Shown here: in pieces, positions 1-64,000 of the stretch
Layout of the letters: the number at the start of each line of letters is the position of its first letter
Position numbering within the stretch: position 1 is the first letter of the stretch
IMG/VR virus record: IMGVR_UViG_3300043426_000266
Span: 141,064 to 205,063 of that record
Length of the DNA: 64,000 nt
DNA from: a virus
Reading direction: 5' to 3' (one strand)
Notes under the pieces: generated by a model
What the model was told of the DNA's origin: nothing
Databases searched by the model: none
What the model saw: the letters and a program-made list of their open reading frames with translations, nothing else
Position numbers and translations under genes: made by a program

Positions 1-175
1 GTAAACCAAAAATACTATCTATATCTAACCCAAACCGAATAAATGTTTTCAATTGACCCATGGTCAGTTTAACAGAAACCCATGTATCGTTTACGTTTTG
101 GGATATGATCGTTAAATCCTCATCAGAGAGCGCTTCTGGCGCTTCACCTAATGTACTAATCGCTGAGTCAACCAT
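1..175 (-). CDS. Partial unknown protein, N-terminal 58 residues
   Basis: An open frame reads leftward from an ATG at 175 and runs off the left edge of the window without a stop. A good Shine-Dalgarno sequence (GGAG) lies just upstream on the minus strand, inside the gap to the next gene at 185. The visible peptide begins MVDSAISTLGEAPEAL and is acidic and helical in character. It is co-directional with the two genes at 185-1908 and presumably belongs to the same operon. I recognise no family from the part visible. Confidence 0.7.
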   Translation of the reverse strand, partial: MVDSAISTLGEAPEALSDEDLTIISQNVNDTWVSVKLTMGQLKTFIRFGLDIDSIFGL

Positions 176-184
176 TTCCAACTC

Positions 185-682
185 CTAAAGTAATATTTTG
201 CTACCATTTTCTAAAAGTAGATAATCCATGTTTTCTTTTCTTAGATAATTCCCATCAACGGTACCATTACCAGCTAAGTCCCCGATATACCCAAGGGATG
301 TTGGCTTAGTTTGAATTACCCAGTTGACAATCTCTAAATCATCTTCAGTAAAGTCAAACCCATGACTATTTAGAAACTCTAAGGCAAGTTGTAAACTCAT
401 TACGGGAATTTGAAGATCGATGGGTACGATGTCTCGAATATCAATTCGATCGTACAAACAAGATCTTAGAACTTCACCAATACCAGCTTGTGGGTCATTA
501 TTTTCCCCAACAACAGAAGGATCAACTTTTAATACAATCTTACTGTTGTAGAGTGTATAATCTATCGTCTCAACCGAAACAACTTCAATACCAGGATAAC
601 TGGAACCTCTAAGATCATCTAAAGAAATGTTTTTACCTTCTACAGAAATGTAAACCCGTTTCCTTAACACCGGCATTGCCAT
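185..682 (-). CDS. Unknown phage protein, 165 aa
   Basis: The frame starts at an ATG preceded by AGGAGG on the minus strand, only 8 bases after the stop of the upstream gene (691-1908), so the two are co-transcribed. The protein looks mixed alpha/beta with no signal peptide or membrane segment. I recognise no motif. The position next to another unknown gene and a truncated third one gives no clue to function beyond a shared operon. Confidence 0.75.
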   Translation of the reverse strand: MAMPVLRKRVYISVEGKNISLDDLRGSSYPGIEVVSVETIDYTLYNSKIVLKVDPSVVGENNDPQAGIGEVLRSCLYDRIDIRDIVPIDLQIPVMSLQLALEFLNSHGFDFTEDDLEIVNWVIQTKPTSLGYIGDLAGNGTVDGNYLRKENMDYLLLENGSKILL

Positions 683-690
683 AAATCCTC

Positions 691-1908
691 CTAACCAAAG
701 TAATCCTTGGAAAACATTCTAAGAATGATGTAGAGCATCACCCCGGTTCTAATTACAGCAATCACGGAAGGGTTTGAATTTCTAATATTCTTTTTAATAA
801 ACTTTTCACCAATATCCCGCATTTTCTCAACATCGCCTTTAGCCTTAGATGCGGTGTATAATGATCTCATGTAGGTTAAAAGCTCTGGTAGGTTACTCAC
901 CTTCTTGGCAGTTTTAGGGTCAGTAACAACTTGTTCAAAACAATGACTAATGATTAGGTCCAACCACTCTTGAGTCATCTTGTTCTTTTTACTATGTTGT
1001 TGATGAAAACTAATTAAAGCAGGTGCTAATAAGTGTGGTGGTAGTGTTGGTAACATAGATGTTACTACTGTGACTAAGTCAGTTTTAATAAACTCATTTA
1101 AAGGCGAACCAACCACACCTTCCATGTAGACTCGGTAAGCGTTATATTTCTTACTCATGTCTTTAATAACAATATCGCCTTCTAAGTTACTAAAGTAAGA
1201 TTGTTTATGACGTTTCATTTCTTTTTCTTTAATACGTGCCAAAACTTCCCAAAGGTTTTTAATAATGGAACGAAGTCGTCCTTGAATATCAGTGATCATG
1301 TATTGTATATCACCATCATCATTAAACTTAGTTAATGTTTCGGAGTGAATACCAGATTCACTAATAATGTCTTCTGCTCTTTCGACCATCAACCCCATCC
1401 AGCTCCCTTCTTTACGAAGTGTATATTTCATGGATAACTCATCGTAGATCATCTGGGATAGTTCAGGATTAACCGGGTGTGGGAAAAAGTGTGTCATTAA
1501 AGAAGTAATCAGTTTGAAATTCATAACAAGAATTGCTTGATACATCCCATCCATTTTATCTTTAGCAGATAAGTTTGATGTTTTAAAACGATGAGCAAGC
1601 CATAAACAACTTAGGTTCATAACGTCAGTACCACGAACCCAATCCTCATTTACAGTCGGTAAAGATTTTACCTCATTACGAATTTCGGTTTCCTCTAAAC
1701 CTAGCAGGTCAATTAAGAACGCATGGCGATCGGAGGACTTAAATTTTACAGGATATACACCAATCGCATTACCGCCAAAAAATTGAACACTCTCCTCGGA
1801 TGAGTTTACAATTCCAACCCCATAATCCGTTAATTTTTTAACTAAACCACGGTCAAATTTAATAGTCGACCCATGACGATCAAAGATCGATTTTATACTC
1901 TGCGCCAT
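691..1908 (-). CDS. Unknown phage protein, 405 aa
   Basis: The start is supported by GAGG about 9 bases upstream of the ATG at 1908. The protein is predominantly helical and lysine-rich. It ends in a hydrophobic stretch at about residues 383-398 (VIRTGVMLYIILRMF) that could be a C-terminal membrane anchor or an amphipathic helix. No catalytic motif is visible. It is first of the three minus-strand genes at the left edge. An AT-rich block at 1950-1975 between it and the next gene could hold its promoter, but it does not match the window's other promoter element well. Confidence 0.75.
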   Translation of the reverse strand: MAQSIKSIFDRHGSTIKFDRGLVKKLTDYGVGIVNSSEESVQFFGGNAIGVYPVKFKSSDRHAFLIDLLGLEETEIRNEVKSLPTVNEDWVRGTDVMNLSCLWLAHRFKTSNLSAKDKMDGMYQAILVMNFKLITSLMTHFFPHPVNPELSQMIYDELSMKYTLRKEGSWMGLMVERAEDIISESGIHSETLTKFNDDGDIQYMITDIQGRLRSIIKNLWEVLARIKEKEMKRHKQSYFSNLEGDIVIKDMSKKYNAYRVYMEGVVGSPLNEFIKTDLVTVVTSMLPTLPPHLLAPALISFHQQHSKKNKMTQEWLDLIISHCFEQVVTDPKTAKKVSNLPELLTYMRSLYTASKAKGDVEKMRDIGEKFIKKNIRNSNPSVIAVIRTGVMLYIILRMFSKDYFG

Positions 1909-1990
1909 AATCTGAATCCTCTAAGCTCAAATGATTACAAAGTAAAAAATTACAAATATATAATATTAACTTGAATAACCCGCATAAAGA

Positions 1991-2020
1991 AAATACAAAG
2001 GGATTAATCCCTTTGTATTT
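1991..2020 (-). terminator. Palindromic terminator overlapping a stop codon
   Basis: A perfect inverted repeat (arms AAATACAAAGGGA and TCCCTTTGTATTT, loop TTAA) is followed on the minus strand by a T-rich run. The stop codon of the small gene at 2004-2189 sits in the loop, so the last codons of that gene form one arm of the hairpin. Confidence 0.7.
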
Positions 2021-2189
2021 TTACTTGTGTTGAATGTATAAGTAATGCGGCGTTAGTTTTAAGTCCTAATTTAATCATGGAGTAATTTGATTTATCACTC
2101 TTGTCTTTAGAACTCTTTTTAGTTGTACCTAACGCAGCTAAGCTACCCGCTTCCGAAAATTGATTTAACATCGCAATTTCGATTTTCAT
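2004..2189 (-). CDS. Small unknown protein, 61 aa
   Basis: A short gene with a purine-rich Shine-Dalgarno (AAGGGA) before the ATG at 2189, its own terminator overlapping the stop, and a divergent neighbour at 2277. The peptide is lysine- and serine-rich in the middle (residues 23-36, KKSSKDKSDKSNYS), suggesting a flexible basic linker. I recognise no family. The ribosome binding site and dedicated terminator are the main reasons to believe it is real. Confidence 0.55.
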   Translation of the reverse strand: MKIEIAMLNQFSEAGSLAALGTTKKSSKDKSDKSNYSMIKLGLKTNAALLIHSTQVKIQRD

Positions 2190-2204
2190 ATTCCCTTGCC
2201 CTGA

Positions 2205-2222
2205 ATATTTACATATTATTAG
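2205..2222 (+). promoter_or_regulatory. AT-rich promoter-like element before the DHFR operon
   Basis: The sequence TTTACATATTATTAG lies about 55 bases upstream of the DHFR start in an otherwise empty divergent gap. A close relative (TACACATTATTAG) precedes the beta-subunit gene at 30577, and both genes also share the same leader (AGATAACCAAAGGAGT). Function is inferred from this recurrence only. Confidence 0.4.
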
Positions 2223-2276
2223 GGTGTTTAATTTACTGAACCGTCTATTTATTTAGATAACCAAAGGAGTGACAGT

Positions 2277-3131
2277 ATGTCAATAAAACTAGCTTCAATA
2301 ATGGCGGTAGATTTAAGTGGTGGTATTGGTTACAAGGGCCAGTTACCTTGGCAAAGTAACCGAGCGGATATGCGTTGGTTTAAAGATGCAACTCTTCATC
2401 AACAGGTCATTGTAAGTCCAACTACTTATGATGGTATTCCAAACGGTTTACCAGGGCGTCATGTAATTATGGCTCGTCGTCAACACAAAGACGAAACCCG
2501 AGAAATTTATTTAGAGGACCTGACGGGTCATCCTATTGCCAAATGCTTTGATAGTATGTCTAATAAAGGGTTGGGTGATTTACCCATTGTGCTCGGTGGT
2601 AAAAAGGTTTACGAGTCATTCGAACCAGAAACAGTAACAAAGTTTATTACAATTATTCCTGGTCATCATGTTGCCGATACCAAAATGAATCTAGAAAAAC
2701 TCTTCGACCCAGAGCACTGGGAAGCAAGATTTATTGGCGGGTCTATACTTAAAGAACAATATTGTTATCTTGTTATTCTTGACCGTAAGGGTGAAAAGGA
2801 ACATCATCACGGAATGGTAGAGCAGGTGAATAATCATTTTGAACCTTATGTTAAGTTAACGCTAAAAGAAGGAATCGTTGTTAAACCAAATGCACATGGT
2901 GTCTCAAGCATTAATGAATTTATTGTAATCCCTAAACACCAAACGGGTATATTCTCTATCCGTAAATCACTTGCCATAAAAGGATTATATACCTCAGGTC
3001 AGACCTTTTCTCGCAACTGGCTAGGGTATCCACAAATCATCATCACTAATCAATCGCTTAACGAGATTGAATTACCAGCTGGTACAGAAATCGGCGAACT
3101 TGCTTTACTTAACTCCAACTACACAGGTTAA
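2277..3131 (+). CDS. Dihydrofolate reductase fused to dUTPase/dCTP-deaminase-like domain
   Basis: Residues 1 to about 170 are a dihydrofolate reductase: a GGIGYKGQLPW loop, the acidic/aromatic segment DMRWFK, GRHVIMARR for NADPH binding, and VLGGKKVYESF near the end of the domain. It would regenerate tetrahydrofolate for the thymidylate synthase encoded 1.7 kb downstream. Residues from about 183 to 284 resemble the trimeric dUTPase/dCTP-deaminase fold: the segment TGIFSIRKSLAIKGLY corresponds to the RSSLARRGL motif and the last 30 residues to the N-x-...-I-x-x-G-x-x-I-x-x-L end. The usual G-x-D-x-x-Y substrate motif is degenerate (GQTFSRNWLG), so catalysis by the second domain is uncertain. 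DHFR normally stands alone at about 160 residues, so the 284-residue length supports a fusion. The start follows AAAGGAGT. Confidence 0.85.
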   Translation: MSIKLASIMAVDLSGGIGYKGQLPWQSNRADMRWFKDATLHQQVIVSPTTYDGIPNGLPGRHVIMARRQHKDETREIYLEDLTGHPIAKCFDSMSNKGLGDLPIVLGGKKVYESFEPETVTKFITIIPGHHVADTKMNLEKLFDPEHWEARFIGGSILKEQYCYLVILDRKGEKEHHHGMVEQVNNHFEPYVKLTLKEGIVVKPNAHGVSSINEFIVIPKHQTGIFSIRKSLAIKGLYTSGQTFSRNWLGYPQIIITNQSLNEIELPAGTEIGELALLNSNYTG

Positions 3132-3137
3132 ATCAAC

Positions 3138-3995
3138 ATGTCAACTTTAAATATTCAAATGTTAAACACCCTTCGAGTTATCGCAGAAGGGGAAACTATG
3201 GAAGAAGATAAGAGTTTATTACCAACCGACCTTTTCGATTTTCCAGAAACTTTCAACGACGTAGTTTCCGATATGTTGCAAGGTTCAGCAACCCCAGAGG
3301 AAATCCGTGATTTAATTAAATATGCAGTTATTATTGATACGAATATTCGTTATCGTTATAACCCGGAAGAAGTCGCAAAATTAGAGAATGAGTCAGGCAT
3401 CAATCCATCCGAATTTGCCAAGGTTTATGATTTGATTGATTCAAATTTTAAAGTCTCGGAAGGTCAGGCAGTTGCCGGGATTTTAGAAGGAACCTCTTCT
3501 TACATCTTGTGTGGTTTAGCGGGCGTAATTCGTCGCAATTATTCCGAACTGTACGACGATGGTTCTACCACGGCTTTCTATAATCTAATTGCGTTACATG
3601 CTAATCTCTCAGCATCTAACCCAAGTTCAACTGAATGCTGGTGGTTAGAAACACTATTCACAATGTATGGAAACGACGAATCAATTGAAAGCATAGAAGA
3701 CACTTTCTTTACTGACGAAGAAACAGTGAATCATGCAATTGAATTATGGTACATCTCATTCGTACAACCGCTTCAAAATTTCTGGGACAATATCGCCAAC
3801 GTTACAAACGAATATAACCCAAGTCATTTGGTTTCATTCCTATATTCGGATGTAGAAAATACACTTGCGGACTTGTATGAGGTTGGGTTACCTAAAGCCG
3901 AATCAGGTTATATTTCTCCGATCTCATCGATTAGTGTTAGTAAATCTGTAACCAATGTTGAACAGATGATGTTTGCGTTACTCACCAGTGAGTAA
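3138..3995 (+). CDS. Unknown phage protein, 285 aa
   Basis: Starts 6 bases after the DHFR fusion gene, so it is translated from the same message, although its Shine-Dalgarno is weak. The protein is acidic and helical, with a predicted soluble character and no recognisable catalytic motif. A strong terminator follows at 4004. The association with folate and thymidylate genes is only positional. Confidence 0.75.
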   Translation: MSTLNIQMLNTLRVIAEGETMEEDKSLLPTDLFDFPETFNDVVSDMLQGSATPEEIRDLIKYAVIIDTNIRYRYNPEEVAKLENESGINPSEFAKVYDLIDSNFKVSEGQAVAGILEGTSSYILCGLAGVIRRNYSELYDDGSTTAFYNLIALHANLSASNPSSTECWWLETLFTMYGNDESIESIEDTFFTDEETVNHAIELWYISFVQPLQNFWDNIANVTNEYNPSHLVSFLYSDVENTLADLYEVGLPKAESGYISPISSISVSKSVTNVEQMMFALLTSE

Positions 3996-4003
3996 GCGAC
4001 CTA

Positions 4004-4034
4004 AATAAGAAGGGGTAACCCCTTCTTATTTTTT
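4004..4034 (+). terminator. Rho-independent terminator
   Basis: Inverted repeat with arms AATAAGAAGGGG and CCCCTTCTTATT followed by a run of seven T. It closes the DHFR operon nine bases after the stop of the 3138-3995 gene. Confidence 0.85.
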
Positions 4035-4077
4035 TAGGATTTTTATGAGTTTCCCCATTCTATAGTGAGAAAATAAA

Positions 4078-4881
4078 ATGAGTGCAGATGCTGCTACGAA
4101 GATTGATATTGCGCCATTAACAATTGTTGTTTCAGAAGCGCTCGACCCTCGTGTACGTCGTAAGTTAGAGGCAGAACAACAGGCAGATGTAAAGACCTAT
4201 AAAGAATTAACCCGTTCTTTAGAAACTCAAGAAGATTTAAATAAAATCAGACAAGAAGTGGAGGATCAAGGAGATGAAGCAGACCCATTCAAAACTCCAG
4301 AACCAACGGAATCAGAGCCAGCAGAAGCAGAAGCCCAACCCCAACAGCCGACCCCTGCTGAAAACCCAACGCCTGCTGCGGAACAAACTGCTGAACCTGC
4401 AACAACGCCGGCTACTACAGAAGTGCCAGCCGACACAGCAGCTCCAGCGGAGACTCCAGCGGCTACTGGACAAGATCAAGGTGCTGATGAGGATCTTAGT
4501 TCAGCGTTTGAAGGATTTGGCGTAAATTTACCGCGCAATCTTCTTCGTAAAATTGTAAAAGATTACATTAAGATGGAATCAAGTGACATTGACTCGATCG
4601 GTGAATTGGAGCACATTAAGTCATTTGTTTACATCGACTTAAGTCAGAATAAAGTAGATGGTGATACGCTTGAATCAGTTCAAACACTACGTGATCCAGA
4701 AAACACAATTGTGGTTATCAATGAAGAATCGATCCCTGATGCTGATACCACAATTCGTGCCCGCCGTATCGCAGAACAATTGTCTAACCGTGGTGTGAAA
4801 ATCTTCTATGATTTAGAAGAAGCAACAAACTATTTAAATGAACTTTACGATATCGTCTCTGGACGTAAAAAGGATGCTTAA
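4078..4881 (+). CDS. Unknown protein with long Pro/Ala/Glu/Thr-rich linker, 267 aa
   Basis: Three parts are visible. A charged helical N-terminus covers about 1-70. A low-complexity stretch rich in P, A, E, T and Q at about 75-140 must be an extended disordered linker. A compact C-terminal domain at about 150-267 has alternating helices and strands (SFVYIDLSQNKV, NTIVVINEE, GVKIFYDLEEA), a pattern reminiscent of small Rossmann-like folds. No catalytic residues are recognisable. Its stop overlaps the start of the thymidylate synthase gene (TAATG), so the two are translationally coupled. Confidence 0.75.
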   Translation: MSADAATKIDIAPLTIVVSEALDPRVRRKLEAEQQADVKTYKELTRSLETQEDLNKIRQEVEDQGDEADPFKTPEPTESEPAEAEAQPQQPTPAENPTPAAEQTAEPATTPATTEVPADTAAPAETPAATGQDQGADEDLSSAFEGFGVNLPRNLLRKIVKDYIKMESSDIDSIGELEHIKSFVYIDLSQNKVDGDTLESVQTLRDPENTIVVINEESIPDADTTIRARRIAEQLSNRGVKIFYDLEEATNYLNELYDIVSGRKKDA

Positions 4882-6032
4882 TGATAAACTATAAAAGTTT
4901 AGTTGCCGATGTTTTAAATAACGGCAAAATGGTAAACACAGGCAAAGGTAGAACAAAACGTTTAATAGGTGCAATGGTTCGCTATGATATCGGTAATAAA
5001 CTTCCCGTTGTTACCGGTAAAAAAACAAACATCAATTGGGCTTTGATTGAAACCGCAATGTTTCTTAAAGGTGAGCACCATACTGATTTCTTAAAACAAT
5101 ATGGCGCGGAAAAGATTTGGGAAAAACAAGCTTTAAGTGAAGACTTTAAAGTTAAACATCCGATTCCACCCGCTGATGTTATTGCTAAACTGGTTGAATT
5201 AAAAGGTATAACTACCGAAGAAGCTGCCGCTGAGTTTGAAGGTTTAGCTATTGCGTACCAAGAACAACTTGTGAATATCGGCAAAGAATTTCAAGCAAAG
5301 GAAGGTGAAGAAGTTAATGAAGCTGGTTATAAAGAAGCAATTGAAAAACACACAATTGCTTTTGAAACCACTTTAACGGATCTAGGTCTTGAGATTTATT
5401 CAGAAAAGGTCATTTACTCAAAAGGTGAAATGGGTCCTACCTATGGCGCACAATGGGTGAAATGGTTGGGTGTAAATCCAACTGATAATCGTCTAGTGTA
5501 TATTGACCAAATCAAAGAAATTCTTTGGAAATTGGAAAACATCCCAGACTCTCGTCAGATTATTTTATCAGCCTGGAATCCTGCGGTAATTGCTCGAGAA
5601 ACAATTCCGTATGATGCTAAAATTAAAGCGGGTTACATGGGGCAGCCACCATGCCATCTTGTAACTCAATTCTTAGCAGATTTGAATGAAGATGGTACTC
5701 GTACATTAAACGCGGTATTATTTATTCGCTCGAATGACTTAGCTTTAGGCCACCCATTCAATATCATTGGTTACGCGGCGATCCTTCACCTTATTGCTGC
5801 TAAGTTTAACTGGAAGGTAGGTGAGTTGGTTGTTCAAATTGGTGATGCTCATATCTATGAAAATCATCTAGAGGGAATGAAGACTTATCTTTATGATCGT
5901 CCGATTCATGAAACCCCGACATTCAAACTCGCAGAAGGAGTAACGATTGATAACTTCACAGTTGAAGATCTCTTAACTGCGGTTGGTGAATACAAACACG
6001 AGGCGTACATGCCTTTTGAAATTAACGTTTAA
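4881..6032 (+). CDS. thyA: Thymidylate synthase with an internal insertion
   Basis: Converts dUMP to dTMP using methylene-tetrahydrofolate. The catalytic cysteine is in GQPPCH (Cys258). Other family signatures are PVVTGKK near residue 42, GPTYGAQWVKWLG, DSRQIILSAWNP, DLALGHPFNIIGY and GDAHIYENH. At 383 residues it is about 120 longer than the usual 264. Most of the extra length is a Glu/Lys/Ala-rich helical insertion at about residues 83-180, between the first helices and the GPTYG motif. The usual N-terminal D-R-T-G phosphate-binding loop appears altered to TGKGRTKRLIG. It overlaps its upstream neighbour by one base (TAATG) and probably works with the DHFR gene upstream. Confidence 0.93.
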   Translation: MINYKSLVADVLNNGKMVNTGKGRTKRLIGAMVRYDIGNKLPVVTGKKTNINWALIETAMFLKGEHHTDFLKQYGAEKIWEKQALSEDFKVKHPIPPADVIAKLVELKGITTEEAAAEFEGLAIAYQEQLVNIGKEFQAKEGEEVNEAGYKEAIEKHTIAFETTLTDLGLEIYSEKVIYSKGEMGPTYGAQWVKWLGVNPTDNRLVYIDQIKEILWKLENIPDSRQIILSAWNPAVIARETIPYDAKIKAGYMGQPPCHLVTQFLADLNEDGTRTLNAVLFIRSNDLALGHPFNIIGYAAILHLIAAKFNWKVGELVVQIGDAHIYENHLEGMKTYLYDRPIHETPTFKLAEGVTIDNFTVEDLLTAVGEYKHEAYMPFEINV

Positions 6033-6044
6033 TAGGTTAACAAG

Positions 6045-6806
6045 ATGGACTTAAAATTAGCACAACGAATCGTCGCAGGTACCGCTGCATTCTTTGATAG
6101 CCGACTACATGCTCGTGTTGATGTAGTTACTCAGTGTGATGGTGAAAAAGCAGTTTATGTGGATTCACTTGGTGTTTCGACAATTCCTGACCCAACCTCA
6201 GTTGGCCATAACCTTTACAAGTTTATCCCAAAAAGTAAAAGTTTCGTTCAAGAACTTCATTTCCAATCTGGTTCGCCATCCAATGGGGTGAATGGATTAA
6301 CGAACGAGTCAGCCTTGGCGGCAGTTTTACACCGTATCACCAAACAGAACGAGACCTTTCCTTCTGCATATAACCAATTAACAATTCTTTGTCTACAAAC
6401 TGCAATTGCGGCTTTGCAGATGCGAATTAAAGATCGTAAAGATTTTGGTATTTATGATACTGATCAAGTTGAGCCAAACGCAGAAACAGAAATGGAAGTT
6501 TCAAAGGCACTCTCAATCATAAACAGTATTGGCCTTCTTGGTGATTTGATTATCAAGTTCGATCGTTCGTATGCTTTATCAGCCCCTGGTGCGGTTCATA
6601 AGCAGATTGAACGTTTACTTGCGTTTGTTAAACCAGAAGAAGAAGTTAACGTGGTTACAGCAACAACAATGATGGGTACTGTGGTGCAGATGTCTGGCAT
6701 TCTTACCTTTTGGCGTGGTCTAGCTGCCAGCATCAATCAGGTTTATAAGGAGAATGTTGATGTCTCAAAACCAGCCGAAAATAATTCAGCTAACGACTCC
6801 GCTTGA
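6045..6806 (+). CDS. Unknown phage protein, 253 aa
   Basis: Follows thymidylate synthase by 12 bases and its 3' end overlaps the next gene by 47 bases. The protein has several moderately hydrophobic helices (for example LTILCLQTAIAALQMRI at about residues 120-136 and MGTVVQMSGILTFWRGLAA near 209-227) but no clear signal peptide. I recognise no family. Structural or metabolic roles are both possible. Confidence 0.75.
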   Translation: MDLKLAQRIVAGTAAFFDSRLHARVDVVTQCDGEKAVYVDSLGVSTIPDPTSVGHNLYKFIPKSKSFVQELHFQSGSPSNGVNGLTNESALAAVLHRITKQNETFPSAYNQLTILCLQTAIAALQMRIKDRKDFGIYDTDQVEPNAETEMEVSKALSIINSIGLLGDLIIKFDRSYALSAPGAVHKQIERLLAFVKPEEEVNVVTATTMMGTVVQMSGILTFWRGLAASINQVYKENVDVSKPAENNSANDSA

Positions 6807-7272
6807 GCGTTTTCAAAAGTTTGATGCAGCAGTTGATTCAGTTCTTTTGTCACTAGACAAGGTCGGTGAACTTTATACCGACCTTGGGTTTAGAGAAGAC
6901 GACCTTGTAGGTTTATCTGTTCACAAAAAAGAACAGTTTAAAGAGGAATTGATTCAGCATGGCCAACTTTGTCTCGCTCTACTCCACCATCCAATGATTG
7001 AGGTTTTAAAACAAGCCAGAGAAAAAGCCAGAAGACCAGGTGATAACTTAGAGCTTTATAAAACCCCAACTGGTGTATGGCAACATTACAAAGGCAACTA
7101 TTATGAAATGATCGGTGCTTGTAAGTCGACTGATCATCATTGTAATGCCGTAATGTATCAAGAACATGGGAAGCCGGATGGTGATATTTACACAATCACC
7201 TTGTTTAATTTCTACACCAAGAAAGAAGTAAAAGGTCAATATGTTTCTCGTTTTGTAAAAATACGAGAATAA
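6760..7272 (+). CDS. DUF1653-domain protein, 170 aa
   Basis: The last ~70 residues match the DUF1653 pattern: WQHYKGNYYEMIGAC, then an acid/aromatic middle (VMYQEHG), and ending in VSRFVKI. This domain is small, mostly beta, and of unknown biochemical function, widespread in bacteria and phages. The N-terminal ~95 residues are helical and phage-specific. I chose the ATG at 6760 over the one at 6754 because AAGGAG ends 7 bases before it. The gene overlaps its upstream neighbour by 47 bases and ends at a bidirectional terminator. Confidence 0.8.
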   Translation: MSQNQPKIIQLTTPLERFQKFDAAVDSVLLSLDKVGELYTDLGFREDDLVGLSVHKKEQFKEELIQHGQLCLALLHHPMIEVLKQAREKARRPGDNLELYKTPTGVWQHYKGNYYEMIGACKSTDHHCNAVMYQEHGKPDGDIYTITLFNFYTKKEVKGQYVSRFVKIRE

Positions 7273-7274
7273 CT

Positions 7275-7300
7275 TAAACCCTCCCGGTCGGGAGGGTTTA
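7275..7300. terminator. Bidirectional terminator between convergent genes
   Basis: Perfect GC-rich hairpin with arms TAAACCCTCCC and GGGAGGGTTTA, loop GGTC, with T-rich flanks on both sides. It lies between the plus gene ending at 7272 and the minus gene ending at 7313, so it can serve both. Confidence 0.85.
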
Positions 7301-7312
7301 TTTATGCAGCAT

Positions 7313-8113
7313 TTACATCTTTCCAATTAAAGCCCGAAGATGTCTTTCTTTAGATTTCGGATCAGCCATAATACTGATCTTCTTCCAACGTTCAGTAAAG
7401 AACTCTTCATACTGTTCCATCGCATCAGAGTAGTTATCAACAATCTCAGCAAATTTACCAAGTTCTTGACCACCATCAAGTTGAGCTCGATCAATCGTTA
7501 CACTAAGCTCTGTCCAGATATGTGCTTTACAGGCTAACTCACAGAGCTTAGCAAATGCAATCCAGGCTGGCTTTGGTAAGTTGTTGAAATTCTCATCCGC
7601 AGACAAATAACAGTTTACAAATAAATTAAAACTGCTGAATAAAATATCTGTCACATAGATGACATTATTATCAAGCAACTCAACAAACGGTGTTCCAGTA
7701 ATTGGTGTCGGCATCACGGAGTCCAATACCTTCTTAGCCCCACTCAACGCAGCATTTGAGTTTAAAGAAGCATAAGTGCTCAAACCACCTGTGTTACCTT
7801 GCCCAAGTTCTACCGAGGTTACACGCGTAATTACGCGCCCCTGCGTCGCACTCATTGGAACACGAATCAAATACTCTCCATTCCCTTGATTGCTTAACCA
7901 GGAAGATTTGATAGGGAGCTGGATAAAGGTAGAACCAAGTAATTCAATATCAGCGGCAACTCGGTTGTCGATAATATGTTCTCTAATAAAAGAATCAATA
8001 GATCGAGATTCTCTATATCGATGACGTCCAGAACTAATAAAGGTCTTTTCTAAAATTTGTCTAGGGATTGCAAATTTAATCTTATTAATTGCGTATGCAA
8101 TAGGGTTTTCCAT
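7313..8113 (-). CDS. Unknown phage protein, 266 aa
   Basis: A single-gene minus-strand unit between a bidirectional terminator and a divergent promoter region. The ATG at 8113 follows TAGGAG. The protein has an N-terminal basic section, a central beta-rich part and a helical C-terminus ending in charged residues. No motif is recognised. Minus-strand genes in this window that can be interpreted are virion RNA polymerase, DNA polymerase or baseplate-like genes, so a virion role is possible but not shown. Confidence 0.75.
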   Translation of the reverse strand: MENPIAYAINKIKFAIPRQILEKTFISSGRHRYRESRSIDSFIREHIIDNRVAADIELLGSTFIQLPIKSSWLSNQGNGEYLIRVPMSATQGRVITRVTSVELGQGNTGGLSTYASLNSNAALSGAKKVLDSVMPTPITGTPFVELLDNNVIYVTDILFSSFNLFVNCYLSADENFNNLPKPAWIAFAKLCELACKAHIWTELSVTIDRAQLDGGQELGKFAEIVDNYSDAMEQYEEFFTERWKKISIMADPKSKERHLRALIGKM

Positions 8114-8198
8114 CGAGTTTAACTCCTATGTATTCAGATGATTATTTAGATATAAACTAGATAGGATAATCATTTGAAGCCTGTAATCTAACGAATTT

Positions 8199-8215
8199 AA
8201 GATATATATTATACA
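8199..8215 (+). promoter_or_regulatory. AT-rich phage promoter-like element
   Basis: AAGATATATATTATACA closely matches elements before 16970, 25416 and 45801 (core ATATATTATTTAC). It sits 33 bases upstream of the start at 8249 and is the only candidate to drive the operon 8249-13011. It resembles the TATATTAC early-promoter element described for phiKZ. Assignment to a particular phage polymerase is inference. Confidence 0.55.
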
Positions 8216-8248
8216 AATGAGATGGTTAAGATAACCAAAGGAGTTGTT

Positions 8249-9205
8249 ATGCAAAAAGGTTGTTTAATTGAGTTATCAGAAGAGATTACACAATACAACG
8301 ATTTTATTAGTTCTTTATTAAACCCAAAACCTAATTTTTCATTAGTTAACCGAATCTCAGCAGAGTTACTAACAGTACAAATTGAATCTATTTTAGATTC
8401 AAAGTTGAGCTCCGTTTTCAGATCAGGTAGTGATTTATTAGAAACCTTTCAACATGTTATCCAGGTGTTCGATCACCCAGACTTTACCACTGACTCAATC
8501 GCCCAGATTAGTGAATTCCTTTATGAAACCGGAGTTGAGCTTTATAGACGTTTAACAGATATGTTTCACGATGTTGATATAGGTTATGCGCTATGGAATG
8601 TTAAACCAATAAATTCAACGGTTGCATTGGTTGAGTACTTGGGGGATTACCGTATCATGGAATGGCATGAACGTAGCGGGATTGCCTATGATAAAACTCA
8701 GAACGATGTTAAGTACGAGTTTGAAATTAGCTCTGCGGTAAGTGTAATTAAATCAGCATTAGAGAAACATCGAGGTCGTTATGCAGGGAATTTCTTTGCA
8801 CGAACAATCTCACACATTGTTAATGTGATTATCGAAGAATTTGTATTTCTTGGTAACAACCTTAAACTCTATGATGGTTTAACTGATGTGTATGCTTCTG
8901 AGTACCAGCTAACAAAAACTAAACTCTTGGATTATTTCCCTCATTTAACAACGGCAGAGTTATCTGCTTTCGTCGTCGATGTTGAGCAAACGATTAATGA
9001 ATATGTGGTAAAACCAATTCAACTGATTACACAATTGGATGAGGTAAATACTTGGTACGTCACAGACAACATTCTTACAATCAACATTGACAAACCTTTA
9101 ACTATCGTAGACTTTGGGGAACGTTTGAAAAATGATATCCGAGCTTCTATTGCTAATGGAGATTGGGTTCCCCCAAAAATGCGAGATATCGCGGAATTTT
9201 ACTAA
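8249..9205 (+). CDS. Unknown protein, 318 aa, first of an accessory operon
   Basis: I chose the ATG at 8249, not the upstream in-frame ATG at 8222, because AAAGGAGT precedes it and the same leader precedes the gene at 30577. The protein is helical and acidic, with no signal peptide or recognised motif. It is the largest of ten genes in a tight plus-strand operon. Sections such as AVSVIKSALEKHRGRY and HLTTAELSAFVVDVEQTI suggest a helical bundle. I do not recognise it. Confidence 0.75.
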   Translation: MQKGCLIELSEEITQYNDFISSLLNPKPNFSLVNRISAELLTVQIESILDSKLSSVFRSGSDLLETFQHVIQVFDHPDFTTDSIAQISEFLYETGVELYRRLTDMFHDVDIGYALWNVKPINSTVALVEYLGDYRIMEWHERSGIAYDKTQNDVKYEFEISSAVSVIKSALEKHRGRYAGNFFARTISHIVNVIIEEFVFLGNNLKLYDGLTDVYASEYQLTKTKLLDYFPHLTTAELSAFVVDVEQTINEYVVKPIQLITQLDEVNTWYVTDNILTINIDKPLTIVDFGERLKNDIRASIANGDWVPPKMRDIAEFY

Positions 9206-9733
9206 GTGATAGACTCAATAACTTTTCCTGTTGACCTCGCCCCGCTTTATTCGTCTGTAAAAAATGTAGAGCGGATCGATATCATACTTGACGTGTATGA
9301 TACCGTTGGGCGGTTCTTTAACACATTCGTATCATCAGCAATTATCAGCCTGGTGAGTGATGGTTCGATTTCAGAGTATAAGATTGGTCGTAGTGATACA
9401 GACGATGCGATCGTATATGAATTACTTAGTAAGTCGTTTAGAAAATCAACTAAAAGCATACAGTTTGACCGAGATCTTTTAGACGACCTAGGGATCGGTA
9501 GATTAGAGTTATTAAAATTAATGAAACTGATTTCAGCTTTGTTAATTGAAATAACGCTACCCATTTGTGTTGAGGAATTACAATACACCGCACAAGAGAA
9601 GGGGTTGAGAATTGATAGACTTATCGAATTATCAGTTGAGAATGAATTTTCAGCCCCAGGGGAGCTACCAACCGTTATGCATTTGGTGGCTGAATTTAAA
9701 CTTGATTATATTAAACAAATAGAGGGTTATTAA
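9206..9733 (+). CDS. Small acidic unknown protein, 175 aa (GTG start)
   Basis: The frame begins with GTG immediately after the stop of the preceding gene (TAAGTG) and ends overlapping the next ATG (TAATG), so expression depends on translational coupling. The protein is helical and acidic with a hydrophobic middle (LELLKLMKLISALLIEITL, about residues 100-118) that could be a buried helix or a membrane segment. No family recognised. Confidence 0.7.
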   Translation: MIDSITFPVDLAPLYSSVKNVERIDIILDVYDTVGRFFNTFVSSAIISLVSDGSISEYKIGRSDTDDAIVYELLSKSFRKSTKSIQFDRDLLDDLGIGRLELLKLMKLISALLIEITLPICVEELQYTAQEKGLRIDRLIELSVENEFSAPGELPTVMHLVAEFKLDYIKQIEGY

Positions 9734-10155
9734 TGTTAGCTTTCCCATTTACTGAAACTGGTGTGACGCTATGGTTTGACCAACACAATATCTCGAACCC
9801 ACATGAGGTTATTGAACAGACCATAGATGAGTTTGGAACAGAAGTCCCGTTGTTGAAGATCATTCAAGCGTTTATGTTGGGACCTTCGGATATTACTGAT
9901 ATTATTAGTAACCCTAAACTCGCCAAAGAAATCCTAGAATCTTGGTTAGAAAAAGGTTTATTTCAGATAGATGGTGTTATATCTGAACTGGTTGAATTGA
10001 ATTGGAAAAAAGTTGTTCTGGTCGCGTATGTTATTTTCAATGAAGATGCGTGTTTTGACCATTTTCAAGAAGCGGCCAAATGTGGCGAGTATGGCATGAT
10101 TTCAGAAGTTATTTTTCTAGAAAACTGTATGTATATTGTATTCGAGACATCGTAA
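9733..10155 (+). CDS. Small acidic unknown protein, 140 aa
   Basis: Starts at the ATG overlapping the previous stop, with GAGGG upstream, and ends overlapping the next ATG (TAATG). It has a helical body and ends in a hydrophobic strand-like segment (NCMYIVFETS). Neighbouring small proteins also end in a short aromatic strand, which hints at a common fold or origin, but sequence similarity is too low for me to prove it by eye. Confidence 0.7.
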   Translation: MLAFPFTETGVTLWFDQHNISNPHEVIEQTIDEFGTEVPLLKIIQAFMLGPSDITDIISNPKLAKEILESWLEKGLFQIDGVISELVELNWKKVVLVAYVIFNEDACFDHFQEAAKCGEYGMISEVIFLENCMYIVFETS

Positions 10156-10592
10156 TGAGCGATGTCCATGCTGTGCATATCAGCCTAAATGAGCTACTTG
10201 ACCACGCCAGAAATCTTTTTAATCCATCCCCTTTAGAGTGGACTAAACTACGCGATGCTTTAGAATACGTTTGGAGACACTTCAGCTACGATGATTTAAT
10301 TAAAACTGGAGTGTCTACCTGTATTGTCTTAGCTGAACGATTTCTTGACGAATCAGATGACGATGATGGGTTTGACTTTACTGAAATGGATTTTGATATT
10401 CAAACCACCCTGAGGTCCCTTTTCGACACCTATGAAACCTCAGCAATGGATGAATCAGAAATTCTAGCCATCTCAACTTTTGCAGAAACTTTGCATGACT
10501 TTATCTTAGAGTATTTAGATATTAGTAATTGGTTGGGTGATCTTAGTTTGATAGAACGATTAGGGGAGCGTTTTACTCTTTATTTTGGATAG
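10155..10592 (+). CDS. Small acidic unknown protein, 145 aa
   Basis: I place the start at the ATG overlapping the preceding stop (TAATG); a longer open frame from 10080 would overlap the previous gene by 75 bases with no ribosome site. The protein is strongly acidic (for example DESDDDDGFDFTEMDFD near residues 63-79) and ends in RFTLYFG. It belongs to the same run of orphan acidic genes. No family recognised. Confidence 0.7.
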   Translation: MSDVHAVHISLNELLDHARNLFNPSPLEWTKLRDALEYVWRHFSYDDLIKTGVSTCIVLAERFLDESDDDDGFDFTEMDFDIQTTLRSLFDTYETSAMDESEILAISTFAETLHDFILEYLDISNWLGDLSLIERLGERFTLYFG

Positions 10593-10595
10593 CCT

Positions 10596-11093
10596 ATGGA
10601 ACTACATCGTTTTGAAGTCCCCATATGGGACTTCATTCATTATTATGCTGGGTACTACTCAGTTGATAGAAAAAACAGCTATACGGCTGCTTCTTGTTGT
10701 GTATGGTTTTACGAAACCATTATGGATTTGCCCGACATTGAAAGTTTCCTAATCCCTGTCTTTAATGAATTAAACAATTTTAAAAATTTAAGAGATATGA
10801 ATGAAGATGGTCCTACCAATAGTGAAGAGTACGATGAAGAAAGCGAGTATGACGAAGAGGTTATGCGGTTAATCAATTACCATTTAGAAGAATACCGTTA
10901 TGAATTTGATGTCGGTAGTCTAGGTAATGAACACCACATGATCGAAGAGGAAGACGTTGTGTTTGAGTTATTTCTATTACTTATTGCGTGGATTGAAATG
11001 TTAGGGGAAGAAGTAGATGAAATTTTTAGAGAGAGGGGGATCTTAGAAATTAGGAGGATGAGTACAGATGTCTTCGTTTATACTTTCGCATAG
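10596..11093 (+). CDS. Small highly acidic unknown protein, 165 aa
   Basis: Starts three bases after the previous stop. It begins MELHRFEVPIWDF; a similar LHRLEV segment occurs near the start of the gene at 11839, one of few hints of common ancestry in the cluster. It has an acidic stretch around residues 70-90 (EEYDEESEYDEEVM) and a hydrophobic helix FELFLLLIAWIEML near 125-138. The 3' end overlaps the next gene by 26 bases. Function unknown. Confidence 0.7.
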   Translation: MELHRFEVPIWDFIHYYAGYYSVDRKNSYTAASCCVWFYETIMDLPDIESFLIPVFNELNNFKNLRDMNEDGPTNSEEYDEESEYDEEVMRLINYHLEEYRYEFDVGSLGNEHHMIEEEDVVFELFLLLIAWIEMLGEEVDEIFRERGILEIRRMSTDVFVYTFA

Positions 11094-11535
11094 GCCGATC
11101 AATACCACGACAAGAGAAGTTACTTTTCTTATTGAGATAAATCAAATCATTGAAGCAATTTACGATCAAGTCGTAGAAGAGTTTTTTACGTTTAGCGAGC
11201 TTAAGCATCACTTGACAGTCGATGCGCCATCTGAGAGTAACCAGCTTTTGTCATTCATGTCGTTTGGGTACAAGTATCTTAAAATTGCTCAGAAATCCGA
11301 GTTTTATGATGTGGTAAATGATATCGAATATAGCGCCCCTCTAGACATCCTGAAGGATTATGTGCTTGAGAACGCAACTAATCGCTTTATAGGTTATCTT
11401 GCATATACCTTATTGTCCGAAACCGATATCGAGGAATATCTCGACAAACCGCAGTTTAAACTTTCCAGTATTCACCATTCATTTGTAACCTTCTCCTATT
11501 CAATAGAGAGGAAAATAACGGGTATTATAAACTAG
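11068..11535 (+). CDS. Small unknown protein, 155 aa
   Basis: Starts inside the end of the previous gene in another frame, with a GAGGATGAG ribosome site. The predicted protein is helical with a C-terminal beta-like segment (SFVTFSYSIERK). No motif recognised. Its overlap with the preceding gene and the absence of any gap indicate one transcript. Confidence 0.65.
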   Translation: MSSFILSHRPINTTTREVTFLIEINQIIEAIYDQVVEEFFTFSELKHHLTVDAPSESNQLLSFMSFGYKYLKIAQKSEFYDVVNDIEYSAPLDILKDYVLENATNRFIGYLAYTLLSETDIEEYLDKPQFKLSSIHHSFVTFSYSIERKITGIIN

Positions 11536-11552
11536 CATTATCAGGTTAAGCC

Positions 11553-11846
11553 ATGAATTATGATTATACAGTTTCTCTAAACACCGATGATTTTATCGAG
11601 GACATCGGTGAACCGGAGATAAAACGGGTATTAACAAACGCAATGGTGTGGTTATCTGGATTTTGTACAAATCACCACATCATGGAACAAAATAATCTAT
11701 ATGACACAACAATTGATATCATTCATTACTTCGATCGCTTATTAAGATCGGAAGGTGAAGATATTCACAACTTTGCAGAAGCCACGCTTATACGTTGTGA
11801 TGACTACTCAACAGTTGTTAGATTTAGAGGCGTTATTAATGACTAA
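11553..11846 (+). CDS. Small unknown protein, 97 aa
   Basis: The shortest member of the operon, separated by 17 bases from the preceding gene. Acidic, helical, ending in a strand-like VVRFRGVIND. The Shine-Dalgarno is weak. The stop codon lies within the start region of the next gene (ATGACTAA). No family recognised. Confidence 0.6.
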   Translation: MNYDYTVSLNTDDFIEDIGEPEIKRVLTNAMVWLSGFCTNHHIMEQNNLYDTTIDIIHYFDRLLRSEGEDIHNFAEATLIRCDDYSTVVRFRGVIND

Positions 11847-12255
11847 TCAACATATCACCTTACATCGTTTAGAGGTCGGGACAACATTTAGAGTATTTGA
11901 TAATCTGGTGCGATATAAAGGCACGCACTTGATGGCCGGGGAAATTGAGTTGCTTCATAAGCTCACTTTTGAAGCAGTTGTGAAATCGTATCTAGATACC
12001 GGATTACAGGATGCTCAAACAAATTTTGAAACGAAGCTAAATGAATTAAGATGGGTTAATGGGTACAACGATGTCCAGGATAGCGATTTTTATGAAATCT
12101 ACACAGAATGGATGAACATCGTTCTTGAGCTCATTGACGAGTACTTAACACTTGGAATATTTGATTACGATCGGGAAAATGAATCCATTGAGATTAATGT
12201 AGGGCAACTCACTGACTCCTATGTAAATATCGAGGTTATTAAACGAGATCGTTAA
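11839..12255 (+). CDS. Small unknown protein, 138 aa
   Basis: I chose the ATG at 11839, which overlaps the previous stop by eight bases (ATGACTAA) and has AGAGG upstream; the open frame itself extends back to 11755. The protein carries HITLHRLEVGTTFRVF near its start, similar to the beginning of the gene at 10596, and ends in a strand-like DSYVNIEVIKRDR. Acidic and helical between. Function unknown. Confidence 0.65.
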   Translation: MTNQHITLHRLEVGTTFRVFDNLVRYKGTHLMAGEIELLHKLTFEAVVKSYLDTGLQDAQTNFETKLNELRWVNGYNDVQDSDFYEIYTEWMNIVLELIDEYLTLGIFDYDRENESIEINVGQLTDSYVNIEVIKRDR

Positions 12256-12268
12256 TCTTGGGGGTTAA

Positions 12269-12598
12269 ATGGAGTTGATCGACCTTTTCAATGGCGATTA
12301 CGTTATTGATAAACTAATAGAAGCTCATCAGCTGTATGTGATGGAAAACTTCACCGATTATCCGGGCAAACATATTAGATTTAGAAGATTTGCTGAAAAG
12401 GTCTTAGCCGCTGTATTGAAAAACGATCAACATGCATTTTCGTTGTTGATTCCGAATAACCAATACATTTTCGAAGACTTGAACGAAACTCTTGTGAGCT
12501 CAAAACTAATAAAAGCTTGGAATGAAGATTCTTATTACTATTATATAACTTATCTCGGTTCTCTTAATTTGATCTGTATTGAAAGAGAGCCTAAATAA
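12269..12598 (+). CDS. Small unknown protein, 109 aa
   Basis: Preceded by a strong GGGGG ribosome site and followed closely by the gene at 12613. It contains an aromatic patch near the C-terminus (EDSYYYYITYLGSLNLICIERE), the same end-of-protein strand pattern seen in its neighbours. No family recognised. Confidence 0.65.
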   Translation: MELIDLFNGDYVIDKLIEAHQLYVMENFTDYPGKHIRFRRFAEKVLAAVLKNDQHAFSLLIPNNQYIFEDLNETLVSSKLIKAWNEDSYYYYITYLGSLNLICIEREPK

Positions 12599-12612
12599 CT
12601 GAGGATTTAAAC

Positions 12613-13011
12613 ATGGGTTATGCGTTATTACAAACAGGTAATATTGTTTCATTTAGTGTACAGAGCAACATCATCGGTGGTAATTTCGAAGGAGTTGAGG
12701 TACTCGGTGTCGTAAGTCACGAGATTGCCAGGCTCCAAGCCGATGTGCAAGCATTACATTTTCAATTTAAATCGTATATTCCCGCATTACCTAATGCCTA
12801 TACCGATTATGCTTACCTGATTGCAAAATTACCAAATGGTTCTAAAACTGTTTTAGGATTACCTTGGTTAATTGAGTCTTCAATCACGCTTTCTCAACAA
12901 GCCGCTTATACGATTGTAATCAGTGGTGTTGAGCCAGGTGATGTAGATAGTATTCGCCGAGGGCTTGTAAACCGTGGGTTAAATGTTGAATCTTTTGAAA
13001 AGAATGAATAA
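12613..13011 (+). CDS. Unknown beta-rich protein, 132 aa, last of the operon
   Basis: GAGG precedes the ATG. Unlike its acidic upstream neighbours it looks beta-rich and less charged (GYALLQTGNIVSFSVQSN; KTVLGLPWLIESSITLS), consistent with a small barrel such as an SH3-like fold, followed by an alpha/beta end that includes GDVDSIRRGL. It may therefore belong to a conserved phage set and not to the orphan cluster. The operon terminator follows immediately. Confidence 0.7.
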   Translation: MGYALLQTGNIVSFSVQSNIIGGNFEGVEVLGVVSHEIARLQADVQALHFQFKSYIPALPNAYTDYAYLIAKLPNGSKTVLGLPWLIESSITLSQQAAYTIVISGVEPGDVDSIRRGLVNRGLNVESFEKNE

Positions 13012-13041
13012 ATAAGAGAACCTACGGGTTCTCTTATTTTA
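13011..13041 (+). terminator. Rho-independent terminator of the small-protein operon
   Basis: Arms AATAAGAGAACC and GGTTCTCTTATT around a TACG tetraloop, followed by TT. One arm begins at the last base of the stop codon of the 12613-13011 gene. Confidence 0.85.
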
Positions 13042-13091
13042 TGCTCTCGAAGCACTACTATTATTTATTACGATCATTAGGAAATTAAATT

Positions 13092-13415
13092 ATGCCGAAT
13101 TCTAACTTAGTTGTTAAAATGATGTCAGGTGAAAACTTGGCTGATGATAATACATCTAAAGGTTTTACAATCGTGGAAGCTTATGGTGAAGTATTTTGTT
13201 CTCGCGACGCTGAAGGTAAACCGGTTGTTTCTATTCCATTAGAGACTGGTCAACACGCACTATATCACCCAGAAGGTAACGTGTATGTTATCAAGAACAA
13301 TAAAACCGTTGCGACATTTGCGTATAGTGGGTACAAAGATACCAAAGTTACACGTGTTAAAGGTACTGTTCAATCATTTCAACAACATCAGAAAGCTTCA
13401 CGGAATACGATTTAA
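13092..13415 (+). CDS. Small unknown protein, 107 aa
   Basis: A monocistronic unit between two terminators, with AGGAAA upstream of the ATG. The protein is beta-rich and neutral (SKGFTIVEAYGEVFCSRD; GNVYVIKNNKTVATFAYSGY) with a short basic C-terminus. Its codon choice looks more biased towards GGT and CGT than that of the acidic cluster, which would suit an abundant product. No family recognised. Confidence 0.7.
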   Translation: MPNSNLVVKMMSGENLADDNTSKGFTIVEAYGEVFCSRDAEGKPVVSIPLETGQHALYHPEGNVYVIKNNKTVATFAYSGYKDTKVTRVKGTVQSFQQHQKASRNTI

Positions 13416-13437
13416 TATTTATTGTGGCAAAATAAAG

Positions 13438-13465
13438 TAGAAGGGAGCAACTGCTCCCTTCTTTA
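13438..13465 (+). terminator. Rho-independent terminator
   Basis: Arms AGAAGGGAGC and GCTCCCTTCT with loop AACT, followed by TT. It ends the transcription unit of the 13092 gene. Confidence 0.85.
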
Positions 13466-13524
13466 TGCCGCGTTTTTAATTTTTACCGACTCATCTCTTC
13501 TATGAGCCAGCGAGGTGAAACAAA

Positions 13525-15681
13525 ATGACTGCAACTCCAAGACCTTTTATTTTTGATAAATTTGAATACCAGCGGGATGGTGATCCATTAGCACATTGGA
13601 TTAAAGCTCAAACTGATTATATCACAAAGTTATACGGCTACGATCGAGATTATGTTGAGCGTTGGGTGAGAGACTCGATCAAAGAGGGTGGTGCTTCTCC
13701 GTTCTTTGATCGCAAAGTCCAGTTAATACAACAAACTTCTCCTGGAAATAGAGAAGTGCAAGTAACTTCTTTTTATGCTTATCAGAAAACAGCACAAAAA
13801 GAAGGGTATGTATTATCCCCATCTCAAACTGCGTATAAAGATCCAGTTGAAAACCCATCCATTATGGCGAAGTTTACAGACTTTAACGCAAAGCTTCGTT
13901 CAAAATATAAAAAGACAGCACAAGATGCTAAGGTAAAGAAACAAACCGCAATCGCTGAAGAAAATGGTGTACTCCAGCTGAACACAAAAGAGTTAAACAA
14001 CTCATTCTCAGGTGCGAACTCATCATGGTACAACGCTCTTTGTAATGCATCTGGCCATCAGGCATTAACCTCAACTTGTCGCTCTGCTACGTCGTATGCA
14101 AACATTATTTGCGAGCGATTCTTAATGGGTAATCGAGTTTACGTTAATGTGGATATTGTTATTCAGGAATTATCAAATGCGTGTTTACTAGCAGACCATG
14201 ATTCTATTTGGAAAATAGTTAATGAGTACAACTTAAAAGTTCCAACGGCAGATGACGTGTATTCGACGGCTGAAAAATCTTTCTCTAAGTATTTCCGCTC
14301 AAGAGAAAAAACGGCAGACATTAAATTGTTTATTTCAACAATGGACGATGTATCTCGCTGCGCATTTGTTTATCTGGGGGATTTGTATCATCTAGATAAG
14401 TTAAATCCGTGGTTCGTAGAAAATCTATTCAAAGAACTTAGTGAGTTTACCAAGGAGAACACTGAACCAACCGATGATCTCTACTCAACTGCTTCTGACG
14501 ACATGCGTACTTTAGTATTCTCGTTGCTCAAGGATATGACCAAGGGTAAAGTTTATAAAGACTTTACAACGGCAGAAGATCCTACTGGCAAATCAATTAT
14601 TAATAACACCATCAAATCGTATTACTCGTTTTTCAATAAGTACGAGAAATTTATTAATGCGTTGTGGAGACCTACTTACTTACCTTCTGGTATGGCGTAT
14701 CTACGAACAATGTTACGAGAGGTTATTTTAACTTCTGATACTGACTCGGCAATTGGAACCACGCAGCATTGGACAAAGAGAATAACCGGGTCTTATAATT
14801 TCGAACCTGAATCATTTATGGTTTGCTTTAATTTAATTTATTTCATTTCAGAATCTGTCGCTAACGCCTTTGGTAAACTTTGTGCGAACATGGGTGTGCC
14901 TGGTGAACTGATTGATCAGCTCGGAGCAAAGAACGAATACTACTTCCCAATTTATACACTAACAGAAGCAATGAAACATTATTTCTGTTGGAAGATGTTG
15001 GAAGAAGGTCGAGTACTTCCCGAACTTGATTTAGAAAAGAAAGGGGTTGGTTTCATTAGTGCTAGATACGCGGCTAAAATTCAGACTGAGTTAGATGAGT
15101 ATATTGAAAAAGACATCTTAACCAATGTAATGCAGAATATACACTTAACTAAGGAGCAGGTGCTCGCAAGACCATTGGCGTTAGAAGAGGAGATACGAAA
15201 CTTAATTCGTTCAGGTGGGATTATTTATCAAACAGACAACATTAAAAGTGCAGAGTCTTATAAAACAAATACAAGTAATGCGACCTACCGCCAGTATCTT
15301 TTATGGCAAGAGGTCTTTGCACCTACTTACGGCATGGTTGATGAGCCCCCGTATTCAGCGTATAAAGTCCCAGTCGCTATCGAGAAAAAACGGCATATTA
15401 AAGCTTGGATCGAAAAGATCCAAGATAGAACATTAGCAGGCAGACTTCAAGCATTTTTAGATAAACACGGCGTAGAACAAATGTCCTCAATTCTCGTTCC
15501 AACCCAGCTTGCTGAGCAGATCGGGATCCCACGAGAAATTGTTGAAATCGCTGATGAAATGAGAGCAACCTCTCAAATCATGCAGCCATTCTATTTAGTG
15601 TTGCAAGGTCTTGGGTTTCTCTATACAAACCATAGTCAAACAAAATTAATCAGTGACTATCGCTTTATAGAAGAGCGGTAA
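13525..15681 (+). CDS. DNA polymerase family B, C-terminal half (fingers, palm motif C, thumb)
   Basis: Motif C is visible as LTSDTDSAIG, with the catalytic acids at Asp405 and Asp407. Motif B is visible at about residues 153-185 (NTKELNNSFSGANSSWYNAL), the K-x-x-x-N-S fingers motif in divergent form. The remaining ~300 residues would form the thumb. There is no exonuclease domain and no motif A here; both are in the separate minus-strand gene at 43961-45691, which stops about 85 residues after motif A. The two proteins must assemble to make an active polymerase. Starts after GAGGTG at 718 residues. The 3' end overlaps the convergent gene at 15665 by 17 bases. High confidence in the family, based on motif order. 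Confidence 0.85.
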   Translation: MTATPRPFIFDKFEYQRDGDPLAHWIKAQTDYITKLYGYDRDYVERWVRDSIKEGGASPFFDRKVQLIQQTSPGNREVQVTSFYAYQKTAQKEGYVLSPSQTAYKDPVENPSIMAKFTDFNAKLRSKYKKTAQDAKVKKQTAIAEENGVLQLNTKELNNSFSGANSSWYNALCNASGHQALTSTCRSATSYANIICERFLMGNRVYVNVDIVIQELSNACLLADHDSIWKIVNEYNLKVPTADDVYSTAEKSFSKYFRSREKTADIKLFISTMDDVSRCAFVYLGDLYHLDKLNPWFVENLFKELSEFTKENTEPTDDLYSTASDDMRTLVFSLLKDMTKGKVYKDFTTAEDPTGKSIINNTIKSYYSFFNKYEKFINALWRPTYLPSGMAYLRTMLREVILTSDTDSAIGTTQHWTKRITGSYNFEPESFMVCFNLIYFISESVANAFGKLCANMGVPGELIDQLGAKNEYYFPIYTLTEAMKHYFCWKMLEEGRVLPELDLEKKGVGFISARYAAKIQTELDEYIEKDILTNVMQNIHLTKEQVLARPLALEEEIRNLIRSGGIIYQTDNIKSAESYKTNTSNATYRQYLLWQEVFAPTYGMVDEPPYSAYKVPVAIEKKRHIKAWIEKIQDRTLAGRLQAFLDKHGVEQMSSILVPTQLAEQIGIPREIVEIADEMRATSQIMQPFYLVLQGLGFLYTNHSQTKLISDYRFIEER

Positions 15682-16780
15682 CACGTTCAAACAAACTTGT
15701 TGTTTCTAAATCCAACGGAACATTGATTGGGCGATCATTATTTAAGATTATTAATCTTCTTTTAATGTACGCTCTTGTGTCTAAGTTCCGAGGGGCAAAC
15801 GAGGTTCCAGGTTGTTGTTTTTGAACATCAGTCATCTTAGAGGCCTCATAACTCAAAAGGTTATAGATTGTTCTAAGTCTAGTTAGATCTAAAACCCATT
15901 TAACAGATCGTGTCGGAGTAATCTCAGGCAACACCATAACTTGTCTTTGATTATCGTAACTAATCGCAGGAATCTGCAATAGCACTTCTTCATAAGTCAA
16001 GTTTTTGGTTCTGAGTGTTTGACAAACATTTCGCAGCGCATTATCTAACAACTGCGAGTAGTCCCGAATCGCAACCGGGTGTATCTTTAAAAAATTACTT
16101 ACTGGCTCTTTATTATAAAGCTTGAAGAAGCGATTGCGGATAGAAATATCCAAATGACTTTTCATTGCGTTGAACATAGGGTAACGTACAAGAAATTGCG
16201 CTTGGGTTGTGGTAACATCCCCAGTAAATTCTTTAATTGATTCAACCCAGTAATGAAACTGAACAATTAACATTGCAACGTTTACGCTGATAACCGCTAA
16301 ACCCTTTTGAGGTAATGAACTTTGAAAATGGTTATTTGGCATATTCAGATTGATATCATCAAACGGATGTTCCAATACTTTAATCGGTTCTAATTGTTGC
16401 CAGTTACCTTTAACGGCATTTGCATCAAACCAAGAGTCATCGTAAACGAGTAACTCTAAACAATTGTTATTATAAAATTGTGAAATTGGGGGATTTCGGG
16501 TTGTTGTGATTGAGGAGTAAAATCCAAAAGTTCCAACTAAACTAGAGAAATCCTCTCTTACACATTCAGCCACATAATTTTTATCAGTATTAGGGGAGAC
16601 ATCTACTGTTGTAAGAATTTGATTTAACACATTTTGGTTTCTGGAGAACTGAGCACTAACACGATAATGTTTAGCAAGCTTATTCATTTCATCTAAAACA
16701 ACACCCCTGGTTTGATTCCAACCAGTTACTCGATTGAGTGCCGGGTTAAATAAAGTAGGGGAATTAAACAAATTATACAT
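15665..16780 (-). CDS. Unknown phage protein, 371 aa
   Basis: Single minus-strand gene, start supported by GAGG. It converges on the polymerase gene and overlaps it by 17 bases, with no terminator between them. The protein begins MYNLFNSPTLFNPALNR and is Asn- and Gln-rich, in the style of phage structural proteins. It shows no catalytic motif. A virion or tail component is a reasonable guess only. Confidence 0.75.
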   Translation of the reverse strand: MYNLFNSPTLFNPALNRVTGWNQTRGVVLDEMNKLAKHYRVSAQFSRNQNVLNQILTTVDVSPNTDKNYVAECVREDFSSLVGTFGFYSSITTTRNPPISQFYNNNCLELLVYDDSWFDANAVKGNWQQLEPIKVLEHPFDDINLNMPNNHFQSSLPQKGLAVISVNVAMLIVQFHYWVESIKEFTGDVTTTQAQFLVRYPMFNAMKSHLDISIRNRFFKLYNKEPVSNFLKIHPVAIRDYSQLLDNALRNVCQTLRTKNLTYEEVLLQIPAISYDNQRQVMVLPEITPTRSVKWVLDLTRLRTIYNLLSYEASKMTDVQKQQPGTSFAPRNLDTRAYIKRRLIILNNDRPINVPLDLETTSLFERVTALL

Positions 16781-16894
16781 TGTTAAATCCTCAAGGTAAA
16801 TTCATACCATTTGTCCATATGTTATAGAGAGTAACCAATCGAATGATTGGATATTCTACTAACCAGTCTTATTCGTCGTTTCCAAAAAATAACG

Positions 16895-16910
16895 AATATA
16901 TATTATTTAC
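16895..16910 (+). promoter_or_regulatory. AT-rich early-type promoter element before the chimallin candidate
   Basis: AATATATATTATTTAC lies 59 bases before the ATG at 16970 and matches the elements before 25416 (AGATATACATTATTTAC) and 45801 (AGATATATATTATTTAC). It resembles the TATATTAC early element of phiKZ. In nucleus-forming phages chimallin is expressed very early, which fits. Confidence 0.6.
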
Positions 16911-16969
16911 GTGAACGAGACTAATTAATGTCTTTTCATTAACAATTGTTATCAAGCAAGGATATATCC

Positions 16970-18835
16970 ATGACAAGTTTAAAAATCGGTAATCAAAATC
17001 AAGAAACAACTCAAAACCAAACTAACGATCGCGGTCATGGTGGCGACCGCCGTGAGTCTCGTCGTGAGTCTCGCCGCAAAAATGCAGACGACACGTTCGT
17101 AAGTTTAGTAGAATTGCTTCGCCCAGAAGCAGCTGGCAAAGCAATGCAACCCCGTGCTGAAAATGCACTTAAATGGGTGCAAGCTTCACTTGCTCGTGAT
17201 CCTGAAATTATTAAAGGCCATGAAGTTCGCATCACTTCAATTTCTCGTGAAAAAGGATACCCAGTTAAATATCCTGGTATCGTCATCACTTTGTTTAACC
17301 CATCAACAAATCGTATCGCTTCACATACCTTGATGTTAGAAGATGGCGAAACATTACAACCATTAGAAAACCGTACTTTCCGCGGCGAAAATATTACCCC
17401 AGAACCAGTACCTTCAATGGTGTGGGATTCTGAATACCAACAAGCGGTTCGCACAGAAGTGTACGAGCTTTATAAAGACGTGGCTGATGTGAAATATGCA
17501 TCAATGGGTGTGACTGTAGTTCCACACACACTGTCTATCCCAATTATCACTGAACATACCAGTCAAGACATTAACCCGTTAGATGCGCAGTTTGTTGCAA
17601 TTGTAGAAAGCTTGTCAAGTTTCTACAAATGGTTAGGTCGTGATGCAAGTCGTGTTAAACTAGGTGAAGCATTCAACCCTGACCGTGAACAGCTGGTTGC
17701 AAACGTTGACCAAGCACCAACCATTGAGTTTGATCAAATGGGTCAACCACGTCGTTCAGACTTCTGTATTTCGTTGTCTGTGAAAAAGCGCCGTGATGAA
17801 AAACGCGACGTTGGTCCGCTGTCTTATAACCGCGATGACCAAGTTGATTCCGGTACTATTCTTCGTGTATCAGGTTATTGCTTGCCTTACTACACTCAAC
17901 CAAACCTCGATGATAAAAAACCACGTAACTTCGGTATCAATATCATCGTAACTGCAATTGAAGGTAAATCAACACCGTCGTTAGAATTGTTCCTTTACGG
18001 TATGGCTTCAACAACTGTATTGACCAACAACGACATGTGGGCGGATGGTTTCAAACCAGCATTGATCGTTGCAGACCCAATGCGTAACCTTGGTGGCCTG
18101 TTCCTTGAGATCCCTGATCAAAATGGTGAATCAATGCCGCGTCGTGACTACGCTGCGAGTTCATCTAATGAATTCTTAGATGACGTAGATTTCTTGTTCA
18201 GCTCTGATGTTACTGTGTCGTTAGATTGTTCTGAATCTGGTGCGACTGCCTGGATTACAGATTTGTTCTTGAACAACGATCTTGACGCAATTGAAGAAGC
18301 TGCTGACAACTTGACCAACGAAGAATATAGCGCCATCGTGAACAACGATGTGAATGATGCAATTGTTCGTAGTGATACTCGTCGTTTCTATACTGGTGAA
18401 TACAGCGGTGCACATTCTGTACGTGATATTCGTGATGTTGATTATTTATATCTTATCAACAAATTCGATGAAAACGGTTCCGCAGAAGCTGCAAAAGACT
18501 GGGATGAATCTTTGGGTGATGATAGCGAGTATGGTTTACACCAACGTGCGGTATTGACTCAAGAAGCACTTGGTCACGGCACTTATCGTATCACTGGTGT
18601 GGTTGACCGTGTGAAACTTGATGCTTCATTCTTTGAAGCAGTTGTGAATGCGTTACATAACACTGACATGCTTCCTAACACCAATGATATTTCTCGTGGC
18701 TTCCGTCCTAAACAGCGTCTTGAAGCGAAAAATGTTAAAGGTCGTATGGACAGCCAAGAGCTTGGTTCAAACTATCGCACCAACCATAGTCGCCAGGTTA
18801 ATCGTCAACGTAATGCATTTCGTGATCGCGGTTAA
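16970..18835 (+). CDS. chmA: Probable chimallin, phage-nucleus shell protein
   Basis: Chimallin self-assembles into the single-layer protein shell that encloses replicating jumbo-phage DNA. Three points support the call. The length, 621 residues from the ATG at 16970 (AAGGA eight bases upstream), is close to the ~630 of known chimallins. Charged low-complexity tails flank a folded core: a Gln/Asn/Arg-rich N-terminus (about 8-32, with repeated RRES) and a basic C-terminus (NRQRNAFRDRG). The next gene encodes an RNA polymerase beta' N-terminal part, matching the phiKZ gp54-gp55 order. The strongly biased codon use (CGT, GGT), own promoter and UUCG terminator suit a very abundant protein. I cannot align it to a reference here; another abundant structural protein remains possible. 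Confidence 0.7.
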   Translation: MTSLKIGNQNQETTQNQTNDRGHGGDRRESRRESRRKNADDTFVSLVELLRPEAAGKAMQPRAENALKWVQASLARDPEIIKGHEVRITSISREKGYPVKYPGIVITLFNPSTNRIASHTLMLEDGETLQPLENRTFRGENITPEPVPSMVWDSEYQQAVRTEVYELYKDVADVKYASMGVTVVPHTLSIPIITEHTSQDINPLDAQFVAIVESLSSFYKWLGRDASRVKLGEAFNPDREQLVANVDQAPTIEFDQMGQPRRSDFCISLSVKKRRDEKRDVGPLSYNRDDQVDSGTILRVSGYCLPYYTQPNLDDKKPRNFGINIIVTAIEGKSTPSLELFLYGMASTTVLTNNDMWADGFKPALIVADPMRNLGGLFLEIPDQNGESMPRRDYAASSSNEFLDDVDFLFSSDVTVSLDCSESGATAWITDLFLNNDLDAIEEAADNLTNEEYSAIVNNDVNDAIVRSDTRRFYTGEYSGAHSVRDIRDVDYLYLINKFDENGSAEAAKDWDESLGDDSEYGLHQRAVLTQEALGHGTYRITGVVDRVKLDASFFEAVVNALHNTDMLPNTNDISRGFRPKQRLEAKNVKGRMDSQELGSNYRTNHSRQVNRQRNAFRDRG

Positions 18836-18841
18836 TTAGCC

Positions 18842-18870
18842 AAATGAGGGGATTCGTCCCCTCATTTTTT
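18842..18870 (+). terminator. UUCG-loop terminator after the chimallin candidate
   Basis: Eleven-base-pair stem AAATGAGGGGA / TCCCCTCATTT with a TTCG tetraloop, then six T. It lies between the stop at 18835 and the RNA polymerase gene at 18899. Confidence 0.88.
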
Positions 18871-18898
18871 ATTTCAACTCTTGATCAAGGAATTAACA

Positions 18899-20320
18899 AT
18901 GCAAGGTGGAATAACCTGGGGCGAGTTTAACAATATCGTTGGTGATATTGTTAATTTAGATGAGGTCTTTGAGGAGGAAAAAGCGAGAAAGCCAATAACC
19001 TTTGTAAATGATATTAAAGTGAAAACTGATGGTGATGCATTAAGTCTACGAGACAAACTCACAATCAAATACACGGATGACATCATTGATTTGTTGCAAG
19101 GGTCAAATCCAATTGAGCAACCCGTGGAAATCGATTACTGGATCCGTACACCAGATTCAGTTGATTGGTTTATGACACCTATCATTCGAATTATGCTCGA
19201 AGATAAAACGCGGTTTAGAGATAAAAACTCTAATACCTACATTTCAACACTCAGTTACTTTTGTGATCCAACATACCGATTACCAGTAGGTTATGTTCCT
19301 GATAAACGATTTAAACGTTTATTAGACGAAGGGATTCCACGTGGTATAAATGAATTTTATCATCATTTCGATACCTTTATTGATATTTGGTTTGGAATTA
19401 AAACAAAACGGGGTGGCTACACCAAGTTCTCGGAACCCGTTTATGATTTAATTCAAAAGTATCGTGATCGGGTTTTTATCAAACATCTGCCCATGTATAC
19501 TAGACACGCGTTTGTGATTGAGTCAAGTGAGAATTATGAATCTATGGATAAGTCCGTAGTCTATCTTGCTTTAGACGCAGTCTTTACAATCACATCATTG
19601 GATATGGAAATTAAGGAGTTAAGTCCTAAGAAGTTACAAGCAAAGGCGTGGAAAGTCAATACGTTAATGTGTGAATCTGTAGAAGCTTATTTAAGACATA
19701 TCTTTTTAAAGAAAGAAGGTTTGTTACGAAAAAGTAACTGCGGAACAACCGCGTCGTTTAACACCCGTTGTGTAATCGCTTCCAATCAGGAACGTAACCA
19801 CAAATACGAATCTATCAAACTCCCTTGGGGTGTAGCGATGGTTTTGTTTGCACAAGAGATCGGCGGTATTCTTGTACGCGAACACGGATGGACTGCAAAC
19901 CAAGTTTTCCATATGCGTGCTTTATTCGCTAAAAAGTTTGATCCCTTCATTTATCAATTATTAATGAAGTTTTTAAAAGATCATCCTGATGGCGGAAAGT
20001 GGGGTATCTTACATCGCCCGCCAACTCTTGAGCGTGGTTCTCATCAGACCGTGCTTGCTGACGACATTAACACTGATCCTCGAATCTTAGTTATTTTCAT
20101 GAGTAACTTGATTACAAAAGCATTTAATGCGGACTTCGACGGTGATGAGCTCTGCTGGACTGTTCTGCATGACCGTAGAATGGAGACGTTGTTTGAAGGA
20201 CTTAGACCGCATTATGGTGCGATGGATTTAAATACCCCTTTGACTTTCAGTAGTAATCTGGGTATACCAAAAGCACATGCGGTTAAACTGGAGAGATTTT
20301 TAAATCGACACAGAGGATAA
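18899..20320 (+). CDS. RNA polymerase beta' N-terminal part (catalytic NADFDGD), probable non-virion RNAP
   Basis: The absolutely conserved magnesium-binding motif NADFDGD is at residues 410-416 (Asp412, 414, 416). A preceding LHRPPTLERGSHQ corresponds to the LNRAPTLHRLGIQ segment of bacterial beta'. The protein ends about 57 residues after the motif, so it carries only the N-terminal half of beta'; the trigger-loop half is a separate gene (32686 or 37987). Its place right after the chimallin candidate matches phiKZ gp55, a non-virion RNAP subunit. I chose the ATG at 18899 with AAGGA upstream; a TTG at 18881 is in frame but lacks a site. The next gene follows after two bases. Confidence 0.9.
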   Translation: MQGGITWGEFNNIVGDIVNLDEVFEEEKARKPITFVNDIKVKTDGDALSLRDKLTIKYTDDIIDLLQGSNPIEQPVEIDYWIRTPDSVDWFMTPIIRIMLEDKTRFRDKNSNTYISTLSYFCDPTYRLPVGYVPDKRFKRLLDEGIPRGINEFYHHFDTFIDIWFGIKTKRGGYTKFSEPVYDLIQKYRDRVFIKHLPMYTRHAFVIESSENYESMDKSVVYLALDAVFTITSLDMEIKELSPKKLQAKAWKVNTLMCESVEAYLRHIFLKKEGLLRKSNCGTTASFNTRCVIASNQERNHKYESIKLPWGVAMVLFAQEIGGILVREHGWTANQVFHMRALFAKKFDPFIYQLLMKFLKDHPDGGKWGILHRPPTLERGSHQTVLADDINTDPRILVIFMSNLITKAFNADFDGDELCWTVLHDRRMETLFEGLRPHYGAMDLNTPLTFSSNLGIPKAHAVKLERFLNRHRG

Positions 20321-20322
20321 AT

Positions 20323-20934
20323 ATGAATATAGTAGAGGGAGGTAGTTTATCAGGTTACGCTTCTTTTGGTCGCCTTGCAAGTAAAAAGACTATCGACTAT
20401 ATAAAAGATAGACGAGATTCTTTTAAAAGCCGAATCACAAGCGATCGAATCGCAAACCTGGTTTTCAATTTTGAAACAAGTGCACGTCGTTTAGATATTG
20501 GTGAACTTAAAGATGAAATTCGTATCGCAAAACGTCGCGAGCGTAATCTCTTTGATGATGGACATATTCGTTATATCCATGAACCAGGTGATATTCAACA
20601 CTCAAACTTTACAATGCGTCGCTTAATCATGGCTGATGTTGAAATTCAGTCTAAAGCGAGAAGTAATTTAATTGATGGTTGGGTAAATCTCTACGTCGAT
20701 CCTGACGAAGGTAAATCAGAATGGCGACATCGTGATTATCGTCGATTAAACAAAGGTCTGTATAAGAAAACTGAAGAAGGGGTAACCCGGTCAAGTTATT
20801 ATTATGAAGACCAGGGAGCAGATGAATTAACGCTTACCGAGAAACTCGATGCATTACGAACAATTGATCGAATTAAAAACCTGATTCGATTAGGGGGTGA
20901 AGACCCTACGTCGCTCAATGGTGGTCAATTATAA
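20323..20934 (+). CDS. Unknown basic protein, 203 aa
   Basis: Starts two bases after the beta' N-terminal gene with GAGG upstream, so the two are co-translated. Rich in Arg and Asp/Glu, helical, with Arg-heavy segments (IRIAKRRERN; HRDYRRLNKGLYKK) that could bind nucleic acid. Bacterial beta' continues past the point where the upstream protein stops, so this could be an accessory piece of the polymerase, but I see no specific beta' motif in it. Ends at a terminator. Confidence 0.75.
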   Translation: MNIVEGGSLSGYASFGRLASKKTIDYIKDRRDSFKSRITSDRIANLVFNFETSARRLDIGELKDEIRIAKRRERNLFDDGHIRYIHEPGDIQHSNFTMRRLIMADVEIQSKARSNLIDGWVNLYVDPDEGKSEWRHRDYRRLNKGLYKKTEEGVTRSSYYYEDQGADELTLTEKLDALRTIDRIKNLIRLGGEDPTSLNGGQL

Positions 20935-20939
20935 AGACT

Positions 20940-20967
20940 AAAGAAAGGGTACGCCCTTTCTTTTTTT
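20940..20967 (+). terminator. Rho-independent terminator
   Basis: Arms AAAGAAAGGG and CCCTTTCTTT around TACG, followed by T residues. Separates the beta' N-terminal unit from the small-gene operon at 20982. Confidence 0.88.
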
Positions 20968-20981
20968 GAGGATTCACCTTT

Positions 20982-21401
20982 ATGGCTAACCGTATCCCGT
21001 CTATGGATGGTTCAGGTTTTATTACTGACCCGTCTTTAAAAATAGATTATCTAATGGCTTGTTATTGTTCAACCCAACATTCACAGACTGTATTATACAG
21101 ACCTCTTATTTCAAGTTTTAGTAAAGATATTCAACTCTCATCTCAACAATGGGAAAGTTTACCTGGGTATGTTGAAGCGAGTTTGTCTCGTTTATTTACT
21201 TCTTACTTTGACCAAACTGAAATTGCAGTATCTATTGATGAGAATTCAATGGAAGATGGAACCAGTCTTTTTAAACTTATAATTGAAGGGATTGTTCGTC
21301 AGGATGGTACAAGTTATCAACTATCTAAAGAGCTTTATGTTAACCACGCCAAACTCAGTAGTGTAACTGATTTTAATATAGGAAATACAAATTATGCGTA
21401 A
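20982..21401 (+). CDS. Unknown phage protein, 139 aa
   Basis: First of five tightly packed plus-strand genes leading to the phosphoesterase. GAGG lies upstream of the ATG. The protein is mixed alpha/beta with no recognised motif. Its end overlaps the next gene by eight bases, indicating coupling. Confidence 0.7.
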   Translation: MANRIPSMDGSGFITDPSLKIDYLMACYCSTQHSQTVLYRPLISSFSKDIQLSSQQWESLPGYVEASLSRLFTSYFDQTEIAVSIDENSMEDGTSLFKLIIEGIVRQDGTSYQLSKELYVNHAKLSSVTDFNIGNTNYA

Positions 21402-21702
21402 GCAACTTTATATCGGAACAGTTGTTGTTGGTGAAATTGGTTATAAATACACCGTTGAAAAAGTACCTTCAAAAGAAGATTTAGTTGAAGGGGAATTAGA
21501 AGAGTCCGCTGAGGAATCAGACAACACAGTTTATGCAGATTTTAATACGCTGCTTGCCAATTTACCAGCACCATTAAACACTATTGAATATATCAACCCT
21601 GCATTCTTTCCATGTGTGGTCTTAATTGAACCAGACGCTGAATATGGTAAAGAAGAAGTTACTCAGGAGTCCGAGGAGACCACTAATGACGAAGAAAAGT
21701 GA
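21394..21702 (+). CDS. Unknown small acidic protein, 102 aa
   Basis: Overlaps the previous gene by eight bases and the next by 17. It has a beta-like N-terminus (QLYIGTVVVGEIGYKYTV) and two acidic low-complexity sections (about 26-46 and the C-terminal EEVTQESEETTNDEEK). An acidic tail of this kind is often flexible. No family recognised. Confidence 0.7.
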   Translation: MRKQLYIGTVVVGEIGYKYTVEKVPSKEDLVEGELEESAEESDNTVYADFNTLLANLPAPLNTIEYINPAFFPCVVLIEPDAEYGKEEVTQESEETTNDEEK

Positions 21703-21979
21703 TTTACCACTGAATTTTGATTTATCAGATCGAATCCTTCTTGCAATAAATAAATCTGAAGAAGCAATCCATTCGGTTTATTTAGTTCGCTGTAAACCAC
21801 TGTTGGTTGATCCGTATTATCATACGTTTGAAGAAATTCAAGAACAGGTACCTTTCAAAATTGACTTTAGTCATTTAAATCCACTTCATGTATTGCCTTG
21901 TGGTATTAGTATCGAGACTCAAGCGGTATTTAAAGAAGCTGAAAACCTGGTCGAAACGGATGAAAAAGGAGGTGAGTAA
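21686..21979 (+). CDS. Unknown small protein, 97 aa
   Basis: I chose the ATG at 21686, which follows GAGGAG; the open frame extends back to 21626 but without a site. Acidic, with a conserved-looking central portion HSVYLVRCKPLLVDPYYHTFEE. The two neighbouring small proteins also end in Glu-rich tails. Function unknown. Confidence 0.65.
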   Translation: MTKKSDLPLNFDLSDRILLAINKSEEAIHSVYLVRCKPLLVDPYYHTFEEIQEQVPFKIDFSHLNPLHVLPCGISIETQAVFKEAENLVETDEKGGE

Positions 21980-22579
21980 ATGCATCCGTTTACAAAGGTT
22001 ATAGTTGATTTAGTAAATGAGTCTCCGGCACTCTACGATCGTCCTCGTTTAGATTATTTCGAGTTTAGAGATCGTTGGCTACCATTGTTCAACAAAGACT
22101 CTAACACTGCTCTAGCGCCGTTAGGTGAGTGGATACAAGGGGTGGCAAGAGGTAACGGATATATGGATGTCGATATCATTAAAGGTGGTCGAGCAATCCC
22201 GGATGAAATGTATCCGCCATATATGACAATCGAAGGCGGTGAACTAATGTTCACTGTCCCTGGAATACTTAATCGCACGATTAATGTTAAGTTAGATTCT
22301 GGTCGTGTATTGGATAACGTTCTTACTGAGTCCCAGCGTAAACGAGAAGGTCACTTGGTTGCTGGGGAAAAATATTACAATGAAGAGTTTATAGATAAGC
22401 TCAACATTGGAGTTCCGGTAGATCCAATGTTGTTTGAGAAGATGAATGAAATTTTCAAACACTTTGGAGTTGAACGTACTACTTTTAAAACCGTTGAAAA
22501 AACTACAGAAGCTTCTAATAATGTAGATAATTCAGCAGCAGGTAAAATCGACAATGACCTCCTCGACTTCGAATTCTAA
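21980..22579 (+). CDS. Unknown phage protein, 199 aa
   Basis: Begins immediately after the previous stop with a very strong ribosome site (AAAGGAGGTGA), so it is probably made in quantity. Acidic, mixed alpha/beta, no recognised motif. Its end overlaps the start of the phosphoesterase gene by 26 bases. The C-terminal ~40 residues look flexible and Asn/Asp-rich. Confidence 0.75.
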   Translation: MHPFTKVIVDLVNESPALYDRPRLDYFEFRDRWLPLFNKDSNTALAPLGEWIQGVARGNGYMDVDIIKGGRAIPDEMYPPYMTIEGGELMFTVPGILNRTINVKLDSGRVLDNVLTESQRKREGHLVAGEKYYNEEFIDKLNIGVPVDPMLFEKMNEIFKHFGVERTTFKTVEKTTEASNNVDNSAAGKIDNDLLDFEF

Positions 22580-23732
22580 AAGAGAGTTGGCAAAATTTCT
22601 TTGGGTTCAGGATGTACATTTCGGAGCAAATGGGTTACCGTTTAATGCGGTAACCCATTCTTTTATGTACGTTTACAATATTGCAAAAAGAAAAGGGATT
22701 AAAGCGGTAGTCTTTGGTGGTGATACAACTGATAGAGAATTGCCACTTTGGTCTGATGGTGCAATTGAATATATTAACTTTATTCATTGGTTATTAAAGG
22801 ACGCAGAAGAAAACAATATTGCAATTGTTGGGATTGAGGGAACACCTTCTCATGACCGTAAGCAGTTTGTTTTGTTTGAGGAAATTAAAGCAAGTGCAAA
22901 ATTAAAGACTCAACTTATATATGTAAGTAAATTATCAATTGTTGATTTACCTATGTTTGGCCATGTTTTAGTTGTTCCCGATGAATGGAGAAGCAAAGCT
23001 ACCGACACTTACAACGAAGCAATTCTCCTTTTAAAGGAAAAAGAATTAAAACAAGTTGACTGGTGTTTTATGCACGGGTCTTTTAAATACCAGGTTCCTA
23101 GCTTTCTACAACATCGACTAGATTTACATGATCAAGATGACTACTGTAAAATCGTAAAGAAAGGTTTATTTGTTGGGCATGAACACGTCCATTCTGAATA
23201 CCAAAAGATACATTGCGCAGGTTCTCTTGAGAGATGGTCGTTTGGGCAGGAAGCCGAAAAAGGTGCTTTTTATGTTGAAGAATTAATGAATGGTTCAACA
23301 TATGTTGAATTCATTCGTAATGCAGTTGCTCAAACTTATATTGATGTAATTGTTGATGGATTAACTTCAAATGAAATTTTAGGAAAACTTAAGAAATTAA
23401 ATATTGATTTGAATAGCCAGGTCAATATTCGTTTAACAACGACTTCCGGAATTGAAGTAGTCAATGAGTTTATTGAAAAGTATAAATTCATTTATACCGA
23501 GATTAAATGGAAGTCAAAAGACCTATCTAAAAAAGGTTCCAAACCTGTCACCTTAACCGCAGATTCTAAACTAATATTTTCTAAGGTTAATTTAGATTTT
23601 GAAACATTAGAATCATTAATGTTAAAAAGGTTGGCTGACAAGTATCCGGATAAGATAAATCAACTAACTTATATCTTTAAAGATATGTTGGTAGACTTTA
23701 GAGGTAAAAATGCCGAGCGCAGTGAACGTTAG
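22554..23732 (+). CDS. Mre11/SbcD-like calcineurin-type phosphoesterase (nuclease)
   Basis: Metal-binding motifs of the calcineurin-like phosphoesterases are present in order: D-x-H at Asp20/His22 (VQDVHFG), GGD at about 55-57 (VFGGDTTD), a GTPSHDR segment near 100 in place of GNH-D/E, CFMHGSF near 168, and GHEHVHSEY near 205. This layout and the 392-residue length resemble Mre11, SbcD and T4 gp47, which process DNA ends during recombination and replication. The GNHD motif appears as GTPSHD, a common variant. No Rad50/SbcC/gp46 partner is seen in the window. It overlaps both neighbours. Confidence 0.85.
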   Translation: MTSSTSNSKRELAKFLWVQDVHFGANGLPFNAVTHSFMYVYNIAKRKGIKAVVFGGDTTDRELPLWSDGAIEYINFIHWLLKDAEENNIAIVGIEGTPSHDRKQFVLFEEIKASAKLKTQLIYVSKLSIVDLPMFGHVLVVPDEWRSKATDTYNEAILLLKEKELKQVDWCFMHGSFKYQVPSFLQHRLDLHDQDDYCKIVKKGLFVGHEHVHSEYQKIHCAGSLERWSFGQEAEKGAFYVEELMNGSTYVEFIRNAVAQTYIDVIVDGLTSNEILGKLKKLNIDLNSQVNIRLTTTSGIEVVNEFIEKYKFIYTEIKWKSKDLSKKGSKPVTLTADSKLIFSKVNLDFETLESLMLKRLADKYPDKINQLTYIFKDMLVDFRGKNAERSER

Positions 23733-24567
23733 AGAGATGGGTGACATCTCCGTTTCAATTGGAACAAGCTTTGCAATCCAGAGTTTGTTTAACAAACACC
23801 CAGATAAAAAACCGGAAAAGTATTTACCCGCAGCAAGAGTCGATGGTATTTATATCAATGTTCGAACTCTATTGCGTAATATGTTTAATGCAACAGAGAC
23901 ATCACGAATATTAACTACCAAACCCAAGGATTATCTAACCGCACTTAAATCTGAACTTACAGATATTAAAGCGTACATTGATTCGCAAGAAGGAAGTAAG
24001 TTAAAAGTTTACTTCTACCTACCAACTTATGCATCATTACACAAAGAGTTTGGTAAAACCGCTGAATTGAGAATTCCTAAAACTGATTTACAGAAACAAA
24101 AGCTTGAAATTGAAAAAGAGGTTTTTGGTAAATTAGAACAAGAGCTCCTTAGTTTAGATGAAGATAAACGTTATGTTAATATTACCGACATGGGCGTTAA
24201 ACCCTCAAATAGAGAAATTGGTTTACTACTTACCCACTATCCAGTGGATCTCCTTTATTCTCCAGGGTTCTCGAAGCTTTTGCTTATAGAATCTCATACT
24301 GGTCAAATCAAAGGTGAAAATGAGTGGTATACGAAGTTCTCCGCAACGGCAACGGAACGTATTCCTTTTAATAAGGCAATGCTGACTTTCTTTGGTGATA
24401 GCGGGGGGATGTTTAAACCCCAACATCATAAAGCCCGAGATGCTTTAATGTCTGTGGCCGATAAATACAAATGGACTTACCAAACTACTAGGGATAAGAT
24501 TATTCTTAATCTTAAACTCGGCGGCGAAGGTGTAATTGAACAAACCGTTCGAAAAATGTTTGGTTAA
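23710..24567 (+). CDS. Unknown phage protein, 285 aa
   Basis: Starts inside the end of the phosphoesterase gene with GAGGT upstream. The protein begins with a hydrophilic strand-rich portion and includes a long charged helix (KTDLQKQKLEIEKEVFGKLEQELL, around residues 128-150). Placement between a recombination nuclease and an SSB-like gene suggests a role in DNA metabolism, but no motif confirms it. Confidence 0.75.
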   Translation: MPSAVNVREMGDISVSIGTSFAIQSLFNKHPDKKPEKYLPAARVDGIYINVRTLLRNMFNATETSRILTTKPKDYLTALKSELTDIKAYIDSQEGSKLKVYFYLPTYASLHKEFGKTAELRIPKTDLQKQKLEIEKEVFGKLEQELLSLDEDKRYVNITDMGVKPSNREIGLLLTHYPVDLLYSPGFSKLLLIESHTGQIKGENEWYTKFSATATERIPFNKAMLTFFGDSGGMFKPQHHKARDALMSVADKYKWTYQTTRDKIILNLKLGGEGVIEQTVRKMFG

Positions 24568-24618
24568 ATAAAAACTAAACTTAATCTATTATGACTTGAA
24601 ACACTTGAGGATAAAGAC

Positions 24619-25323
24619 ATGTCTGATTTTAAAGCCCCTCCACGTACGAAAACCATTCAAGATAATCCATCGCTGCGACTAACTGCTCCAAAAGTGCAAG
24701 GTGCTGAGCGCGGACCTAGCTTAATGCTTTATGTTCATCCGAATGATAAAAACCCCTCCAACACACAGGGTCGAATAGTCGTATTTACTCAAACCCCTGA
24801 GAATGACCCAAAGAAACAAAAGATCGAAGTTAAAATAGAACTTCTTGATTTACAAACAATCGTGAAAACGATTAAACGTGCTGCAATGGCAACTGATAAG
24901 TTTGAAGTTGCGGCTGTCCAAACTCGCGTACCTAAAGACTATCGTAATCGCGCTGCTGGGATGCGTGATGATGTTAAGGTTGTTGTTGGTAAATCAGAAC
25001 AAGGGGTTTATATCTCTTTAATTAGTTGGAATGCTGAAGTTCCACGTATTCGTTTCTACTTTGGTTCAACTGAAGTCTTTGAGTTTATTCAACAAGAAGA
25101 TAAAGGTATGAAGTTTGTAGAATGGTCATCTATTCGTGCCGAAGCTTGGTGCGATATTCAGAGTTCATTAAACGTTGAAATGTTCCGTAAACACTGGAAA
25201 CCTTGGGTGCCTGCAAATCAAAACTCGGGTCAAGGCGGCGGTTATAGCGGTGGGCAGCAAAACAATTACCCTGCTAAAGCTAATCAAAACAACGATGATG
25301 ATTTAGATGATGTTTTTGGATAA
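24619..25323 (+). CDS. Probable single-stranded DNA-binding protein, 234 aa
   Basis: The shape is typical of an SSB: a folded core of about 195 residues, a Gly/Gln/Asn-rich flexible linker (about 198-222, GQGGGYSGGQQNN), and an acidic tip ending DDDLDDVFG. The acidic tip with a terminal phenylalanine recalls the protein-docking tail of bacterial SSBs. The core (YVHPNDKNPSNTQGRIVVFTQT; VYISLISWNAEVPRIRFYFG) is beta-rich, compatible with an OB fold, but I cannot align it to a known SSB. It lies between the nuclease and the RNAP region. Single gene with its own ribosome site (GAGG) and terminator. Confidence 0.7.
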   Translation: MSDFKAPPRTKTIQDNPSLRLTAPKVQGAERGPSLMLYVHPNDKNPSNTQGRIVVFTQTPENDPKKQKIEVKIELLDLQTIVKTIKRAAMATDKFEVAAVQTRVPKDYRNRAAGMRDDVKVVVGKSEQGVYISLISWNAEVPRIRFYFGSTEVFEFIQQEDKGMKFVEWSSIRAEAWCDIQSSLNVEMFRKHWKPWVPANQNSGQGGGYSGGQQNNYPAKANQNNDDDLDDVFG

Positions 25324-25339
25324 ATAAACAATAACTATA

Positions 25340-25374
25340 AATGAGAGGACTCGTCCTCTCATTCTATTTTTTTT
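25340..25374 (+). terminator. Rho-independent terminator after the SSB-like gene
   Basis: Ten-base-pair stem AATGAGAGGA / TCCTCTCATT with loop CTCG, followed by a T-rich tract running directly into the next promoter element. Confidence 0.88.
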
Positions 25375-25375
25375 A

Positions 25376-25392
25376 AGATATACATTATTTAC
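25376..25392 (+). promoter_or_regulatory. AT-rich phage promoter-like element
   Basis: AGATATACATTATTTAC, 24 bases before the start at 25416. It matches the elements before 16970 and 45801 and follows directly on a terminator, so it is well placed to start the RNA polymerase operon. Confidence 0.6.
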
Positions 25393-25415
25393 ATGAATCA
25401 GCACGGGGTTTTTAA

Positions 25416-26996
25416 ATGAGACTTGCACTTGAAAATGAATCGGCCATTATTATCAGCCATGGCCTAGAAAGAGAAGTGTTTCCAATCTCAGGAACGAATA
25501 GTTACGAGAAAACGAAACTCACCAAGATCATTGAGGATGATGAAGGGAATCCATACGACCCGTTTAAAAACATAAATGATTTCATTTTAACCTTAGGGCG
25601 AAGAAAACAACAGGAGCTGTTTGACGTCTATGTTCAAGTAAGTGAAAGCTTTATTGATATTTTACCTTTGGAGGAATTAAAAACCCAGTTACAAAACGCA
25701 TTTACAAGCATCTTTGATATTGTATCTGTGGATGAAGTTGAGGAGTGGATGACCAAGTATGATCTTGTTCACATTCCAACACAGATTGAACAAAACGAAT
25801 TTAGTCATTACAAGTCTGAACGCACGTATACGCCAGAGAAGTATAAAGGGTTAATTGCATTATCAGTCGCATTAAAACTTGCTGTACCAATCTGGGGTGC
25901 TTATGTTAAGTACATTACGAAAGGGTTTGGAGTTGGGCGTAAAGAGATTCATTGTATTCAGTTACTTTCCAATTCAACGATTGTAAACTCTAATCAATAT
26001 ATTGACTTTAACAGTTTTATCGTTTCAACACATGAGGTGGGTAAGTTTAAGATAGATACAATCTTAACTGGTGTGGGTACAGAGGAACAAGCAACATTAA
26101 TCCCGGCTGCTTGTTTGTTTAGAAAGATCGCGATTGCCCCTAATTTAAAGTCTAAATCAGCGGTAACTGAGGCTTATAACTATGTTGTAAATGACGGGCC
26201 GTCGCATGAGCGTAAACATCCCCATATCCGGGCGAAGAAAATTGAACGTGGTGGTGTTGGGGAAATTGAAGAACAAGCACTTTTAGAAACGTTTAAAACC
26301 AAAGAATCCATCTCCGCAGGTGATATTGCATTTATCGCATATTGCTGTGAGTTCATTGGTTTGAACTTAAAAAGTATTGTGGGTGAGGTTCCACCAGAAT
26401 GGGTTAAAGAAGCAGAAAATCTTAGAGATTACTTAATTAAAGAGAAGTTTGATTCAAACATCATGAACCTACGTTTATTACAATGGTTTGTTCCGGGCGC
26501 GCCACCACAAATCATCACTCGATTAAAATCGAATGATATCTATACACTCATGGCACATGTTGGTGTGGTAAATCCCGACCAGTATCGTGAGTACCCGATT
26601 GAGTCTTTGCTTGCAACATTGTTTACCGCTTTGGTTTACATGGGTTATCCTCAGATTGCATTGATGGTAACCGCGGTCATCTCTGACGAAGAAATAGATA
26701 CTTCAATTGGAAATTCTAGAAAACAAATTCCAGCGGAGCTTGATGCTGCGCTCGATGACCTTTACCCGATTCGTGTATCAGGTGGTAAAGACAGTATCAA
26801 CATGGTAAAAGAAGCAATAAGCAGATATTTTAATGCTTATTCTGGACGATCATACCGATCACTCTATACACCCTTTTTCAAACAGTATGTAGAGCAATTA
26901 GAAGATCGGGAAGGTAACCACTATCTTCGTCCAGAGACTCCAATTCTTCTTGCCAAAATCACATTAGACATTTATGGAGAAAGAAAAAATGCGTAA
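25416..26996 (+). CDS. Unknown protein, 526 aa; candidate phiKZ gp68-like nvRNAP accessory subunit
   Basis: First gene of the operon that leads to the RNA polymerase beta C-terminal and beta' C-terminal genes. In phiKZ the order gp68, gp69, gp70, gp71-73, gp74 places the phage-specific fifth subunit of the non-virion RNA polymerase (gp68, about 520 residues) at this spot, and the length here is 526. That is synteny only; I see no sequence motif. The protein is soluble and mostly helical, ending in a charged segment. GGGG precedes the ATG and the gene overlaps the next by eight bases. Confidence 0.7.
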   Translation: MRLALENESAIIISHGLEREVFPISGTNSYEKTKLTKIIEDDEGNPYDPFKNINDFILTLGRRKQQELFDVYVQVSESFIDILPLEELKTQLQNAFTSIFDIVSVDEVEEWMTKYDLVHIPTQIEQNEFSHYKSERTYTPEKYKGLIALSVALKLAVPIWGAYVKYITKGFGVGRKEIHCIQLLSNSTIVNSNQYIDFNSFIVSTHEVGKFKIDTILTGVGTEEQATLIPAACLFRKIAIAPNLKSKSAVTEAYNYVVNDGPSHERKHPHIRAKKIERGGVGEIEEQALLETFKTKESISAGDIAFIAYCCEFIGLNLKSIVGEVPPEWVKEAENLRDYLIKEKFDSNIMNLRLLQWFVPGAPPQIITRLKSNDIYTLMAHVGVVNPDQYREYPIESLLATLFTALVYMGYPQIALMVTAVISDEEIDTSIGNSRKQIPAELDAALDDLYPIRVSGGKDSINMVKEAISRYFNAYSGRSYRSLYTPFFKQYVEQLEDREGNHYLRPETPILLAKITLDIYGERKNA

Positions 26997-28551
26997 TGAC
27001 GGAGCACAATCCATTAATGGTGGATTCGTAATTACCGATCTTATCATGTTGGAAAGTGGTCGATATAATGACCGCTTTCTACGTTCATTGAAAATTGGTA
27101 AAATCAGTTACGATACAATTGATCGTTTGGCTGAAGAAATCCTAACAACAAACGGTAAAACTTTTCGCCCCGGTGTAATTGCTTCAATTCGTTCTCCAGT
27201 AATTACATTAGATCCAGAGGTAAACCGCTCTGATGATTTGCTTGAAATATCTCGCGGATTTGATCAAAAACGTTTTTGTTGGATTATGAAAATCGAAGAA
27301 ATGGGTGCAGCTGCCGGACATCAGGCAAAACGATATACAATTACTGGCTACACTGATCGAATGGAGTTTTCAAAATTCAGTCGATCGATTCCGGATGAGT
27401 TAGAGTTTTATATCAACTCAATTCTTGAAGTAAATGGTAGTCGAAAAAATAACCTTCAACTATTTACCGAAATGAATGTACAATCCTCTAGTAAAGATTT
27501 GTATATGGTTCGTCCATCAGATGTGATTTCTAAACATGCTTTTATCAATCTCAGCACAAGCACACGTAACCGTGGGTCATACCACGGTGATGTGATTACA
27601 GGTAAGACGTTTAAAACGAGTTCTCGTCAGAATAACATTCCTGCCAATTACTTAGCTAAAACGTTGACCGGGTTACAAAAGACGCGAATGGAACTTGAAA
27701 CTGATCGATTACTTCGTGATCGTGATGAAGATATTCATAATAGTTTCCTATCTTCAGGATCACGTCGAACCGGAAGCGGCCGCTCGAATGAAATCGAATC
27801 TGAGTATGAATCAGCCCGGTTAGCGGTACACGACAGCTACGCTGAAGATTATGAATTTATTCAGATGTTAAAAGATGAAGCACGTCAAACTCAACGGGTT
27901 GGTTCATTCAACTATCGTCAATTATCCAAACTCGTTCCAGACATCGGGGATTTTATTACCCTAAATCTAGTCCGTAAAGACCTGACTTCCATTCGTGGTC
28001 GAAACGGGGATACGAACGACCGTATGGGTGATATGGACGGTGAAACTTGGGGTTACTCAACTCAAGAAGAATTGGTTGCTACTGAAGTCGCCAATGCATT
28101 CTCGACCGTAGCACTATCAACGTTCATTGCAAACATCGACATTATGTTTACTCTTAACTACGATGAGATGGATGAGATGGAATGGGATTTTGCAATCGGC
28201 TATGAAGATGACCGAGGTGAACAAGAGGGTGCTGTTTTATTCTTAGATGATGTCGGTGAAGAATTGGAAAAAGAGTTGATCGATAAACTCGGCTATACAA
28301 TGATCGACAGTGTATTAAATTCTTATCGTAGTTATGGTTACGATATTTTCATTTCTGTACAGTATAACATGAATAGAGAACTCTTTGTTCGTGTTGCAAT
28401 TGACTCCGATGAGGCACAGGAATTTTGTACCCCAATTTTCTGTGACTCAATTACTTCCCCAATTGTCTCAAACAAATCTCGTACTGGTTTAAATCTTGGT
28501 AGTGGTATTACCGAGCTTTATAAACAAGTTTACCGAGCACAAAAATCATAA
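26989..28551 (+). CDS. Unknown phage protein, 520 aa
   Basis: I chose the ATG at 26989, eight bases after GGAGA; the upstream in-frame ATG at 26974 lacks a site. The middle contains an Arg/Ser-rich flexible piece (about residues 230-275, including SGSRRTGSGRSNEIE) between two folded parts, and the C-terminal half is acidic. Long-range layout (folded, charged linker, folded) resembles a scaffold or structural protein. Lies between the gp68-like gene and the 28563 gene. No family recognised. Confidence 0.75.
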   Translation: MRNDGAQSINGGFVITDLIMLESGRYNDRFLRSLKIGKISYDTIDRLAEEILTTNGKTFRPGVIASIRSPVITLDPEVNRSDDLLEISRGFDQKRFCWIMKIEEMGAAAGHQAKRYTITGYTDRMEFSKFSRSIPDELEFYINSILEVNGSRKNNLQLFTEMNVQSSSKDLYMVRPSDVISKHAFINLSTSTRNRGSYHGDVITGKTFKTSSRQNNIPANYLAKTLTGLQKTRMELETDRLLRDRDEDIHNSFLSSGSRRTGSGRSNEIESEYESARLAVHDSYAEDYEFIQMLKDEARQTQRVGSFNYRQLSKLVPDIGDFITLNLVRKDLTSIRGRNGDTNDRMGDMDGETWGYSTQEELVATEVANAFSTVALSTFIANIDIMFTLNYDEMDEMEWDFAIGYEDDRGEQEGAVLFLDDVGEELEKELIDKLGYTMIDSVLNSYRSYGYDIFISVQYNMNRELFVRVAIDSDEAQEFCTPIFCDSITSPIVSNKSRTGLNLGSGITELYKQVYRAQKS

Positions 28552-28562
28552 GGTTATCAATT

Positions 28563-30080
28563 ATGAAATTAGTCGTAGAACATTACAATAAACTGCTTCC
28601 ATCACTTGGTTTATACGCAGGTGATGATAACATCATCCGCATGGGTGGTGGTGAACTTGGTAAACTCGCTGAGTTTAAAGTCGACGGTAGAGAAGTTTAT
28701 TTACCCACGGATGAAGCGCTAACTACCTCAACCTTTAAAGAAAAGGTTGCTTTCCATCCACTTGCTGAAAACGTTTTAAAGAAACGTTCACATGTATTAA
28801 CCGCAATTCAGTCAAGTCTTCAAACTCGTTTATTCACAGTCGGGTATTTATTAATTGAATCATTATTGGGTGCCGCCGCTGCTCAGAAAAATGGTTCGTT
28901 AAAAACCAATGCTCCAGACTTATTGAAGTTTATGTCTGGATTAGAAGACGTAACTGACGACACCAGTCGTTTCTTCTCTAGTCTCGCTGATCGAATGAAA
29001 ACAAACCCATCTCATACTTTGTTCAATGTGTATTTAAAACATGGCGGACAAATTAAAGGTGAGAAGTATCTTCGTATCTGTGCAATCTCTTCGCCTTTGG
29101 TTAAGGCGTTAGAAGATGCTCAGGTTCGCGGTGCTGCTAAATCGGGTAGTATTGAGGTTTGGGGTGTTACCCCTAAGCGGAAAATGGACGTAGGTGTTTT
29201 ACTGCGTGTAATCAAAACTATCTTTCCGTTTCTAGAAACTGATGGGTACACGGCAGGGAGCAATAACAAACATGCACCTTACTGTGATGCACTGTTACAA
29301 TCCGTACAATTGCTTAATAAAGATATTCGCTATGCGACCCAGCACTTAGCATATGTCGAGCCTTGTAAATCAGCCATTGACTACCTTATCGTAAATGATG
29401 ACGTGATCAATGAAATGGACAATTTTGATGTATTGCGTAATGGGGTTTTGTTAACCACCTATAACGATGGTGATGGGTACGCAGGTGACGATCAACGCAA
29501 TGAATTGGTTGATAAAGTAACACACAGTCACCCTGTTAAAAGCTACCAAACCCAATCAGCTCATCAACAACCAACCACGCCAGAGTTAACAACGATTGAG
29601 AATATGAAACATCTGGTCAACCCAATTGTTCGTATTCCAGGTACGCGTCAGCCAATTTTGGAGATCCCAGAAGAAGCTTATCGAACTGTTCCAGAACAAC
29701 GTCGTCGTTACACTGGTTTTCAACGTGAGTTAGAGCCAGAGGTTCGTGGGTTTTCACATCCAACCCAAGCAGCTGCAATTCCACAGCGCAATCAAAGCCC
29801 CCGAGCAACTGATTTAGAGTTACAGCTCGACCGTGCTTTGGAACGCGCTCAAGAGTTAGAAGATGAACTTCGTAGCCGTAATAGTCGTCGCGGTGGTTTT
29901 GCAGACGACCGTGACCGTGACCGTGACCGTGACCGTTATGGGTTTTCTAGTCGAGATCGCTACGAGGACAGCTATGACTCTCGCCGCGAACCTCGCCGCC
30001 CTATTCCTCGGGCCGCGGCTAGCTCAAGTCGAGATCGTGATCGAGGTCGCGGGCGTGGTCTAGATCGTTTCGGACGCTAA
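28563..30080 (+). CDS. Unknown protein with Arg/Asp-rich repeat tail, 505 aa
   Basis: Residues 1 to about 300 form a folded helical region. From about 340 on the protein becomes Pro/Gln/Arg-rich. The end is a low-complexity R/D/S/G tail containing five tandem Arg-Asp units encoded by five copies of the hexamer GACCGT at 29907-29936. Such RD/RG/RS tails commonly bind nucleic acid or drive phase separation and occur in RNA-binding proteins. In this operon such a tail could help recruit the protein to the replication compartment. Function unknown. Followed by a terminator. Confidence 0.75.
   Translation: MKLVVEHYNKLLPSLGLYAGDDNIIRMGGGELGKLAEFKVDGREVYLPTDEALTTSTFKEKVAFHPLAENVLKKRSHVLTAIQSSLQTRLFTVGYLLIESLLGAAAAQKNGSLKTNAPDLLKFMSGLEDVTDDTSRFFSSLADRMKTNPSHTLFNVYLKHGGQIKGEKYLRICAISSPLVKALEDAQVRGAAKSGSIEVWGVTPKRKMDVGVLLRVIKTIFPFLETDGYTAGSNNKHAPYCDALLQSVQLLNKDIRYATQHLAYVEPCKSAIDYLIVNDDVINEMDNFDVLRNGVLLTTYNDGDGYAGDDQRNELVDKVTHSHPVKSYQTQSAHQQPTTPELTTIENMKHLVNPIVRIPGTRQPILEIPEEAYRTVPEQRRRYTGFQRELEPEVRGFSHPTQAAAIPQRNQSPRATDLELQLDRALERAQELEDELRSRNSRRGGFADDRDRDRDRDRYGFSSRDRYEDSYDSRREPRRPIPRAAASSSRDRDRGRGRGLDRFGR
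29907..29936 (+). repeat. Five tandem GACCGT hexamers in coding sequence
   Basis: Exact in-frame tandem repeat encoding the alternating Arg-Asp run of the 28563-30080 protein. Slippage at such a repeat could change the tail length between isolates. Confidence 0.9.
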
Positions 30081-30083
30081 TAA

Positions 30084-30114
30084 ATAAAGAGGGGCAATTG
30101 CCCCTCTTTTTATT
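30084..30114 (+). terminator. Rho-independent terminator (GGGGCAATTGCCCC stem)
   Basis: Perfect palindrome AAAGAGGGGCAATTGCCCCTCTTT followed by TT and an AT-rich tract. The same core stem recurs at 43618 and 43931. Confidence 0.88.
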
Positions 30115-30143
30115 TGTATGAAATGATTTAAAATTTAACTACA

Positions 30144-30506
30144 CTATATATTTCTTTGAATAACCGCATTGTTTTGTTTAAGACGATAGACGACTTCAAA
30201 GTCAGGAATGATGATGTTTATCATTTCTTTTCTATAATCTTCATAACCCATCAATCCGTTTACTCGCATAACAATCCACACCATGTTTAAAGGGATCTTA
30301 AAATATGCTGCAACCTTACGAAAATCCCCATCACAAGCAGCAGCTTCTGATGCAGGTAAAACAGAAATGTTTTGAGCATTTGTTGCATTAGCAGCATAGT
30401 TTTTGATATAGTCTAGATTTTGTTCAATGATGCACTTAAAGCCTTCTCGATGATAAATAGTATCATTTTGATCAATGTCTAAATCTGCTAAAGAAGTTTG
30501 ACTCAT
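30144..30506 (-). CDS. Small unknown protein, 120 aa
   Basis: A lone minus-strand gene inserted between the 28563 gene and the RNA polymerase beta gene, both on the plus strand. AGGTGG precedes the ATG at 30506. The protein is helical and acidic at its N-terminus, with no recognised motif. The opposite orientation between two operons that are contiguous in function suggests a later insertion, but that is inference. Confidence 0.7.
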   Translation of the reverse strand: MSQTSLADLDIDQNDTIYHREGFKCIIEQNLDYIKNYAANATNAQNISVLPASEAAACDGDFRKVAAYFKIPLNMVWIVMRVNGLMGYEDYRKEMINIIIPDFEVVYRLKQNNAVIQRNI

Positions 30507-30527
30507 AGAACCACCTAATAAATTTTC

Positions 30528-30545
30528 AAATACACATTATTAGAT
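30528..30545 (+). promoter_or_regulatory. AT-rich promoter-like element before the RNAP beta gene
   Basis: AAATACACATTATTAGA, 32 bases before the ATG at 30577. It is a variant of the element at 2205, and both genes share the leader AGATAACCAAAGGAGT. It would let the beta and beta' genes be transcribed independently of the operon upstream. Confidence 0.45.
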
Positions 30546-30576
30546 TGAAGAGACTTAGATAACCAAAGGAGTTGTT

Positions 30577-32685
30577 ATGCAACTAGGGTATAAAGAAAGT
30601 GAAGTTGATGTTCGTGCACTAGGTTCCGCTGGATTAAATTTTGCAGCAAGCAACACATCGTCACAACGTCTTCACATGGATACCTCCCATCTTAAACAAC
30701 ATCTCACACTTATCGACGGGGATGCTAAAAGATGGTTTACTGGAGTTGAACGTGAGTATGCTAAACGCGCATATAAAGCAGAATTTCCAGTTGATTGTAT
30801 GCGCGTATTTGAAGTTATCACTAAATACTCGGGTATGATTCCGTCCGATATGGATTCACCTTTAACATTGGTTGTTTACGAAAGACGAGATGACCATAAA
30901 ATCGCAGTATTAGAACTAGCTAGTTCTCGTTGTGAACATCAAACCTTTGGTTTTACTTACAAGAGAACCAAAGAAGGTCGAGGGGTTTTAAAACATAAAG
31001 CATTTAAAGCAGGGACTATTCTGGCCAAACCACCAACGATTACTGACGACGGTGATTACAAGTATGGAAAGGAATTAAAAACCTTTGTGGGTAATACATC
31101 CGCCGGGGTTGAAGATGGTGCCTGGATCTCCGATGAAGCTGCATACATGCTTCGTACTGATGCGTTTGGTGAGTTAGACATGACACTTGATAAAGGGCAT
31201 GTATTACTTAACATGAATGGTAACGAGCGTCATTTCAAAGGGATCCCGGACATCGGGGATTATCTACGAGACGATGGTTTGGTAATGGCGTGTCGTGAAT
31301 TGCATAAAGATTTCCCGATGCAGCTTTATAACAAACATGCGTTACGGGAACATTCGCAACTTGACAACTTACGATATGGTGAACCGTTTGTTGATACCGC
31401 TCAATACATTGGGTTTGAATTACCGCCCGGGGAAGAGTTATTACTTCGCCCTCGTGTAATCGATATTGAGGTGATTAAAGGTGGTTCTAACAAAACCCCG
31501 ATTACCAAAAGTGAAGAGCAATTAAATAAGTACTGGGAAAAAACCGTACGTTTTCATGAAGCAATTCGCAAAACCCATGAAGATTTAGAGCGTTTAATTC
31601 CAAACTATGAACTTGACCCTTCTTGGCAACGTTATGTTGACGATGCATACTTTTATACCACCCAACCCCATGGCACTCGTTCTGAAACATTAAAGAACAA
31701 ACCATTACCCCAGTGGTCAATTAAGGTAAAATATCGTTATACTTTCGTACCGACTATTGGTGCAAAAATCACAAACATTCACGCGGGTAAAACAGTAATC
31801 GTTAAGAAAACCCCGCGACACATGATGCCAAAAGATGCCGATGGTAATTATGCCGATGTGGTTGTTGAGGATATCTCAATTGCAAACCGTATGAATCCTG
31901 GGGTTGCGTTTGAGGGTCGTTTAGGTTCGTGTGAATTGGCAACACGTAAACGAATTAAAGAAATGTGGGATGCTAAAGTTCCTTTTGATGAAATTTATGA
32001 TTATTATGTTGGGTTTGTTAAAATTGTATCCCCAATGTCTTACCATGAATTATTAAATCCAAGTATTGATCGTGAGTTAGAACTCAAAGAAGTTATGGAG
32101 GGAGGTATTTATGCTTATGTTCCACCTTCTTTAGGCGCATACATGATTGATATCTTAGCTGAACTCACCGCTAAGTACCCACCTTGTAGAGAGCGTCTTG
32201 AACTCACAACGAATGATGGCCGAAAAATCCTGACTGACGAGAAAGCAGAAATTGTAGTCTTACATTATCAGTTTACGGAGCGAGCTGGGAATAGCTTCTC
32301 TGCAGTTAGTTCGGCTAAACGTCAACCCTTCGGCATCCCAACCAAAGCATCTCAATTGGATAAGAATAGTTTTCCAACTAAGATTTCATCTACTCGATTC
32401 CCGTCGGAGGCGGATACAAAATCAATCCAATCTCACATTAACAATGAAGGGATTCCAGAACTTATGGATCGTAGTTTAAACCCCGTTTCTCATTGGTTCT
32501 TATTACGATCTTTGATTAGAAGCGTAAATCCCGCGAAGATTAAAGATGCGGTTTCTCGTAAAATTATTCCACGTATTGGTAATCGGATTATCGCAATCCG
32601 AGACACTATGCTTTTAATTGCGGGAATCAAGTTTAAAGAGGGGCGGGATGGTAATAGCGTTTTACCAGAAGACGAGGTAGAATAA
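30577..32685 (+). CDS. RNA polymerase beta C-terminal part, probable non-virion RNAP
   Basis: Several landmarks of the bacterial beta C-terminal half are in order. SSQRLHMDTSHLKQHLTL (about 25-45) corresponds to the ANRALMGANMQRQAVPL segment. AGVEDGAWISDEA (about 183-195) corresponds to GYNYEDAIVLSE. Near residue 395, VPTIGAKITNIHAGKTVI corresponds to the active-centre stretch Q-x-G-D-K-M-A-G-R-H-G-N-K-G, with both lysines kept. ANRMNPGVAFEGRLG then matches PSRMNIGQILETHLG. The N-terminal half of beta is absent and must be encoded elsewhere. Position before a beta' C-terminal gene matches phiKZ gp71-73. Start follows AAAGGAG. The next gene begins right after the stop. Confidence 0.93.
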   Translation: MQLGYKESEVDVRALGSAGLNFAASNTSSQRLHMDTSHLKQHLTLIDGDAKRWFTGVEREYAKRAYKAEFPVDCMRVFEVITKYSGMIPSDMDSPLTLVVYERRDDHKIAVLELASSRCEHQTFGFTYKRTKEGRGVLKHKAFKAGTILAKPPTITDDGDYKYGKELKTFVGNTSAGVEDGAWISDEAAYMLRTDAFGELDMTLDKGHVLLNMNGNERHFKGIPDIGDYLRDDGLVMACRELHKDFPMQLYNKHALREHSQLDNLRYGEPFVDTAQYIGFELPPGEELLLRPRVIDIEVIKGGSNKTPITKSEEQLNKYWEKTVRFHEAIRKTHEDLERLIPNYELDPSWQRYVDDAYFYTTQPHGTRSETLKNKPLPQWSIKVKYRYTFVPTIGAKITNIHAGKTVIVKKTPRHMMPKDADGNYADVVVEDISIANRMNPGVAFEGRLGSCELATRKRIKEMWDAKVPFDEIYDYYVGFVKIVSPMSYHELLNPSIDRELELKEVMEGGIYAYVPPSLGAYMIDILAELTAKYPPCRERLELTTNDGRKILTDEKAEIVVLHYQFTERAGNSFSAVSSAKRQPFGIPTKASQLDKNSFPTKISSTRFPSEADTKSIQSHINNEGIPELMDRSLNPVSHWFLLRSLIRSVNPAKIKDAVSRKIIPRIGNRIIAIRDTMLLIAGIKFKEGRDGNSVLPEDEVE

Positions 32686-34647
32686 ATGTCCAATTTCGAT
32701 TTCAACGAGATCATCCATGTTAAGTATGAAGAAATTCAGCATATAATGGAAACAAATGATCAGGTATCGGTTCGCTGTGATGATGGGGTTTTAACCACCC
32801 CATCAGAAGATTTTCTGTTCAACTGGATTTGTTGGCAATTGTTTCATGCGTTAGATAATGATTTCCCTTCATCTGTTCAGTATACAGTCACCCGAATTGA
32901 ACACATTACCACGAGACCACATTTAGATATCGGGAGTTGGATTCTTAAAGACTATGTTAAATGGTCTGAAGAAAAAGGTATTATTCAAAACCTGGACGGT
33001 ATTAAGAAGCAGATTTACGATTTAACAAATCTTCTTTATAACTTTATTGACAATGAACTTGATAACCAAACAACGGATATTTGCTTTGATCACTTCAATG
33101 AGATTTATCAACATCCTGATGTGTTAAAAGCAAATACGGCAATTCAAAATGCGGTCGTCGTGAGTCATGAAAACATTAAACACGTTTATGAGGTTATTAC
33201 CAAAACAACTCTAAATGATCCAGGTCTAGCAAACAACTCACTCGCATTGGCAGCGCGTTGTGGGGTCATTAAACTAACCCAGCTTTCAATGGTGCTTGGT
33301 CCAATTGGATTCTGTACTGATATTAACTCTAAGATCATTCCTAAAGCAATTCGTGTAGGTTTCTTCAGAGGAATGGGTAAACTTGATGATATGCTTTATG
33401 AGTCAAGAAATGCTTCAATTGCAGCGTTATTCAACATTGTAATTATGCCGCTATCTGAGTATACAAACCGTCGAACACAGCTCCCTTGTGAGAACGTGCA
33501 AACAATTGTGTATAAAGATTGTGGGGCGAAGTCTGAGCGAATTCAAGTAGTGAGTAAAGCTCACTTAAAAACCTTACTTGGATTTACATTAACCGATGGT
33601 CGTGAAGGTCGACCAATCAAATACATTGAGGAATCAGATACAAGTTTAATTGGGCAAAGTATTTTCATCCGCTCGCTGAACTACTGTCGACACAAAGTTC
33701 GTAATGAGGTTTGTTCGACCTGTGTTGGGCTCATGCATTATTCATTTCCTAATGGTTGTGTTGTGGGTCACGTGTCTGGGACTCAACTGGGCGCGGCTTT
33801 ATCCACATCAGTGTTACAGCGTAAGCATGAAAACTTAACCAGTAAAGCTGGTGGATTAACCATTGATGAAATATACCAAAATTATTTCAGAGTGAATGAG
33901 ATTGGTAATGGGTTATGCTTCTCAGATAGCTTTGACTTCTCCAAGTGGTCGATTGTTTTAACTCCAGAATCAGCTTCTCATTTAAAAGAGGTCAATAGTG
34001 AGTACGGTGACGGTTTAATTCCAAGCCAAACAACTCGTATTGAAATGCTTCAACTTCAATCTAAAGACGGTTTGGAATCTATCCTGATGCCAATCGGTCT
34101 AGGGCAACGTGCTGGATTCCTTACCAAGGAGATGCTACGGTTCTATAAGGAAAAAGGTTGGACGTTTATTGATGGTAATCTTTATCAGCTCGATCTAGAG
34201 GGTTGGGATAATCAGTCTGAATTCTTAACCATTCCGCAGATTGAGTTTACACCTCCAGATTTAATCTCAGCAGTCAGTGGATTCATCTTCAGTGGTAATA
34301 AAGGTAAGAATAGCGCATTCAAAACGCCAAGCTTATCAAATTGTCTAAATGTAGATGATGCGTATGCGTCGTTCTATGATCTGATTAAAGATCACCTGAA
34401 GCTACACTCAGTTCATCTGATGTTTATCATTCTGGCAATGTCAGCACAAAATCCACGCGTTTACGATTATCGTCTACCGTACCCTCGAGAGACTTCTCGT
34501 ACCGCAAAACTAGATGATATTATGTTTTATCGATCTGCCGGAGGAGCAATGGCTTATGAAGAACAAAACACGTTCTTTTTAAACCCGATTACCTATTTAG
34601 TTGATCGCAGACCTCCACACATTTATGATTCTATCATCATGGGTTAA
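32686..34647 (+). CDS. RNA polymerase beta' C-terminal part, probable non-virion RNAP
   Basis: The bridge-helix region is visible as GFFRGMGKLDDMLYESRNAS, followed by a zinc-site-like VCSTCVGLMHY and the trigger loop SGTQLGAALSTSVLQRKHEN. These match beta' G-A-R-K-G-L-A-D-T-A, C-A-H-C-Y-G and GTQLTMRTFH. The order is the same as in bacterial beta'. It lacks the NADFDGD motif, which is in the gene at 18899. It is adjacent to the beta C-terminal gene and before a helicase, the phiKZ gp74-like position. Residues 1-170 before the bridge helix are phage-specific. Ribosome site GAGGT overlaps the end of the beta gene. Confidence 0.9.
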   Translation: MSNFDFNEIIHVKYEEIQHIMETNDQVSVRCDDGVLTTPSEDFLFNWICWQLFHALDNDFPSSVQYTVTRIEHITTRPHLDIGSWILKDYVKWSEEKGIIQNLDGIKKQIYDLTNLLYNFIDNELDNQTTDICFDHFNEIYQHPDVLKANTAIQNAVVVSHENIKHVYEVITKTTLNDPGLANNSLALAARCGVIKLTQLSMVLGPIGFCTDINSKIIPKAIRVGFFRGMGKLDDMLYESRNASIAALFNIVIMPLSEYTNRRTQLPCENVQTIVYKDCGAKSERIQVVSKAHLKTLLGFTLTDGREGRPIKYIEESDTSLIGQSIFIRSLNYCRHKVRNEVCSTCVGLMHYSFPNGCVVGHVSGTQLGAALSTSVLQRKHENLTSKAGGLTIDEIYQNYFRVNEIGNGLCFSDSFDFSKWSIVLTPESASHLKEVNSEYGDGLIPSQTTRIEMLQLQSKDGLESILMPIGLGQRAGFLTKEMLRFYKEKGWTFIDGNLYQLDLEGWDNQSEFLTIPQIEFTPPDLISAVSGFIFSGNKGKNSAFKTPSLSNCLNVDDAYASFYDLIKDHLKLHSVHLMFIILAMSAQNPRVYDYRLPYPRETSRTAKLDDIMFYRSAGGAMAYEEQNTFFLNPITYLVDRRPPHIYDSIIMG

Positions 34648-34651
34648 TTAA

Positions 34652-36190
34652 ATGAAAATGACTATCTACGTGTATAGCCATAGTTTCGTGGTCAGCACAG
34701 TTGAACGACGATTTAAACAAATCTTAGCTGCCTTTATCAGAAACAGACTTACCGTAGAGAAGTTTAAAATCGGTAAAGGTGACCCGGGAAAGAAGGTGTT
34801 CGCATCTTCTTCCCCAGACCGTAATCAGATCTTTTTCCACATCAATCTCTTCGAGCAGTTTAAACTTTTCTTACTTTCACAAGGGGTGAGGGCTGATGAG
34901 TATGAAGTGGTGTATAGGAAACCAAAGAAGGGTAAACGGATTGAGGTTAAATTCATTGCCCCGTATTCAATGTCTGAACTACAGAATCGTTGCTTAGATT
35001 TTATTAGGGATGACCGGGTTACGACAATTGCACCGCTACAGACAGGTAAAGGCAAAACAGCACTCGCGTTATACTTTATGTGTGAATACGGTCGCCGTAC
35101 AATGATCACGATGAATGCTAAATACATTCCTCGGTGGATTCAAGACTTAAGTGGTGAAAGTGCAATTGTAGATTTTGGTGAAGGGGATTTGTTGGTCATT
35201 AAAGGTTTAATCCAATTGAAAAAATATATTCAGTTGGCAAAAACCAAACAACTCCCCGAGTTTAAAGCGTTGTTAATCTCGAACACAACACTCTATATGT
35301 TTTATAAAGACTTTACTGATCATCCAGAGGAATGGAAAGAATATGGTTTAAAAGTTCCACAAGATCTTTACAACCTATTTGAGATTGGATTTAGGATTCG
35401 AGATGAATTCCATGAAGACATTCATTTCAACTGCAAATTCGACACCTTCACCAATGTAGGTAAAGCGTTGGATTTATCTGCGACGATTATCTACGATGAT
35501 CCTGGAATGGAGAGAATTAGTCAATTAATCTCCCCTATTAGTGATCGATTTAACCAAGGTAGATGGGATACATATACGGAAGTCTATGCGACCTTATATC
35601 GGATTAATTTACCTACCAAGCTTCGTTGGCAGATGGGTTGGAATGGTCCGTACAACCATAACGAGTTTGAAAAATCGGTTTTGAAAATACCGATTCATAA
35701 AAAGAACTTTATCTCAATGGTGACAGGCTTGGTAAGAGATCTTTTTGTAAATGACTACAAAAAAGGTCAACGCTGTTTAGTCTATGCCAGTACAAAAGAG
35801 ATGTGTACAATTCTATCAACCTTTATGGCTGAAGAGTTTTCACATCTATTCGTTCATCGATATATAGGAGAAGATGAGTATGAAGAATTATTAACAGGTG
35901 ACCTTGTGGTTAGTACACCTAAATCAGCAGGTACTGGGGTTGATATTCCCGGGTTGATTCTTGTGATCGATACAGTGAACACATCATCCACCCAAGCAAA
36001 CATCCAAAAAATAGGACGCTTGCGTAAACCAACGCTTACTGACGAAGAAGGAAAAACTATTGTTCCTAAGTACTATTACACCACCTGTGTACAAATCCCT
36101 CAGCACATGAAGTATCATTATGAGAAGCAGTCGAAACTTCGTGGGTTTGTAAAATCACTACAAACGTATGATACGGCTTACAAACTCTAA
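34652..36190 (+). CDS. SF2 DNA/RNA helicase, UvsW-like
   Basis: Helicase motifs in order: Walker A QTGKGKT (Gly132 to Thr136), motif Ia near TMNAKYIPRWI, motif II DEFH (251-254), motif III LDLSATI, motif V STPKSAGTGVDIPG, and motif VI QKIGRLRK (Gly455, Arg456). Motif II is D-E-F-H in place of the usual D-E-x-H with C or A. The set resembles UvsW/DEAD-like branch-migration helicases, which unwind recombination or replication intermediates. The ~115-residue N-terminal part before Walker A is phage-specific. Starts five bases after the beta' gene, with no clear Shine-Dalgarno, so it is probably coupled. phiKZ has a helicase at the same place relative to its RNAP genes. Confidence 0.9.
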   Translation: MKMTIYVYSHSFVVSTVERRFKQILAAFIRNRLTVEKFKIGKGDPGKKVFASSSPDRNQIFFHINLFEQFKLFLLSQGVRADEYEVVYRKPKKGKRIEVKFIAPYSMSELQNRCLDFIRDDRVTTIAPLQTGKGKTALALYFMCEYGRRTMITMNAKYIPRWIQDLSGESAIVDFGEGDLLVIKGLIQLKKYIQLAKTKQLPEFKALLISNTTLYMFYKDFTDHPEEWKEYGLKVPQDLYNLFEIGFRIRDEFHEDIHFNCKFDTFTNVGKALDLSATIIYDDPGMERISQLISPISDRFNQGRWDTYTEVYATLYRINLPTKLRWQMGWNGPYNHNEFEKSVLKIPIHKKNFISMVTGLVRDLFVNDYKKGQRCLVYASTKEMCTILSTFMAEEFSHLFVHRYIGEDEYEELLTGDLVVSTPKSAGTGVDIPGLILVIDTVNTSSTQANIQKIGRLRKPTLTDEEGKTIVPKYYYTTCVQIPQHMKYHYEKQSKLRGFVKSLQTYDTAYKL

Positions 36191-36202
36191 TGGGAGGTGT
36201 TT

Positions 36203-36397
36203 ATGCCATTCAGAAAAGAAACTCATCGAGATCAATTTAAAACTTTTCACCCCGGTATTGGGGTATCAGAGGATGATCCTATTTACTTAGGTGTCAAATC
36301 TAACCTAGAACATCTCCAACGCGGGGAGGCACTAGAAGATGAAAAAGATCCAATGGAGTTGCAACTTGATGATGAAGATGAAGACTTTGATGTTTAA
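36203..36397 (+). CDS. Small acidic unknown protein, 64 aa
   Basis: ATG at 36203 lies five bases after GGAGG and 12 bases after the helicase stop. The C-terminal third is a run of Asp/Glu (LQLDDEDEDFDV), like the acidic tips of proteins that dock to DNA-binding partners. It ends at a terminator. No family recognised. Confidence 0.65.
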   Translation: MPFRKETHRDQFKTFHPGIGVSEDDPIYLGVKSNLEHLQRGEALEDEKDPMELQLDDEDEDFDV

Positions 36398-36398
36398 A

Positions 36399-36428
36399 GA
36401 ATAACCGCCCCTAGGGGCGGTTATTTAT
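36399..36428 (+). terminator. Rho-independent terminator
   Basis: Arms AATAACCGCCCC and GGGGCGGTTATT with a TA loop, then TT. Closes the beta/beta'/helicase operon. Confidence 0.88.
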
Positions 36429-36453
36429 ATACCTTAACTTGAGTGAATAAGCG

Positions 36454-36978
36454 ATGTATGAATTTTCATTGAATATAAACCGTAACGAACCGAATGTTGG
36501 TGTTGCCACAATATATGCGCTGACCGGAAATCGTTTCGTGGTTGACTATAATGGTTACGTTAAATTTAATCGTATACCTGAATATTGGATTACAACAATT
36601 TTTCTACATTTTAAAGAAGATAATGTAAAGATTGAATTAGAGTGGATAGATACCCGACCAACTTTATACACTACACTGGATCGTTATATTCCTAATGTAG
36701 TTGCTGATTACATGAAGAATTATTATCCGAATTATGATACAGCCGATTCCTCTGGAAACAAATGGTCATGCTTAGTAATGATTAGAAAGGTATCCAAGAA
36801 AGAGCGAGAGGTTTGGTCAAGTGAAGGAATAGAGTTTTCCCCAACACCGTTACTTCAAGATGAGGATCCTGAGATTTGGAATTTCAATTACATGCTTCCG
36901 GAATCTACTGAAAATTGTATTGTCCTCAACCAAATTCCAAACCTTAGTTGGCTCACCAAAAAGAAAAAACGCAAATAG
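36454..36978 (+). CDS. Unknown phage protein, 174 aa
   Basis: A single-gene unit between two terminators. Mixed alpha/beta with a very basic C-terminus (LTKKKKRK). Sections such as RFVVDYNGYVKFNRIPEYWITTIFLHF look beta-rich. No motif recognised. The basic end may bind nucleic acid. Confidence 0.7.
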   Translation: MYEFSLNINRNEPNVGVATIYALTGNRFVVDYNGYVKFNRIPEYWITTIFLHFKEDNVKIELEWIDTRPTLYTTLDRYIPNVVADYMKNYYPNYDTADSSGNKWSCLVMIRKVSKKEREVWSSEGIEFSPTPLLQDEDPEIWNFNYMLPESTENCIVLNQIPNLSWLTKKKKRK

Positions 36979-36979
36979 A

Positions 36980-37010
36980 AAATAGAGAGCCTAGGCTCTC
37001 TATTTTTTTT
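36980..37010. terminator. Terminator between convergent genes
   Basis: Arms AATAGAGAGCC and GGCTCTCTATT followed by eight T on the plus strand. Serves the 36454 gene and lies just after the stop of the minus gene at 37014. Confidence 0.85.
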
Positions 37011-37013
37011 ATG

Positions 37014-37976
37014 TTAACGAAGGGTTTGTGCCCAACCCAAGAAGGCTTCAGTATAACGTGCTTTATCGGCTGGGAATTTACCTACAATTGCGCCTAGCTT
37101 AAATTCACGGAGGGTGTGTAGTCGATCGGACGGATTAGCAATCGCTTGGAAAATACTGTTCATTGTATTAAACATCAGCAACTCTGGGATATCCCAACGT
37201 GAGGTACGAGTAAATCGACCAAGGTAAGTAACACGATAAGAACTCTTTTCATTCTTAAAGAATTTCCAAAGTAGATAATCCATTGCAATAGATCGCTCTT
37301 TAGGTGCAATCATCAATGCCCGCAGATAGTTACGATACAATTGTTGCTGAAGACTTGCTCCTTTTTGCTCAGGCACAACCACACCACGAGCCATTTCAAT
37401 TTCATAACGATCGAAGAATTGAATGATTTCTTGTAAATCGTCCGAACCCGTACCAAAAACATAACCATGTTTCATTTGGAAGTATTCTTCCGTAGAAATT
37501 GTATTAATGTTAACAGTATCAGCTTTAGCTTCAACACGTTTCATGGAAGGTACTGATTTAACAACCAAAGGCTTAGTTTCCGCTTTAACCTCTGGCTTAG
37601 CTACAGCGTCTTTCTCTTTGTCTATTGGTGCTTCAGTTGCTTCTTCGGTATCCGCTTTTTCAGGAGCTGGTGTAGGTTCAGGTTCAGGTTCAGTCTGATC
37701 AGACTGAACCGTAGATTCGTCTTCTTTTTCAACATCAGTAGACGGTTGAATCTCACTAGGGGAAGTCGGTTGCGTATCAGCATCCCCACTCTCAGGTTGT
37801 TGTTCAGATTCGTTCTGAGTTTCCTCAGCAGGAACCTCGGTTGAAACTTCCTCAACTTCTTTTTCTACCTCTGATTGAGTGTTGACTTCCTCAGTAACAA
37901 CCGGGGTTGTTTCCTCTGGGGTTGTGGTAGGGGTAGGTTGTTGCTGTGCTTTAGTTTTGTTACGCTGACCAGCCAT
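37014..37976 (-). CDS. Unknown protein with long acidic disordered N-terminus, 320 aa
   Basis: Residues 1 to about 150 are low-complexity, rich in Glu, Pro, Thr, Ala and Gln. The C-terminal ~165 residues are folded, mostly helical and basic (RNYLRALMIAPKERSIAMDYLLWKFF). It is the last of three co-directional minus-strand genes that include the second beta' C-terminal gene, so it may be a virion component injected with the RNA polymerase. Ribosome site GGAG precedes the ATG at 37976. No family recognised. Confidence 0.75.
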   Translation of the reverse strand: MAGQRNKTKAQQQPTPTTTPEETTPVVTEEVNTQSEVEKEVEEVSTEVPAEETQNESEQQPESGDADTQPTSPSEIQPSTDVEKEDESTVQSDQTEPEPEPTPAPEKADTEEATEAPIDKEKDAVAKPEVKAETKPLVVKSVPSMKRVEAKADTVNINTISTEEYFQMKHGYVFGTGSDDLQEIIQFFDRYEIEMARGVVVPEQKGASLQQQLYRNYLRALMIAPKERSIAMDYLLWKFFKNEKSSYRVTYLGRFTRTSRWDIPELLMFNTMNSIFQAIANPSDRLHTLREFKLGAIVGKFPADKARYTEAFLGWAQTLR

Positions 37977-37986
37977 TATAAGCTCC

Positions 37987-39267
37987 TTACGTCAAATGAA
38001 TTTTAGGATTGAATTCAGCAATTTTAAATGAACGACCATGCATTGCTTTCATGGCGTTGTTCATGATAATGGATCCAGGAAGAGAGGTTTCGATATGCAC
38101 CATTTCTCTTGAAGTAAAGAAGAAAGTATCTGTGCAGTGACCACAGAAGTTCGGTGGCTTCGTTTTACATCTCGCTGGAGTTCGTACGGTAATCGTTTTA
38201 TTGATTAATGATTTTGCCAACTCCGGAGTAATCTCGTTGGTTTTACCTGACACAGGATCAACGGTATATCGACCATAATAACGCTTCATATTATCTTGAG
38301 TCAATAAAACATTTACACCAGTCTTTACCCCACAGTCATCTTCTGAAATCTTTGAGTTCATGAAGATACGATATAGATAGTTTACTAGTTCACCGCCCTG
38401 CGCGGTTAAATGTCCACGAGAGTATGACGCTGCGCGAGTTGTATCGGCATTCGCTGGGATATTTTTAACGTCCATCCCGTCAGATAGTGGTTTGGTAATG
38501 ATCGCGGGTTTACCCCCGCCGAGACCATCGTCTAACCCGTACATTACGTGTGCTTTTTTTCTAGAATTTTCAAAAGACTTATCTGAAACAAAGAAGTCCT
38601 CCGCAACATCCCCCTTGAAAGAGTTCTTATCCATTGCAACAAGTTCTTTTTCAATTTCAGCAATCACCACGGTATTATCAAGTTCCGCTGCGTGCTTCTT
38701 CAACAACTCATCCCGACGGATTTCTACTGATTTATCAATAGACATTGTTTTGGCAGAACCAGTTGGAGTCGACACTGCCCATAACCCATTGAGCATGTTT
38801 AGACATTCACACCAGTAGTAGAATTCTGCAGCAGTGATTCTTTTCTCTTTAATGAACTGCTCAACAACTGAATTAATATCAGATGGTTTAAGTTTTTTGT
38901 TTAGATAAGGAGCTTTATCCCCAAATGCAGCAATAAGACAAATTAAATTACCTAGGATTGTTCCACCCGTACTCATTGTTACTTCGTGGATGTTTGGTAA
39001 ATCCCCAGGGTTTAAAGTATAAGTGGTTTTATAATCAATAATACTTTCTAATGGTTTAACTCCGTCTATCTTTTCAAACGCATTTGTTTCGGAGTTCCAA
39101 AACATGTGCTGGCCAGTATCACGGTCAATGGCGATATCAAAACCAATCCAGTCACGTATCTCATCACTGAAGGGGTGGGTAGCAACAGTAAAGACGCACA
39201 GCAACCAACGGGTCTCTTTATATCGATTTGCTTTCACACCACCTAAGAAAAAATTAAAACGATCCAT
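37987..39267 (-). CDS. Second RNA polymerase beta' C-terminal part, probable virion RNAP
   Basis: A second, divergent beta' C-terminal fragment. KPLSDGMDVKNIPANADTTR matches the segment before the bridge helix; RAASYSRGHLTAQGGELVNY corresponds to the bridge helix and T-A-N-S-G-Y-L-T-R-R. KISEDDCGVKTGV matches V-T-E-D-D-C-G-T. FCGHCTDTFF is the C-A-H-C-Y-G site, and IIMNNAMKAMHGRSF the trigger-loop start. The protein stops at the trigger loop, about 30 residues after the zinc-like site. It lies on the opposite strand from the non-virion genes, and position and size recall phiKZ gp80, a virion RNAP subunit. AGGAGA precedes the ATG. It overlaps its upstream neighbour by 14 bases. Confidence 0.88.
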   Translation of the reverse strand: MDRFNFFLGGVKANRYKETRWLLCVFTVATHPFSDEIRDWIGFDIAIDRDTGQHMFWNSETNAFEKIDGVKPLESIIDYKTTYTLNPGDLPNIHEVTMSTGGTILGNLICLIAAFGDKAPYLNKKLKPSDINSVVEQFIKEKRITAAEFYYWCECLNMLNGLWAVSTPTGSAKTMSIDKSVEIRRDELLKKHAAELDNTVVIAEIEKELVAMDKNSFKGDVAEDFFVSDKSFENSRKKAHVMYGLDDGLGGGKPAIITKPLSDGMDVKNIPANADTTRAASYSRGHLTAQGGELVNYLYRIFMNSKISEDDCGVKTGVNVLLTQDNMKRYYGRYTVDPVSGKTNEITPELAKSLINKTITVRTPARCKTKPPNFCGHCTDTFFFTSREMVHIETSLPGSIIMNNAMKAMHGRSFKIAEFNPKIHLT

Positions 39268-40111
39268 TAATCTTCTCCTGGATACAGATGTTATTAATTT
39301 GATAACTTAATTCTGCTAAATACATTGGGTCTTCGCCGTATAGGTCTTTAGCAAGTGAATTCACTTTTGTTTTTAAATCTTTCCATTCAGTTTTACCAAT
39401 CAAAGCAATTTCAACCAACTTCCAAGCAACCCGGTTCTTAGTTGTTCCTGATTTTAATGATTTTAACATATCTCTAAAGTTGGACATGATAACAATATCA
39501 CTAATTGGTAAATTTAATTCATCGTTATAAACAAAGTGTTTAACAGTGTTAATTTGTTTAAGACCCCAAATTCTAAACAACAGTTCTTTTTTACGACTAT
39601 CAATTTCTGGAACTGTAATCAAACCTTCTGATTGCATTACACGCATCGGACTAAAATGGATATTGTAAATACGTTCGATAAACTCGGTGGGGATACGTTC
39701 AACAATATCTTCGAATTGAATTAAGTCGGCGTAACAAACTTTTTCTATTAGGTCTAAAAAACCGTCTAAAGGTGTTTCAGCATTATCTAAAAGTTCAGTA
39801 ATTAAAACATGTTCATCCGATTCTTCAATCACTGATAAATAGCTTAACAACGCATTTGAGGTTGCAATGTTATCGCAGTTGATTTGAATACCAAGTTCTT
39901 CAAAAATTAACTTCTGATATTGGCGAATGTGACCGTAGCATGTTTGAATAACTTCAAACGTGTCATTGTTTTCTAACAACATCCCTAGCTCATTTAAGTT
40001 AAGTTCAATATCCACCATTCCAAAATTTTGAATCGTGTGAATTGAATCATTAATTAAAGCCTGTTGTTCTACCGTGCACGTATCAGTTAAGAATTGTTGG
40101 ATAATGTCCAT
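39254..40111 (-). CDS. Unknown phage protein, 285 aa
   Basis: First gene of the three-gene minus operon that contains the second beta' C-terminal subunit, with GAGG before the ATG at 40111. Acidic and wholly helical in appearance, no motif recognised. Overlap with the RNAP gene by 14 bases implies coupled translation and perhaps physical association, but that is inference. Confidence 0.75.
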   Translation of the reverse strand: MDIIQQFLTDTCTVEQQALINDSIHTIQNFGMVDIELNLNELGMLLENNDTFEVIQTCYGHIRQYQKLIFEELGIQINCDNIATSNALLSYLSVIEESDEHVLITELLDNAETPLDGFLDLIEKVCYADLIQFEDIVERIPTEFIERIYNIHFSPMRVMQSEGLITVPEIDSRKKELLFRIWGLKQINTVKHFVYNDELNLPISDIVIMSNFRDMLKSLKSGTTKNRVAWKLVEIALIGKTEWKDLKTKVNSLAKDLYGEDPMYLAELSYQINNICIQEKINGSF

Positions 40112-40148
40112 TTAAACCTCTGTAAAATAATATTAGATATCAATACAT

Positions 40149-40721
40149 ATGAACATAAACGTTGGAAATTACAAAATGCAATGTCTTGAAAAACTGCACC
40201 TACTCGATGGAAAACCATTTGAAGTTGTTCGTCAAGAAGCAATTGATGAATATAACAATACGGGCGGTAAACCATTATCGGAAACGGATAAAGAAAACCT
40301 GCGCAAAAGTTACATTAAACAAAAGAAAACCAAAACGGATTATCGGCTCTACCCACTCTATCAATCGATTAAAGAAATTGAGCTGCATTGTACCCCCACC
40401 ATGAGCGAGTTACTTGTTCAGGATGAAGATGGTGCTTGGACTCAAACAGAGGTATATACACTTCTAGCGAGTTTAAAACCTGAAAATGCTGAGTTGCTTA
40501 AACAAATGGAAGTTCTTTGGATTCCATCTGTTGGTAAAGCAGACCAGCTCAAACGAACTTGGATTAAAGAAAAAGTTATTCAAACTCGATTCTCTCGCCG
40601 AGGACAGGAGTTTGTCGAAAAGCTTCAAGCGTTGGTTGATGATTTATTTTCACTCTCAACTTTATGTATCAATGTGCAACTACTACTCAACGATTTAACA
40701 AAGGAAGTAACTGATGTCTAA
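40149..40721 (+). CDS. Unknown phage protein, 190 aa
   Basis: Divergent from the RNAP minus operon, across a 37-base gap. No Shine-Dalgarno is seen before the ATG at 40149, nor before the next in-frame ATG at 40176, so the start is uncertain and the message may be nearly leaderless. The protein is helical and charged. Its 3' end overlaps the next gene by eight bases. No family recognised. Confidence 0.65.
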   Translation: MNINVGNYKMQCLEKLHLLDGKPFEVVRQEAIDEYNNTGGKPLSETDKENLRKSYIKQKKTKTDYRLYPLYQSIKEIELHCTPTMSELLVQDEDGAWTQTEVYTLLASLKPENAELLKQMEVLWIPSVGKADQLKRTWIKEKVIQTRFSRRGQEFVEKLQALVDDLFSLSTLCINVQLLLNDLTKEVTDV

Positions 40722-43017
40722 TCTTTCAATTATTATTTCCCCATTGGCGGATGCTGAAAAAGTAAAAACCGAATTGCAAGAACTGTTAGTTGGTAAATCA
40801 GTAGTGATCTCTGATGACCCATTTGCAATTGGTGATGTCGTCATTACTCAATATTTCTCTGACTTGTCAAAACATTTATCGGGTCATGTTTTAGATACAC
40901 TCCTAGAGCGTAAAGATTTATTGGTACAAACACACACCCAGGTAAGTGTAGGTGAACATATTGGTTCGTTGATGAATGATGAGAACTCAGACACAGCAGC
41001 AATATCTAGAATTTCAACCAATGCGTTTTCAGCAATTGCGTTTGCAAATCAAATTGCAAAACTAAATGAAAAGTTTATTATCACAACATCAGTTGATCAT
41101 AGTTTTGGTGAAGAGATGGCATTTTCTGATTGGTTGAACCGCCAACCGCAAGTTCAAGAGACTGTGACCACAGAAGTTAAGATTGAGCCAGAGGCGCCTG
41201 CTGCTGAAGTTGCTACTTCTGCAGAAACAGTCGTACCTGCGGTAGTGGAAACAGATCCAGTCCCTGTTGACGATAAGACTGAAATCGCCGGTGATGGTCT
41301 TGGATCAACCGATACCGCCCCTGTGGTTGATGAAGCGTTTTTAGACCCACTTTCAAATGTGATCAGCGCAACGACTGACCCCCAACCAATTGTCTTGGAA
41401 GAAATTTCCGTCAATGAGGTCTCTGAAACTGATACTTCAACTGCTGTAGAGGAAGCTGCTCCTCTGGTCGAACTAAACTCTGATATGGATTCCTTTGATC
41501 CGTTAGCACAAGCATTCGCAACTTCTTCTCAATTAGCAAACGAGGAGGAACCCAAACCAGAGCCTGATTTAGATGCGTCAATTTACATCGGTCGTTTACC
41601 AGACTATCCAAAAGTCGAAACAACAGTTGAAATTTTAAAACACCCATTGGTGAAAAAAGCTAAAGACGAACCATCAAGTGAAGCAATGTTTTACGACTGG
41701 GGTGGTGACGTGGATTCGCTTACATCTGAGTTAGAAAGACTTGATCGAATGTCTGAGGAAGCAACTCAACGTAAACGTCGCCCCAACTTCACAGAACAAG
41801 ACATGCAGACGCTGGCATGTATGAGTGATCGAATTGGGTCTAGAGACATAATGAACCGAATGTTTACACCCCAGTCTAAATGGTCACAAGCGCTTCGCAC
41901 AGAGACAAAAGCAATTCCGCTACTCACTGTAGTTAAAAACCCAAACTATGGCGATCAGCGCTATGTGGGTACTGATGCAGTACCGTTGCTTGCTAACCGT
42001 ATGAAAATTGGTGTAACAATTGGTGTAATGCTACCACATACTGGTATTTACGTTTTAATTGTTTCACCAGGAGATGATGAAGTATTAAACACGCTGTCCA
42101 TCATCAATGCACAACGTGTTGAAACCCTACGCTCTTCTTCTGGGATCTTATTAGGTAATAGTAATTACTATCTAAATAAACAAATCATTGACTTGTTCTT
42201 AAATAGCGTAACAGATTGTTCTTTAACCGCACATAATCGTGAAATGCTGCAAAAGCTAATTGATGATCGTGATGTTGATATTATCGCTGCTGCGCTGTAT
42301 GCATCTATCTATCCAGATGGCTACGACTATACACAGGTTTGCGGGTTAGAACTTGCCAATCATCCAGGTAAAATTTGCCCGGGTAGTCAAGAGTTTGTTG
42401 CTGATTTAAAACGTATGGTGTTTGTAGACAATTCACGTTTAAATGAATATCAACGTAACATCGCAACAGCTGGATTAACCAAACGTTCAGTTAAAGAAAT
42501 TGAAGACTATCAAAGTCAACATTATCTTGGTTGGGAAAAACCATACGAGATTACTGAAGGTGTTCAATTCATTTATAAACCAGTGTCTTCTTTGGTTGCA
42601 ATTGAAGCAGGTGAAAAATGGATTAGTGAAATCTCTAGCGTCGTTGACCGTTTGATTGCGTTTAAACAAGATGAAACTGAACGGAATGTGATGATCAACC
42701 AACGAATCGATATTACGCGTATTCGTGAGTTTAGTCATTGGGTATCTGAGATTCATGTTGACGGGTTGATTCTTAAAGACCGTGATAAAATTGATCAGTT
42801 GTTAAATAAACTGAGTCGTAATCCAGAGGTTGTGAACAAAGTAGGTGAAACCCTATCCGAGTTCCAACGTTTATCTGTTATTGCAATGGTGGCTATTCCA
42901 CGCGTGGAATGTCCGACTTGTTCTCAGACTGATCAGAAGGATTTAGATATTAGCCCTTATTTAATTCCACAAGATGCAGTCTCTCGTTTTTTTACCCTCG
43001 CCCACCAAAGATTCTAA
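40714..43017 (+). CDS. Probable tail/baseplate assembly protein, 767 aa (short form)
   Basis: Residues 1 to about 150 are folded. A low-complexity Glu/Val/Thr/Pro-rich linker spans about 150-290. A folded C-terminal region follows, containing Cys-rich sites (VCGLELANHPGKICPG near 548-563; VECPTCSQT near 730) that could bind zinc. The later region (MKIGVTIGVMLPHTGIYVLIVSPGDDEVL and the CPTC site) reminds me of T4-type baseplate-hub assembly chaperones, but the match is weak. The reading frame ends 22 bases after seven consecutive T (42987-42993) where the -1 frame continues open for 172 codons; see the extension feature. Confidence 0.65.
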   Translation: MSNLSIIISPLADAEKVKTELQELLVGKSVVISDDPFAIGDVVITQYFSDLSKHLSGHVLDTLLERKDLLVQTHTQVSVGEHIGSLMNDENSDTAAISRISTNAFSAIAFANQIAKLNEKFIITTSVDHSFGEEMAFSDWLNRQPQVQETVTTEVKIEPEAPAAEVATSAETVVPAVVETDPVPVDDKTEIAGDGLGSTDTAPVVDEAFLDPLSNVISATTDPQPIVLEEISVNEVSETDTSTAVEEAAPLVELNSDMDSFDPLAQAFATSSQLANEEEPKPEPDLDASIYIGRLPDYPKVETTVEILKHPLVKKAKDEPSSEAMFYDWGGDVDSLTSELERLDRMSEEATQRKRRPNFTEQDMQTLACMSDRIGSRDIMNRMFTPQSKWSQALRTETKAIPLLTVVKNPNYGDQRYVGTDAVPLLANRMKIGVTIGVMLPHTGIYVLIVSPGDDEVLNTLSIINAQRVETLRSSSGILLGNSNYYLNKQIIDLFLNSVTDCSLTAHNREMLQKLIDDRDVDIIAAALYASIYPDGYDYTQVCGLELANHPGKICPGSQEFVADLKRMVFVDNSRLNEYQRNIATAGLTKRSVKEIEDYQSQHYLGWEKPYEITEGVQFIYKPVSSLVAIEAGEKWISEISSVVDRLIAFKQDETERNVMINQRIDITRIREFSHWVSEIHVDGLILKDRDKIDQLLNKLSRNPEVVNKVGETLSEFQRLSVIAMVAIPRVECPTCSQTDQKDLDISPYLIPQDAVSRFFTLAHQRF
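42987..42993 (+). promoter_or_regulatory. Candidate -1 ribosomal slippery site TTTTTTT
   Basis: Zero-frame codons around it are CGT TTT TTT ACC, giving the pattern X-XXY-YYZ with all T. The zero-frame stop is at 43015. A GAAGAGTTC / GAACTCTTC hairpin starts 32 bases downstream, further than the usual 5-9, so its role in stimulating the slip is doubtful. Confidence 0.5.
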
Positions 43018-43511
43018 TTGGTAACGAAGAGTTCAATCGAACTCTTCCGCCTGATGGCCAGCATGTTTTACATATCGAGTATGGTACGAGTGAGCCTGAA
43101 GTTATTCCTCGTATCATGGTCGCTGCTGATGAGTTTAGGTTAGGGCTTGGTGTAAGTACAATTAATGGTTTCGAACGAGCAGCGATAAGACAGGATGTCT
43201 ATGATCAAGTGTTTTTAAAGGAATCCGATCACCCTTATTCAACGATTCGCATGAGTAATAAAGAGCGGTATTCTTCAACCCATTTGTGGTATAGTCGTAT
43301 GGCAGAGTTTATGCTTTATAACGCCGCTGAGAAAACGGGGTTATCATTCGTAGAGTTTGTTAAAATGCCAACATGGTTTGTTGAAAATACACTCTCGACA
43401 CTTAGACAACAAAGTAAAGACACGAGACAGGGCGCTGCAAGTCTTCAAAAAGACATTGAGAAGATGGGTGATGCTGCTGTTGAAAACTTTTCCAACATGA
43501 AAAAACGGTAG
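42993..43511 (+). CDS. C-terminal extension reached by candidate -1 frameshift (172 codons)
   Basis: This frame has no ATG until 43116 and no ribosome site there, yet the translation upstream of that ATG reads like real protein (RPPKILIGNEEFNRTL; GQHVLHIEYGTSEPEVIP). It begins exactly where the upstream gene runs through T-TTT-TTT at 42987-42993, a perfect -1 slippery heptamer. A -1 slip would give a 932-residue fusion. The extension ends in a helical section (SRMAEFMLYNAAEKTG; SFVEFVKMPTWFVENTL) of the kind seen in tail-assembly chaperones. Alternatives are a separate gene with a non-ATG start, or a homopolymer length error in the assembly. A perfect 9-bp hairpin lies at 43026-43047. Confidence 0.6.
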   Translation, partial: YPRPPKILIGNEEFNRTLPPDGQHVLHIEYGTSEPEVIPRIMVAADEFRLGLGVSTINGFERAAIRQDVYDQVFLKESDHPYSTIRMSNKERYSSTHLWYSRMAEFMLYNAAEKTGLSFVEFVKMPTWFVENTLSTLRQQSKDTRQGAASLQKDIEKMGDAAVENFSNMKKR

Positions 43512-43532
43512 GGTAATTACCCTACCGTTTTA
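43502..43532 (+). terminator. Terminator overlapping a stop codon
   Basis: Perfect palindrome AAACGGTAGGGTAATTACCCTACCGTTT, followed by TA. The TAG stop of the frameshift extension (43509-43511) lies inside the left arm. Confidence 0.8.
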
Positions 43533-43549
43533 TGGATTAAAATATTTTT

Positions 43550-43565
43550 AGATATATTATTTAAG
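43550..43565 (+). promoter_or_regulatory. AT-rich promoter-like element without a downstream gene
   Basis: AGATATATTATTTAA matches the promoter element seen at 8199, 16895, 25376 and 45749, but no gene follows on the plus strand; only the structured non-coding stretch does. It could drive a non-coding RNA. Confidence 0.4.
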
Positions 43566-43617
43566 AGCTATCTGAATATATTGCAAGCCTGAAAAATAAT
43601 AGTCTATCGCATAAATA

Positions 43618-43641
43618 AAGAAGGGGCAATTGCCCCTTCTT
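43618..43641. terminator. Palindromic hairpin with GGGGCAATTGCCCC core
   Basis: AAGAAGGGGCAATTGCCCCTTCTT, perfectly self-complementary. Shares its core with the terminators at 30084 and 43931. On the plus strand only a short T run follows. Confidence 0.75.
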
Positions 43642-43662
43642 TAAGTATATTTAGTTAACGCA

Positions 43663-43814
43663 TTAACCCCGGAGAGACCAGCCTCTCCGGGGTTAAATGT
43701 CTGACCTTTCTGGAGTTGGGTCAGAGGGGGTAGTGCCCATTCTACACTTACCCTTTATGATAAACTTAACATTCATGAGACTTTCTCATGAATCAATCGG
43801 TGTTAAGTTTATCA
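43663..43814 (+). ncRNA. Candidate structured non-coding RNA or hairpin array
   Basis: Three or more hairpins in 152 bases with no credible gene. The first is 43663-43696: 14-bp perfect stem TTAACCCCGGAGAG / CTCTCCGGGGTTAA with a six-base loop. The second is 43700-43725: 7-bp stem TCTGACC / GGTCAGA. The third is 43758-43814: 14-bp outer stem (TGATAAACTTAACA / TGTTAAGTTTATCA) enclosing a perfect 9-bp inner stem TTCATGAGA / TCTCATGAA with a CTT loop. Not tRNA-like. A promoter-like element lies upstream at 43550. Could be a regulatory RNA, a processing site or an origin/packaging structure. The strand is uncertain because the hairpins read equally on both. Confidence 0.45.
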
Positions 43815-43930
43815 CATACTAATAGAAAAAAATTGTATTTAAAGATATGTATGCAGCTTACGATTATTTCATAAGACAATCTTTGAACCAGTCAAATTTG
43901 AACTCTTTGAGTTTACAATCCTGAAAAAAT

Positions 43931-43957
43931 AAAGGGGCAATTGCCCCTTCTACTTTT
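43931..43957 (-). terminator. Terminator of the DNA polymerase N-terminal gene
   Basis: AAGGGGCAATTGCCCCTT hairpin, followed on the minus strand by a T-rich run (TATTTTTTC). It lies just downstream of the stop of the minus gene that ends at 43961. Confidence 0.8.
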
Positions 43958-43960
43958 TTG

Positions 43961-45691
43961 TCAATTAACGGTTATTTCCTGATACATCTTAGCGGGTAGT
44001 TTGTGCGCGGCAGCAAAGTCTTTATGAAGATCTTGTAATGTTTTTAATTTGTACAAGTCTCGACACGTCGTAATTGCATTTGCATACCCCCCGGTCAGAT
44101 TCACACAAACATAACGGTGTTGGAATGAATCAATCCCTTGTATCTTACATATCTCAAATACCGTGTTTCTTCGACACAACCCCAGCAAGATACCGATCTT
44201 AGGATAAGCTGATATCAAATCCAGGTCGTAGTTATGAATCGTTGTTCTAGATTTTAAGAACGTTTTATCATCTTTAACTAATTGGATTCCTATATCTTCA
44301 AGATGAGTCGCCTCTAGAATATTAATCCAAAGTTCCTTACCAATAACCATCTTGTCAATCTCTTCCTTCATTCGATCAGAAGTTGTAGACATAACCTGGT
44401 CATTCTCTAGGCAGAAAGTATGCAAGGCATCACATAGTTTTCTAGGGTTAGAGTTAAAGTCTTTAATTTGAGAATTACCCAACAACAAAGGTAACTTGGT
44501 GCTGATGTCTTTAAACTTCTCATCGAACTCCTCTACGCGAATACAGTCAATCAAACCATAAGCACAGTATTCCTTTTTAAAGTGTTTCTGCATCACCATG
44601 TGCCATCTCCCAGTACCCGTAGGGATGCCTTTTAATAACTCATGTTCTACGTGATATTTACCTTGACCCAGATACTTCGTTGTTAAGTAGTCTAATGAAT
44701 AAGAAGGCTCTGCTTTCATTTTACGAAGACCGCGAAATAAGGAAGCAGGGTCAATAAAGTAAAATGGTGAAGTGGAATATACTGTATGCCATTGTTCCGA
44801 TACTGCCAGGGGTCTAGAAGTACCATCATCTTTACGTTTCACTAATGGTCCTCGTTTGAATTCAAAATGTTTGAATTCAGGAGGAACAGAGGAATGAGAG
44901 AAAATGTCTTTAGGATCAACATTAGCATCCCTGAGGATATCTAATATTACACTCATATCGTAGTTGATGTTCCAAAAACCAATAACGTCAGGCATCCATT
45001 CATTGGCTTTCTCGTACATCTTTTTAATTCCATCAACCATATTGTTAACGAAATCTAATTCTAGTTTAATCTTTCTATCTTTTATTTCTGGCAACTCATC
45101 TTCAATAAACTTACGATATTCTTCAGCAGTGTCTCCAGGATTAACCCACTTGTTTAAAACAACCTGATAAGCTTTGTCTTTAAAACTCATGCTAAAGATA
45201 ATCATCCCAAGATTACCATTCATGTCAAATTCAGTATCTTGAACCGCGACAGTTAAACGGCTACGGGTACTGCGTTTGAATTTCTTTTCGTATTGAAGCT
45301 TAACAACAGAGTTAATGTCAATATCACAACCGTATACAAACGGGCTACGAAAGCACTCTGCTAATCGCATTTGCGGGGTGTAGGGTTTACTAAGTTTGTA
45401 CTGGACTTGACGAATCAGGTCACGTTGAGTTGTTTTGTAATTGATTAAGTTCTGTAGGTATTCTGTCTCTAATTTGTATTGATGTTTTTGATGCGCTTTT
45501 TTTGTAATCCAAAAATCACGTTTAACGTTCTCATGGAACACATACTCAGGGGTACACCCGTCAGTACCATCTGCGTTTTTAACAAAACGATTACGTTTAA
45601 CAAATACAGCGTCCCCCTCATGGGATTTATTATTAATTGCGTAGCATGAATGAATATATTCAAATTCAGGATTATTAACATCGGTACTCAT
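43961..45691 (-). CDS. DNA polymerase family B, N-terminal half (exonuclease and motif A)
   Basis: The 3'-5' exonuclease motifs are all present: Exo I QDTEFDMNG (Asp152, Glu154), Exo II NINYDM (Asp245) and Exo III YGLIDCIRVEEF (Asp382). Polymerase motif A follows as DLISAYPKIG (Asp491), matching D-x-x-S-L-Y-P-S-I. The protein ends at residue 576, 85 residues after motif A, with no motif B or C; those are in the gene at 13525-15681, about 28 kb away on the other strand. The start at 45691 follows GGAGG by eight bases; an in-frame TTG at 45706 lacks a site. It is the only gene in its transcription unit. Confidence 0.9.
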   Translation of the reverse strand: MSTDVNNPEFEYIHSCYAINNKSHEGDAVFVKRNRFVKNADGTDGCTPEYVFHENVKRDFWITKKAHQKHQYKLETEYLQNLINYKTTQRDLIRQVQYKLSKPYTPQMRLAECFRSPFVYGCDIDINSVVKLQYEKKFKRSTRSRLTVAVQDTEFDMNGNLGMIIFSMSFKDKAYQVVLNKWVNPGDTAEEYRKFIEDELPEIKDRKIKLELDFVNNMVDGIKKMYEKANEWMPDVIGFWNINYDMSVILDILRDANVDPKDIFSHSSVPPEFKHFEFKRGPLVKRKDDGTSRPLAVSEQWHTVYSTSPFYFIDPASLFRGLRKMKAEPSYSLDYLTTKYLGQGKYHVEHELLKGIPTGTGRWHMVMQKHFKKEYCAYGLIDCIRVEEFDEKFKDISTKLPLLLGNSQIKDFNSNPRKLCDALHTFCLENDQVMSTTSDRMKEEIDKMVIGKELWINILEATHLEDIGIQLVKDDKTFLKSRTTIHNYDLDLISAYPKIGILLGLCRRNTVFEICKIQGIDSFQHRYVCVNLTGGYANAITTCRDLYKLKTLQDLHKDFAAAHKLPAKMYQEITVN

Positions 45692-45748
45692 TTTTGTATC
45701 CTCCAACCTTCACATATACTCAAACCTCGTTTTATTAAAAATAAAAAT

Positions 45749-45765
45749 AGATATATATTATTTAC
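45749..45765 (+). promoter_or_regulatory. AT-rich phage promoter-like element
   Basis: AGATATATATTATTTAC, 36 bases before the GTG at 45801, almost identical to the elements at 16895 and 25376. It is in the divergent gap next to the DNA polymerase N-terminal gene. Confidence 0.6.
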
Positions 45766-45800
45766 ATGCACACTAACCGTGTTTTATCAAGGAGACTATC

Positions 45801-46316
45801 GTGTCAACTATCTTAACTTTTAATCATGATCCAGAAGCAATATATGAACTAGACCAATATTTTGATATTGTAAGCAATATCGAGAATGATCTTATCCGTC
45901 AAATCTTTGCAGCAGTTTTAGGGGAATGGCAGGGTGATCTAGAATCAGACGATTGGGGTGAATATACCCACTACGAATTAGTTAAAAAACTATCAGATGA
46001 AGAAATGGAAGCATTAATAAATATTTATTCTGAAATTACCAATTTACCAATCAGCGTAATAGGGCTTCTAAGTTTTTATGAGTCTACTACTATTGACAAT
46101 GACAATTACCAACTCGATTATACAGATGATGTTGTTGGGGTGGGTTTTGAAGACTTTATTAATGCGAATCTTTCTAAATCAATCTTTGAAAATGATTTCT
46201 CAGTCTCTACTACTAAATCACCATTTGAAGATGAACCAAACGCGATTAGTGTTCAGATAGAAGGAAAATTCTCCTTGTTATTTGAATTGATTGAAGAATT
46301 CAATCAAGACGTTTAA
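45801..46316 (+). CDS. Unknown acidic protein, 171 aa (GTG start)
   Basis: The GTG start has AAGGAG upstream and the gene has its own promoter-like element and terminator, so it is a monocistronic unit. Strongly acidic, with strand/helix alternation and no signal peptide. It is similar in size and composition to the acidic orphan proteins at 8249-12598 but I cannot show homology. Independent early-type promoter suggests an early takeover or anti-defence role, which is inference. Confidence 0.7.
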   Translation: MSTILTFNHDPEAIYELDQYFDIVSNIENDLIRQIFAAVLGEWQGDLESDDWGEYTHYELVKKLSDEEMEALINIYSEITNLPISVIGLLSFYESTTIDNDNYQLDYTDDVVGVGFEDFINANLSKSIFENDFSVSTTKSPFEDEPNAISVQIEGKFSLLFELIEEFNQDV

Positions 46317-46323
46317 TTAAATT

Positions 46324-46354
46324 CAAGGAGCTTCGGCTCCTTGTTTTTTTTTTT
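46324..46354 (+). terminator. UUCG-loop terminator with long T tract
   Basis: Eight-base-pair stem CAAGGAGC / GCTCCTTG with a TTCG tetraloop and 11 T. The strongest-looking terminator in the window. Confidence 0.93.
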
Positions 46355-46406
46355 GCACTCGTTGATATTCAATCATTTTATGAGTCAGGTTTTCATCGAG
46401 GTCGTC

Positions 46407-47684
46407 ATGGATTTATTTAAAGGAGCACTCTCTTTGGAGTCAGCTCAGTTCCTTGATACCGATTTTGCCGAGGAACTCTTAAACGAACTCCAGCGATTAA
46501 GAGACATTGGTGATTTTGGTCAAGCAGCAATGAAGAAATGTAAAGTGTCTGCAATTACAAAACTATATACAGACATTGATTTACAGTTTGTTATTTCAGA
46601 TCAAATTCAAAATAACGCATATTTTATTCTCCCGCACATGGATAAAAACCATCCATTCTTTAAACAGATGGGGTTATCCCCGGATTGGGCTTCTTCTTCA
46701 ACCACACTACAGTCTATTCGTGAAGCTGCAAGTAAGTCTAAAGATGCTGGGGTTGACTTGCGCACAGGACGTGTTAAAGGTTATTTTAAACAAGTAAAAG
46801 TAACCATCGTCATGTCGCATAATTTCTTTGTTGATAAGAAATGGAAAACCCAAGAAATTGCAGGCATCTTCGCACATGAGTTAGGTCATGCATTTACCTA
46901 CTTTGAATACTTCGGTAATATCGTCCGTCGCTCGATGTTAATCGACCAAGCATCTAAAACAGTGATGGATGCAAAGTATAACTCTGAAGAAAAGAAAAAG
47001 TTAATTACTGAGGTTGAAAAGCAGCTTGGAATCGAAACCTTAACCGCTGAGAAAACAATTAACTTAAATGGCATAAAAGGTAAACATAGCATTGAAGAAG
47101 TGCTTATTACTGACGATGTATTTAATCATTCCCGTACTGAGTCTTCAACCCCATTCTACGATGCTCGTAATGTAGAACAACTTGCTGATCAGTTCTGTGT
47201 GATTCACGGAATGGGCAAATGGCAAAGTGAAGCCTTGGCGAAACTATACAAACATTACCGTGATCCAGAGGCGGTGACTTCTCTTGAGTTCTTTGTGGTT
47301 GAGATTATTAAGTTAACATTATTTTTAGTTTTAACTTTCTACAACCCTTTCTTTACATTGATCTATGGGTTAACCTTTGTTCCGATGAGTCAAATCTACG
47401 ATAAACCTAAAGATCGTATTCTTTTCTTAAAACGACAAATGATCTCTAACCTGAAATCAACCAATGATAAATTTATCAAAGCAAAATTGGTTACTGATAT
47501 TCAGGCGATTGATGACCTACTTACTGAGTTTACAAAACGAAGCACTATTTTCGACTTCTATTGTAACTACTTGAACCCGGTAGGTCGTCGTATGTTTAAA
47601 GAAGAAACTTTCCGTAAAGGAATTGAGAATGCTTTAAACAATGATATTTTCTTAAAAGCTGCAGAATTGGAGATGATTAAATGA
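46407..47684 (+). CDS. HExxH zinc metalloprotease with C-terminal membrane segments, 425 aa
   Basis: The zinc-binding motif HELGH is at residues 157-161 (IFAHELGHAFTYFEYF), typical of zincin peptidases. A hydrophobic section at about 290-325 (FFVVEIIKLTLFLVLTFY; FFTLIYGLTFVPM) gives one or two membrane segments. Both features together suggest a membrane-associated or virion-carried protease. I chose the ATG at 46407 because the sequence ATCGAGGTCGTCATGG is repeated exactly at the next structural gene (48193); an upstream open frame from 46341 lacks a site. It overlaps the next gene by four bases (ATGA). It opens the inner-head gene block, but its role there is unknown. Confidence 0.8.
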   Translation: MDLFKGALSLESAQFLDTDFAEELLNELQRLRDIGDFGQAAMKKCKVSAITKLYTDIDLQFVISDQIQNNAYFILPHMDKNHPFFKQMGLSPDWASSSTTLQSIREAASKSKDAGVDLRTGRVKGYFKQVKVTIVMSHNFFVDKKWKTQEIAGIFAHELGHAFTYFEYFGNIVRRSMLIDQASKTVMDAKYNSEEKKKLITEVEKQLGIETLTAEKTINLNGIKGKHSIEEVLITDDVFNHSRTESSTPFYDARNVEQLADQFCVIHGMGKWQSEALAKLYKHYRDPEAVTSLEFFVVEIIKLTLFLVLTFYNPFFTLIYGLTFVPMSQIYDKPKDRILFLKRQMISNLKSTNDKFIKAKLVTDIQAIDDLLTEFTKRSTIFDFYCNYLNPVGRRMFKEETFRKGIENALNNDIFLKAAELEMIK

Positions 47685-48151
47685 GCGTCATGAATATTAA
47701 AGACCTTTACCAGGCGGTGAAGAGTATTGAAACTGACTTTGGTTCAACTGTTGCAGTGAATCGTTCTGAGTATGTTGCTGTTGCTGTTGGTGCAATTGCA
47801 GCGTCTATTCTACCTTTACCTACATCACCTGTAAACAACCCAACAAACCATTGGATTTTACAGTGTGAATCTACGTTAAAAACATTACTCTCACAGCTCA
47901 ATGAAATGTACGTGATTGACATTAAACAATCCCTGACCATTGCACGACAAGTCTATCTTGCGCGTTACCGCCGTGTCTACGATGTTGCTTTGATTGTTTC
48001 TGAGCTTAATCTACTTATGCCTGACCATGTTTCTAAAATGCCAGACGGCGTGAAGAAAATGTTTGAGGGGATGAGTGAGAATCAAAAGCATGGGTTCGGT
48101 AATCATCTCACAACGGTTTTAACTAATATGTTAGAATCACCAGCACAATAA
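47681..48151 (+). CDS. Unknown phage protein, 156 aa
   Basis: Coupled to the metalloprotease gene through an ATGA overlap. It has a moderately hydrophobic stretch near residue 25-45 (EYVAVAVGAIAASILPLP) that could be a membrane segment, then helices. No family recognised. The shared message suggests a partner of the protease. A terminator follows. Confidence 0.7.
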   Translation: MSVMNIKDLYQAVKSIETDFGSTVAVNRSEYVAVAVGAIAASILPLPTSPVNNPTNHWILQCESTLKTLLSQLNEMYVIDIKQSLTIARQVYLARYRRVYDVALIVSELNLLMPDHVSKMPDGVKKMFEGMSENQKHGFGNHLTTVLTNMLESPAQ

Positions 48152-48155
48152 CAAA

Positions 48156-48180
48156 AAGGAGGGGAAACCCTCCTTCTTTT
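48156..48180 (+). terminator. Rho-independent terminator
   Basis: Stem AAGGAGGG / CCCTCCTT with a GAAA loop, then CTTTT. It directly abuts the ribosome site of the next gene. Confidence 0.8.
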
Positions 48181-48192
48181 ATCGAGGTCGTC

Positions 48193-49887
48193 ATGGCTGA
48201 ATTATATCAGATGTATGCTGATAAACAATCACAAATTGAAAGTGTAGTAAATGGATTATTAACCTCCGGCATGATTTCCATGGAAGAGGCGAATGAACTG
48301 GAGAGTTTAGTTCCAGGGGAAATTCAAAACCTTGATCCAAATATCATTTTTGATCTAGACCCATCCAACCATGGGTCTAAAATTGCACTAGAAGCAGCGC
48401 TGGCTGGGTTAGATAAAATTAAGATTGCTTTTATTGTTGCAGTTGTTGCTTTCATTTTGCGCTACATTAGTTCTCTACACAAGTCAGCAGGTTATTCCTT
48501 TAGCGGTGGTTCTGGTGGTGGTTGGGGCGGTTCTGCACCAACTGAGTTTAAATCGAACGCAAAACCAGTATCAACTCGATTCTCTAGCGATGTTGCAAAC
48601 CATCAAAACTTATTGGTTGATGATTTTAAAATGAACCATGATAAATTCATGGAGCAGTTAGACAAATTTACTCCATGGGGAAATAATGCAGGTCATTTGA
48701 AAAGTTTAAAATCAAACAAATCATTTAAACGTTTTGTTGAAGTAACGATCAAAGATATTTTGAATCGTAACAAACATCAAGATGACCACGGGAATATTTA
48801 TTTTTTCTCAGAAGGAACAAAACCAGTTTCTTTTGTTGAATATGCCGAAGGTCGTGGTTTGGAAGATAAGAATCTAGCTAACCTGCCTAAGGTCTTAAGT
48901 TTAATTAACGAGTACTATAATCCTAAGGCGGTGTTCTCTGTTAATTATTCCAAAAATAAGATTCAGATCCCACCATTTGTATTATCTGAAAATCTAATTA
49001 CACCAGCCCTTGAATTTATTAAACAGGTCACAGTTCCTGTTTCTAAACTTCAAGAAATTGAAGCAGACGTAAGTAGTTTTATTAGTAAAATCAATTTAAA
49101 TAAAACCGTCCATCTTAGGCAACAAACCGAAGATGTCGTTGGTTGGATTAGTGGGCATTTTATTCTTCAAAATAATACCATTGGCAATGCGTCAGCAACC
49201 TCCAAACTCGGCGAGACCCTCTCTTCAATCTGTTTAATTCCAGTACCTGGAATTACTGCATATACAACAAATCATCAAATCGCAATATTTGATACAATGT
49301 ACCTAGACACAAACAAAATCTCTAACCATATTAAAAATATGATTAAAGTTTTTACTGCTTCTGTTGTTGATAAAAATGGTGCAACTGCTAAAGCGGACGA
49401 TGATGCGTTAAATAAACTTACGCGTGAATACTTTGAGGCAGTAACAAAAGGTGATGCAGATAAGGTTGATAAGGTTACTCGGATGGATCAGTTTATTCCA
49501 GTTATCGAAAGTTTCAATGAGCTACTCGAGAATGGTTATAAAGACTTTGAAAATCTTCAAGAAATCATTCAAGAATTTATTCAGCTTAACGCCGAATTTA
49601 AAAACCAAGGTCAAGGGTTTTTAGACTCTAAAACAGATGAGGAACGTAATTCTGAAGAGCAAAGGCACCACAGGGCTTTAAATTCGTTTATCGTTTGTTT
49701 AGATTTAACGTATAACGCAGTGATTGCATTGAGTTCTTGCTTTGCTGGTGTGGCGACTATTGGTGCTCAAATCCAAAAATTTGAAGTGGCAAAAATCAAA
49801 CAAGTAATTGGGGAGTTAAATGAAATGAATAAACATTATTTCGATTTAACTCAAGATTTAATTAGAATTAATGAGGCACACCCATGA
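48193..49887 (+). CDS. Probable internal head protein, 564 aa
   Basis: Carries the motif KIALEAAL at about residues 64-71, a candidate cleavage site of the A-L-E type used by the phiKZ prohead protease. A hydrophobic segment follows at about 78-93 (IAFIVAVVAFILRYIS), then a Gly/Ser/Trp-rich flexible section, and a long helical C-terminal region. Same layout as the following gene, so the two may be old paralogs. By order it corresponds to the phiKZ inner-body cluster. Four-base overlap with the next gene (ATGA). Confidence 0.65.
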   Translation: MAELYQMYADKQSQIESVVNGLLTSGMISMEEANELESLVPGEIQNLDPNIIFDLDPSNHGSKIALEAALAGLDKIKIAFIVAVVAFILRYISSLHKSAGYSFSGGSGGGWGGSAPTEFKSNAKPVSTRFSSDVANHQNLLVDDFKMNHDKFMEQLDKFTPWGNNAGHLKSLKSNKSFKRFVEVTIKDILNRNKHQDDHGNIYFFSEGTKPVSFVEYAEGRGLEDKNLANLPKVLSLINEYYNPKAVFSVNYSKNKIQIPPFVLSENLITPALEFIKQVTVPVSKLQEIEADVSSFISKINLNKTVHLRQQTEDVVGWISGHFILQNNTIGNASATSKLGETLSSICLIPVPGITAYTTNHQIAIFDTMYLDTNKISNHIKNMIKVFTASVVDKNGATAKADDDALNKLTREYFEAVTKGDADKVDKVTRMDQFIPVIESFNELLENGYKDFENLQEIIQEFIQLNAEFKNQGQGFLDSKTDEERNSEEQRHHRALNSFIVCLDLTYNAVIALSSCFAGVATIGAQIQKFEVAKIKQVIGELNEMNKHYFDLTQDLIRINEAHP

Positions 49888-51614
49888 CCATTGCAGCATA
49901 CTTAGACAAAGAAGATGATCCAGAAATCAATCGGATCTCCGAACTCACCCCATCTCAGTATCAGGGGTTAGCAAACGTATTAGCGATCGACAAGGCTGAA
50001 CAATCTATTATAGATGAAGTCACTGGTGTTGATGGCGACGAAGCAGACGACGAAGCTGAGGAAGCCGCAGAGGAAAAAGAACTTAAATCTCTTTTTGAAT
50101 CCCTTTACGAAATTGATCCTGAAACAAAAGAACCTTTTGTTAAGGGCTCTGCTTACGATTTGAAGAAGTGGGATGAAAGCATGATTTGTTTTGCTTTCGG
50201 CTCAGAAGAAGAAGCAATTGCTTTGGAAGATTATCGTAGCCCTGGCGAGAAGTATTTCCAAAAAATGTTCGATCGTGTTGGTACTAAAGAAACTGAATTA
50301 TCTCAATTCATTCGTTCTAAACGTTCGTGTATTGACTCAGGTACAGTGGATAAAAACTTTGCAAAAGGCTACGCTGCTGTTATGGGTCATCCAATGCAGA
50401 ATGTTCGAATGGAATCATTCACCAATGAACCAACAGCAACGAACTTTAAAATTGCAATGGAAGAAATGACACAACAACAGATGGCGTTGGCTGCAGGCGG
50501 CGCCGTGCTTGGTGTTGGTTTGGTGTACAAGATGATTCAATGGTTTGCAAAGGCGTTAAACAAAAATACTTTAGCAACCAGTTCAATCAAAGAGAACTTC
50601 AGTGCCTTTACTAGCCGTAAAGAGATGTTGAAGAATGGTAAATACGAACTTGCTATTGCCAAAGATACCGTTAAACAAGCAGTAGACAAACTTGTTGCCG
50701 ACTATTCATCTAAAATTAAAGAAATCGGACAAGCGCCAGGGTTGCTTAGCGATGCTTTAAGTAAAGAAGATCCAGCTGCAGTCTTTTCTATTCTCACTTC
50801 ATTGGAAGCTAAAACTGTTTTGAAAGGAAAGTATAATCTCTTCATTAAACAACTTATTGAAGGAAAAATTGGTTCTACTTTCTGGAGTAATTTAAATACA
50901 TTAACAAACGATGCAATTGTTGCACAAACAACAATTGGTAGTTCTATTGAATATATGCTGGACAATCGCCGTATTAATGAAGAGAAGCCAAAACCCGTTG
51001 ATTTTAAATTCCTAAATACAATAACTTTGTTGGTTAAAGAGTTGGGTATTGAAATTGGCGGCAATGGGTTTGTTGCTTTTAATCCATCAACAAACAATGC
51101 GGAAGAATGTATCAATAGTTTTAATGCGATCGCTGACCAACAACTCTTTATTGTAAAAGAAGGTGAGCCTGATTTCAATGCTCAGCAGCTTAATAACAAT
51201 AATAGTTTTGAGATGATTTCCACCGAAACATTTGGTAACTTCTCTAACGAGTATATTGACAACCTGATTGATAGCGCCAAACAAATTGAAGAATTGGCAA
51301 GTAAGTATCATGGTGAAAACGAGGTTAAAGACAACACCGATAAGGTTGAAATTGCAAATAAACGAAATCGAGTTAAAGAACTGGTAAAAGAGTTTAAATT
51401 GGTTTCTTCTATTTTGCGTTTTGTTATTCGTGTCCGTAACCAACTTGGTACACTTGCTTTAGCAATGAATAAAGTCAGTGAAAGCACGCTAAGCAAAATT
51501 CAATCATACTTTAAAGGTATTGGTTCAACAGCAGCAAGTGTCATTGATAGCGTCAAGGAAGCAACTGACTTGGTCGGTAGCGGATTCCGTGGTGATACTA
51601 AGAAACGAACATAA
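49884..51614 (+). CDS. Probable internal head protein, 576 aa
   Basis: An acidic N-terminal propeptide-like region (with DGDEADDEAEEAAEEKE near residues 50-66) is followed by two A-x-E cleavage-type motifs, AIALEDY near 112 and KIAMEEM near 193. A Gly-rich hydrophobic segment comes next (ALAAGGAVLGVGLVYKMIQWF, about 201-221), and then a helical C-terminus. The acidic leader removed by the prohead protease and the mature part packaged with DNA would be the expected pattern for phiKZ-type inner-body proteins. Coupled to the upstream gene by ATGA. Terminator follows. Confidence 0.68.
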   Translation: MTIAAYLDKEDDPEINRISELTPSQYQGLANVLAIDKAEQSIIDEVTGVDGDEADDEAEEAAEEKELKSLFESLYEIDPETKEPFVKGSAYDLKKWDESMICFAFGSEEEAIALEDYRSPGEKYFQKMFDRVGTKETELSQFIRSKRSCIDSGTVDKNFAKGYAAVMGHPMQNVRMESFTNEPTATNFKIAMEEMTQQQMALAAGGAVLGVGLVYKMIQWFAKALNKNTLATSSIKENFSAFTSRKEMLKNGKYELAIAKDTVKQAVDKLVADYSSKIKEIGQAPGLLSDALSKEDPAAVFSILTSLEAKTVLKGKYNLFIKQLIEGKIGSTFWSNLNTLTNDAIVAQTTIGSSIEYMLDNRRINEEKPKPVDFKFLNTITLLVKELGIEIGGNGFVAFNPSTNNAEECINSFNAIADQQLFIVKEGEPDFNAQQLNNNNSFEMISTETFGNFSNEYIDNLIDSAKQIEELASKYHGENEVKDNTDKVEIANKRNRVKELVKEFKLVSSILRFVIRVRNQLGTLALAMNKVSESTLSKIQSYFKGIGSTAASVIDSVKEATDLVGSGFRGDTKKRT

Positions 51615-51617
51615 GCA

Positions 51618-51648
51618 AAAGAGAGCCCCTAGGGGCTCTCTTTTTATT
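51618..51648. terminator. Bidirectional terminator between convergent genes
   Basis: Perfect palindrome AAAGAGAGCCCCTAGGGGCTCTCTTT with T runs on the plus strand and A-rich flank on the other. It stands between the plus gene ending at 51614 and the minus gene ending at 51644. Confidence 0.88.
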
Positions 51649-54586
51649 TTGATGCAGTTGAATGTTCAACGAATTCAATTCGAACTTCATCGGCAACAAT
51701 GAGTTCTAAATTCGATGTAACGTCTAAACGTTTTGGAACAGAGAAAGAGATTGAGTTATCTAACACCGTCGCAGTTTCAAATTCGTCTTTCAACCAACCG
51801 TTAACCTTGACACCGATCACCCATTCCCCCATTTCATTTTTCAACATTGAAATAATGTCTGATTTAGAAATGGTTAGATTTATTTCAAAGAACTTAACTA
51901 AAACCTCTGCGGTTCGTTTTCGAATGGCCTTGACAATAGATTCGTTAGATGAAATACGTTCATCAACAATATAAACAATATGAAGCTTCTGAGAAGCAGG
52001 CATGTAGATTTGTTCATTATTGTCAACAAGAATCTTAATATCCCCTTCGGTTGTTTTAGGGTGGAAGAAGACCGAGGTGCGCTCTAATAATTCATCAGCG
52101 TACTTATCAATCACATCTAACCAACCATCAATTTCGTTTTTAACTGACTCTCGGTAATCGAGCGTCGGTTGATGCGTTGCAAAGAAATATTTACCATCCA
52201 ACAACAACAAATCGTACTGTCTCATGAAACCCCGTTCACCCCCAATTGGAACCGGGTTTCCTTGCTCATCAACCACCGTATCCCCAGCCACATACTTGAT
52301 TCTTGGTAAATCGTTTGCATCAAGTTTAGGATCACCTTTTGCATGAAGAAGTGTGTAAACAATCTCACCATTTACCCAGGTGAATTCAGGAGATCCGAAG
52401 TTATCTAATTGATACTCGTTTTCCTCGTAAACCAATGGAACGTCAGCAGCATACTTTTGGAATCGGGTTTCATCAATTGAAGTCCGTGCTCGTCTCCATA
52501 GGTGTTTAAGTTCATTACCTAAAACAATTCTCACACGCTCATGAACAACAGCAAAATAGTTCGCTGAATTCATTAACGTATACCCGGGTAAACTTTCGAC
52601 ATCCAACATACTATCAATCTGAGTTCTTAAGTCCTCACCCAACCCTTCCTTATAAACTACGGTGAAGATGTCAGCAAAACCATCAAGTTTAAATGGAATG
52701 TTTCTTGGACCAATAAGAATTTCATCATTATCAGTAATCTCCCAGTCGGTTGGTAAACTGAAACGATAAATGTAGTTGTTGTCCACTGGTTTCTCTGTGT
52801 TAATATCAATTGGGGTAGTCAGCACGCCAGTGAACCAGTAGAAGTAACGATTGTTTTCATCAGAAATTCTAAGTTGAATAGAAAGATTATTCGTTGGCTC
52901 ATCTCTAAGTTCAGCAGAGGGTTGTATCTGAACATAAATAGAATAGCCAGAATAATTCGCATCAATTTGAATCTTGTACGAAATAATACTCGAAGAGAAA
53001 CCAATTGACGTGTTCTCGGTTTCAATACTTTTCGAAATGATTCTTGGACGATCTAAACGATATGGTTTAACACCATAAACGTCTTTAGAGATATCATGAA
53101 CCATAAAGTACGGACAGTAGAAGAAACGAGCATCATTCACCGTGTTAATGAGATCATCAATACCCGTTATGTTTCGATTTAAGAGATTTCTTAAACGTTG
53201 CTGGTCAACCAACCAGAGTTTACCATTAATAAGCTCATAAAGCGCATTAGGAAGCACTGTAACCTGGTTTGTATTATTTCTGGTAGAATCTGTATTTAAA
53301 ACTAATTCGTTCAGTGTGGTCGAATGAGGCATCATTAATGCGCCAATCGCAGAGGAGGCATTCATGTCAGGGGTTGCCAACTGTTTTGTTGCTAGGAAAA
53401 CCCGATCAGTAATATTATCTAACGCCAGTAACGTTGAGAACCCATCGTTTTGTAACTGAGTTTCAAGTTGGTTTGGTGTAATTGCAATTCCTTCAGTTAC
53501 ACTTGAACGATTGACTACTCGTTTACGCATCTGGTCAAATGTAGTTCCATTTGTACCACCAGTAATATAACCCTCTGACGCAATGATGTAATTTGTAAAA
53601 ACGTTCATCTGTGCAGAGAAACGCTCTTTCTCCAATACATCATGATCAACCCAGCTTGCTTTAAATAAGGTATTACTGATGTTAAAGATTGGAACGTTGA
53701 TTTCACCTTGAGTTGTATAGATATCAATTCGAATGTTATCTTTTAATAGATTGGTATTCTTGTATACTTGAGGGATTTCAATGTCAACTGTACCATTATT
53801 TACTTTAGCGATGACAGTTGGTGTACCATTATCAATCACGATCGGATTATGTCGAACGGACATTGGTTGCCAATCTTCATTGTCGTTCCGCATAAAGGCT
53901 CGAAGAAAGTAAAACTTATCCTTGAACTTTAAAGAACGTTTTAAACCCTGAGTACCAGTAACTGCGCTAACTGAAGAGCTTACCTCTAATTGAAGAATCG
54001 GGATTTCAAAAAAGAGATAAGTGATACTTCCTTGTTTACGGAACTCAAATTCAATATCTGGGGTACTGATATTTTGTAATGGGTTCTTCTTCGATAAATT
54101 GTATTTAACCGAAAGACCGCCTGCCTTAGTCACAGTAATGTCAATTGGATATAAAAGGGTTAATGGAATGTCTACAGGAGTAATCTGTGAGTTTCTAGAA
54201 ATGGTAAGTTTGCGATTCCCAGAACCATCATTCACACTCACCGCTCTTTGTTCAATTTCATCCAGTGCCAGCCAGAACATTATCTTAGCCGAGCCAGGTG
54301 ATGAGAAACGACCTAAATAGTCCTCATCACTCATATGGCGATATAGATCATCCCAGTTTGAAGAGTTCTCTGGATATAATCGAGTGAGTGTCGCTAAGGA
54401 TTTATCCAAACCATTACAATAAACCGCAACCATTGTTTCCATTGCATAAACGAAAGGGTTAGACGGGTCAACAATCTTTGATTCACCATTTGAAAGTGCT
54501 TCTAATGCCCGTAGGGATAAGGAAGCAATCGCAGCAGGGTTTCCTTGTAGCTGGTCAATCGCAGCTTTAAAATCAACATTTAACAT
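51644..54586 (-). CDS. Large virion structural (baseplate-like) protein, 980 aa
   Basis: The ATG at 54586 overlaps the stop of the upstream minus gene (TAATG); the open frame runs further back to 54637 but without a site. The protein is long, mostly beta in its middle part (many short alternating strands), with few cysteines and Asn/Asp/Thr-rich composition typical of baseplate or fibre-attached proteins. I see no enzymatic motif. Its partner gene at 54586-55755 is translationally coupled, and both lie on the opposite strand within the inner-head region. The baseplate assignment is inference from size and composition. Confidence 0.65.
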   Translation of the reverse strand: MLNVDFKAAIDQLQGNPAAIASLSLRALEALSNGESKIVDPSNPFVYAMETMVAVYCNGLDKSLATLTRLYPENSSNWDDLYRHMSDEDYLGRFSSPGSAKIMFWLALDEIEQRAVSVNDGSGNRKLTISRNSQITPVDIPLTLLYPIDITVTKAGGLSVKYNLSKKNPLQNISTPDIEFEFRKQGSITYLFFEIPILQLEVSSSVSAVTGTQGLKRSLKFKDKFYFLRAFMRNDNEDWQPMSVRHNPIVIDNGTPTVIAKVNNGTVDIEIPQVYKNTNLLKDNIRIDIYTTQGEINVPIFNISNTLFKASWVDHDVLEKERFSAQMNVFTNYIIASEGYITGGTNGTTFDQMRKRVVNRSSVTEGIAITPNQLETQLQNDGFSTLLALDNITDRVFLATKQLATPDMNASSAIGALMMPHSTTLNELVLNTDSTRNNTNQVTVLPNALYELINGKLWLVDQQRLRNLLNRNITGIDDLINTVNDARFFYCPYFMVHDISKDVYGVKPYRLDRPRIISKSIETENTSIGFSSSIISYKIQIDANYSGYSIYVQIQPSAELRDEPTNNLSIQLRISDENNRYFYWFTGVLTTPIDINTEKPVDNNYIYRFSLPTDWEITDNDEILIGPRNIPFKLDGFADIFTVVYKEGLGEDLRTQIDSMLDVESLPGYTLMNSANYFAVVHERVRIVLGNELKHLWRRARTSIDETRFQKYAADVPLVYEENEYQLDNFGSPEFTWVNGEIVYTLLHAKGDPKLDANDLPRIKYVAGDTVVDEQGNPVPIGGERGFMRQYDLLLLDGKYFFATHQPTLDYRESVKNEIDGWLDVIDKYADELLERTSVFFHPKTTEGDIKILVDNNEQIYMPASQKLHIVYIVDERISSNESIVKAIRKRTAEVLVKFFEINLTISKSDIISMLKNEMGEWVIGVKVNGWLKDEFETATVLDNSISFSVPKRLDVTSNLELIVADEVRIEFVEHSTASK

Positions 54587-55755
54587 TAGTAACCTCGAGC
54601 AATGAGTTCTTGATAAATCTCTGGAGCAATCCACCACTCCATATCCATGGTTTCAGGATTAATTCGTGGATAACCCATGTTGTCCATTGATGTGTATTTA
54701 GAAAAAGGAATTTTGATATAAACCGATTCCCGTTTACCCGAAACCATATTTGGATTAAACTGTTGAACCGTCTTATTAAACCACTCAATGATTCTTGGAT
54801 CGTAATAAACCGCTCCAAAACACGCAAAAGAAATACTTTGCATATTGGTATCGTCAACAAAAGGTTTATTCTCACTTTGGTTGAAACTCGCCCCTGTGTT
54901 TGTCGCAGTTGGGAAGGAAGCCCCCGTACAAAACATTTTTAATACCCGGGTGCGAGTAGGGTCTAAAACAAAACGATAAATACGAGTTTGATAATCAATT
55001 TCATTATCAATAATGGAATCAATGTATGGGTTAATATCCCCAAGATAAACCGAAGACATGTAATATAACCACAGATACAGCATTGTTCCTAATGGATCAC
55101 CATACATGTTTTTAAATGTAAAGTTTAAATCATATTTTCCGTACAAAGTGGATACATCATCGATCATCCCCCATTGTTCATGCATCACCCCCTCAGGTGA
55201 GGTGTATTGGTTCAAATCAGTATCTGGATAGCCGCTACTTGAGGCAACGTTGTTTCCAAGTATTGTTATGAATGGATTTAATGGATCGACTAGATCTGAT
55301 TTGTATATTGTTGGATTTAAACCTCTTAAAGTTGTTGCCGTTGGAGCAACTGGCGTACCCCCTGTATAGGGATCTAAAAAAGCACGAATAGCCCTCGCAA
55401 TTGAGCGGGGGTTATCATTTGCCAATAATGATAAAATATTCGCTAAAATGTTTTGATCACTTAAATTTAAACGCGGTCTTGTAAAAAATGTTAGACCAGT
55501 ACTCTCCTTTGCTGGAGGTAAAAGCCCTGGATTAGCAGAGCGTCTTGTTCCCCAAAAATTCGCGGTTACTGCTGAATCTAAAGGACCAAGACCAGAGACT
55601 GCGAGTAGATCATCTAAGTTTCCTAAATTCACAACAGTTTTAGCTAAATTAAGTCGCTCAATGTTCATACTAGATTTTGCTAGGGGTGTATTCTCTAATG
55701 TAAAATCTGCAAGCGCTTTCAACGGATTAAAAGACAATTCATTTGGATTAGTCAT
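54586..55755 (-). CDS. Virion structural protein, 389 aa
   Basis: I chose the ATG at 55755, six bases after AGG; an in-frame ATG at 55767 has no ribosome site. The gene overlaps the next by one base (TAATG). The protein contains loops rich in Gly, Pro, Asn and Ser and aromatic stretches such as FKNMYGDPLGTMLYLWLYYMSSVYLG that look like a structural shell or tail protein. It is divergent from the 55777 gene. No catalytic motif; the virion assignment rests on composition and neighbourhood. Confidence 0.65.
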   Translation of the reverse strand: MTNPNELSFNPLKALADFTLENTPLAKSSMNIERLNLAKTVVNLGNLDDLLAVSGLGPLDSAVTANFWGTRRSANPGLLPPAKESTGLTFFTRPRLNLSDQNILANILSLLANDNPRSIARAIRAFLDPYTGGTPVAPTATTLRGLNPTIYKSDLVDPLNPFITILGNNVASSSGYPDTDLNQYTSPEGVMHEQWGMIDDVSTLYGKYDLNFTFKNMYGDPLGTMLYLWLYYMSSVYLGDINPYIDSIIDNEIDYQTRIYRFVLDPTRTRVLKMFCTGASFPTATNTGASFNQSENKPFVDDTNMQSISFACFGAVYYDPRIIEWFNKTVQQFNPNMVSGKRESVYIKIPFSKYTSMDNMGYPRINPETMDMEWWIAPEIYQELIARGY

Positions 55756-55776
55756 TGAAAACCTCATGGTGGTAAT

Positions 55777-56868
55777 ATGCTTAGTAAAATCTTACAGCCG
55801 TTTCTTACAAACGCAATGAGTATTACGGAACTCTTTCGTAGTGCAACTGCAAACTCTTTAGTTGAGTATGCCTCTCACACCCGCGCAGAACCCACTTGTC
55901 TTATTGAAAATGAGATTTCTCATTTACCAGAAATGCAAGATATTGCTCGGACAATGCTTACAATTTTTTCAGGTTATTATTTAGCAAGCGTTGCAATTAG
56001 CACAAACGTTGGCGATATTAATATCATTAAACAACTAGATAAAGTCAATCCAAATCGTCGTATTAGCAACTCACTTGGGTCACCGGTTGATGCTTTGATT
56101 GCGATGGAGGCTTATGAAAATGGGTTACCTGATCCAAGCAAACCACGTAAGGTCGCATTAGAATCAGCTGATTCAGATGATTCGGCTGGGACAACCTCTG
56201 GGCGAAATACGATCGAGTTGATTAAAGCAGCAGATCAGCTCTCTGTAGGTAAAACTTTAGAAGTACAGTTTAATAGCCAAGGTGAGTCACGTACTATCTT
56301 TGTTAACACGCGTTTACAAGTACAACTTGCAACAGCGCAAGCGATGGCAAATATTTTAGCGATTGGCTCAATTGATAACTCGATTAAAGAACGTTATCAC
56401 AAATGGAAAGCTGGTGATGCGGACATGGTAAAAGATATTCTTTTATGCCGTGACATTTATGTTAACCATCGTAAAGCGTTGATTGCTGATAATACTGGCT
56501 ACTACGCCGCAGCACGTGCTGCAAATAAAGCCAATAAAATCTCAGCAATCTTATCCCAAAACCCATCGGTTGCAAACTACTCTTCTATTTTTATTGTTTC
56601 TCAAGAAACGGTAAATCGTTTAGAGCGTGAAACGGGTTATAAACTAGATCGTTTTGATCAACGTGAAAAAATCTTCGGTAAAACTTTTGCAATGATGATT
56701 GCAGTAGTAGAACCGCAGTGGCAACAAATCACCGTTTATCACCACTCAATTAACCGCCATACAACAGTTTCATTTAAAGATATGAAGTCTGTAGGTAAGT
56801 CAGGGTCTGGTGATGAAGTTAGTCAGGTTTTAGAAGCGTATAAGATCGGCGACGCTCCTAAATTTTAA
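55777..56868 (+). CDS. Probable virion/internal head protein, 363 aa
   Basis: A short divergent gap separates it from the minus pair. Two A-x-E sites are present, ALIAMEAY near residue 110 and RKVALESAD near 130, followed by an acidic Ser/Asp-rich stretch (ESADSDDSAGTTSG). This resembles a propeptide junction cut by the prohead protease. The rest is helical with an alpha/beta end. No enzymatic motif is seen. Confidence 0.6.
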   Translation: MLSKILQPFLTNAMSITELFRSATANSLVEYASHTRAEPTCLIENEISHLPEMQDIARTMLTIFSGYYLASVAISTNVGDINIIKQLDKVNPNRRISNSLGSPVDALIAMEAYENGLPDPSKPRKVALESADSDDSAGTTSGRNTIELIKAADQLSVGKTLEVQFNSQGESRTIFVNTRLQVQLATAQAMANILAIGSIDNSIKERYHKWKAGDADMVKDILLCRDIYVNHRKALIADNTGYYAAARAANKANKISAILSQNPSVANYSSIFIVSQETVNRLERETGYKLDRFDQREKIFGKTFAMMIAVVEPQWQQITVYHHSINRHTTVSFKDMKSVGKSGSGDEVSQVLEAYKIGDAPKF

Positions 56869-56882
56869 TAAGGATGTAAGAC

Positions 56883-57779
56883 ATGAGTTTTCTTAATTAT
56901 TTAAAAACGATGAATGAGTCTTTTCCAAAGAAGCAAATCATCGAAGACATCAATGTTCTACGTGAAGACTTATTAAGTTATACTAAGCCGAACTATGAAC
57001 TTGCCAATAAAAACTTTGGAACCGTTGGGTTTAAATCGAAGTGGTATGAAAACTTTCATGAGCAATTGAAAAACAAAGTAAGTCGGGTTAATTCAAAAAA
57101 CTTTATCCCACCTACGTTGAAAGCAATTGATAAAATCATTGATCGTTTAGATTCAATTGAAAAATTAGTTGATGATAACTTTAATGATGACGTGTTAATT
57201 AATGCGATGAATATTAAACGCATTAACATTCTAGCCTATTTAGAAGCATGTAGTTTCTTTTCTATCTACGCTCGTCGTTTATTAAACATGGTGATGTCGG
57301 TTGAGATCAACACTCAATCTGATGATGTAACCAATGAGTTAGATGATATTTTACCATTTAACTTAGAGTGGTTGAAACAACGTCGTGATTCTTGGTTTAC
57401 TGTTTTAGATATCTTCTATAATGGTAAAGGTGACTTAGAAAAAACTGTTGAAGCATTACCTGACATCAATGTTAATCAAACTAACATTCGTGCGGTTGAA
57501 GCAGTGAATCGTAACCTTGACCCAAATGGGTTTGGTTTTATTCCAGTGGTTTTAAATCCAGCTTATCATATCGGTATGATTGTTGCTGAGTGGCAGGTTT
57601 CTCGTTTGCATACCGCAAAAGCAGAGCGAGACGTTTTAGAAGTTCAGGTTTTAAATCTAAAACTTCTTCTTGATGGCAAGAACGATGCTAAACTTCAACA
57701 GAAGATTAAGTACATCGAAAACGAACGTTTGAAACCACTCTATCAGCGTATTTCTAAGATGGAGGCCAAGTATGGCTAG
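56883..57779 (+). CDS. Unknown, probably structural, protein, 298 aa
   Basis: Follows the previous gene by 14 bases and overlaps the next by eight. Predicted to be mostly long helices, ending in a charged coiled coil (AKAERDVLEVQVLNLKLLLD; IKYIENERLKPLYQRISKMEA). No A-x-E site is seen. Could be a scaffold or internal component. No family recognised. Confidence 0.65.
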   Translation: MSFLNYLKTMNESFPKKQIIEDINVLREDLLSYTKPNYELANKNFGTVGFKSKWYENFHEQLKNKVSRVNSKNFIPPTLKAIDKIIDRLDSIEKLVDDNFNDDVLINAMNIKRINILAYLEACSFFSIYARRLLNMVMSVEINTQSDDVTNELDDILPFNLEWLKQRRDSWFTVLDIFYNGKGDLEKTVEALPDINVNQTNIRAVEAVNRNLDPNGFGFIPVVLNPAYHIGMIVAEWQVSRLHTAKAERDVLEVQVLNLKLLLDGKNDAKLQQKIKYIENERLKPLYQRISKMEAKYG

Positions 57780-58284
57780 AATCACTATCTGGGCATCTGG
57801 CGGTTATGTGACCCCAGGTGCTAACGTAGCAGAACATTATGGCTGCTACGAAGATTGGACACTTGGTGATAATCGCGTCAATGAATTTGCTGCTACACCA
57901 AGCTTAGAAATCATTGATAAAACTCATCCAGAGTTAATCTTAGAGATTTCTAAAAAAGCAGTTGAGTTGTTTGGTGGAAATCATCTTCTAAGCTTCATTC
58001 AAGAAAATTTAAAATATAACCGTTTTAAATCCGATTTGCATTTTGAGTTTTTGAAAGATACAATCGAGTTTATTAAAACGGGTAAAAGAAGTATGAGTAT
58101 TAGTACTTGGCAGAGTTTACTTATTATTCCAACTGGAAAGATGAGTACGACACAAGCAGCTAAGACTACATATTCTATGAATCCTAGTGAATATTCTGGA
58201 GCAACAATCCAGAAGTGGTTAACTCAGGAAAACGGCCTAGCCGATCTCACGTACAGTATGCGTATTATTTTTGGTCGTTATTAA
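57772..58284 (+). CDS. Unknown phage protein, 170 aa
   Basis: Overlaps the preceding gene by eight bases with GGAGG upstream. Mixed alpha/beta with a Trp- and Thr-rich beginning (ITIWASGGYVTPGANVAEHYG). The later section (GKMSTTQAAKTTYSMNPSEYSG) is loop-rich. No family recognised. It ends the operon; a short AT-rich gap with a hairpin (TAAATTTCGCGAAATAAG on the opposite strand) precedes the internal head paralogs. Confidence 0.65.
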   Translation: MARITIWASGGYVTPGANVAEHYGCYEDWTLGDNRVNEFAATPSLEIIDKTHPELILEISKKAVELFGGNHLLSFIQENLKYNRFKSDLHFEFLKDTIEFIKTGKRSMSISTWQSLLIIPTGKMSTTQAAKTTYSMNPSEYSGATIQKWLTQENGLADLTYSMRIIFGRY

Positions 58285-58345
58285 AAATAATACCGTACAT
58301 AATCATTAATTTCTTATTTCGCGAAATTTAAGAAGGAAACAACTC

Positions 58346-59737
58346 ATGAGCGCATTTCAATACGCATTAGAATCAGCTGACAACGCTGAGTTCAACGAAG
58401 CACCACTAGCTAATGGTGAAGAAACACATACTGTCGCAAATGCAATTGCAGAAGCACAGGACCTTGCACAAGAAGCAGCAGATGCAGATAAAGTTGCTGA
58501 GGATCTTGAAGATGAACAAGAACAAGCCGAAGACCTTGCAGGCGAAGTAGAAGATACTGTTGCTCAAGAAGGTGCGTTAGATCCAACCGCAGCTCGTATT
58601 TTAAAAGTTGCGTTTGCTAATATCGTTGGTAAGCGTCATGCTGGTAAAGTATTGCCTGCAACTGAAAACTTCGAAGGTGGTCGTCAAGCTGGTCGCGAAT
58701 CAACCCGTATTGCTTTAGAAGGTATCAAAGATACTTTGAAAGCTTTCTGGGAAGCAATCAAAGCCCAGTTCAAAAAAGTTTATGCAAAAGTTAAAGACTG
58801 GATGGTTAAAACTTTCTCTGCTGCTAAAAAACTTCAAGCTCGTGCCGAAGCGCTTCAAAACAAAGCAAGTTCTACTGTAGGTTCTATCGAAGAGAAAAGC
58901 TTTAGCTTTAGCCAAACCAAAACAATTGCTGTAGACGGTAAATACAATGAACCTGGCAAGTTAACATCAGGTTTGAACAACCTTCGCCAAGTGGTTGTGG
59001 GCACAATCACTGAGTTGAAAAAAGACACAGTTGATACAGCTATTGATAATACTGTAACTGCTATCAAAGATGCATTTACAGGTGCTGGTAGTAATAGTCG
59101 TAAACTGGAGCCAACGAAAGTAGAAGCTCTAAAGACTGCTGTTAAATCAGCTATTAAAGGTGCGACTGCTGGGAAAATCCCTGGTTCGGTTGGTGACACT
59201 AAAAAATATGCTGATCAGTTTGGTGATTCAGCTGAAGTGGATGTAACTGGTGTATTTGATTTACCAGGTGGTAAAGCGATCATCGTTGTTGAACCTAAAG
59301 GTCAGCCTATCAACTTAGATGCAGCTGTGAAGACACTAAAAGGCGCCAAACTCGTACTGGCTTCTGATCGCTACAACCTTCGTGAAGTATCTGAAGGTGA
59401 CGTCAAAACGTTAACGACTTCTCAAATTGATAAAGTGTGTGATGACGTAATTGAAATCGCTGAATCAGTTCATACTTTCGAGAAGAACTGGAAAGAAAAC
59501 GACAAGTTGGTTGAGAAAATCCAACGTGAAGTTGACGACCTTGTTAAAGAATACGATCAAGAAGACGGAACCAAAGACAACGAGCAACGTATCTTCCGTA
59601 ACTTCTGTAACTCAGCAGTTGGTGCTATCCGTCGCAGCAGCCAGTTCAAAGCAAATCTTTGTCAGTATGGTTTAACTACTGGTAATGCGTTCTTGAACTA
59701 CGCAGAGCGTTCTTTAGCTCAGCATAAATCTAAGTAA
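58346..59737 (+). CDS. Internal head (inner-body) protein, paralog 1, 463 aa
   Basis: One of three paralogs (58346, 59826, 61317). An acidic, Ala/Glu-rich leader (about 1-75) is followed by candidate prohead-protease sites VAQEGA, PATENFE and IALEGIK (near 124-130). After the last site comes a strongly basic helix (LKAFWEAIKAQFKKVYAKVKDW), then a folded domain. This is the design of phiKZ gp93/gp95-type proteins: the leader is removed at A-x-E and the basic mature part stays in the head with the DNA. Long stretches are near-identical in DNA to 61317, showing recent duplication or gene conversion. GAAGGAAAC precedes the start. Terminator follows. Confidence 0.8.
   Translation: MSAFQYALESADNAEFNEAPLANGEETHTVANAIAEAQDLAQEAADADKVAEDLEDEQEQAEDLAGEVEDTVAQEGALDPTAARILKVAFANIVGKRHAGKVLPATENFEGGRQAGRESTRIALEGIKDTLKAFWEAIKAQFKKVYAKVKDWMVKTFSAAKKLQARAEALQNKASSTVGSIEEKSFSFSQTKTIAVDGKYNEPGKLTSGLNNLRQVVVGTITELKKDTVDTAIDNTVTAIKDAFTGAGSNSRKLEPTKVEALKTAVKSAIKGATAGKIPGSVGDTKKYADQFGDSAEVDVTGVFDLPGGKAIIVVEPKGQPINLDAAVKTLKGAKLVLASDRYNLREVSEGDVKTLTTSQIDKVCDDVIEIAESVHTFEKNWKENDKLVEKIQREVDDLVKEYDQEDGTKDNEQRIFRNFCNSAVGAIRRSSQFKANLCQYGLTTGNAFLNYAERSLAQHKSK
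58709..58755 (+). repeat. 47-bp block identical to 61662-61708
   Basis: An exact repeat spanning the I-A-L-E cleavage site and the start of the basic helix in paralogs 1 and 3. Two more long shared blocks occur at about 58884-58917 (GSIEEKSFSFSQT) and 59393-59459 (EGDVKTLTTSQIDKVCDD), matched at about 61838-61871 and 62380-62446. Confidence 0.85.
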
Positions 59738-59750
59738 TTAGGTTTTGATT

Positions 59751-59780
59751 AGAAAGACCCCAGTGGGGTCTTTCTTTTAT
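59751..59780 (+). terminator. Rho-independent terminator
   Basis: Stem AGAAAGACCCC / GGGGTCTTTCT with a three-base loop, followed by TTT. Ends the first inner-body paralog. Confidence 0.85.
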
Positions 59781-59825
59781 GCAGCTATTTAATGTTTTCT
59801 TATGAAGATTAATCGGAGACAAGTA

Positions 59826-61259
59826 ATGTCTGAATTTAGTAAATTGATTGAAAATGCTGATGAAGATGTTAAGCACATCGTTTTCACAGAAAATAAAACA
59901 AACGATATTCAATCCTTAGATAACTCTCATACTGAGGCAGAGATTGCTCGTGACCATTTGGATGAGATTGAAGAACGTAATGCTGTAACGATTGAGTTAT
60001 TAAAAGATGTTGATGTGGCGACTGAATCTCGTGATCTAACTCCAGCCGAATTTAATATCTTAAAAACTTCTCTTCGCGCAATTACCAATTCTCGAGTTTT
60101 AAAAGACGTTGCAATGGAATCAAGTGAAGGTGCTAATCTTCGGCCAATTGCGATGGAGGGAATTAAAGATACTTTGAAAAAGTTCTGGGTTTTCATTAAA
60201 GAACAAGTGAAAAAGTTTTGGACAATGTTAAAACAATGGTGGATTAAATGTTTTGATATTTCTAAACGTTTAAAAAAACGCGCTGATAACCTAATTAAAG
60301 AAGCGGATGATCAATATGGTTCGGCGTCTGAAAACACAATGGACTTTCCAGAAATTAGCAAACTAGCAATTGCAGGTAAATATAACGACCCTACCGCGAT
60401 TGTACACGGGTTAAAAAGTTTAGAAGATATTACGGCTGACTTTATTAATGATAATACTTCTGAACGGTTTAATGAAACTGTTGAAGAGTTGTCAGATAAA
60501 ACAACCCGAGTAATTGAAAACATCTACTCAGAGGCAAAGGATGTTCTAAGTCAAGTACCCGATCAACGTATCGAAAGAGATCGTATCTATATCTCTAAAG
60601 ATGACATCACTTCAATTAAAACAACCTTATCAAAAATCCTAACGACAGCAGACAATGATTTTATTAAAGATGCTTCTTTTGCCTCAACTGGAAATGAAGA
60701 TAAATTTAAAAAACTTCATGGGGTTGAGAGTGATAAAGATCGCTTTACACGTTCTGTGAATTTACCTGGGGATAAATGGGTACTTTCAGTACAACCGGAA
60801 TTAGCAACCTTATCAAATACGAATTTATCAAATTTACCCGATATTATTGATTATGTTCGTCGTAGTAAACTTACCATTGGTTCTTGTTTCTACAACGCTA
60901 AAAAATATGATTCAGGTTTAGAAGTTCGTGCATTAAACCCATCTTTGATTTCTAGAGGATGTGAATCAGTTTCTAAGATTTGTGAATATGTTTTTGAATA
61001 TCGTCAAGCATTTGAAAAGCGTGATAAATTTAAAGAACGTGTGATCAAAGATATTGATCGTTTAATTAATGAAGTTACTGATGAACATGAAAATGCTTAT
61101 CAAGAAGTCGATCGGACGACAAGGACCTTTGCCAATTCAATGGTTGGTCTTATCCGTCGCCGTTCTGATTTCGAAACCTCACTGTGTTCGTATGCGATAG
61201 CCACTGGTGTAGCCTTTGCTAACTATTCAGAAAAGTCTTTAAAATTATACTCTAAATAA
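59826..61259 (+). CDS. Internal head protein, paralog 2 (divergent), 477 aa
   Basis: The ATG at 59826 follows CGGAGA; an in-frame ATG at 59802 lacks a site. It has the same layout as its neighbours: an acidic leader, the A-x-E motifs DVAMESS and PIAMEGIKD (near 110 and 122), a basic helix (LKKFWVFIKEQVKKFWTML), and an alpha/beta C-terminal domain including LPGDKWVLSV and VSKICEYVFEYRQAFEKR. It is clearly more diverged than the two flanking paralogs, which are closer to each other, and its codon use is less biased. No terminator separates it from the next gene. Confidence 0.78.
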   Translation: MSEFSKLIENADEDVKHIVFTENKTNDIQSLDNSHTEAEIARDHLDEIEERNAVTIELLKDVDVATESRDLTPAEFNILKTSLRAITNSRVLKDVAMESSEGANLRPIAMEGIKDTLKKFWVFIKEQVKKFWTMLKQWWIKCFDISKRLKKRADNLIKEADDQYGSASENTMDFPEISKLAIAGKYNDPTAIVHGLKSLEDITADFINDNTSERFNETVEELSDKTTRVIENIYSEAKDVLSQVPDQRIERDRIYISKDDITSIKTTLSKILTTADNDFIKDASFASTGNEDKFKKLHGVESDKDRFTRSVNLPGDKWVLSVQPELATLSNTNLSNLPDIIDYVRRSKLTIGSCFYNAKKYDSGLEVRALNPSLISRGCESVSKICEYVFEYRQAFEKRDKFKERVIKDIDRLINEVTDEHENAYQEVDRTTRTFANSMVGLIRRRSDFETSLCSYAIATGVAFANYSEKSLKLYSK

Positions 61260-61316
61260 CACGATATTTATGAGTCATTACTAATTCTCAATTAACCCCC
61301 TATAAAGGAAATCAAC

Positions 61317-62732
61317 ATGAGTGCATTCAATAGCTACGCTGCTGAGTCAGCTGATAGCCAAAACGAAGATGTAACAGCTGTGCCAGAAGATGAAACCGCA
61401 ACTTCTGAATTAGCAGATGCGACTGCGGAACAAACTGAAGTTGCTCAGGAAGATGACATTGCTGAACAACTTGGCGAAGAGCAAGAACAAGTAGAAGATC
61501 TCGGTGAAGCAGTTGCTCAAGAGTCTGGTGGTTTAACTCCACAAGCAGCCCGTATGCTTAACTTAAGTTTACGTCGTATCGTTGGTAAAAAACACGCCAG
61601 CAAAATTATTGCAACTGAAAACTACACCAGCTCACGTTCACTTCAGCTAGAAGCTAAACAAATTGCTTTAGAAGGTATCAAAGATACTTTGAAAGCTTTC
61701 TGGGAAGCGATCAAAGCTCAGCTCAAGAAATTCTATAACAAAGTTAAAACATTCTTTGTTAAGGTTTTCTCAGCCGCCCGTAAACTTTCTGAACGTGCTA
61801 AAAAACTTCAAGATAAAGCTTCTGAAACCGTAGGCTCTATCGAAGAGAAAAGCTTTAGCTTTAGCCAAACTAAAGCCATTTCAGTCGACGGTAAGTATAA
61901 TAACCCAAGTGATTTAACTAGCGGTTTAAATGAAATTTATCAATGGATGAAAGGTAATCTTACAGTTAAAAAATCTGAAGACTATGAAAACGTCATTGAA
62001 AAAACTCAAGGTCAAATTGAAAAATCAGTTAAAGACCTTATTGATGATGTCAAAGGCGGCGGTAAGGGTTTTGGTTTAGCAAGTGGTGGCAAAACCTCAA
62101 TTAGTGCAGAACTTGATAAGGCAGGTGTTATCAAAATTACACCACTGGGTAAAATGAGTTCCCCAGACAGTAAGCTTGTTGACATGTACAAAGATAAAAC
62201 TGATAACACCGTTACAGTTGGATTCAGTAAAGGTCTACCAGGCGGTAAATCTATCGTTTCAGTTTCAGTCAGTAAACCAATGGGTGGTACTTCAATTGAG
62301 GGTTTAACCGCCGCTATCAAAGAAGTTAAGCAAACTCGTTTACTTCTTGGTAACGATAAATATACACCACGCGATGTAACTGAAGGTGACGTCAAAACAT
62401 TAACCACTTCTCAAATTGATAAAGTGTGTGATGACGTCATTGAAATTGCTGAAATTTCCTACACGTATGAAAAAGCGTGGGAGCGTCGTGATAAGTTCCA
62501 ATCTAAACTTGAACGTGAAGTTGATCAAATTGTAAAAGAAGTTGATCAAGAAGATCACGACAAAGTTGATTCAACAGTACAACGTGCCGTTCGTCAGTAT
62601 GCCGAAGCATTCACTGCATCAGTTCGTCGTCGTACAACTTTTGAATCTCAGTTCATTGGTTATGCATTGAATACCGCTTCTGCAATGTTGAACTATTCTG
62701 AACGTTCACTTGCGCAACATAAAGCTAAGTAA
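61317..62732 (+). CDS. Internal head protein, paralog 3, 471 aa
   Basis: An acidic leader (about 1-80, with repeated E/D/A) is followed by the A-x-E sites VAQESG, IATENY and IALEGIK, then the basic helix LKAFWEAIKAQLKKFYNKVK. Near-identical blocks with paralog 1 include GSIEEKSFSFSQTK and EGDVKTLTTSQIDKVCDD. The central region (about 235-300) differs and is Gly/Lys/Ser-rich. Shine-Dalgarno AAAGGA precedes the ATG. Terminator follows. Confidence 0.8.
   Translation: MSAFNSYAAESADSQNEDVTAVPEDETATSELADATAEQTEVAQEDDIAEQLGEEQEQVEDLGEAVAQESGGLTPQAARMLNLSLRRIVGKKHASKIIATENYTSSRSLQLEAKQIALEGIKDTLKAFWEAIKAQLKKFYNKVKTFFVKVFSAARKLSERAKKLQDKASETVGSIEEKSFSFSQTKAISVDGKYNNPSDLTSGLNEIYQWMKGNLTVKKSEDYENVIEKTQGQIEKSVKDLIDDVKGGGKGFGLASGGKTSISAELDKAGVIKITPLGKMSSPDSKLVDMYKDKTDNTVTVGFSKGLPGGKSIVSVSVSKPMGGTSIEGLTAAIKEVKQTRLLLGNDKYTPRDVTEGDVKTLTTSQIDKVCDDVIEIAEISYTYEKAWERRDKFQSKLEREVDQIVKEVDQEDHDKVDSTVQRAVRQYAEAFTASVRRRTTFESQFIGYALNTASAMLNYSERSLAQHKAK
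61662..61708 (+). repeat. 47-bp block identical to 58709-58755
   Basis: The second copy of the repeat, in the paralog 3 gene. No such identity is found in the diverged paralog between them. Confidence 0.85.
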
Positions 62733-62746
62733 TTAGTTGAATGTTA

Positions 62747-62778
62747 AACTCTACCCCCGTAGGGGGTAGAGTTCTTTA
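62747..62778 (+). terminator. Rho-independent terminator
   Basis: Twelve-base-pair stem AACTCTACCCCC / GGGGGTAGAGTT with a GTA loop, followed by CTTTA. Ends the paralog 3 transcript. Confidence 0.88.
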
Positions 62779-62834
62779 TGCAGATTTATTTATTTTACAA
62801 ATAGTCCATTATTATAGAACAAAGGAGATAATCA

Positions 62835-63146
62835 ATGGTTCATGCAAAAGATTTAGAAAACTTAATTTATCGTCTTATTGGTTTGATACATCGTCTGGAT
62901 AAAATTAACCCATTATTAATTCGTCGTCGGGAATGCTCTAGTGTTCGACGAACACTAGAGGAAGCAAAGGAAGCCTCGACCAACCGTGTGTTAGGGCAAA
63001 TGCGTAGATTAGAACGACAGTGGGTAAAACGAAACGCGACTATAAGTGATTTGGTTAAACAAACCATCTCATTTGAGAAAAAGTTTCAAACGATGATTCA
63101 GGACAAACTTGAACAACTTGATAAACTAGAACAGGATCCGACTTAG
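62835..63146 (+). CDS. Small basic helical protein, 103 aa
   Basis: AAAGGAGA precedes the ATG. The peptide is rich in Lys, Arg, Glu and Leu and probably forms a long amphipathic helix or coiled coil (ISFEKKFQTMIQDKLEQLDKLE). Its stop overlaps the next GTG start (TAGTG). Such small coiled-coil proteins near the end of virion blocks may be lysis or assembly accessory proteins, but nothing here proves it. Confidence 0.7.
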   Translation: MVHAKDLENLIYRLIGLIHRLDKINPLLIRRRECSSVRRTLEEAKEASTNRVLGQMRRLERQWVKRNATISDLVKQTISFEKKFQTMIQDKLEQLDKLEQDPT

Positions 63147-63436
63147 TGAGTTTACAAAAGAAAAACTTAAATCTAGTTCTTGAACGGCTACGTGCCAAGA
63201 TTAAACTCATTAGTGGATGGGACGAGTATTATCCTGGAATAGAACCTAAACAGCGGATTGGAGGTGAGACTTCTGATGAACATCTTCTTTGGATGTTAAA
63301 TGAAATTCAAACCAACTACAATGAAAAAGACGATAGTAAATATCAGCGTTGGTTAGGTTTCATTCAGGGTGTCATGGTTGCAAAGGGTCATACGACCGCA
63401 ACTAGTGAACGAGAGCTTACTAGAGGTTTACTTTAA
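63146..63436 (+). CDS. Small phage protein of a widespread unknown family, 96 aa (GTG start)
   Basis: The GTG overlaps the preceding stop. The sequence LLWMLNEIQTNYNEKDDSKYQRWLGFIQGVMVAKG followed by an ERELTR end resembles a short, widely distributed phage family with a conserved K-x-x-R-W-L-G-x-I-Q-G motif (here residues 68-79). Its function is not known to me. It is coupled to the upstream gene and followed 25 bases later by the lipoprotein gene. Confidence 0.7.
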   Translation: MSLQKKNLNLVLERLRAKIKLISGWDEYYPGIEPKQRIGGETSDEHLLWMLNEIQTNYNEKDDSKYQRWLGFIQGVMVAKGHTTATSERELTRGLL

Positions 63437-63461
63437 CTGTGAGTCAAATGAGAAAACCAAA

Positions 63462-63734
63462 ATGAAAAAGTTGTTGTTAACATTGAGTTGTGTATTGACG
63501 ATAGGTTGCTCTTCTTCTAGTGATGCAACCAAGGCTTTAAAAGCTCAAGGTTTCACACATATTCAAACTCGTGTGACGTTTTTTGGTTGTAATGAGGATG
63601 ATGCATCTAAAACCAGATTTAGTGCTAAAAACACCAAAGGCGAAATCGTTACTGGAGTGGTATGTTTAAACCAGTTGAAAGGTTTTATTATTCGTTTAGA
63701 TTATGGTGATTATGAAATTAAAAACAAAAATTAA
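63462..63734 (+). CDS. Small secreted lipoprotein, 90 aa
   Basis: Begins MKKLLLTLSCVLTIGC, a signal peptide with a positive N-terminus, a hydrophobic core and a lipobox-like T-I-G-C (lipidated Cys16). After it come 74 residues with two further cysteines (FFGCNED; GVVCLNQ) that may form a disulfide. This form would be anchored to the inner or outer membrane of a Gram-negative host. Phage lipoproteins of this size can block superinfection or receptor access, or help lysis; which applies cannot be told. I chose the internal ATG at 63462, not the long open frame from 63369, because only this one gives a signal peptide. Confidence 0.75.
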   Translation: MKKLLLTLSCVLTIGCSSSSDATKALKAQGFTHIQTRVTFFGCNEDDASKTRFSAKNTKGEIVTGVVCLNQLKGFIIRLDYGDYEIKNKN

Positions 63735-63837
63735 GCGGCGTAATCAACAACGTCGTAGATTCTATCAATTAAAAGTTATTCGAATTATTGCGAAGATTGA
63801 ATATCAACCTTTGAGTACTCTCAATAAAGTCCCCTAG
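63712..63837 (+). CDS. Very small basic protein, 41 aa
   Basis: A short frame (MKLKTKIKRRNQQRRRFYQLKVIRIIAKI...) overlapping the lipoprotein gene end by 23 bases with GGTG before the ATG. Very rich in Lys and Arg. The stop is inside the following terminator, as at other gene ends in this genome, which favours it being real. No function is visible. Confidence 0.5.
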   Translation: MKLKTKIKRRNQQRRRFYQLKVIRIIAKIEYQPLSTLNKVP

Positions 63838-63851
63838 GGGGCTTTATTTTA
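63823..63851 (+). terminator. Rho-independent terminator
   Basis: Stem AATAAAG-TCCCC / GGGGG-CTTTATT with a TA loop, followed by TTTA. Contains the stop codon of the 41-residue gene. Confidence 0.82.
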
Positions 63852-63915
63852 TGAGCTCATTGTCTTACAAGACACCCCCCCCCCTAACTAAGATCTTAAA
63901 ATTGAGGGTTTTTAA

Positions 63916-64000
63916 ATGCCTAGTATATTTGCAAATGCAATGGAAGATTCAGATGTTATGAATGAATTCCAAAGTGTGATTGAACCAGAAACACTAGCCG
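63916..64000 (+). CDS. Partial protein at right edge, 28 residues visible
   Basis: ATG at 63916 preceded by GAGGG. The visible part is MPSIFANAMEDSDVMNEF... and runs off the window. The AME triplet near the start resembles the prohead cleavage motif of the upstream internal head proteins, so this may be another member of the packaged set. Too short to say more. Confidence 0.65.
   Translation, partial: MPSIFANAMEDSDVMNEFQSVIEPETLA

What the first reader, a model, noticed from the sequence alone, without database searches (positions are those of the whole stretch)
13525..15681. DNA polymerase split into two genes 28 kb apart on opposite strands
This gene has polymerase motifs B and C (SDTDSAIG) and a thumb but no exonuclease or motif A. 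The minus gene at 43961-45691 has Exo I-III and motif A (DLISAYPK) and stops 85 residues later. The break falls inside the palm/fingers, so the catalytic aspartates come from two different proteins. It parallels the split RNA polymerases of this phage group.
Basis: partly seen in the sequence, partly recalled or inferred. Interest (0 to 1): 0.8.

Follow-up and report, generated by a model that had tools for sequence, protein, structure and literature searches.

The report
PhiKZ-type two-gene DNA polymerase
This giant phage makes its DNA-copying enzyme from two separate genes whose products most likely join to form one active site; this is the normal, already described arrangement in phiKZ-like phages, and the window adds a distant new example.

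Summary
[quoted passage not shown] 43961-45691 (-) encodes the Exo I-III domain plus motif A (phrog_3011, E 2e-143). Motif A Asp491 and motif C Asp405/Asp407 lie on different chains and are invariant in every homolog aligned. No other family A, B or C polymerase was found in the 205-kb record. The best reading is a two-chain polymerase whose metal-binding aspartates come from both chains.

It is not new. The genes are orthologs of phiKZ gp50 and gp82. Both halves, as separate genes, were present in all 45 phage records in which both were sought (27 IMG/VR records including this one, 18 isolates). Papers already list a 'split family B DNA polymerase' as a core protein of these phages. The 'opposite strands, ~28 kb apart' layout is also a family trait: 27/27 IMG/VR records have it, with gaps of 26-54 kb; phiKZ itself is an exception.

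Added here: the break is placed between motif A and the fingers, the catalytic residues are shown invariant on both chains, and the layout is shown to be conserved. Assembly and activity are inferred, not shown.

The parts
13525..15681 (+). C-terminal half of the DNA polymerase (fingers, palm motifs B and C, KxY, thumb); ortholog of phiKZ gp50
   Evidence: PF20286 E 5.8e-189, phrog_2927 E 1.4e-189; alignments A1/A4
13897..13911 (+). fingers R125-x3-K129
   Evidence: invariant in A1 and A4; in the stretch matched by the Pol zeta and Pol delta fingers
13987..14013 (+). motif B K155-x3-N159-x3-G163
   Evidence: invariant in A1 and A4
14734..14748 (+). motif C SDTDS, D405 and D407
   Evidence: D-T-D invariant in 13/13 and 33/33 homologs
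43961..45691 (-). N-terminal half of the DNA polymerase (N-terminal domain, 3'-5' exonuclease, first palm strand with motif A); ortholog of phiKZ gp82
   Evidence: phrog_3011 E 1.8e-143; profile matches RB69 gp43 in order; Foldseek RB69 gp43 E 2.7e-14
45230..45238 (-). Exo I D152-x-E154
   Evidence: invariant in A2 and A5
44957..44971 (-). Exo II N241-x3-D245
   Evidence: invariant in A2 and A5
44546..44560 (-). Exo III Y378-x3-D382
   Evidence: invariant in A2 and A5
44201..44227 (-). motif A D489-x-D491-LISAYP (residues 489-497)
   Evidence: D489 and D491 invariant in 15/15 and 29/29; aligned to RB69 motif A

Best explanation
The two genes encode the two halves of one replicative family-B DNA polymerase of the phiKZ type. 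The N-half chain carries the N-terminal and proofreading exonuclease domains and the first palm strand with motif A. The C-half chain carries the fingers, the motif C part of the palm and the thumb. The chains associate without a peptide bond, so that Asp491 of one and Asp405/Asp407 of the other together hold the catalytic metal ions, while the exonuclease of the N chain proofreads. Shown here: gene identity, complementary content, invariance of the catalytic residues, co-occurrence in every record searched. Inferred: association, shared active site, role as the replicase.
For: Each PolB motif occurs once across the pair and none is missing. Catalytic acids are invariant across homologs only 17-38% identical. 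The window's own record has one copy of each half, and both halves are in 27/27 IMG/VR records and 18/18 isolates. No frame holds both halves. No other family A, B or C polymerase in the record. Modelled alone, the poorly formed regions include the active-site parts: motif A (485-518, pLDDT < 50) in one chain and 395-403 next to motif C (pLDDT < 50) in the other, as expected if each needs its partner. Precedent: split 43A/43B of Aeromonas phage 25 co-purify and have polymerase activity (PMC2988022). AR9 expresses both halves as continuously expressed genes (PMC5312081). [quoted passage not shown]
Against: No co-fold or biochemistry. The isolated C-half model matches RB69 gp43 only weakly (TM-score about 0.23). 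One paper (PMC7824862) reads the C half as a polymerase on its own and the exonuclease as a separate associated protein. The record may be incomplete (205 kb, no completeness estimate).
Confidence: 0.9

Rival explanations
1. The C-half chain is a complete polymerase and the minus-strand gene is a stand-alone proofreading exonuclease that merely associates with it; motif A there is a remnant.
For: This is how PMC7824862 described the group.
Against: Motif A D489/D491 are invariant in all N-half homologs aligned, including the Gram-positive phage AR9 with the canonical-looking DFDLSSLYPS; the one apparent gap, in PhiPA3, is an intron. The C half has no conserved acid upstream of motif B in alignment A4; in A1 only D75 reaches 12/13. 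A remnant would be expected to decay.
Confidence: 0.06
2. The halves are joined after translation, for example by a trans-splicing intein, into one chain.
For: Inteins in PolB genes are known; phage MIJ3 has a PolB gene split around a putative split intein (PMC6892783).
Against: No room for an intein: P0002 ends 85 residues after motif A and P0001 starts with its own family-wide N terminus; the PHROG models cover nearly the whole chains.
Confidence: 0.01
3. The pair is not the replicase but an inactive relic or a repair polymerase.
For: Activity has not been shown for this phage.
Against: All catalytic residues for synthesis and proofreading are intact and conserved; no other replicase was found in the record.
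Confidence: 0.03

Closest known systems
phiKZ gp50 + gp82 (split family-B DNA polymerase of phiKZ-like phages)
   Same: Orthologous halves (32-33% identity), same break between motif A and the fingers, far-apart genes
   Different: In phiKZ both genes are on the same strand, and gp82 carries an insertion
Salmonella phage SPN3US gp18 + gp44
   Same: Same halves on opposite strands, gap about 27.5 kb, with RNAP and SbcD genes between them
   Different: 27-29% identical
Bacillus phages AR9 and PBS1, polymerase genes
   Same: Same two halves; [quoted passage not shown]
   Different: Both halves on the same strand, about 15 kb apart; 17-20% identical
T4-type gp43A/gp43B of Aeromonas phages 25 and 44RR
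   Same: Family-B polymerase in two chains that co-purify and are active (PMC2988022)
   Different: The halves are separated only by an intercistronic sequence or a homing-endonuclease gene; an unrelated event
Methanothermobacter thermautotrophicus split PolB
   Same: Archaeal family-B polymerase made of two polypeptides (PMC7776575)
   Different: Cellular and an unrelated event; its break point was not compared here

Membership tests
phiKZ-type split family-B DNA polymerase | C half belongs to PF20286 / phrog_2927 | tested here: met
   E 5.8e-189 and 1.4e-189 over nearly the whole protein
phiKZ-type split family-B DNA polymerase | N half belongs to phrog_3011, with Exo I-III and motif A | tested here: met
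   E 1.8e-143; motifs invariant
phiKZ-type split family-B DNA polymerase | halves encoded by separate, distant genes, one copy each | tested here: met
phiKZ-type split family-B DNA polymerase | phiKZ-like genome context (nuclear shell protein, multisubunit RNAP, phiKZ_IP head proteins) | tested here: met
[quoted passage not shown]
   two different chains cannot be co-folded here; no biochemistry
canonical family-B DNA polymerase (PF00136) | match to the PF00136 model | tested here: not met
   no match in the record; the relation shows only in profile and structure comparison
canonical family-B DNA polymerase (PF00136) | exonuclease and polymerase motifs on one chain | tested here: not met
   no frame holds both halves in any locus fetched
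T4-type split gp43A/gp43B | neighbouring halves separated by a small inserted element | tested here: not met
   28.3 kb apart and on opposite strands

The most novel reading that the evidence does not exclude
The split is not a passive scar but a controlled assembly: separately made chains have to be imported into the phage nucleus and meet there before any replicase exists, and the conserved far-apart, opposite-strand gene layout reflects separate expression control of the two halves.
Probability: 0.1. Interest if true: 0.6.

Novelty: new member of a known kind. Interest (0 to 1): 0.28.

Why it matters
A replicase whose catalytic metal-binding acids come from two polypeptides is unusual among DNA polymerases, and every phiKZ-like phage checked here has it. 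The kind is known, but published descriptions disagree (split polymerase versus polymerase plus separate exonuclease). The invariance of motif A in the exonuclease chain argues for the first and gives a simple mutational test. No relative of either half detectable from the single sequences has a solved structure.

Tried and rejected
Single-sequence scans of viral contigs found nothing, and alignment A2 had no stretch conserved enough; A1 and the smaller A3 worked. Profile comparison of the two halves with each other gave nothing, so one is not a duplicate of the other. Fused or near-neighbour versions were sought in all fetched loci: none. PDB searches with the single sequences gave only chance hits. 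The 2012 OBP genome paper and the 2011 replicase survey are not held, so what they say about the exact break point could not be read; one DOI given from memory led to an unrelated paper. Rfam found no family for the motif C inserts of phage LPJP1.

Full report
What is there. The window is the last 64 kb (141064-205063) of a 205,063-base virus record. P0001 (13525-15681, +, 718 aa) matches PF20286 'divergent Family B DNA polymerase' (E 5.8e-189) and phrog_2927 over nearly its whole length; P0002 (43961-45691, -, 576 aa) matches phrog_3011 'DNA polymerase' (E 1.8e-143). In the 'phages' collection 286 records match P0001 and 279 match P0002, from much the same set of phages; phiKZ gp50 and gp82 are the orthologs.

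Anatomy. In 13 and 33 aligned C halves the invariant residues include R125, K129, K155, N159, G163, D405, D407, K484 and Y486. In 15 and 29 aligned N halves they include D152, E154, N241, D245, Y378, D382, D489 and D491. Upstream of motif B the C half has no acid conserved in alignment A4; in A1 only D75 reaches 12/13. So the C chain has no candidate for motif A, while the N chain has one. Profiles of the two families match solved polymerases in complementary parts: the N profile matches RB69 gp43 at 96-232, 284-381 and 406-431, the last being motif A; the C profile matches the fingers of Pol zeta and Pol delta, and RB69 705-759. The break therefore falls after motif A and before the fingers, inside the palm in sequence order.

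Structure models. The N half folds confidently in the exonuclease part, with pLDDT below 50 at 438-459, 485-518 and 524-538, which includes motif A. The C half is confident in most parts but not at 395-403, next to motif C, where no palm hairpin is formed. Foldseek places the N half on RB69 gp43 (E 2.7e-14) and the C half on the same protein weakly (E 1.4e-4, TM about 0.23). Low confidence around the two catalytic motifs is what one expects when each chain lacks its partner; it is suggestive, not proof.

No other polymerase. The record has one match to each half and none to PF00136, PF03104, PF00476 or PF07733, with the control genomes ringing. Completeness of the record is not known.

Conserved layout. 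Both halves are present in all 27 IMG/VR records searched, this one included, and in all 18 isolates searched. In 27/27 IMG/VR records the N half is on the opposite strand, downstream of the C half, with gaps of 26-54 kb, median 37 kb; three of these need the record to be circular. Of the 14 Gram-negative isolates searched, 13 have opposite strands (EL, OBP, SPN3US, Moabite, D3 and others); phiKZ has both genes on one strand. AR9 and PBS1 have both on one strand about 15 kb apart; Staphylococcus phage PB50 also has one strand, Listeria phage LPJP1 opposite strands. No frame contains both halves, and the only loci with both are those cut wide enough to span them. The split therefore probably predates the divergence of the Gram-negative and Gram-positive members.

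Literature. PMC5105663 states that the phiKZ 'split subunit DNA polymerase' was identified ten years after the genome was sequenced, citing Cornelissen et al. 2012. [quoted passage not shown] PMC7824862 instead describes a polymerase without exonuclease and a separate exonuclease protein. The invariance of motif A in the exonuclease chain favours the split reading. Working precedents for two-chain family-B polymerases are Aeromonas phage 25 43A/43B (PMC2988022) and M. thermautotrophicus (PMC7776575).

Verdict. Observation and interpretation are sound, but this is a new and divergent member of a known kind: its C half is 29-38% identical to the IMG/VR relatives aligned and at most about 32% to isolates. 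The mechanism (two chains, one active site) is very likely and untested here.

Noticed in passing
L003:42521-44910 (PhiPA3): PhiPA3 gene 085 is annotated as ending at '...ADLD', in the middle of motif A. A group I intron (RF00028, 42791-43096 minus, 71.7 bits) follows, and the rest of the gene (IVSTYPNV...) lies at 42521-42742: the annotation is truncated and an intron sits in the motif A codons.
   Followed up: yes
L129:73-356 (record G006); L130 and L135 (record G007): Two other IMG/VR records have the N half broken at or near the same motif A position (model position about 487); in one a group I intron is recognised.
   Followed up: partly
L024:1422-3927 (Listeria phage LPJP1) and L005:14574-16690 (Staphylococcus phage PB50): The C half is interrupted inside motif C ('LVV' | 'SDTDS', 'LTID' | 'KTDS') by about 490 and 200-300 nt; no Rfam family matched. 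The N half is in pieces in both phages as well.
   Followed up: partly
L131-L134 (records G022, G026): The N half is interrupted by about 200 nt near Exo I (model position 156/157); the type of insert is unknown.
   Followed up: no
L158:9923-12772: An N half with an extension of about 370 residues beyond the usual C terminus, of unknown function.
   Followed up: partly
window 16946-18835: Divergent nuclear shell protein (phrog_4795, E 8.5e-33), so this phage probably builds a phage nucleus.
   Followed up: no
window 37987-40111: An RNA polymerase subunit gene (phrog_2962) and its neighbour are on the minus strand, whereas what look like the corresponding genes in SPN3US, PhiPA3 and phiKZ are on plus: probable local inversion.
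   Followed up: no
window 58346-62732: Three tandem phiKZ-like internal head protein genes (PF12699).
   Followed up: no

Follow-up and report, generated by a model that had tools for sequence, protein, structure and literature searches.

A conserved slip site in the gp77 gene of phiKZ-like giant phages is predicted to yield short and long assembly chaperones by -1 frameshifting

The homologue of phiKZ gp77 in the giant-phage DNA analysed here ends on a U_UUU_UUU site at which, with a probability that we put at roughly 87%, a -1 ribosomal slip gives rise to a short and a long form of a tail or baseplate-hub assembly chaperone. A programmed -1 frameshift, proposed for this gene in an earlier note, is strongly supported as the best reading for the gp77 family by sequence comparison: the site is conserved, the extension always lies in the -1 frame, a coding signal precedes its first start codon and no fused relative was found. 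Judging from sequence, the shift is real and family-wide and almost certainly ribosomal, and most likely the two predicted forms serve as assembly chaperones. The same slip point recurs in about 90 related viruses and in cyanophage relatives of T4, and it probably sets the ratio of short to long tail-assembly helpers.

Under the proposed mechanism, the two Phe-tRNAs on U_UUU_UUU (42987-42993) would slip back by one base and re-pair in the -1 frame in a fraction of the ribosomes, at what we infer to be modest efficiency. The majority product would be the short protein of 767 aa, and the minority long protein of 932 aa would consist of the 760 residues common to both plus a 172-aa domain. In this model, the core common to both forms may bind a partner from the hub or the tape measure, the added domain may bring in another tail component, and the short-to-long ratio would follow from the slip rate.

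The window, by which we mean the whole 64,000-nucleotide stretch that was analysed, forms the final 64 kb of an IMG/VR virus record of 205,063 bases. In it, C42985 and G42986 precede a run of T at 42987-42993, and the zero frame of the ORF at 40714-43017 (plus strand, 767 aa) reads across this run as CGT TTT TTT ACC, which makes T_TTT_TTT an in-phase heptamer of the X_XXY_YYZ type. This ORF, the source of the short product, is the PHIKZ077 homologue (phrog_4585, E=6e-68 over aa 365-766; tblastn) and ends at the TAA at 43015-43017, 21 nt 3' of the heptamer. The -1 frame runs from the TAC at 42993 to the stop at 43509-43511, an extension of 172 codons plus stop (42993-43511, plus strand; phrog_12109 E=1e-6, phrog_7580 E=2.6e-6), and the shifted product computed from the two frames comes to 760+172 = 932 aa. 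The zero-frame codons, the ORF coordinates, the 172 open codons and the 932-residue fusion given in the earlier note are all borne out by the sequence, as is its remark that the first ATG of the -1 frame (43116-43118, plus strand, 41 codons past the slip) has no Shine-Dalgarno-like motif. It is at this ATG that annotation programs would place the start of the extension; the nearest upstream stop in the -1 frame is 34 nt 5' of the Phe codons, and the interval holds no start codon. Near the ends of the 71 window ORFs of at least 100 aa, there are three in-phase heptamers with a -1 extension of more than 30 codons past the stop, and 42987-42993 is the sole T7 among them. Another candidate, TTTAAAT at 20299 (region 20299-20320), in phase shortly before the stop of an RNA polymerase subunit ORF and followed by a gene in the -1 frame, was set aside as probably due to chance, since the following gene has an ATG of its own 3 nt past the stop.

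Within the protein, alignments delimit a conserved core at aa 365-767 (41806-43014, plus strand), whose C-terminal half aligns with T4 gp26/gp51. A zinc-ribbon-like CPTC motif (42910-42921, plus strand), with CPEC as its counterpart in T4 gp26, lies 65 nt 5' of the slip. The N-terminal region of about 300 residues (40714-41800) is acidic, of low complexity and mostly unalignable with gp77 relatives. On the 3' side of the slip, 43004-43047 (plus strand) can form two hairpins, one of 5 bp at 43004-43022 and a perfect one of 9 bp at 43026-43047, with a fold z of -4.2, and these are a possible frameshift stimulator in the window. A search for conserved downstream RNA structure across the gp77 family found none (mean z -0.5), and we therefore claim no stimulator common to the family.

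Close relatives of the window were sought at the DNA level and with single proteins, and nothing came back. The relatives compared here were therefore found with the core protein and with alignments of subsets, as the full alignments were too divergent for scanning the collection. Searching with the core protein by tblastn gave 150 phage records, 25 of which were examined together with their gene neighbourhood, and three alignment-guided scans added 64 IMG/VR loci. In 24 of the 25 annotated phages, the ORF after gp77 lies in the -1 frame with respect to it, and this frame is open past the gp77 stop by 49-259 nt. The exception is RVTF4, which keeps A_TTT_TTT and has a -1 frame that breaks after 58 codons; its extension resumes in another frame past the break, possibly through a sequencing error. 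All 64 IMG/VR loci carry an extension homologue in the -1 frame by the extension profile, opening 48-513 nt before the gp77 stop. The comparison with relatives that had been suggested earlier thus placed the slip codons on one alignment column in 90/90 genomes, with a -1 extension overlapping the gp77 stop that has its full length in 89 of them and is truncated in RVTF4. A continuous gp77-extension frame was found in none of the genomes compared, and among the 89 relatives neither such a frame nor two separate proteins with their own starts turned up.

What the two products might do is suggested by remote homology to T4. T4 gp26 and gp51 are paralogues, both in PF12322 (baseplate hub assembly); gp26 ends in CPECGK...EFFELL, and gp51 is a gp26-like core with a C-terminal extension, that is, the equivalent of a long form. 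Comparison of the C-terminal half of gp77 with the gp26/gp51 superfamily, cyanophages included, gave an hhalign Prob of 92.8 and a score of 57.1, against at most 22.7 for decoys (80 column shuffles, reversed profiles and two neighbouring families), and the two profiles are co-linear up to the slip site, both ending there in CPxC...FF. A first profile comparison with close T4 relatives only had given Prob 16-37%, and the value of 92.8 was reached once cyanophage gp26 was added. The PF12322 profile matched none of the 25 gp77 members at E<=1, and gp77 is for this reason not filed as a member of that family. Given an alignment of the core that extends to the slip site, the gp77 core and its slip site likely share a common origin with the T4 gp26/gp51 type. 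For the extension, whose profile match to the gp51 C-terminus is not significant (Prob 13%), a common origin is no more than a possibility. There are differences as well: the gp77 core is larger, the short and long proteins of T4 come from two genes on opposite strands, and the end of T4 gene 26 reads G_TTC_TTT, without a T_TTT_TTY site.

Cyanophage-type relatives of T4 do have such a site. The gp26 genes of cyanophage DSL-LC02 and Aeromonas phage Ah1 close with GAT TTT TTC GCC/GAC TGA, and the -1 frame at this end encodes a gp51-type C-terminus. A scan added 79 usable loci, and all 81 cyanophage-type genes (17 representatives below 70% identity) have an in-phase slip site before the gp26 stop followed by a gp51 C-terminus in the -1 frame, the heptamer being T_TTT_TTC in 80 and T_TTT_TTT in one. 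These Kyanoviridae-type gp26 genes with a short 'gp51' differ from gp77 in that their extension has only about 60 aa and is a homologue of the gp51 C-terminus; its similarity to the phiKZ-type extension is not significant. A frameshift in gp26 would explain why, in a comparison of 26 T4-like phages, cyanophage gp51 had about 20% of the normal length, without the first ~200 residues, and why gp51 was missing in Aeh1 (PMC3037559). Since gp51 resembles a long form of gp26, T4 may have exchanged the frameshift for a gene duplication. On balance, we think it probable that phiKZ-type and T4-type phages descend from one ancestral U_UUU_UUY gene for short and long chaperones, which T4 instead duplicated into gp26 and gp51. 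Salmonella phage SJ2 (Ackermannviridae) presents a gp26 followed by a gp51-type extension in the -1 frame (...GYSIFEISESMPWHLDLL...), with a junction, GAA ATT TTC ATT TAA TTTTTG, that holds no standard heptamer.

A close known system is lambda G/GT, whose frameshift is shared by the long-tailed phages other than T4 and whose products, gpG and gpGT, are chaperones absent from virions (PMC5009743). As to presence in the virion, the 201phi2-1 record flags p138 and p139 as 'identified using mass spectrometry' and leaves p135-p137 without the flag. The likeness is one of architecture rather than sequence: both systems would pair a short protein with a rarer -1 long form that has the same N-terminal part, and in both the frameshift is widely conserved (PMC5009743). 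On the other hand, the gp77 core has 500-767 aa and the extension 150-180 aa, the slip occurs on U_UUU_UUY (in E. coli, A_AAA_AAG is a stronger site than U_UUU_UUU; PMC5009743), and no tape-measure gene adjoins gp77, which is why we do not file gp77 under the lambda G/GT family. Remote kinship with gp26/gp51, together with the slip site in cyanophage gp26, nevertheless suggests that gp77 may work like lambda G/GT. The tail-assembly chaperone put forward in the earlier note is supported only indirectly, by the remote homology of the C-terminal half to T4 gp26/gp51 and the identical architecture, and the missing adjacency to a tape-measure gene counts against it.

This missing adjacency bears on an alternative that we regard as unlikely but worth weighing, namely that the frameshift is real and its products serve another process, such as head, inner-body or virion-RNAP assembly. 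Judging from its gene content, the source virus is a chimallin-encoding, phiKZ-like, nucleus-forming giant phage (Chimalliviridae type), with a chimallin gene at 16946-18835 (PF25677 match above cut-off) and multi-subunit RNA polymerase genes (phrog_2962 and phrog_2987 matches) in the window. The chimallin gene, encoding the nuclear shell protein, is divergent and has a TTG start according to the ORF finder. Upstream of the gp77 homologue lie an RNA polymerase subunit gene (37987-39267, minus strand), a gp79 homologue (39254-40111, minus strand; phrog_5038 and BLAST) and a small ORF (40149-40721, plus strand) that overlaps the start of the gp77 homologue and was assigned to the gp78 position by position only. 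The order RNA polymerase subunit, gp79 homologue, small ORF, gp77 homologue, extension is that of PHIKZ080-079-078-077 in phiKZ. It was this proximity to RNA polymerase and gp79 genes that raised the possibility of another process, and the phiKZ record labels gp79 and gp80 as structural head proteins. The next gene downstream of the extension is a DNA polymerase on the opposite strand (43961-45706, phrog_3011), and a putative tail tube protein is encoded at 54586-55767 (PF23971, E 1.3e-89). Another process is made less likely by the kinship of the core with T4 gp26/gp51 and by the short/long arrangement common to both, so we retain tail or baseplate-hub assembly as the preferred role.

The spelling of the slip site bears on the choice between slippage of the ribosome and slippage of the polymerase. 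Across the 90 genomes, the heptamer is T_TTT_TTT in 40, T_TTT_TTC in 20, A_TTT_TTT in 10, G_TTT_TTT in 8, T_TTT_ATT in 7, T_TTT_TTG in 3, and A_TTT_TTC and T_TTT_TCC in one each; put differently, 19/90 have N_TTT_TTY with A or G first and 11/90 have other variants. Site statistics were computed on 48 representatives below 70% identity, a threshold that only approximates the independence assumed by the P values that follow. T precedes the Phe pair in 42/48 (13.2 expected from third-position use, P 4e-19), even though the residue encoded there varies over nine (V, T, L, A, I, G, Y, S and R), and the first Phe codon is TTT in 48/48 (18.7 expected, P 6e-24), including in genomes of 50-59% G+C. The excess of T and TTT therefore indicates selection on the nucleotides beyond the Phe-Phe protein sequence. 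A rival reading is that RNA polymerase slips on the T run and makes mRNAs with an extra U (or two fewer) that encode the fusion: the window has seven T, the protein product would be identical, and these genomes, in which RNA polymerase subunit genes are present, are transcribed by phage-encoded multi-subunit RNA polymerases. We nonetheless consider this quite improbable, because the T run is often of only five or six T and is not maximised, as in the 20/90 genomes with T_TTT_TTC (six T), the 8 with G_TTT_TTT and the one with A_TTT_TTC (five T), and because the cyanophage relatives use T_TTT_TTC in 80/81. Codons that preserve tandem re-pairing suit ribosomal slippage better.

Tandem Phe-tRNA slippage on U_UUU_UUY explains most of the genomes. 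Counting against tandem re-pairing are the 19 genomes with A or G before TTT, whose P site would have to accept a mismatch at the first base, and the poor A-site re-pairing of T_TTT_ATT and T_TTT_TCC. The altered A-site codon is found in 8/90 genomes, T_TTT_ATT in one marine lineage and T_TTT_TCC at one locus; for the T_TTT_ATT lineage, slippage in the P site alone might be all that is needed. In both the lineage and the locus, the -1 extension is intact although tandem re-pairing should fail.

The extension could also be a separate protein with a start codon of its own, coupled to termination of gp77, as the separate ORF annotated in public records and the overlap of the frames might suggest. 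This is very improbable given where the -1 frame begins to behave as coding sequence. Across 12 disjoint pairs of relatives, the region from the gp77 stop to the first -1-frame ATG, GTG or TTG has substitutions of 21/20/54 at codon positions 1/2/3 of the -1 frame, a coding-type pattern that agrees with the earlier claim of protein-coding sequence ahead of the first ATG. Conserved residues of this frame (YPxxPE...HV...FG) begin directly after the slip, and the first possible start comes a median of 35 codons past it, inside conserved sequence. No -1-frame start codon lies upstream of the slip in 41/48 representatives, and only 4/48 have a Shine-Dalgarno-like motif before the first start. We read this comparative pattern as a sign that ribosomes translate the -1 frame from the slip point onwards. 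As for the error in the T run that the earlier note held to be the main alternative, it can practically be discarded: T runs are error-prone, but the same frame layout recurs with different site spellings in 90 genomes, isolates and metagenomes alike, and no relative has one continuous frame, so that a homopolymer sequencing or assembly error splitting one gene is already refuted by comparison.

For a group of giant phages that includes phiKZ, these results would mean a conserved site of recoding and a protein product that had been missed, and they offer a mechanistic hypothesis for the widely conserved gp77 gene. In phiKZ-like records, each half stands as a hypothetical protein unrelated to the other; a joined CDS is marked in 0/25 records, and up to 85 extension codons are missed by present annotation. 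The PHROGs library likewise keeps the halves as unrelated genes, where we see one frameshifted gene: PHROGs 4585 and 8054 (core) and 12109, 7580, 13274 and 34704 (extension) contain these very proteins, as separate families of unknown function. All 25 aligned family members match phrog_12109, and both it and phrog_7580 were built from small proteins annotated separately. Pfam and NCBIfam searches of the gp77 proteins gave no informative match, a solved-structure search gave none, and no curated family names the gp77 protein. We found no annotation or open-access paper describing a frameshift in phiKZ-like phages, subscription journals and preprints having been outside the search. The cyanophage comparison, in turn, offers a possible reason for the lack in T4 of the tail-gene frameshift that long-tailed phages otherwise have (PMC5009743), and for the apparent shortening of cyanophage gp51 by some 200 residues (PMC3037559).

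Beyond the gene itself, a terminator-like palindrome lies at the end of the extension (43502-43531). Another terminator-like palindrome, AAGGGGCAATTGCCCCTT, occurs twice within 330 bases (43616-43643 and 43932-43949), both copies at the end of two converging gene sets.
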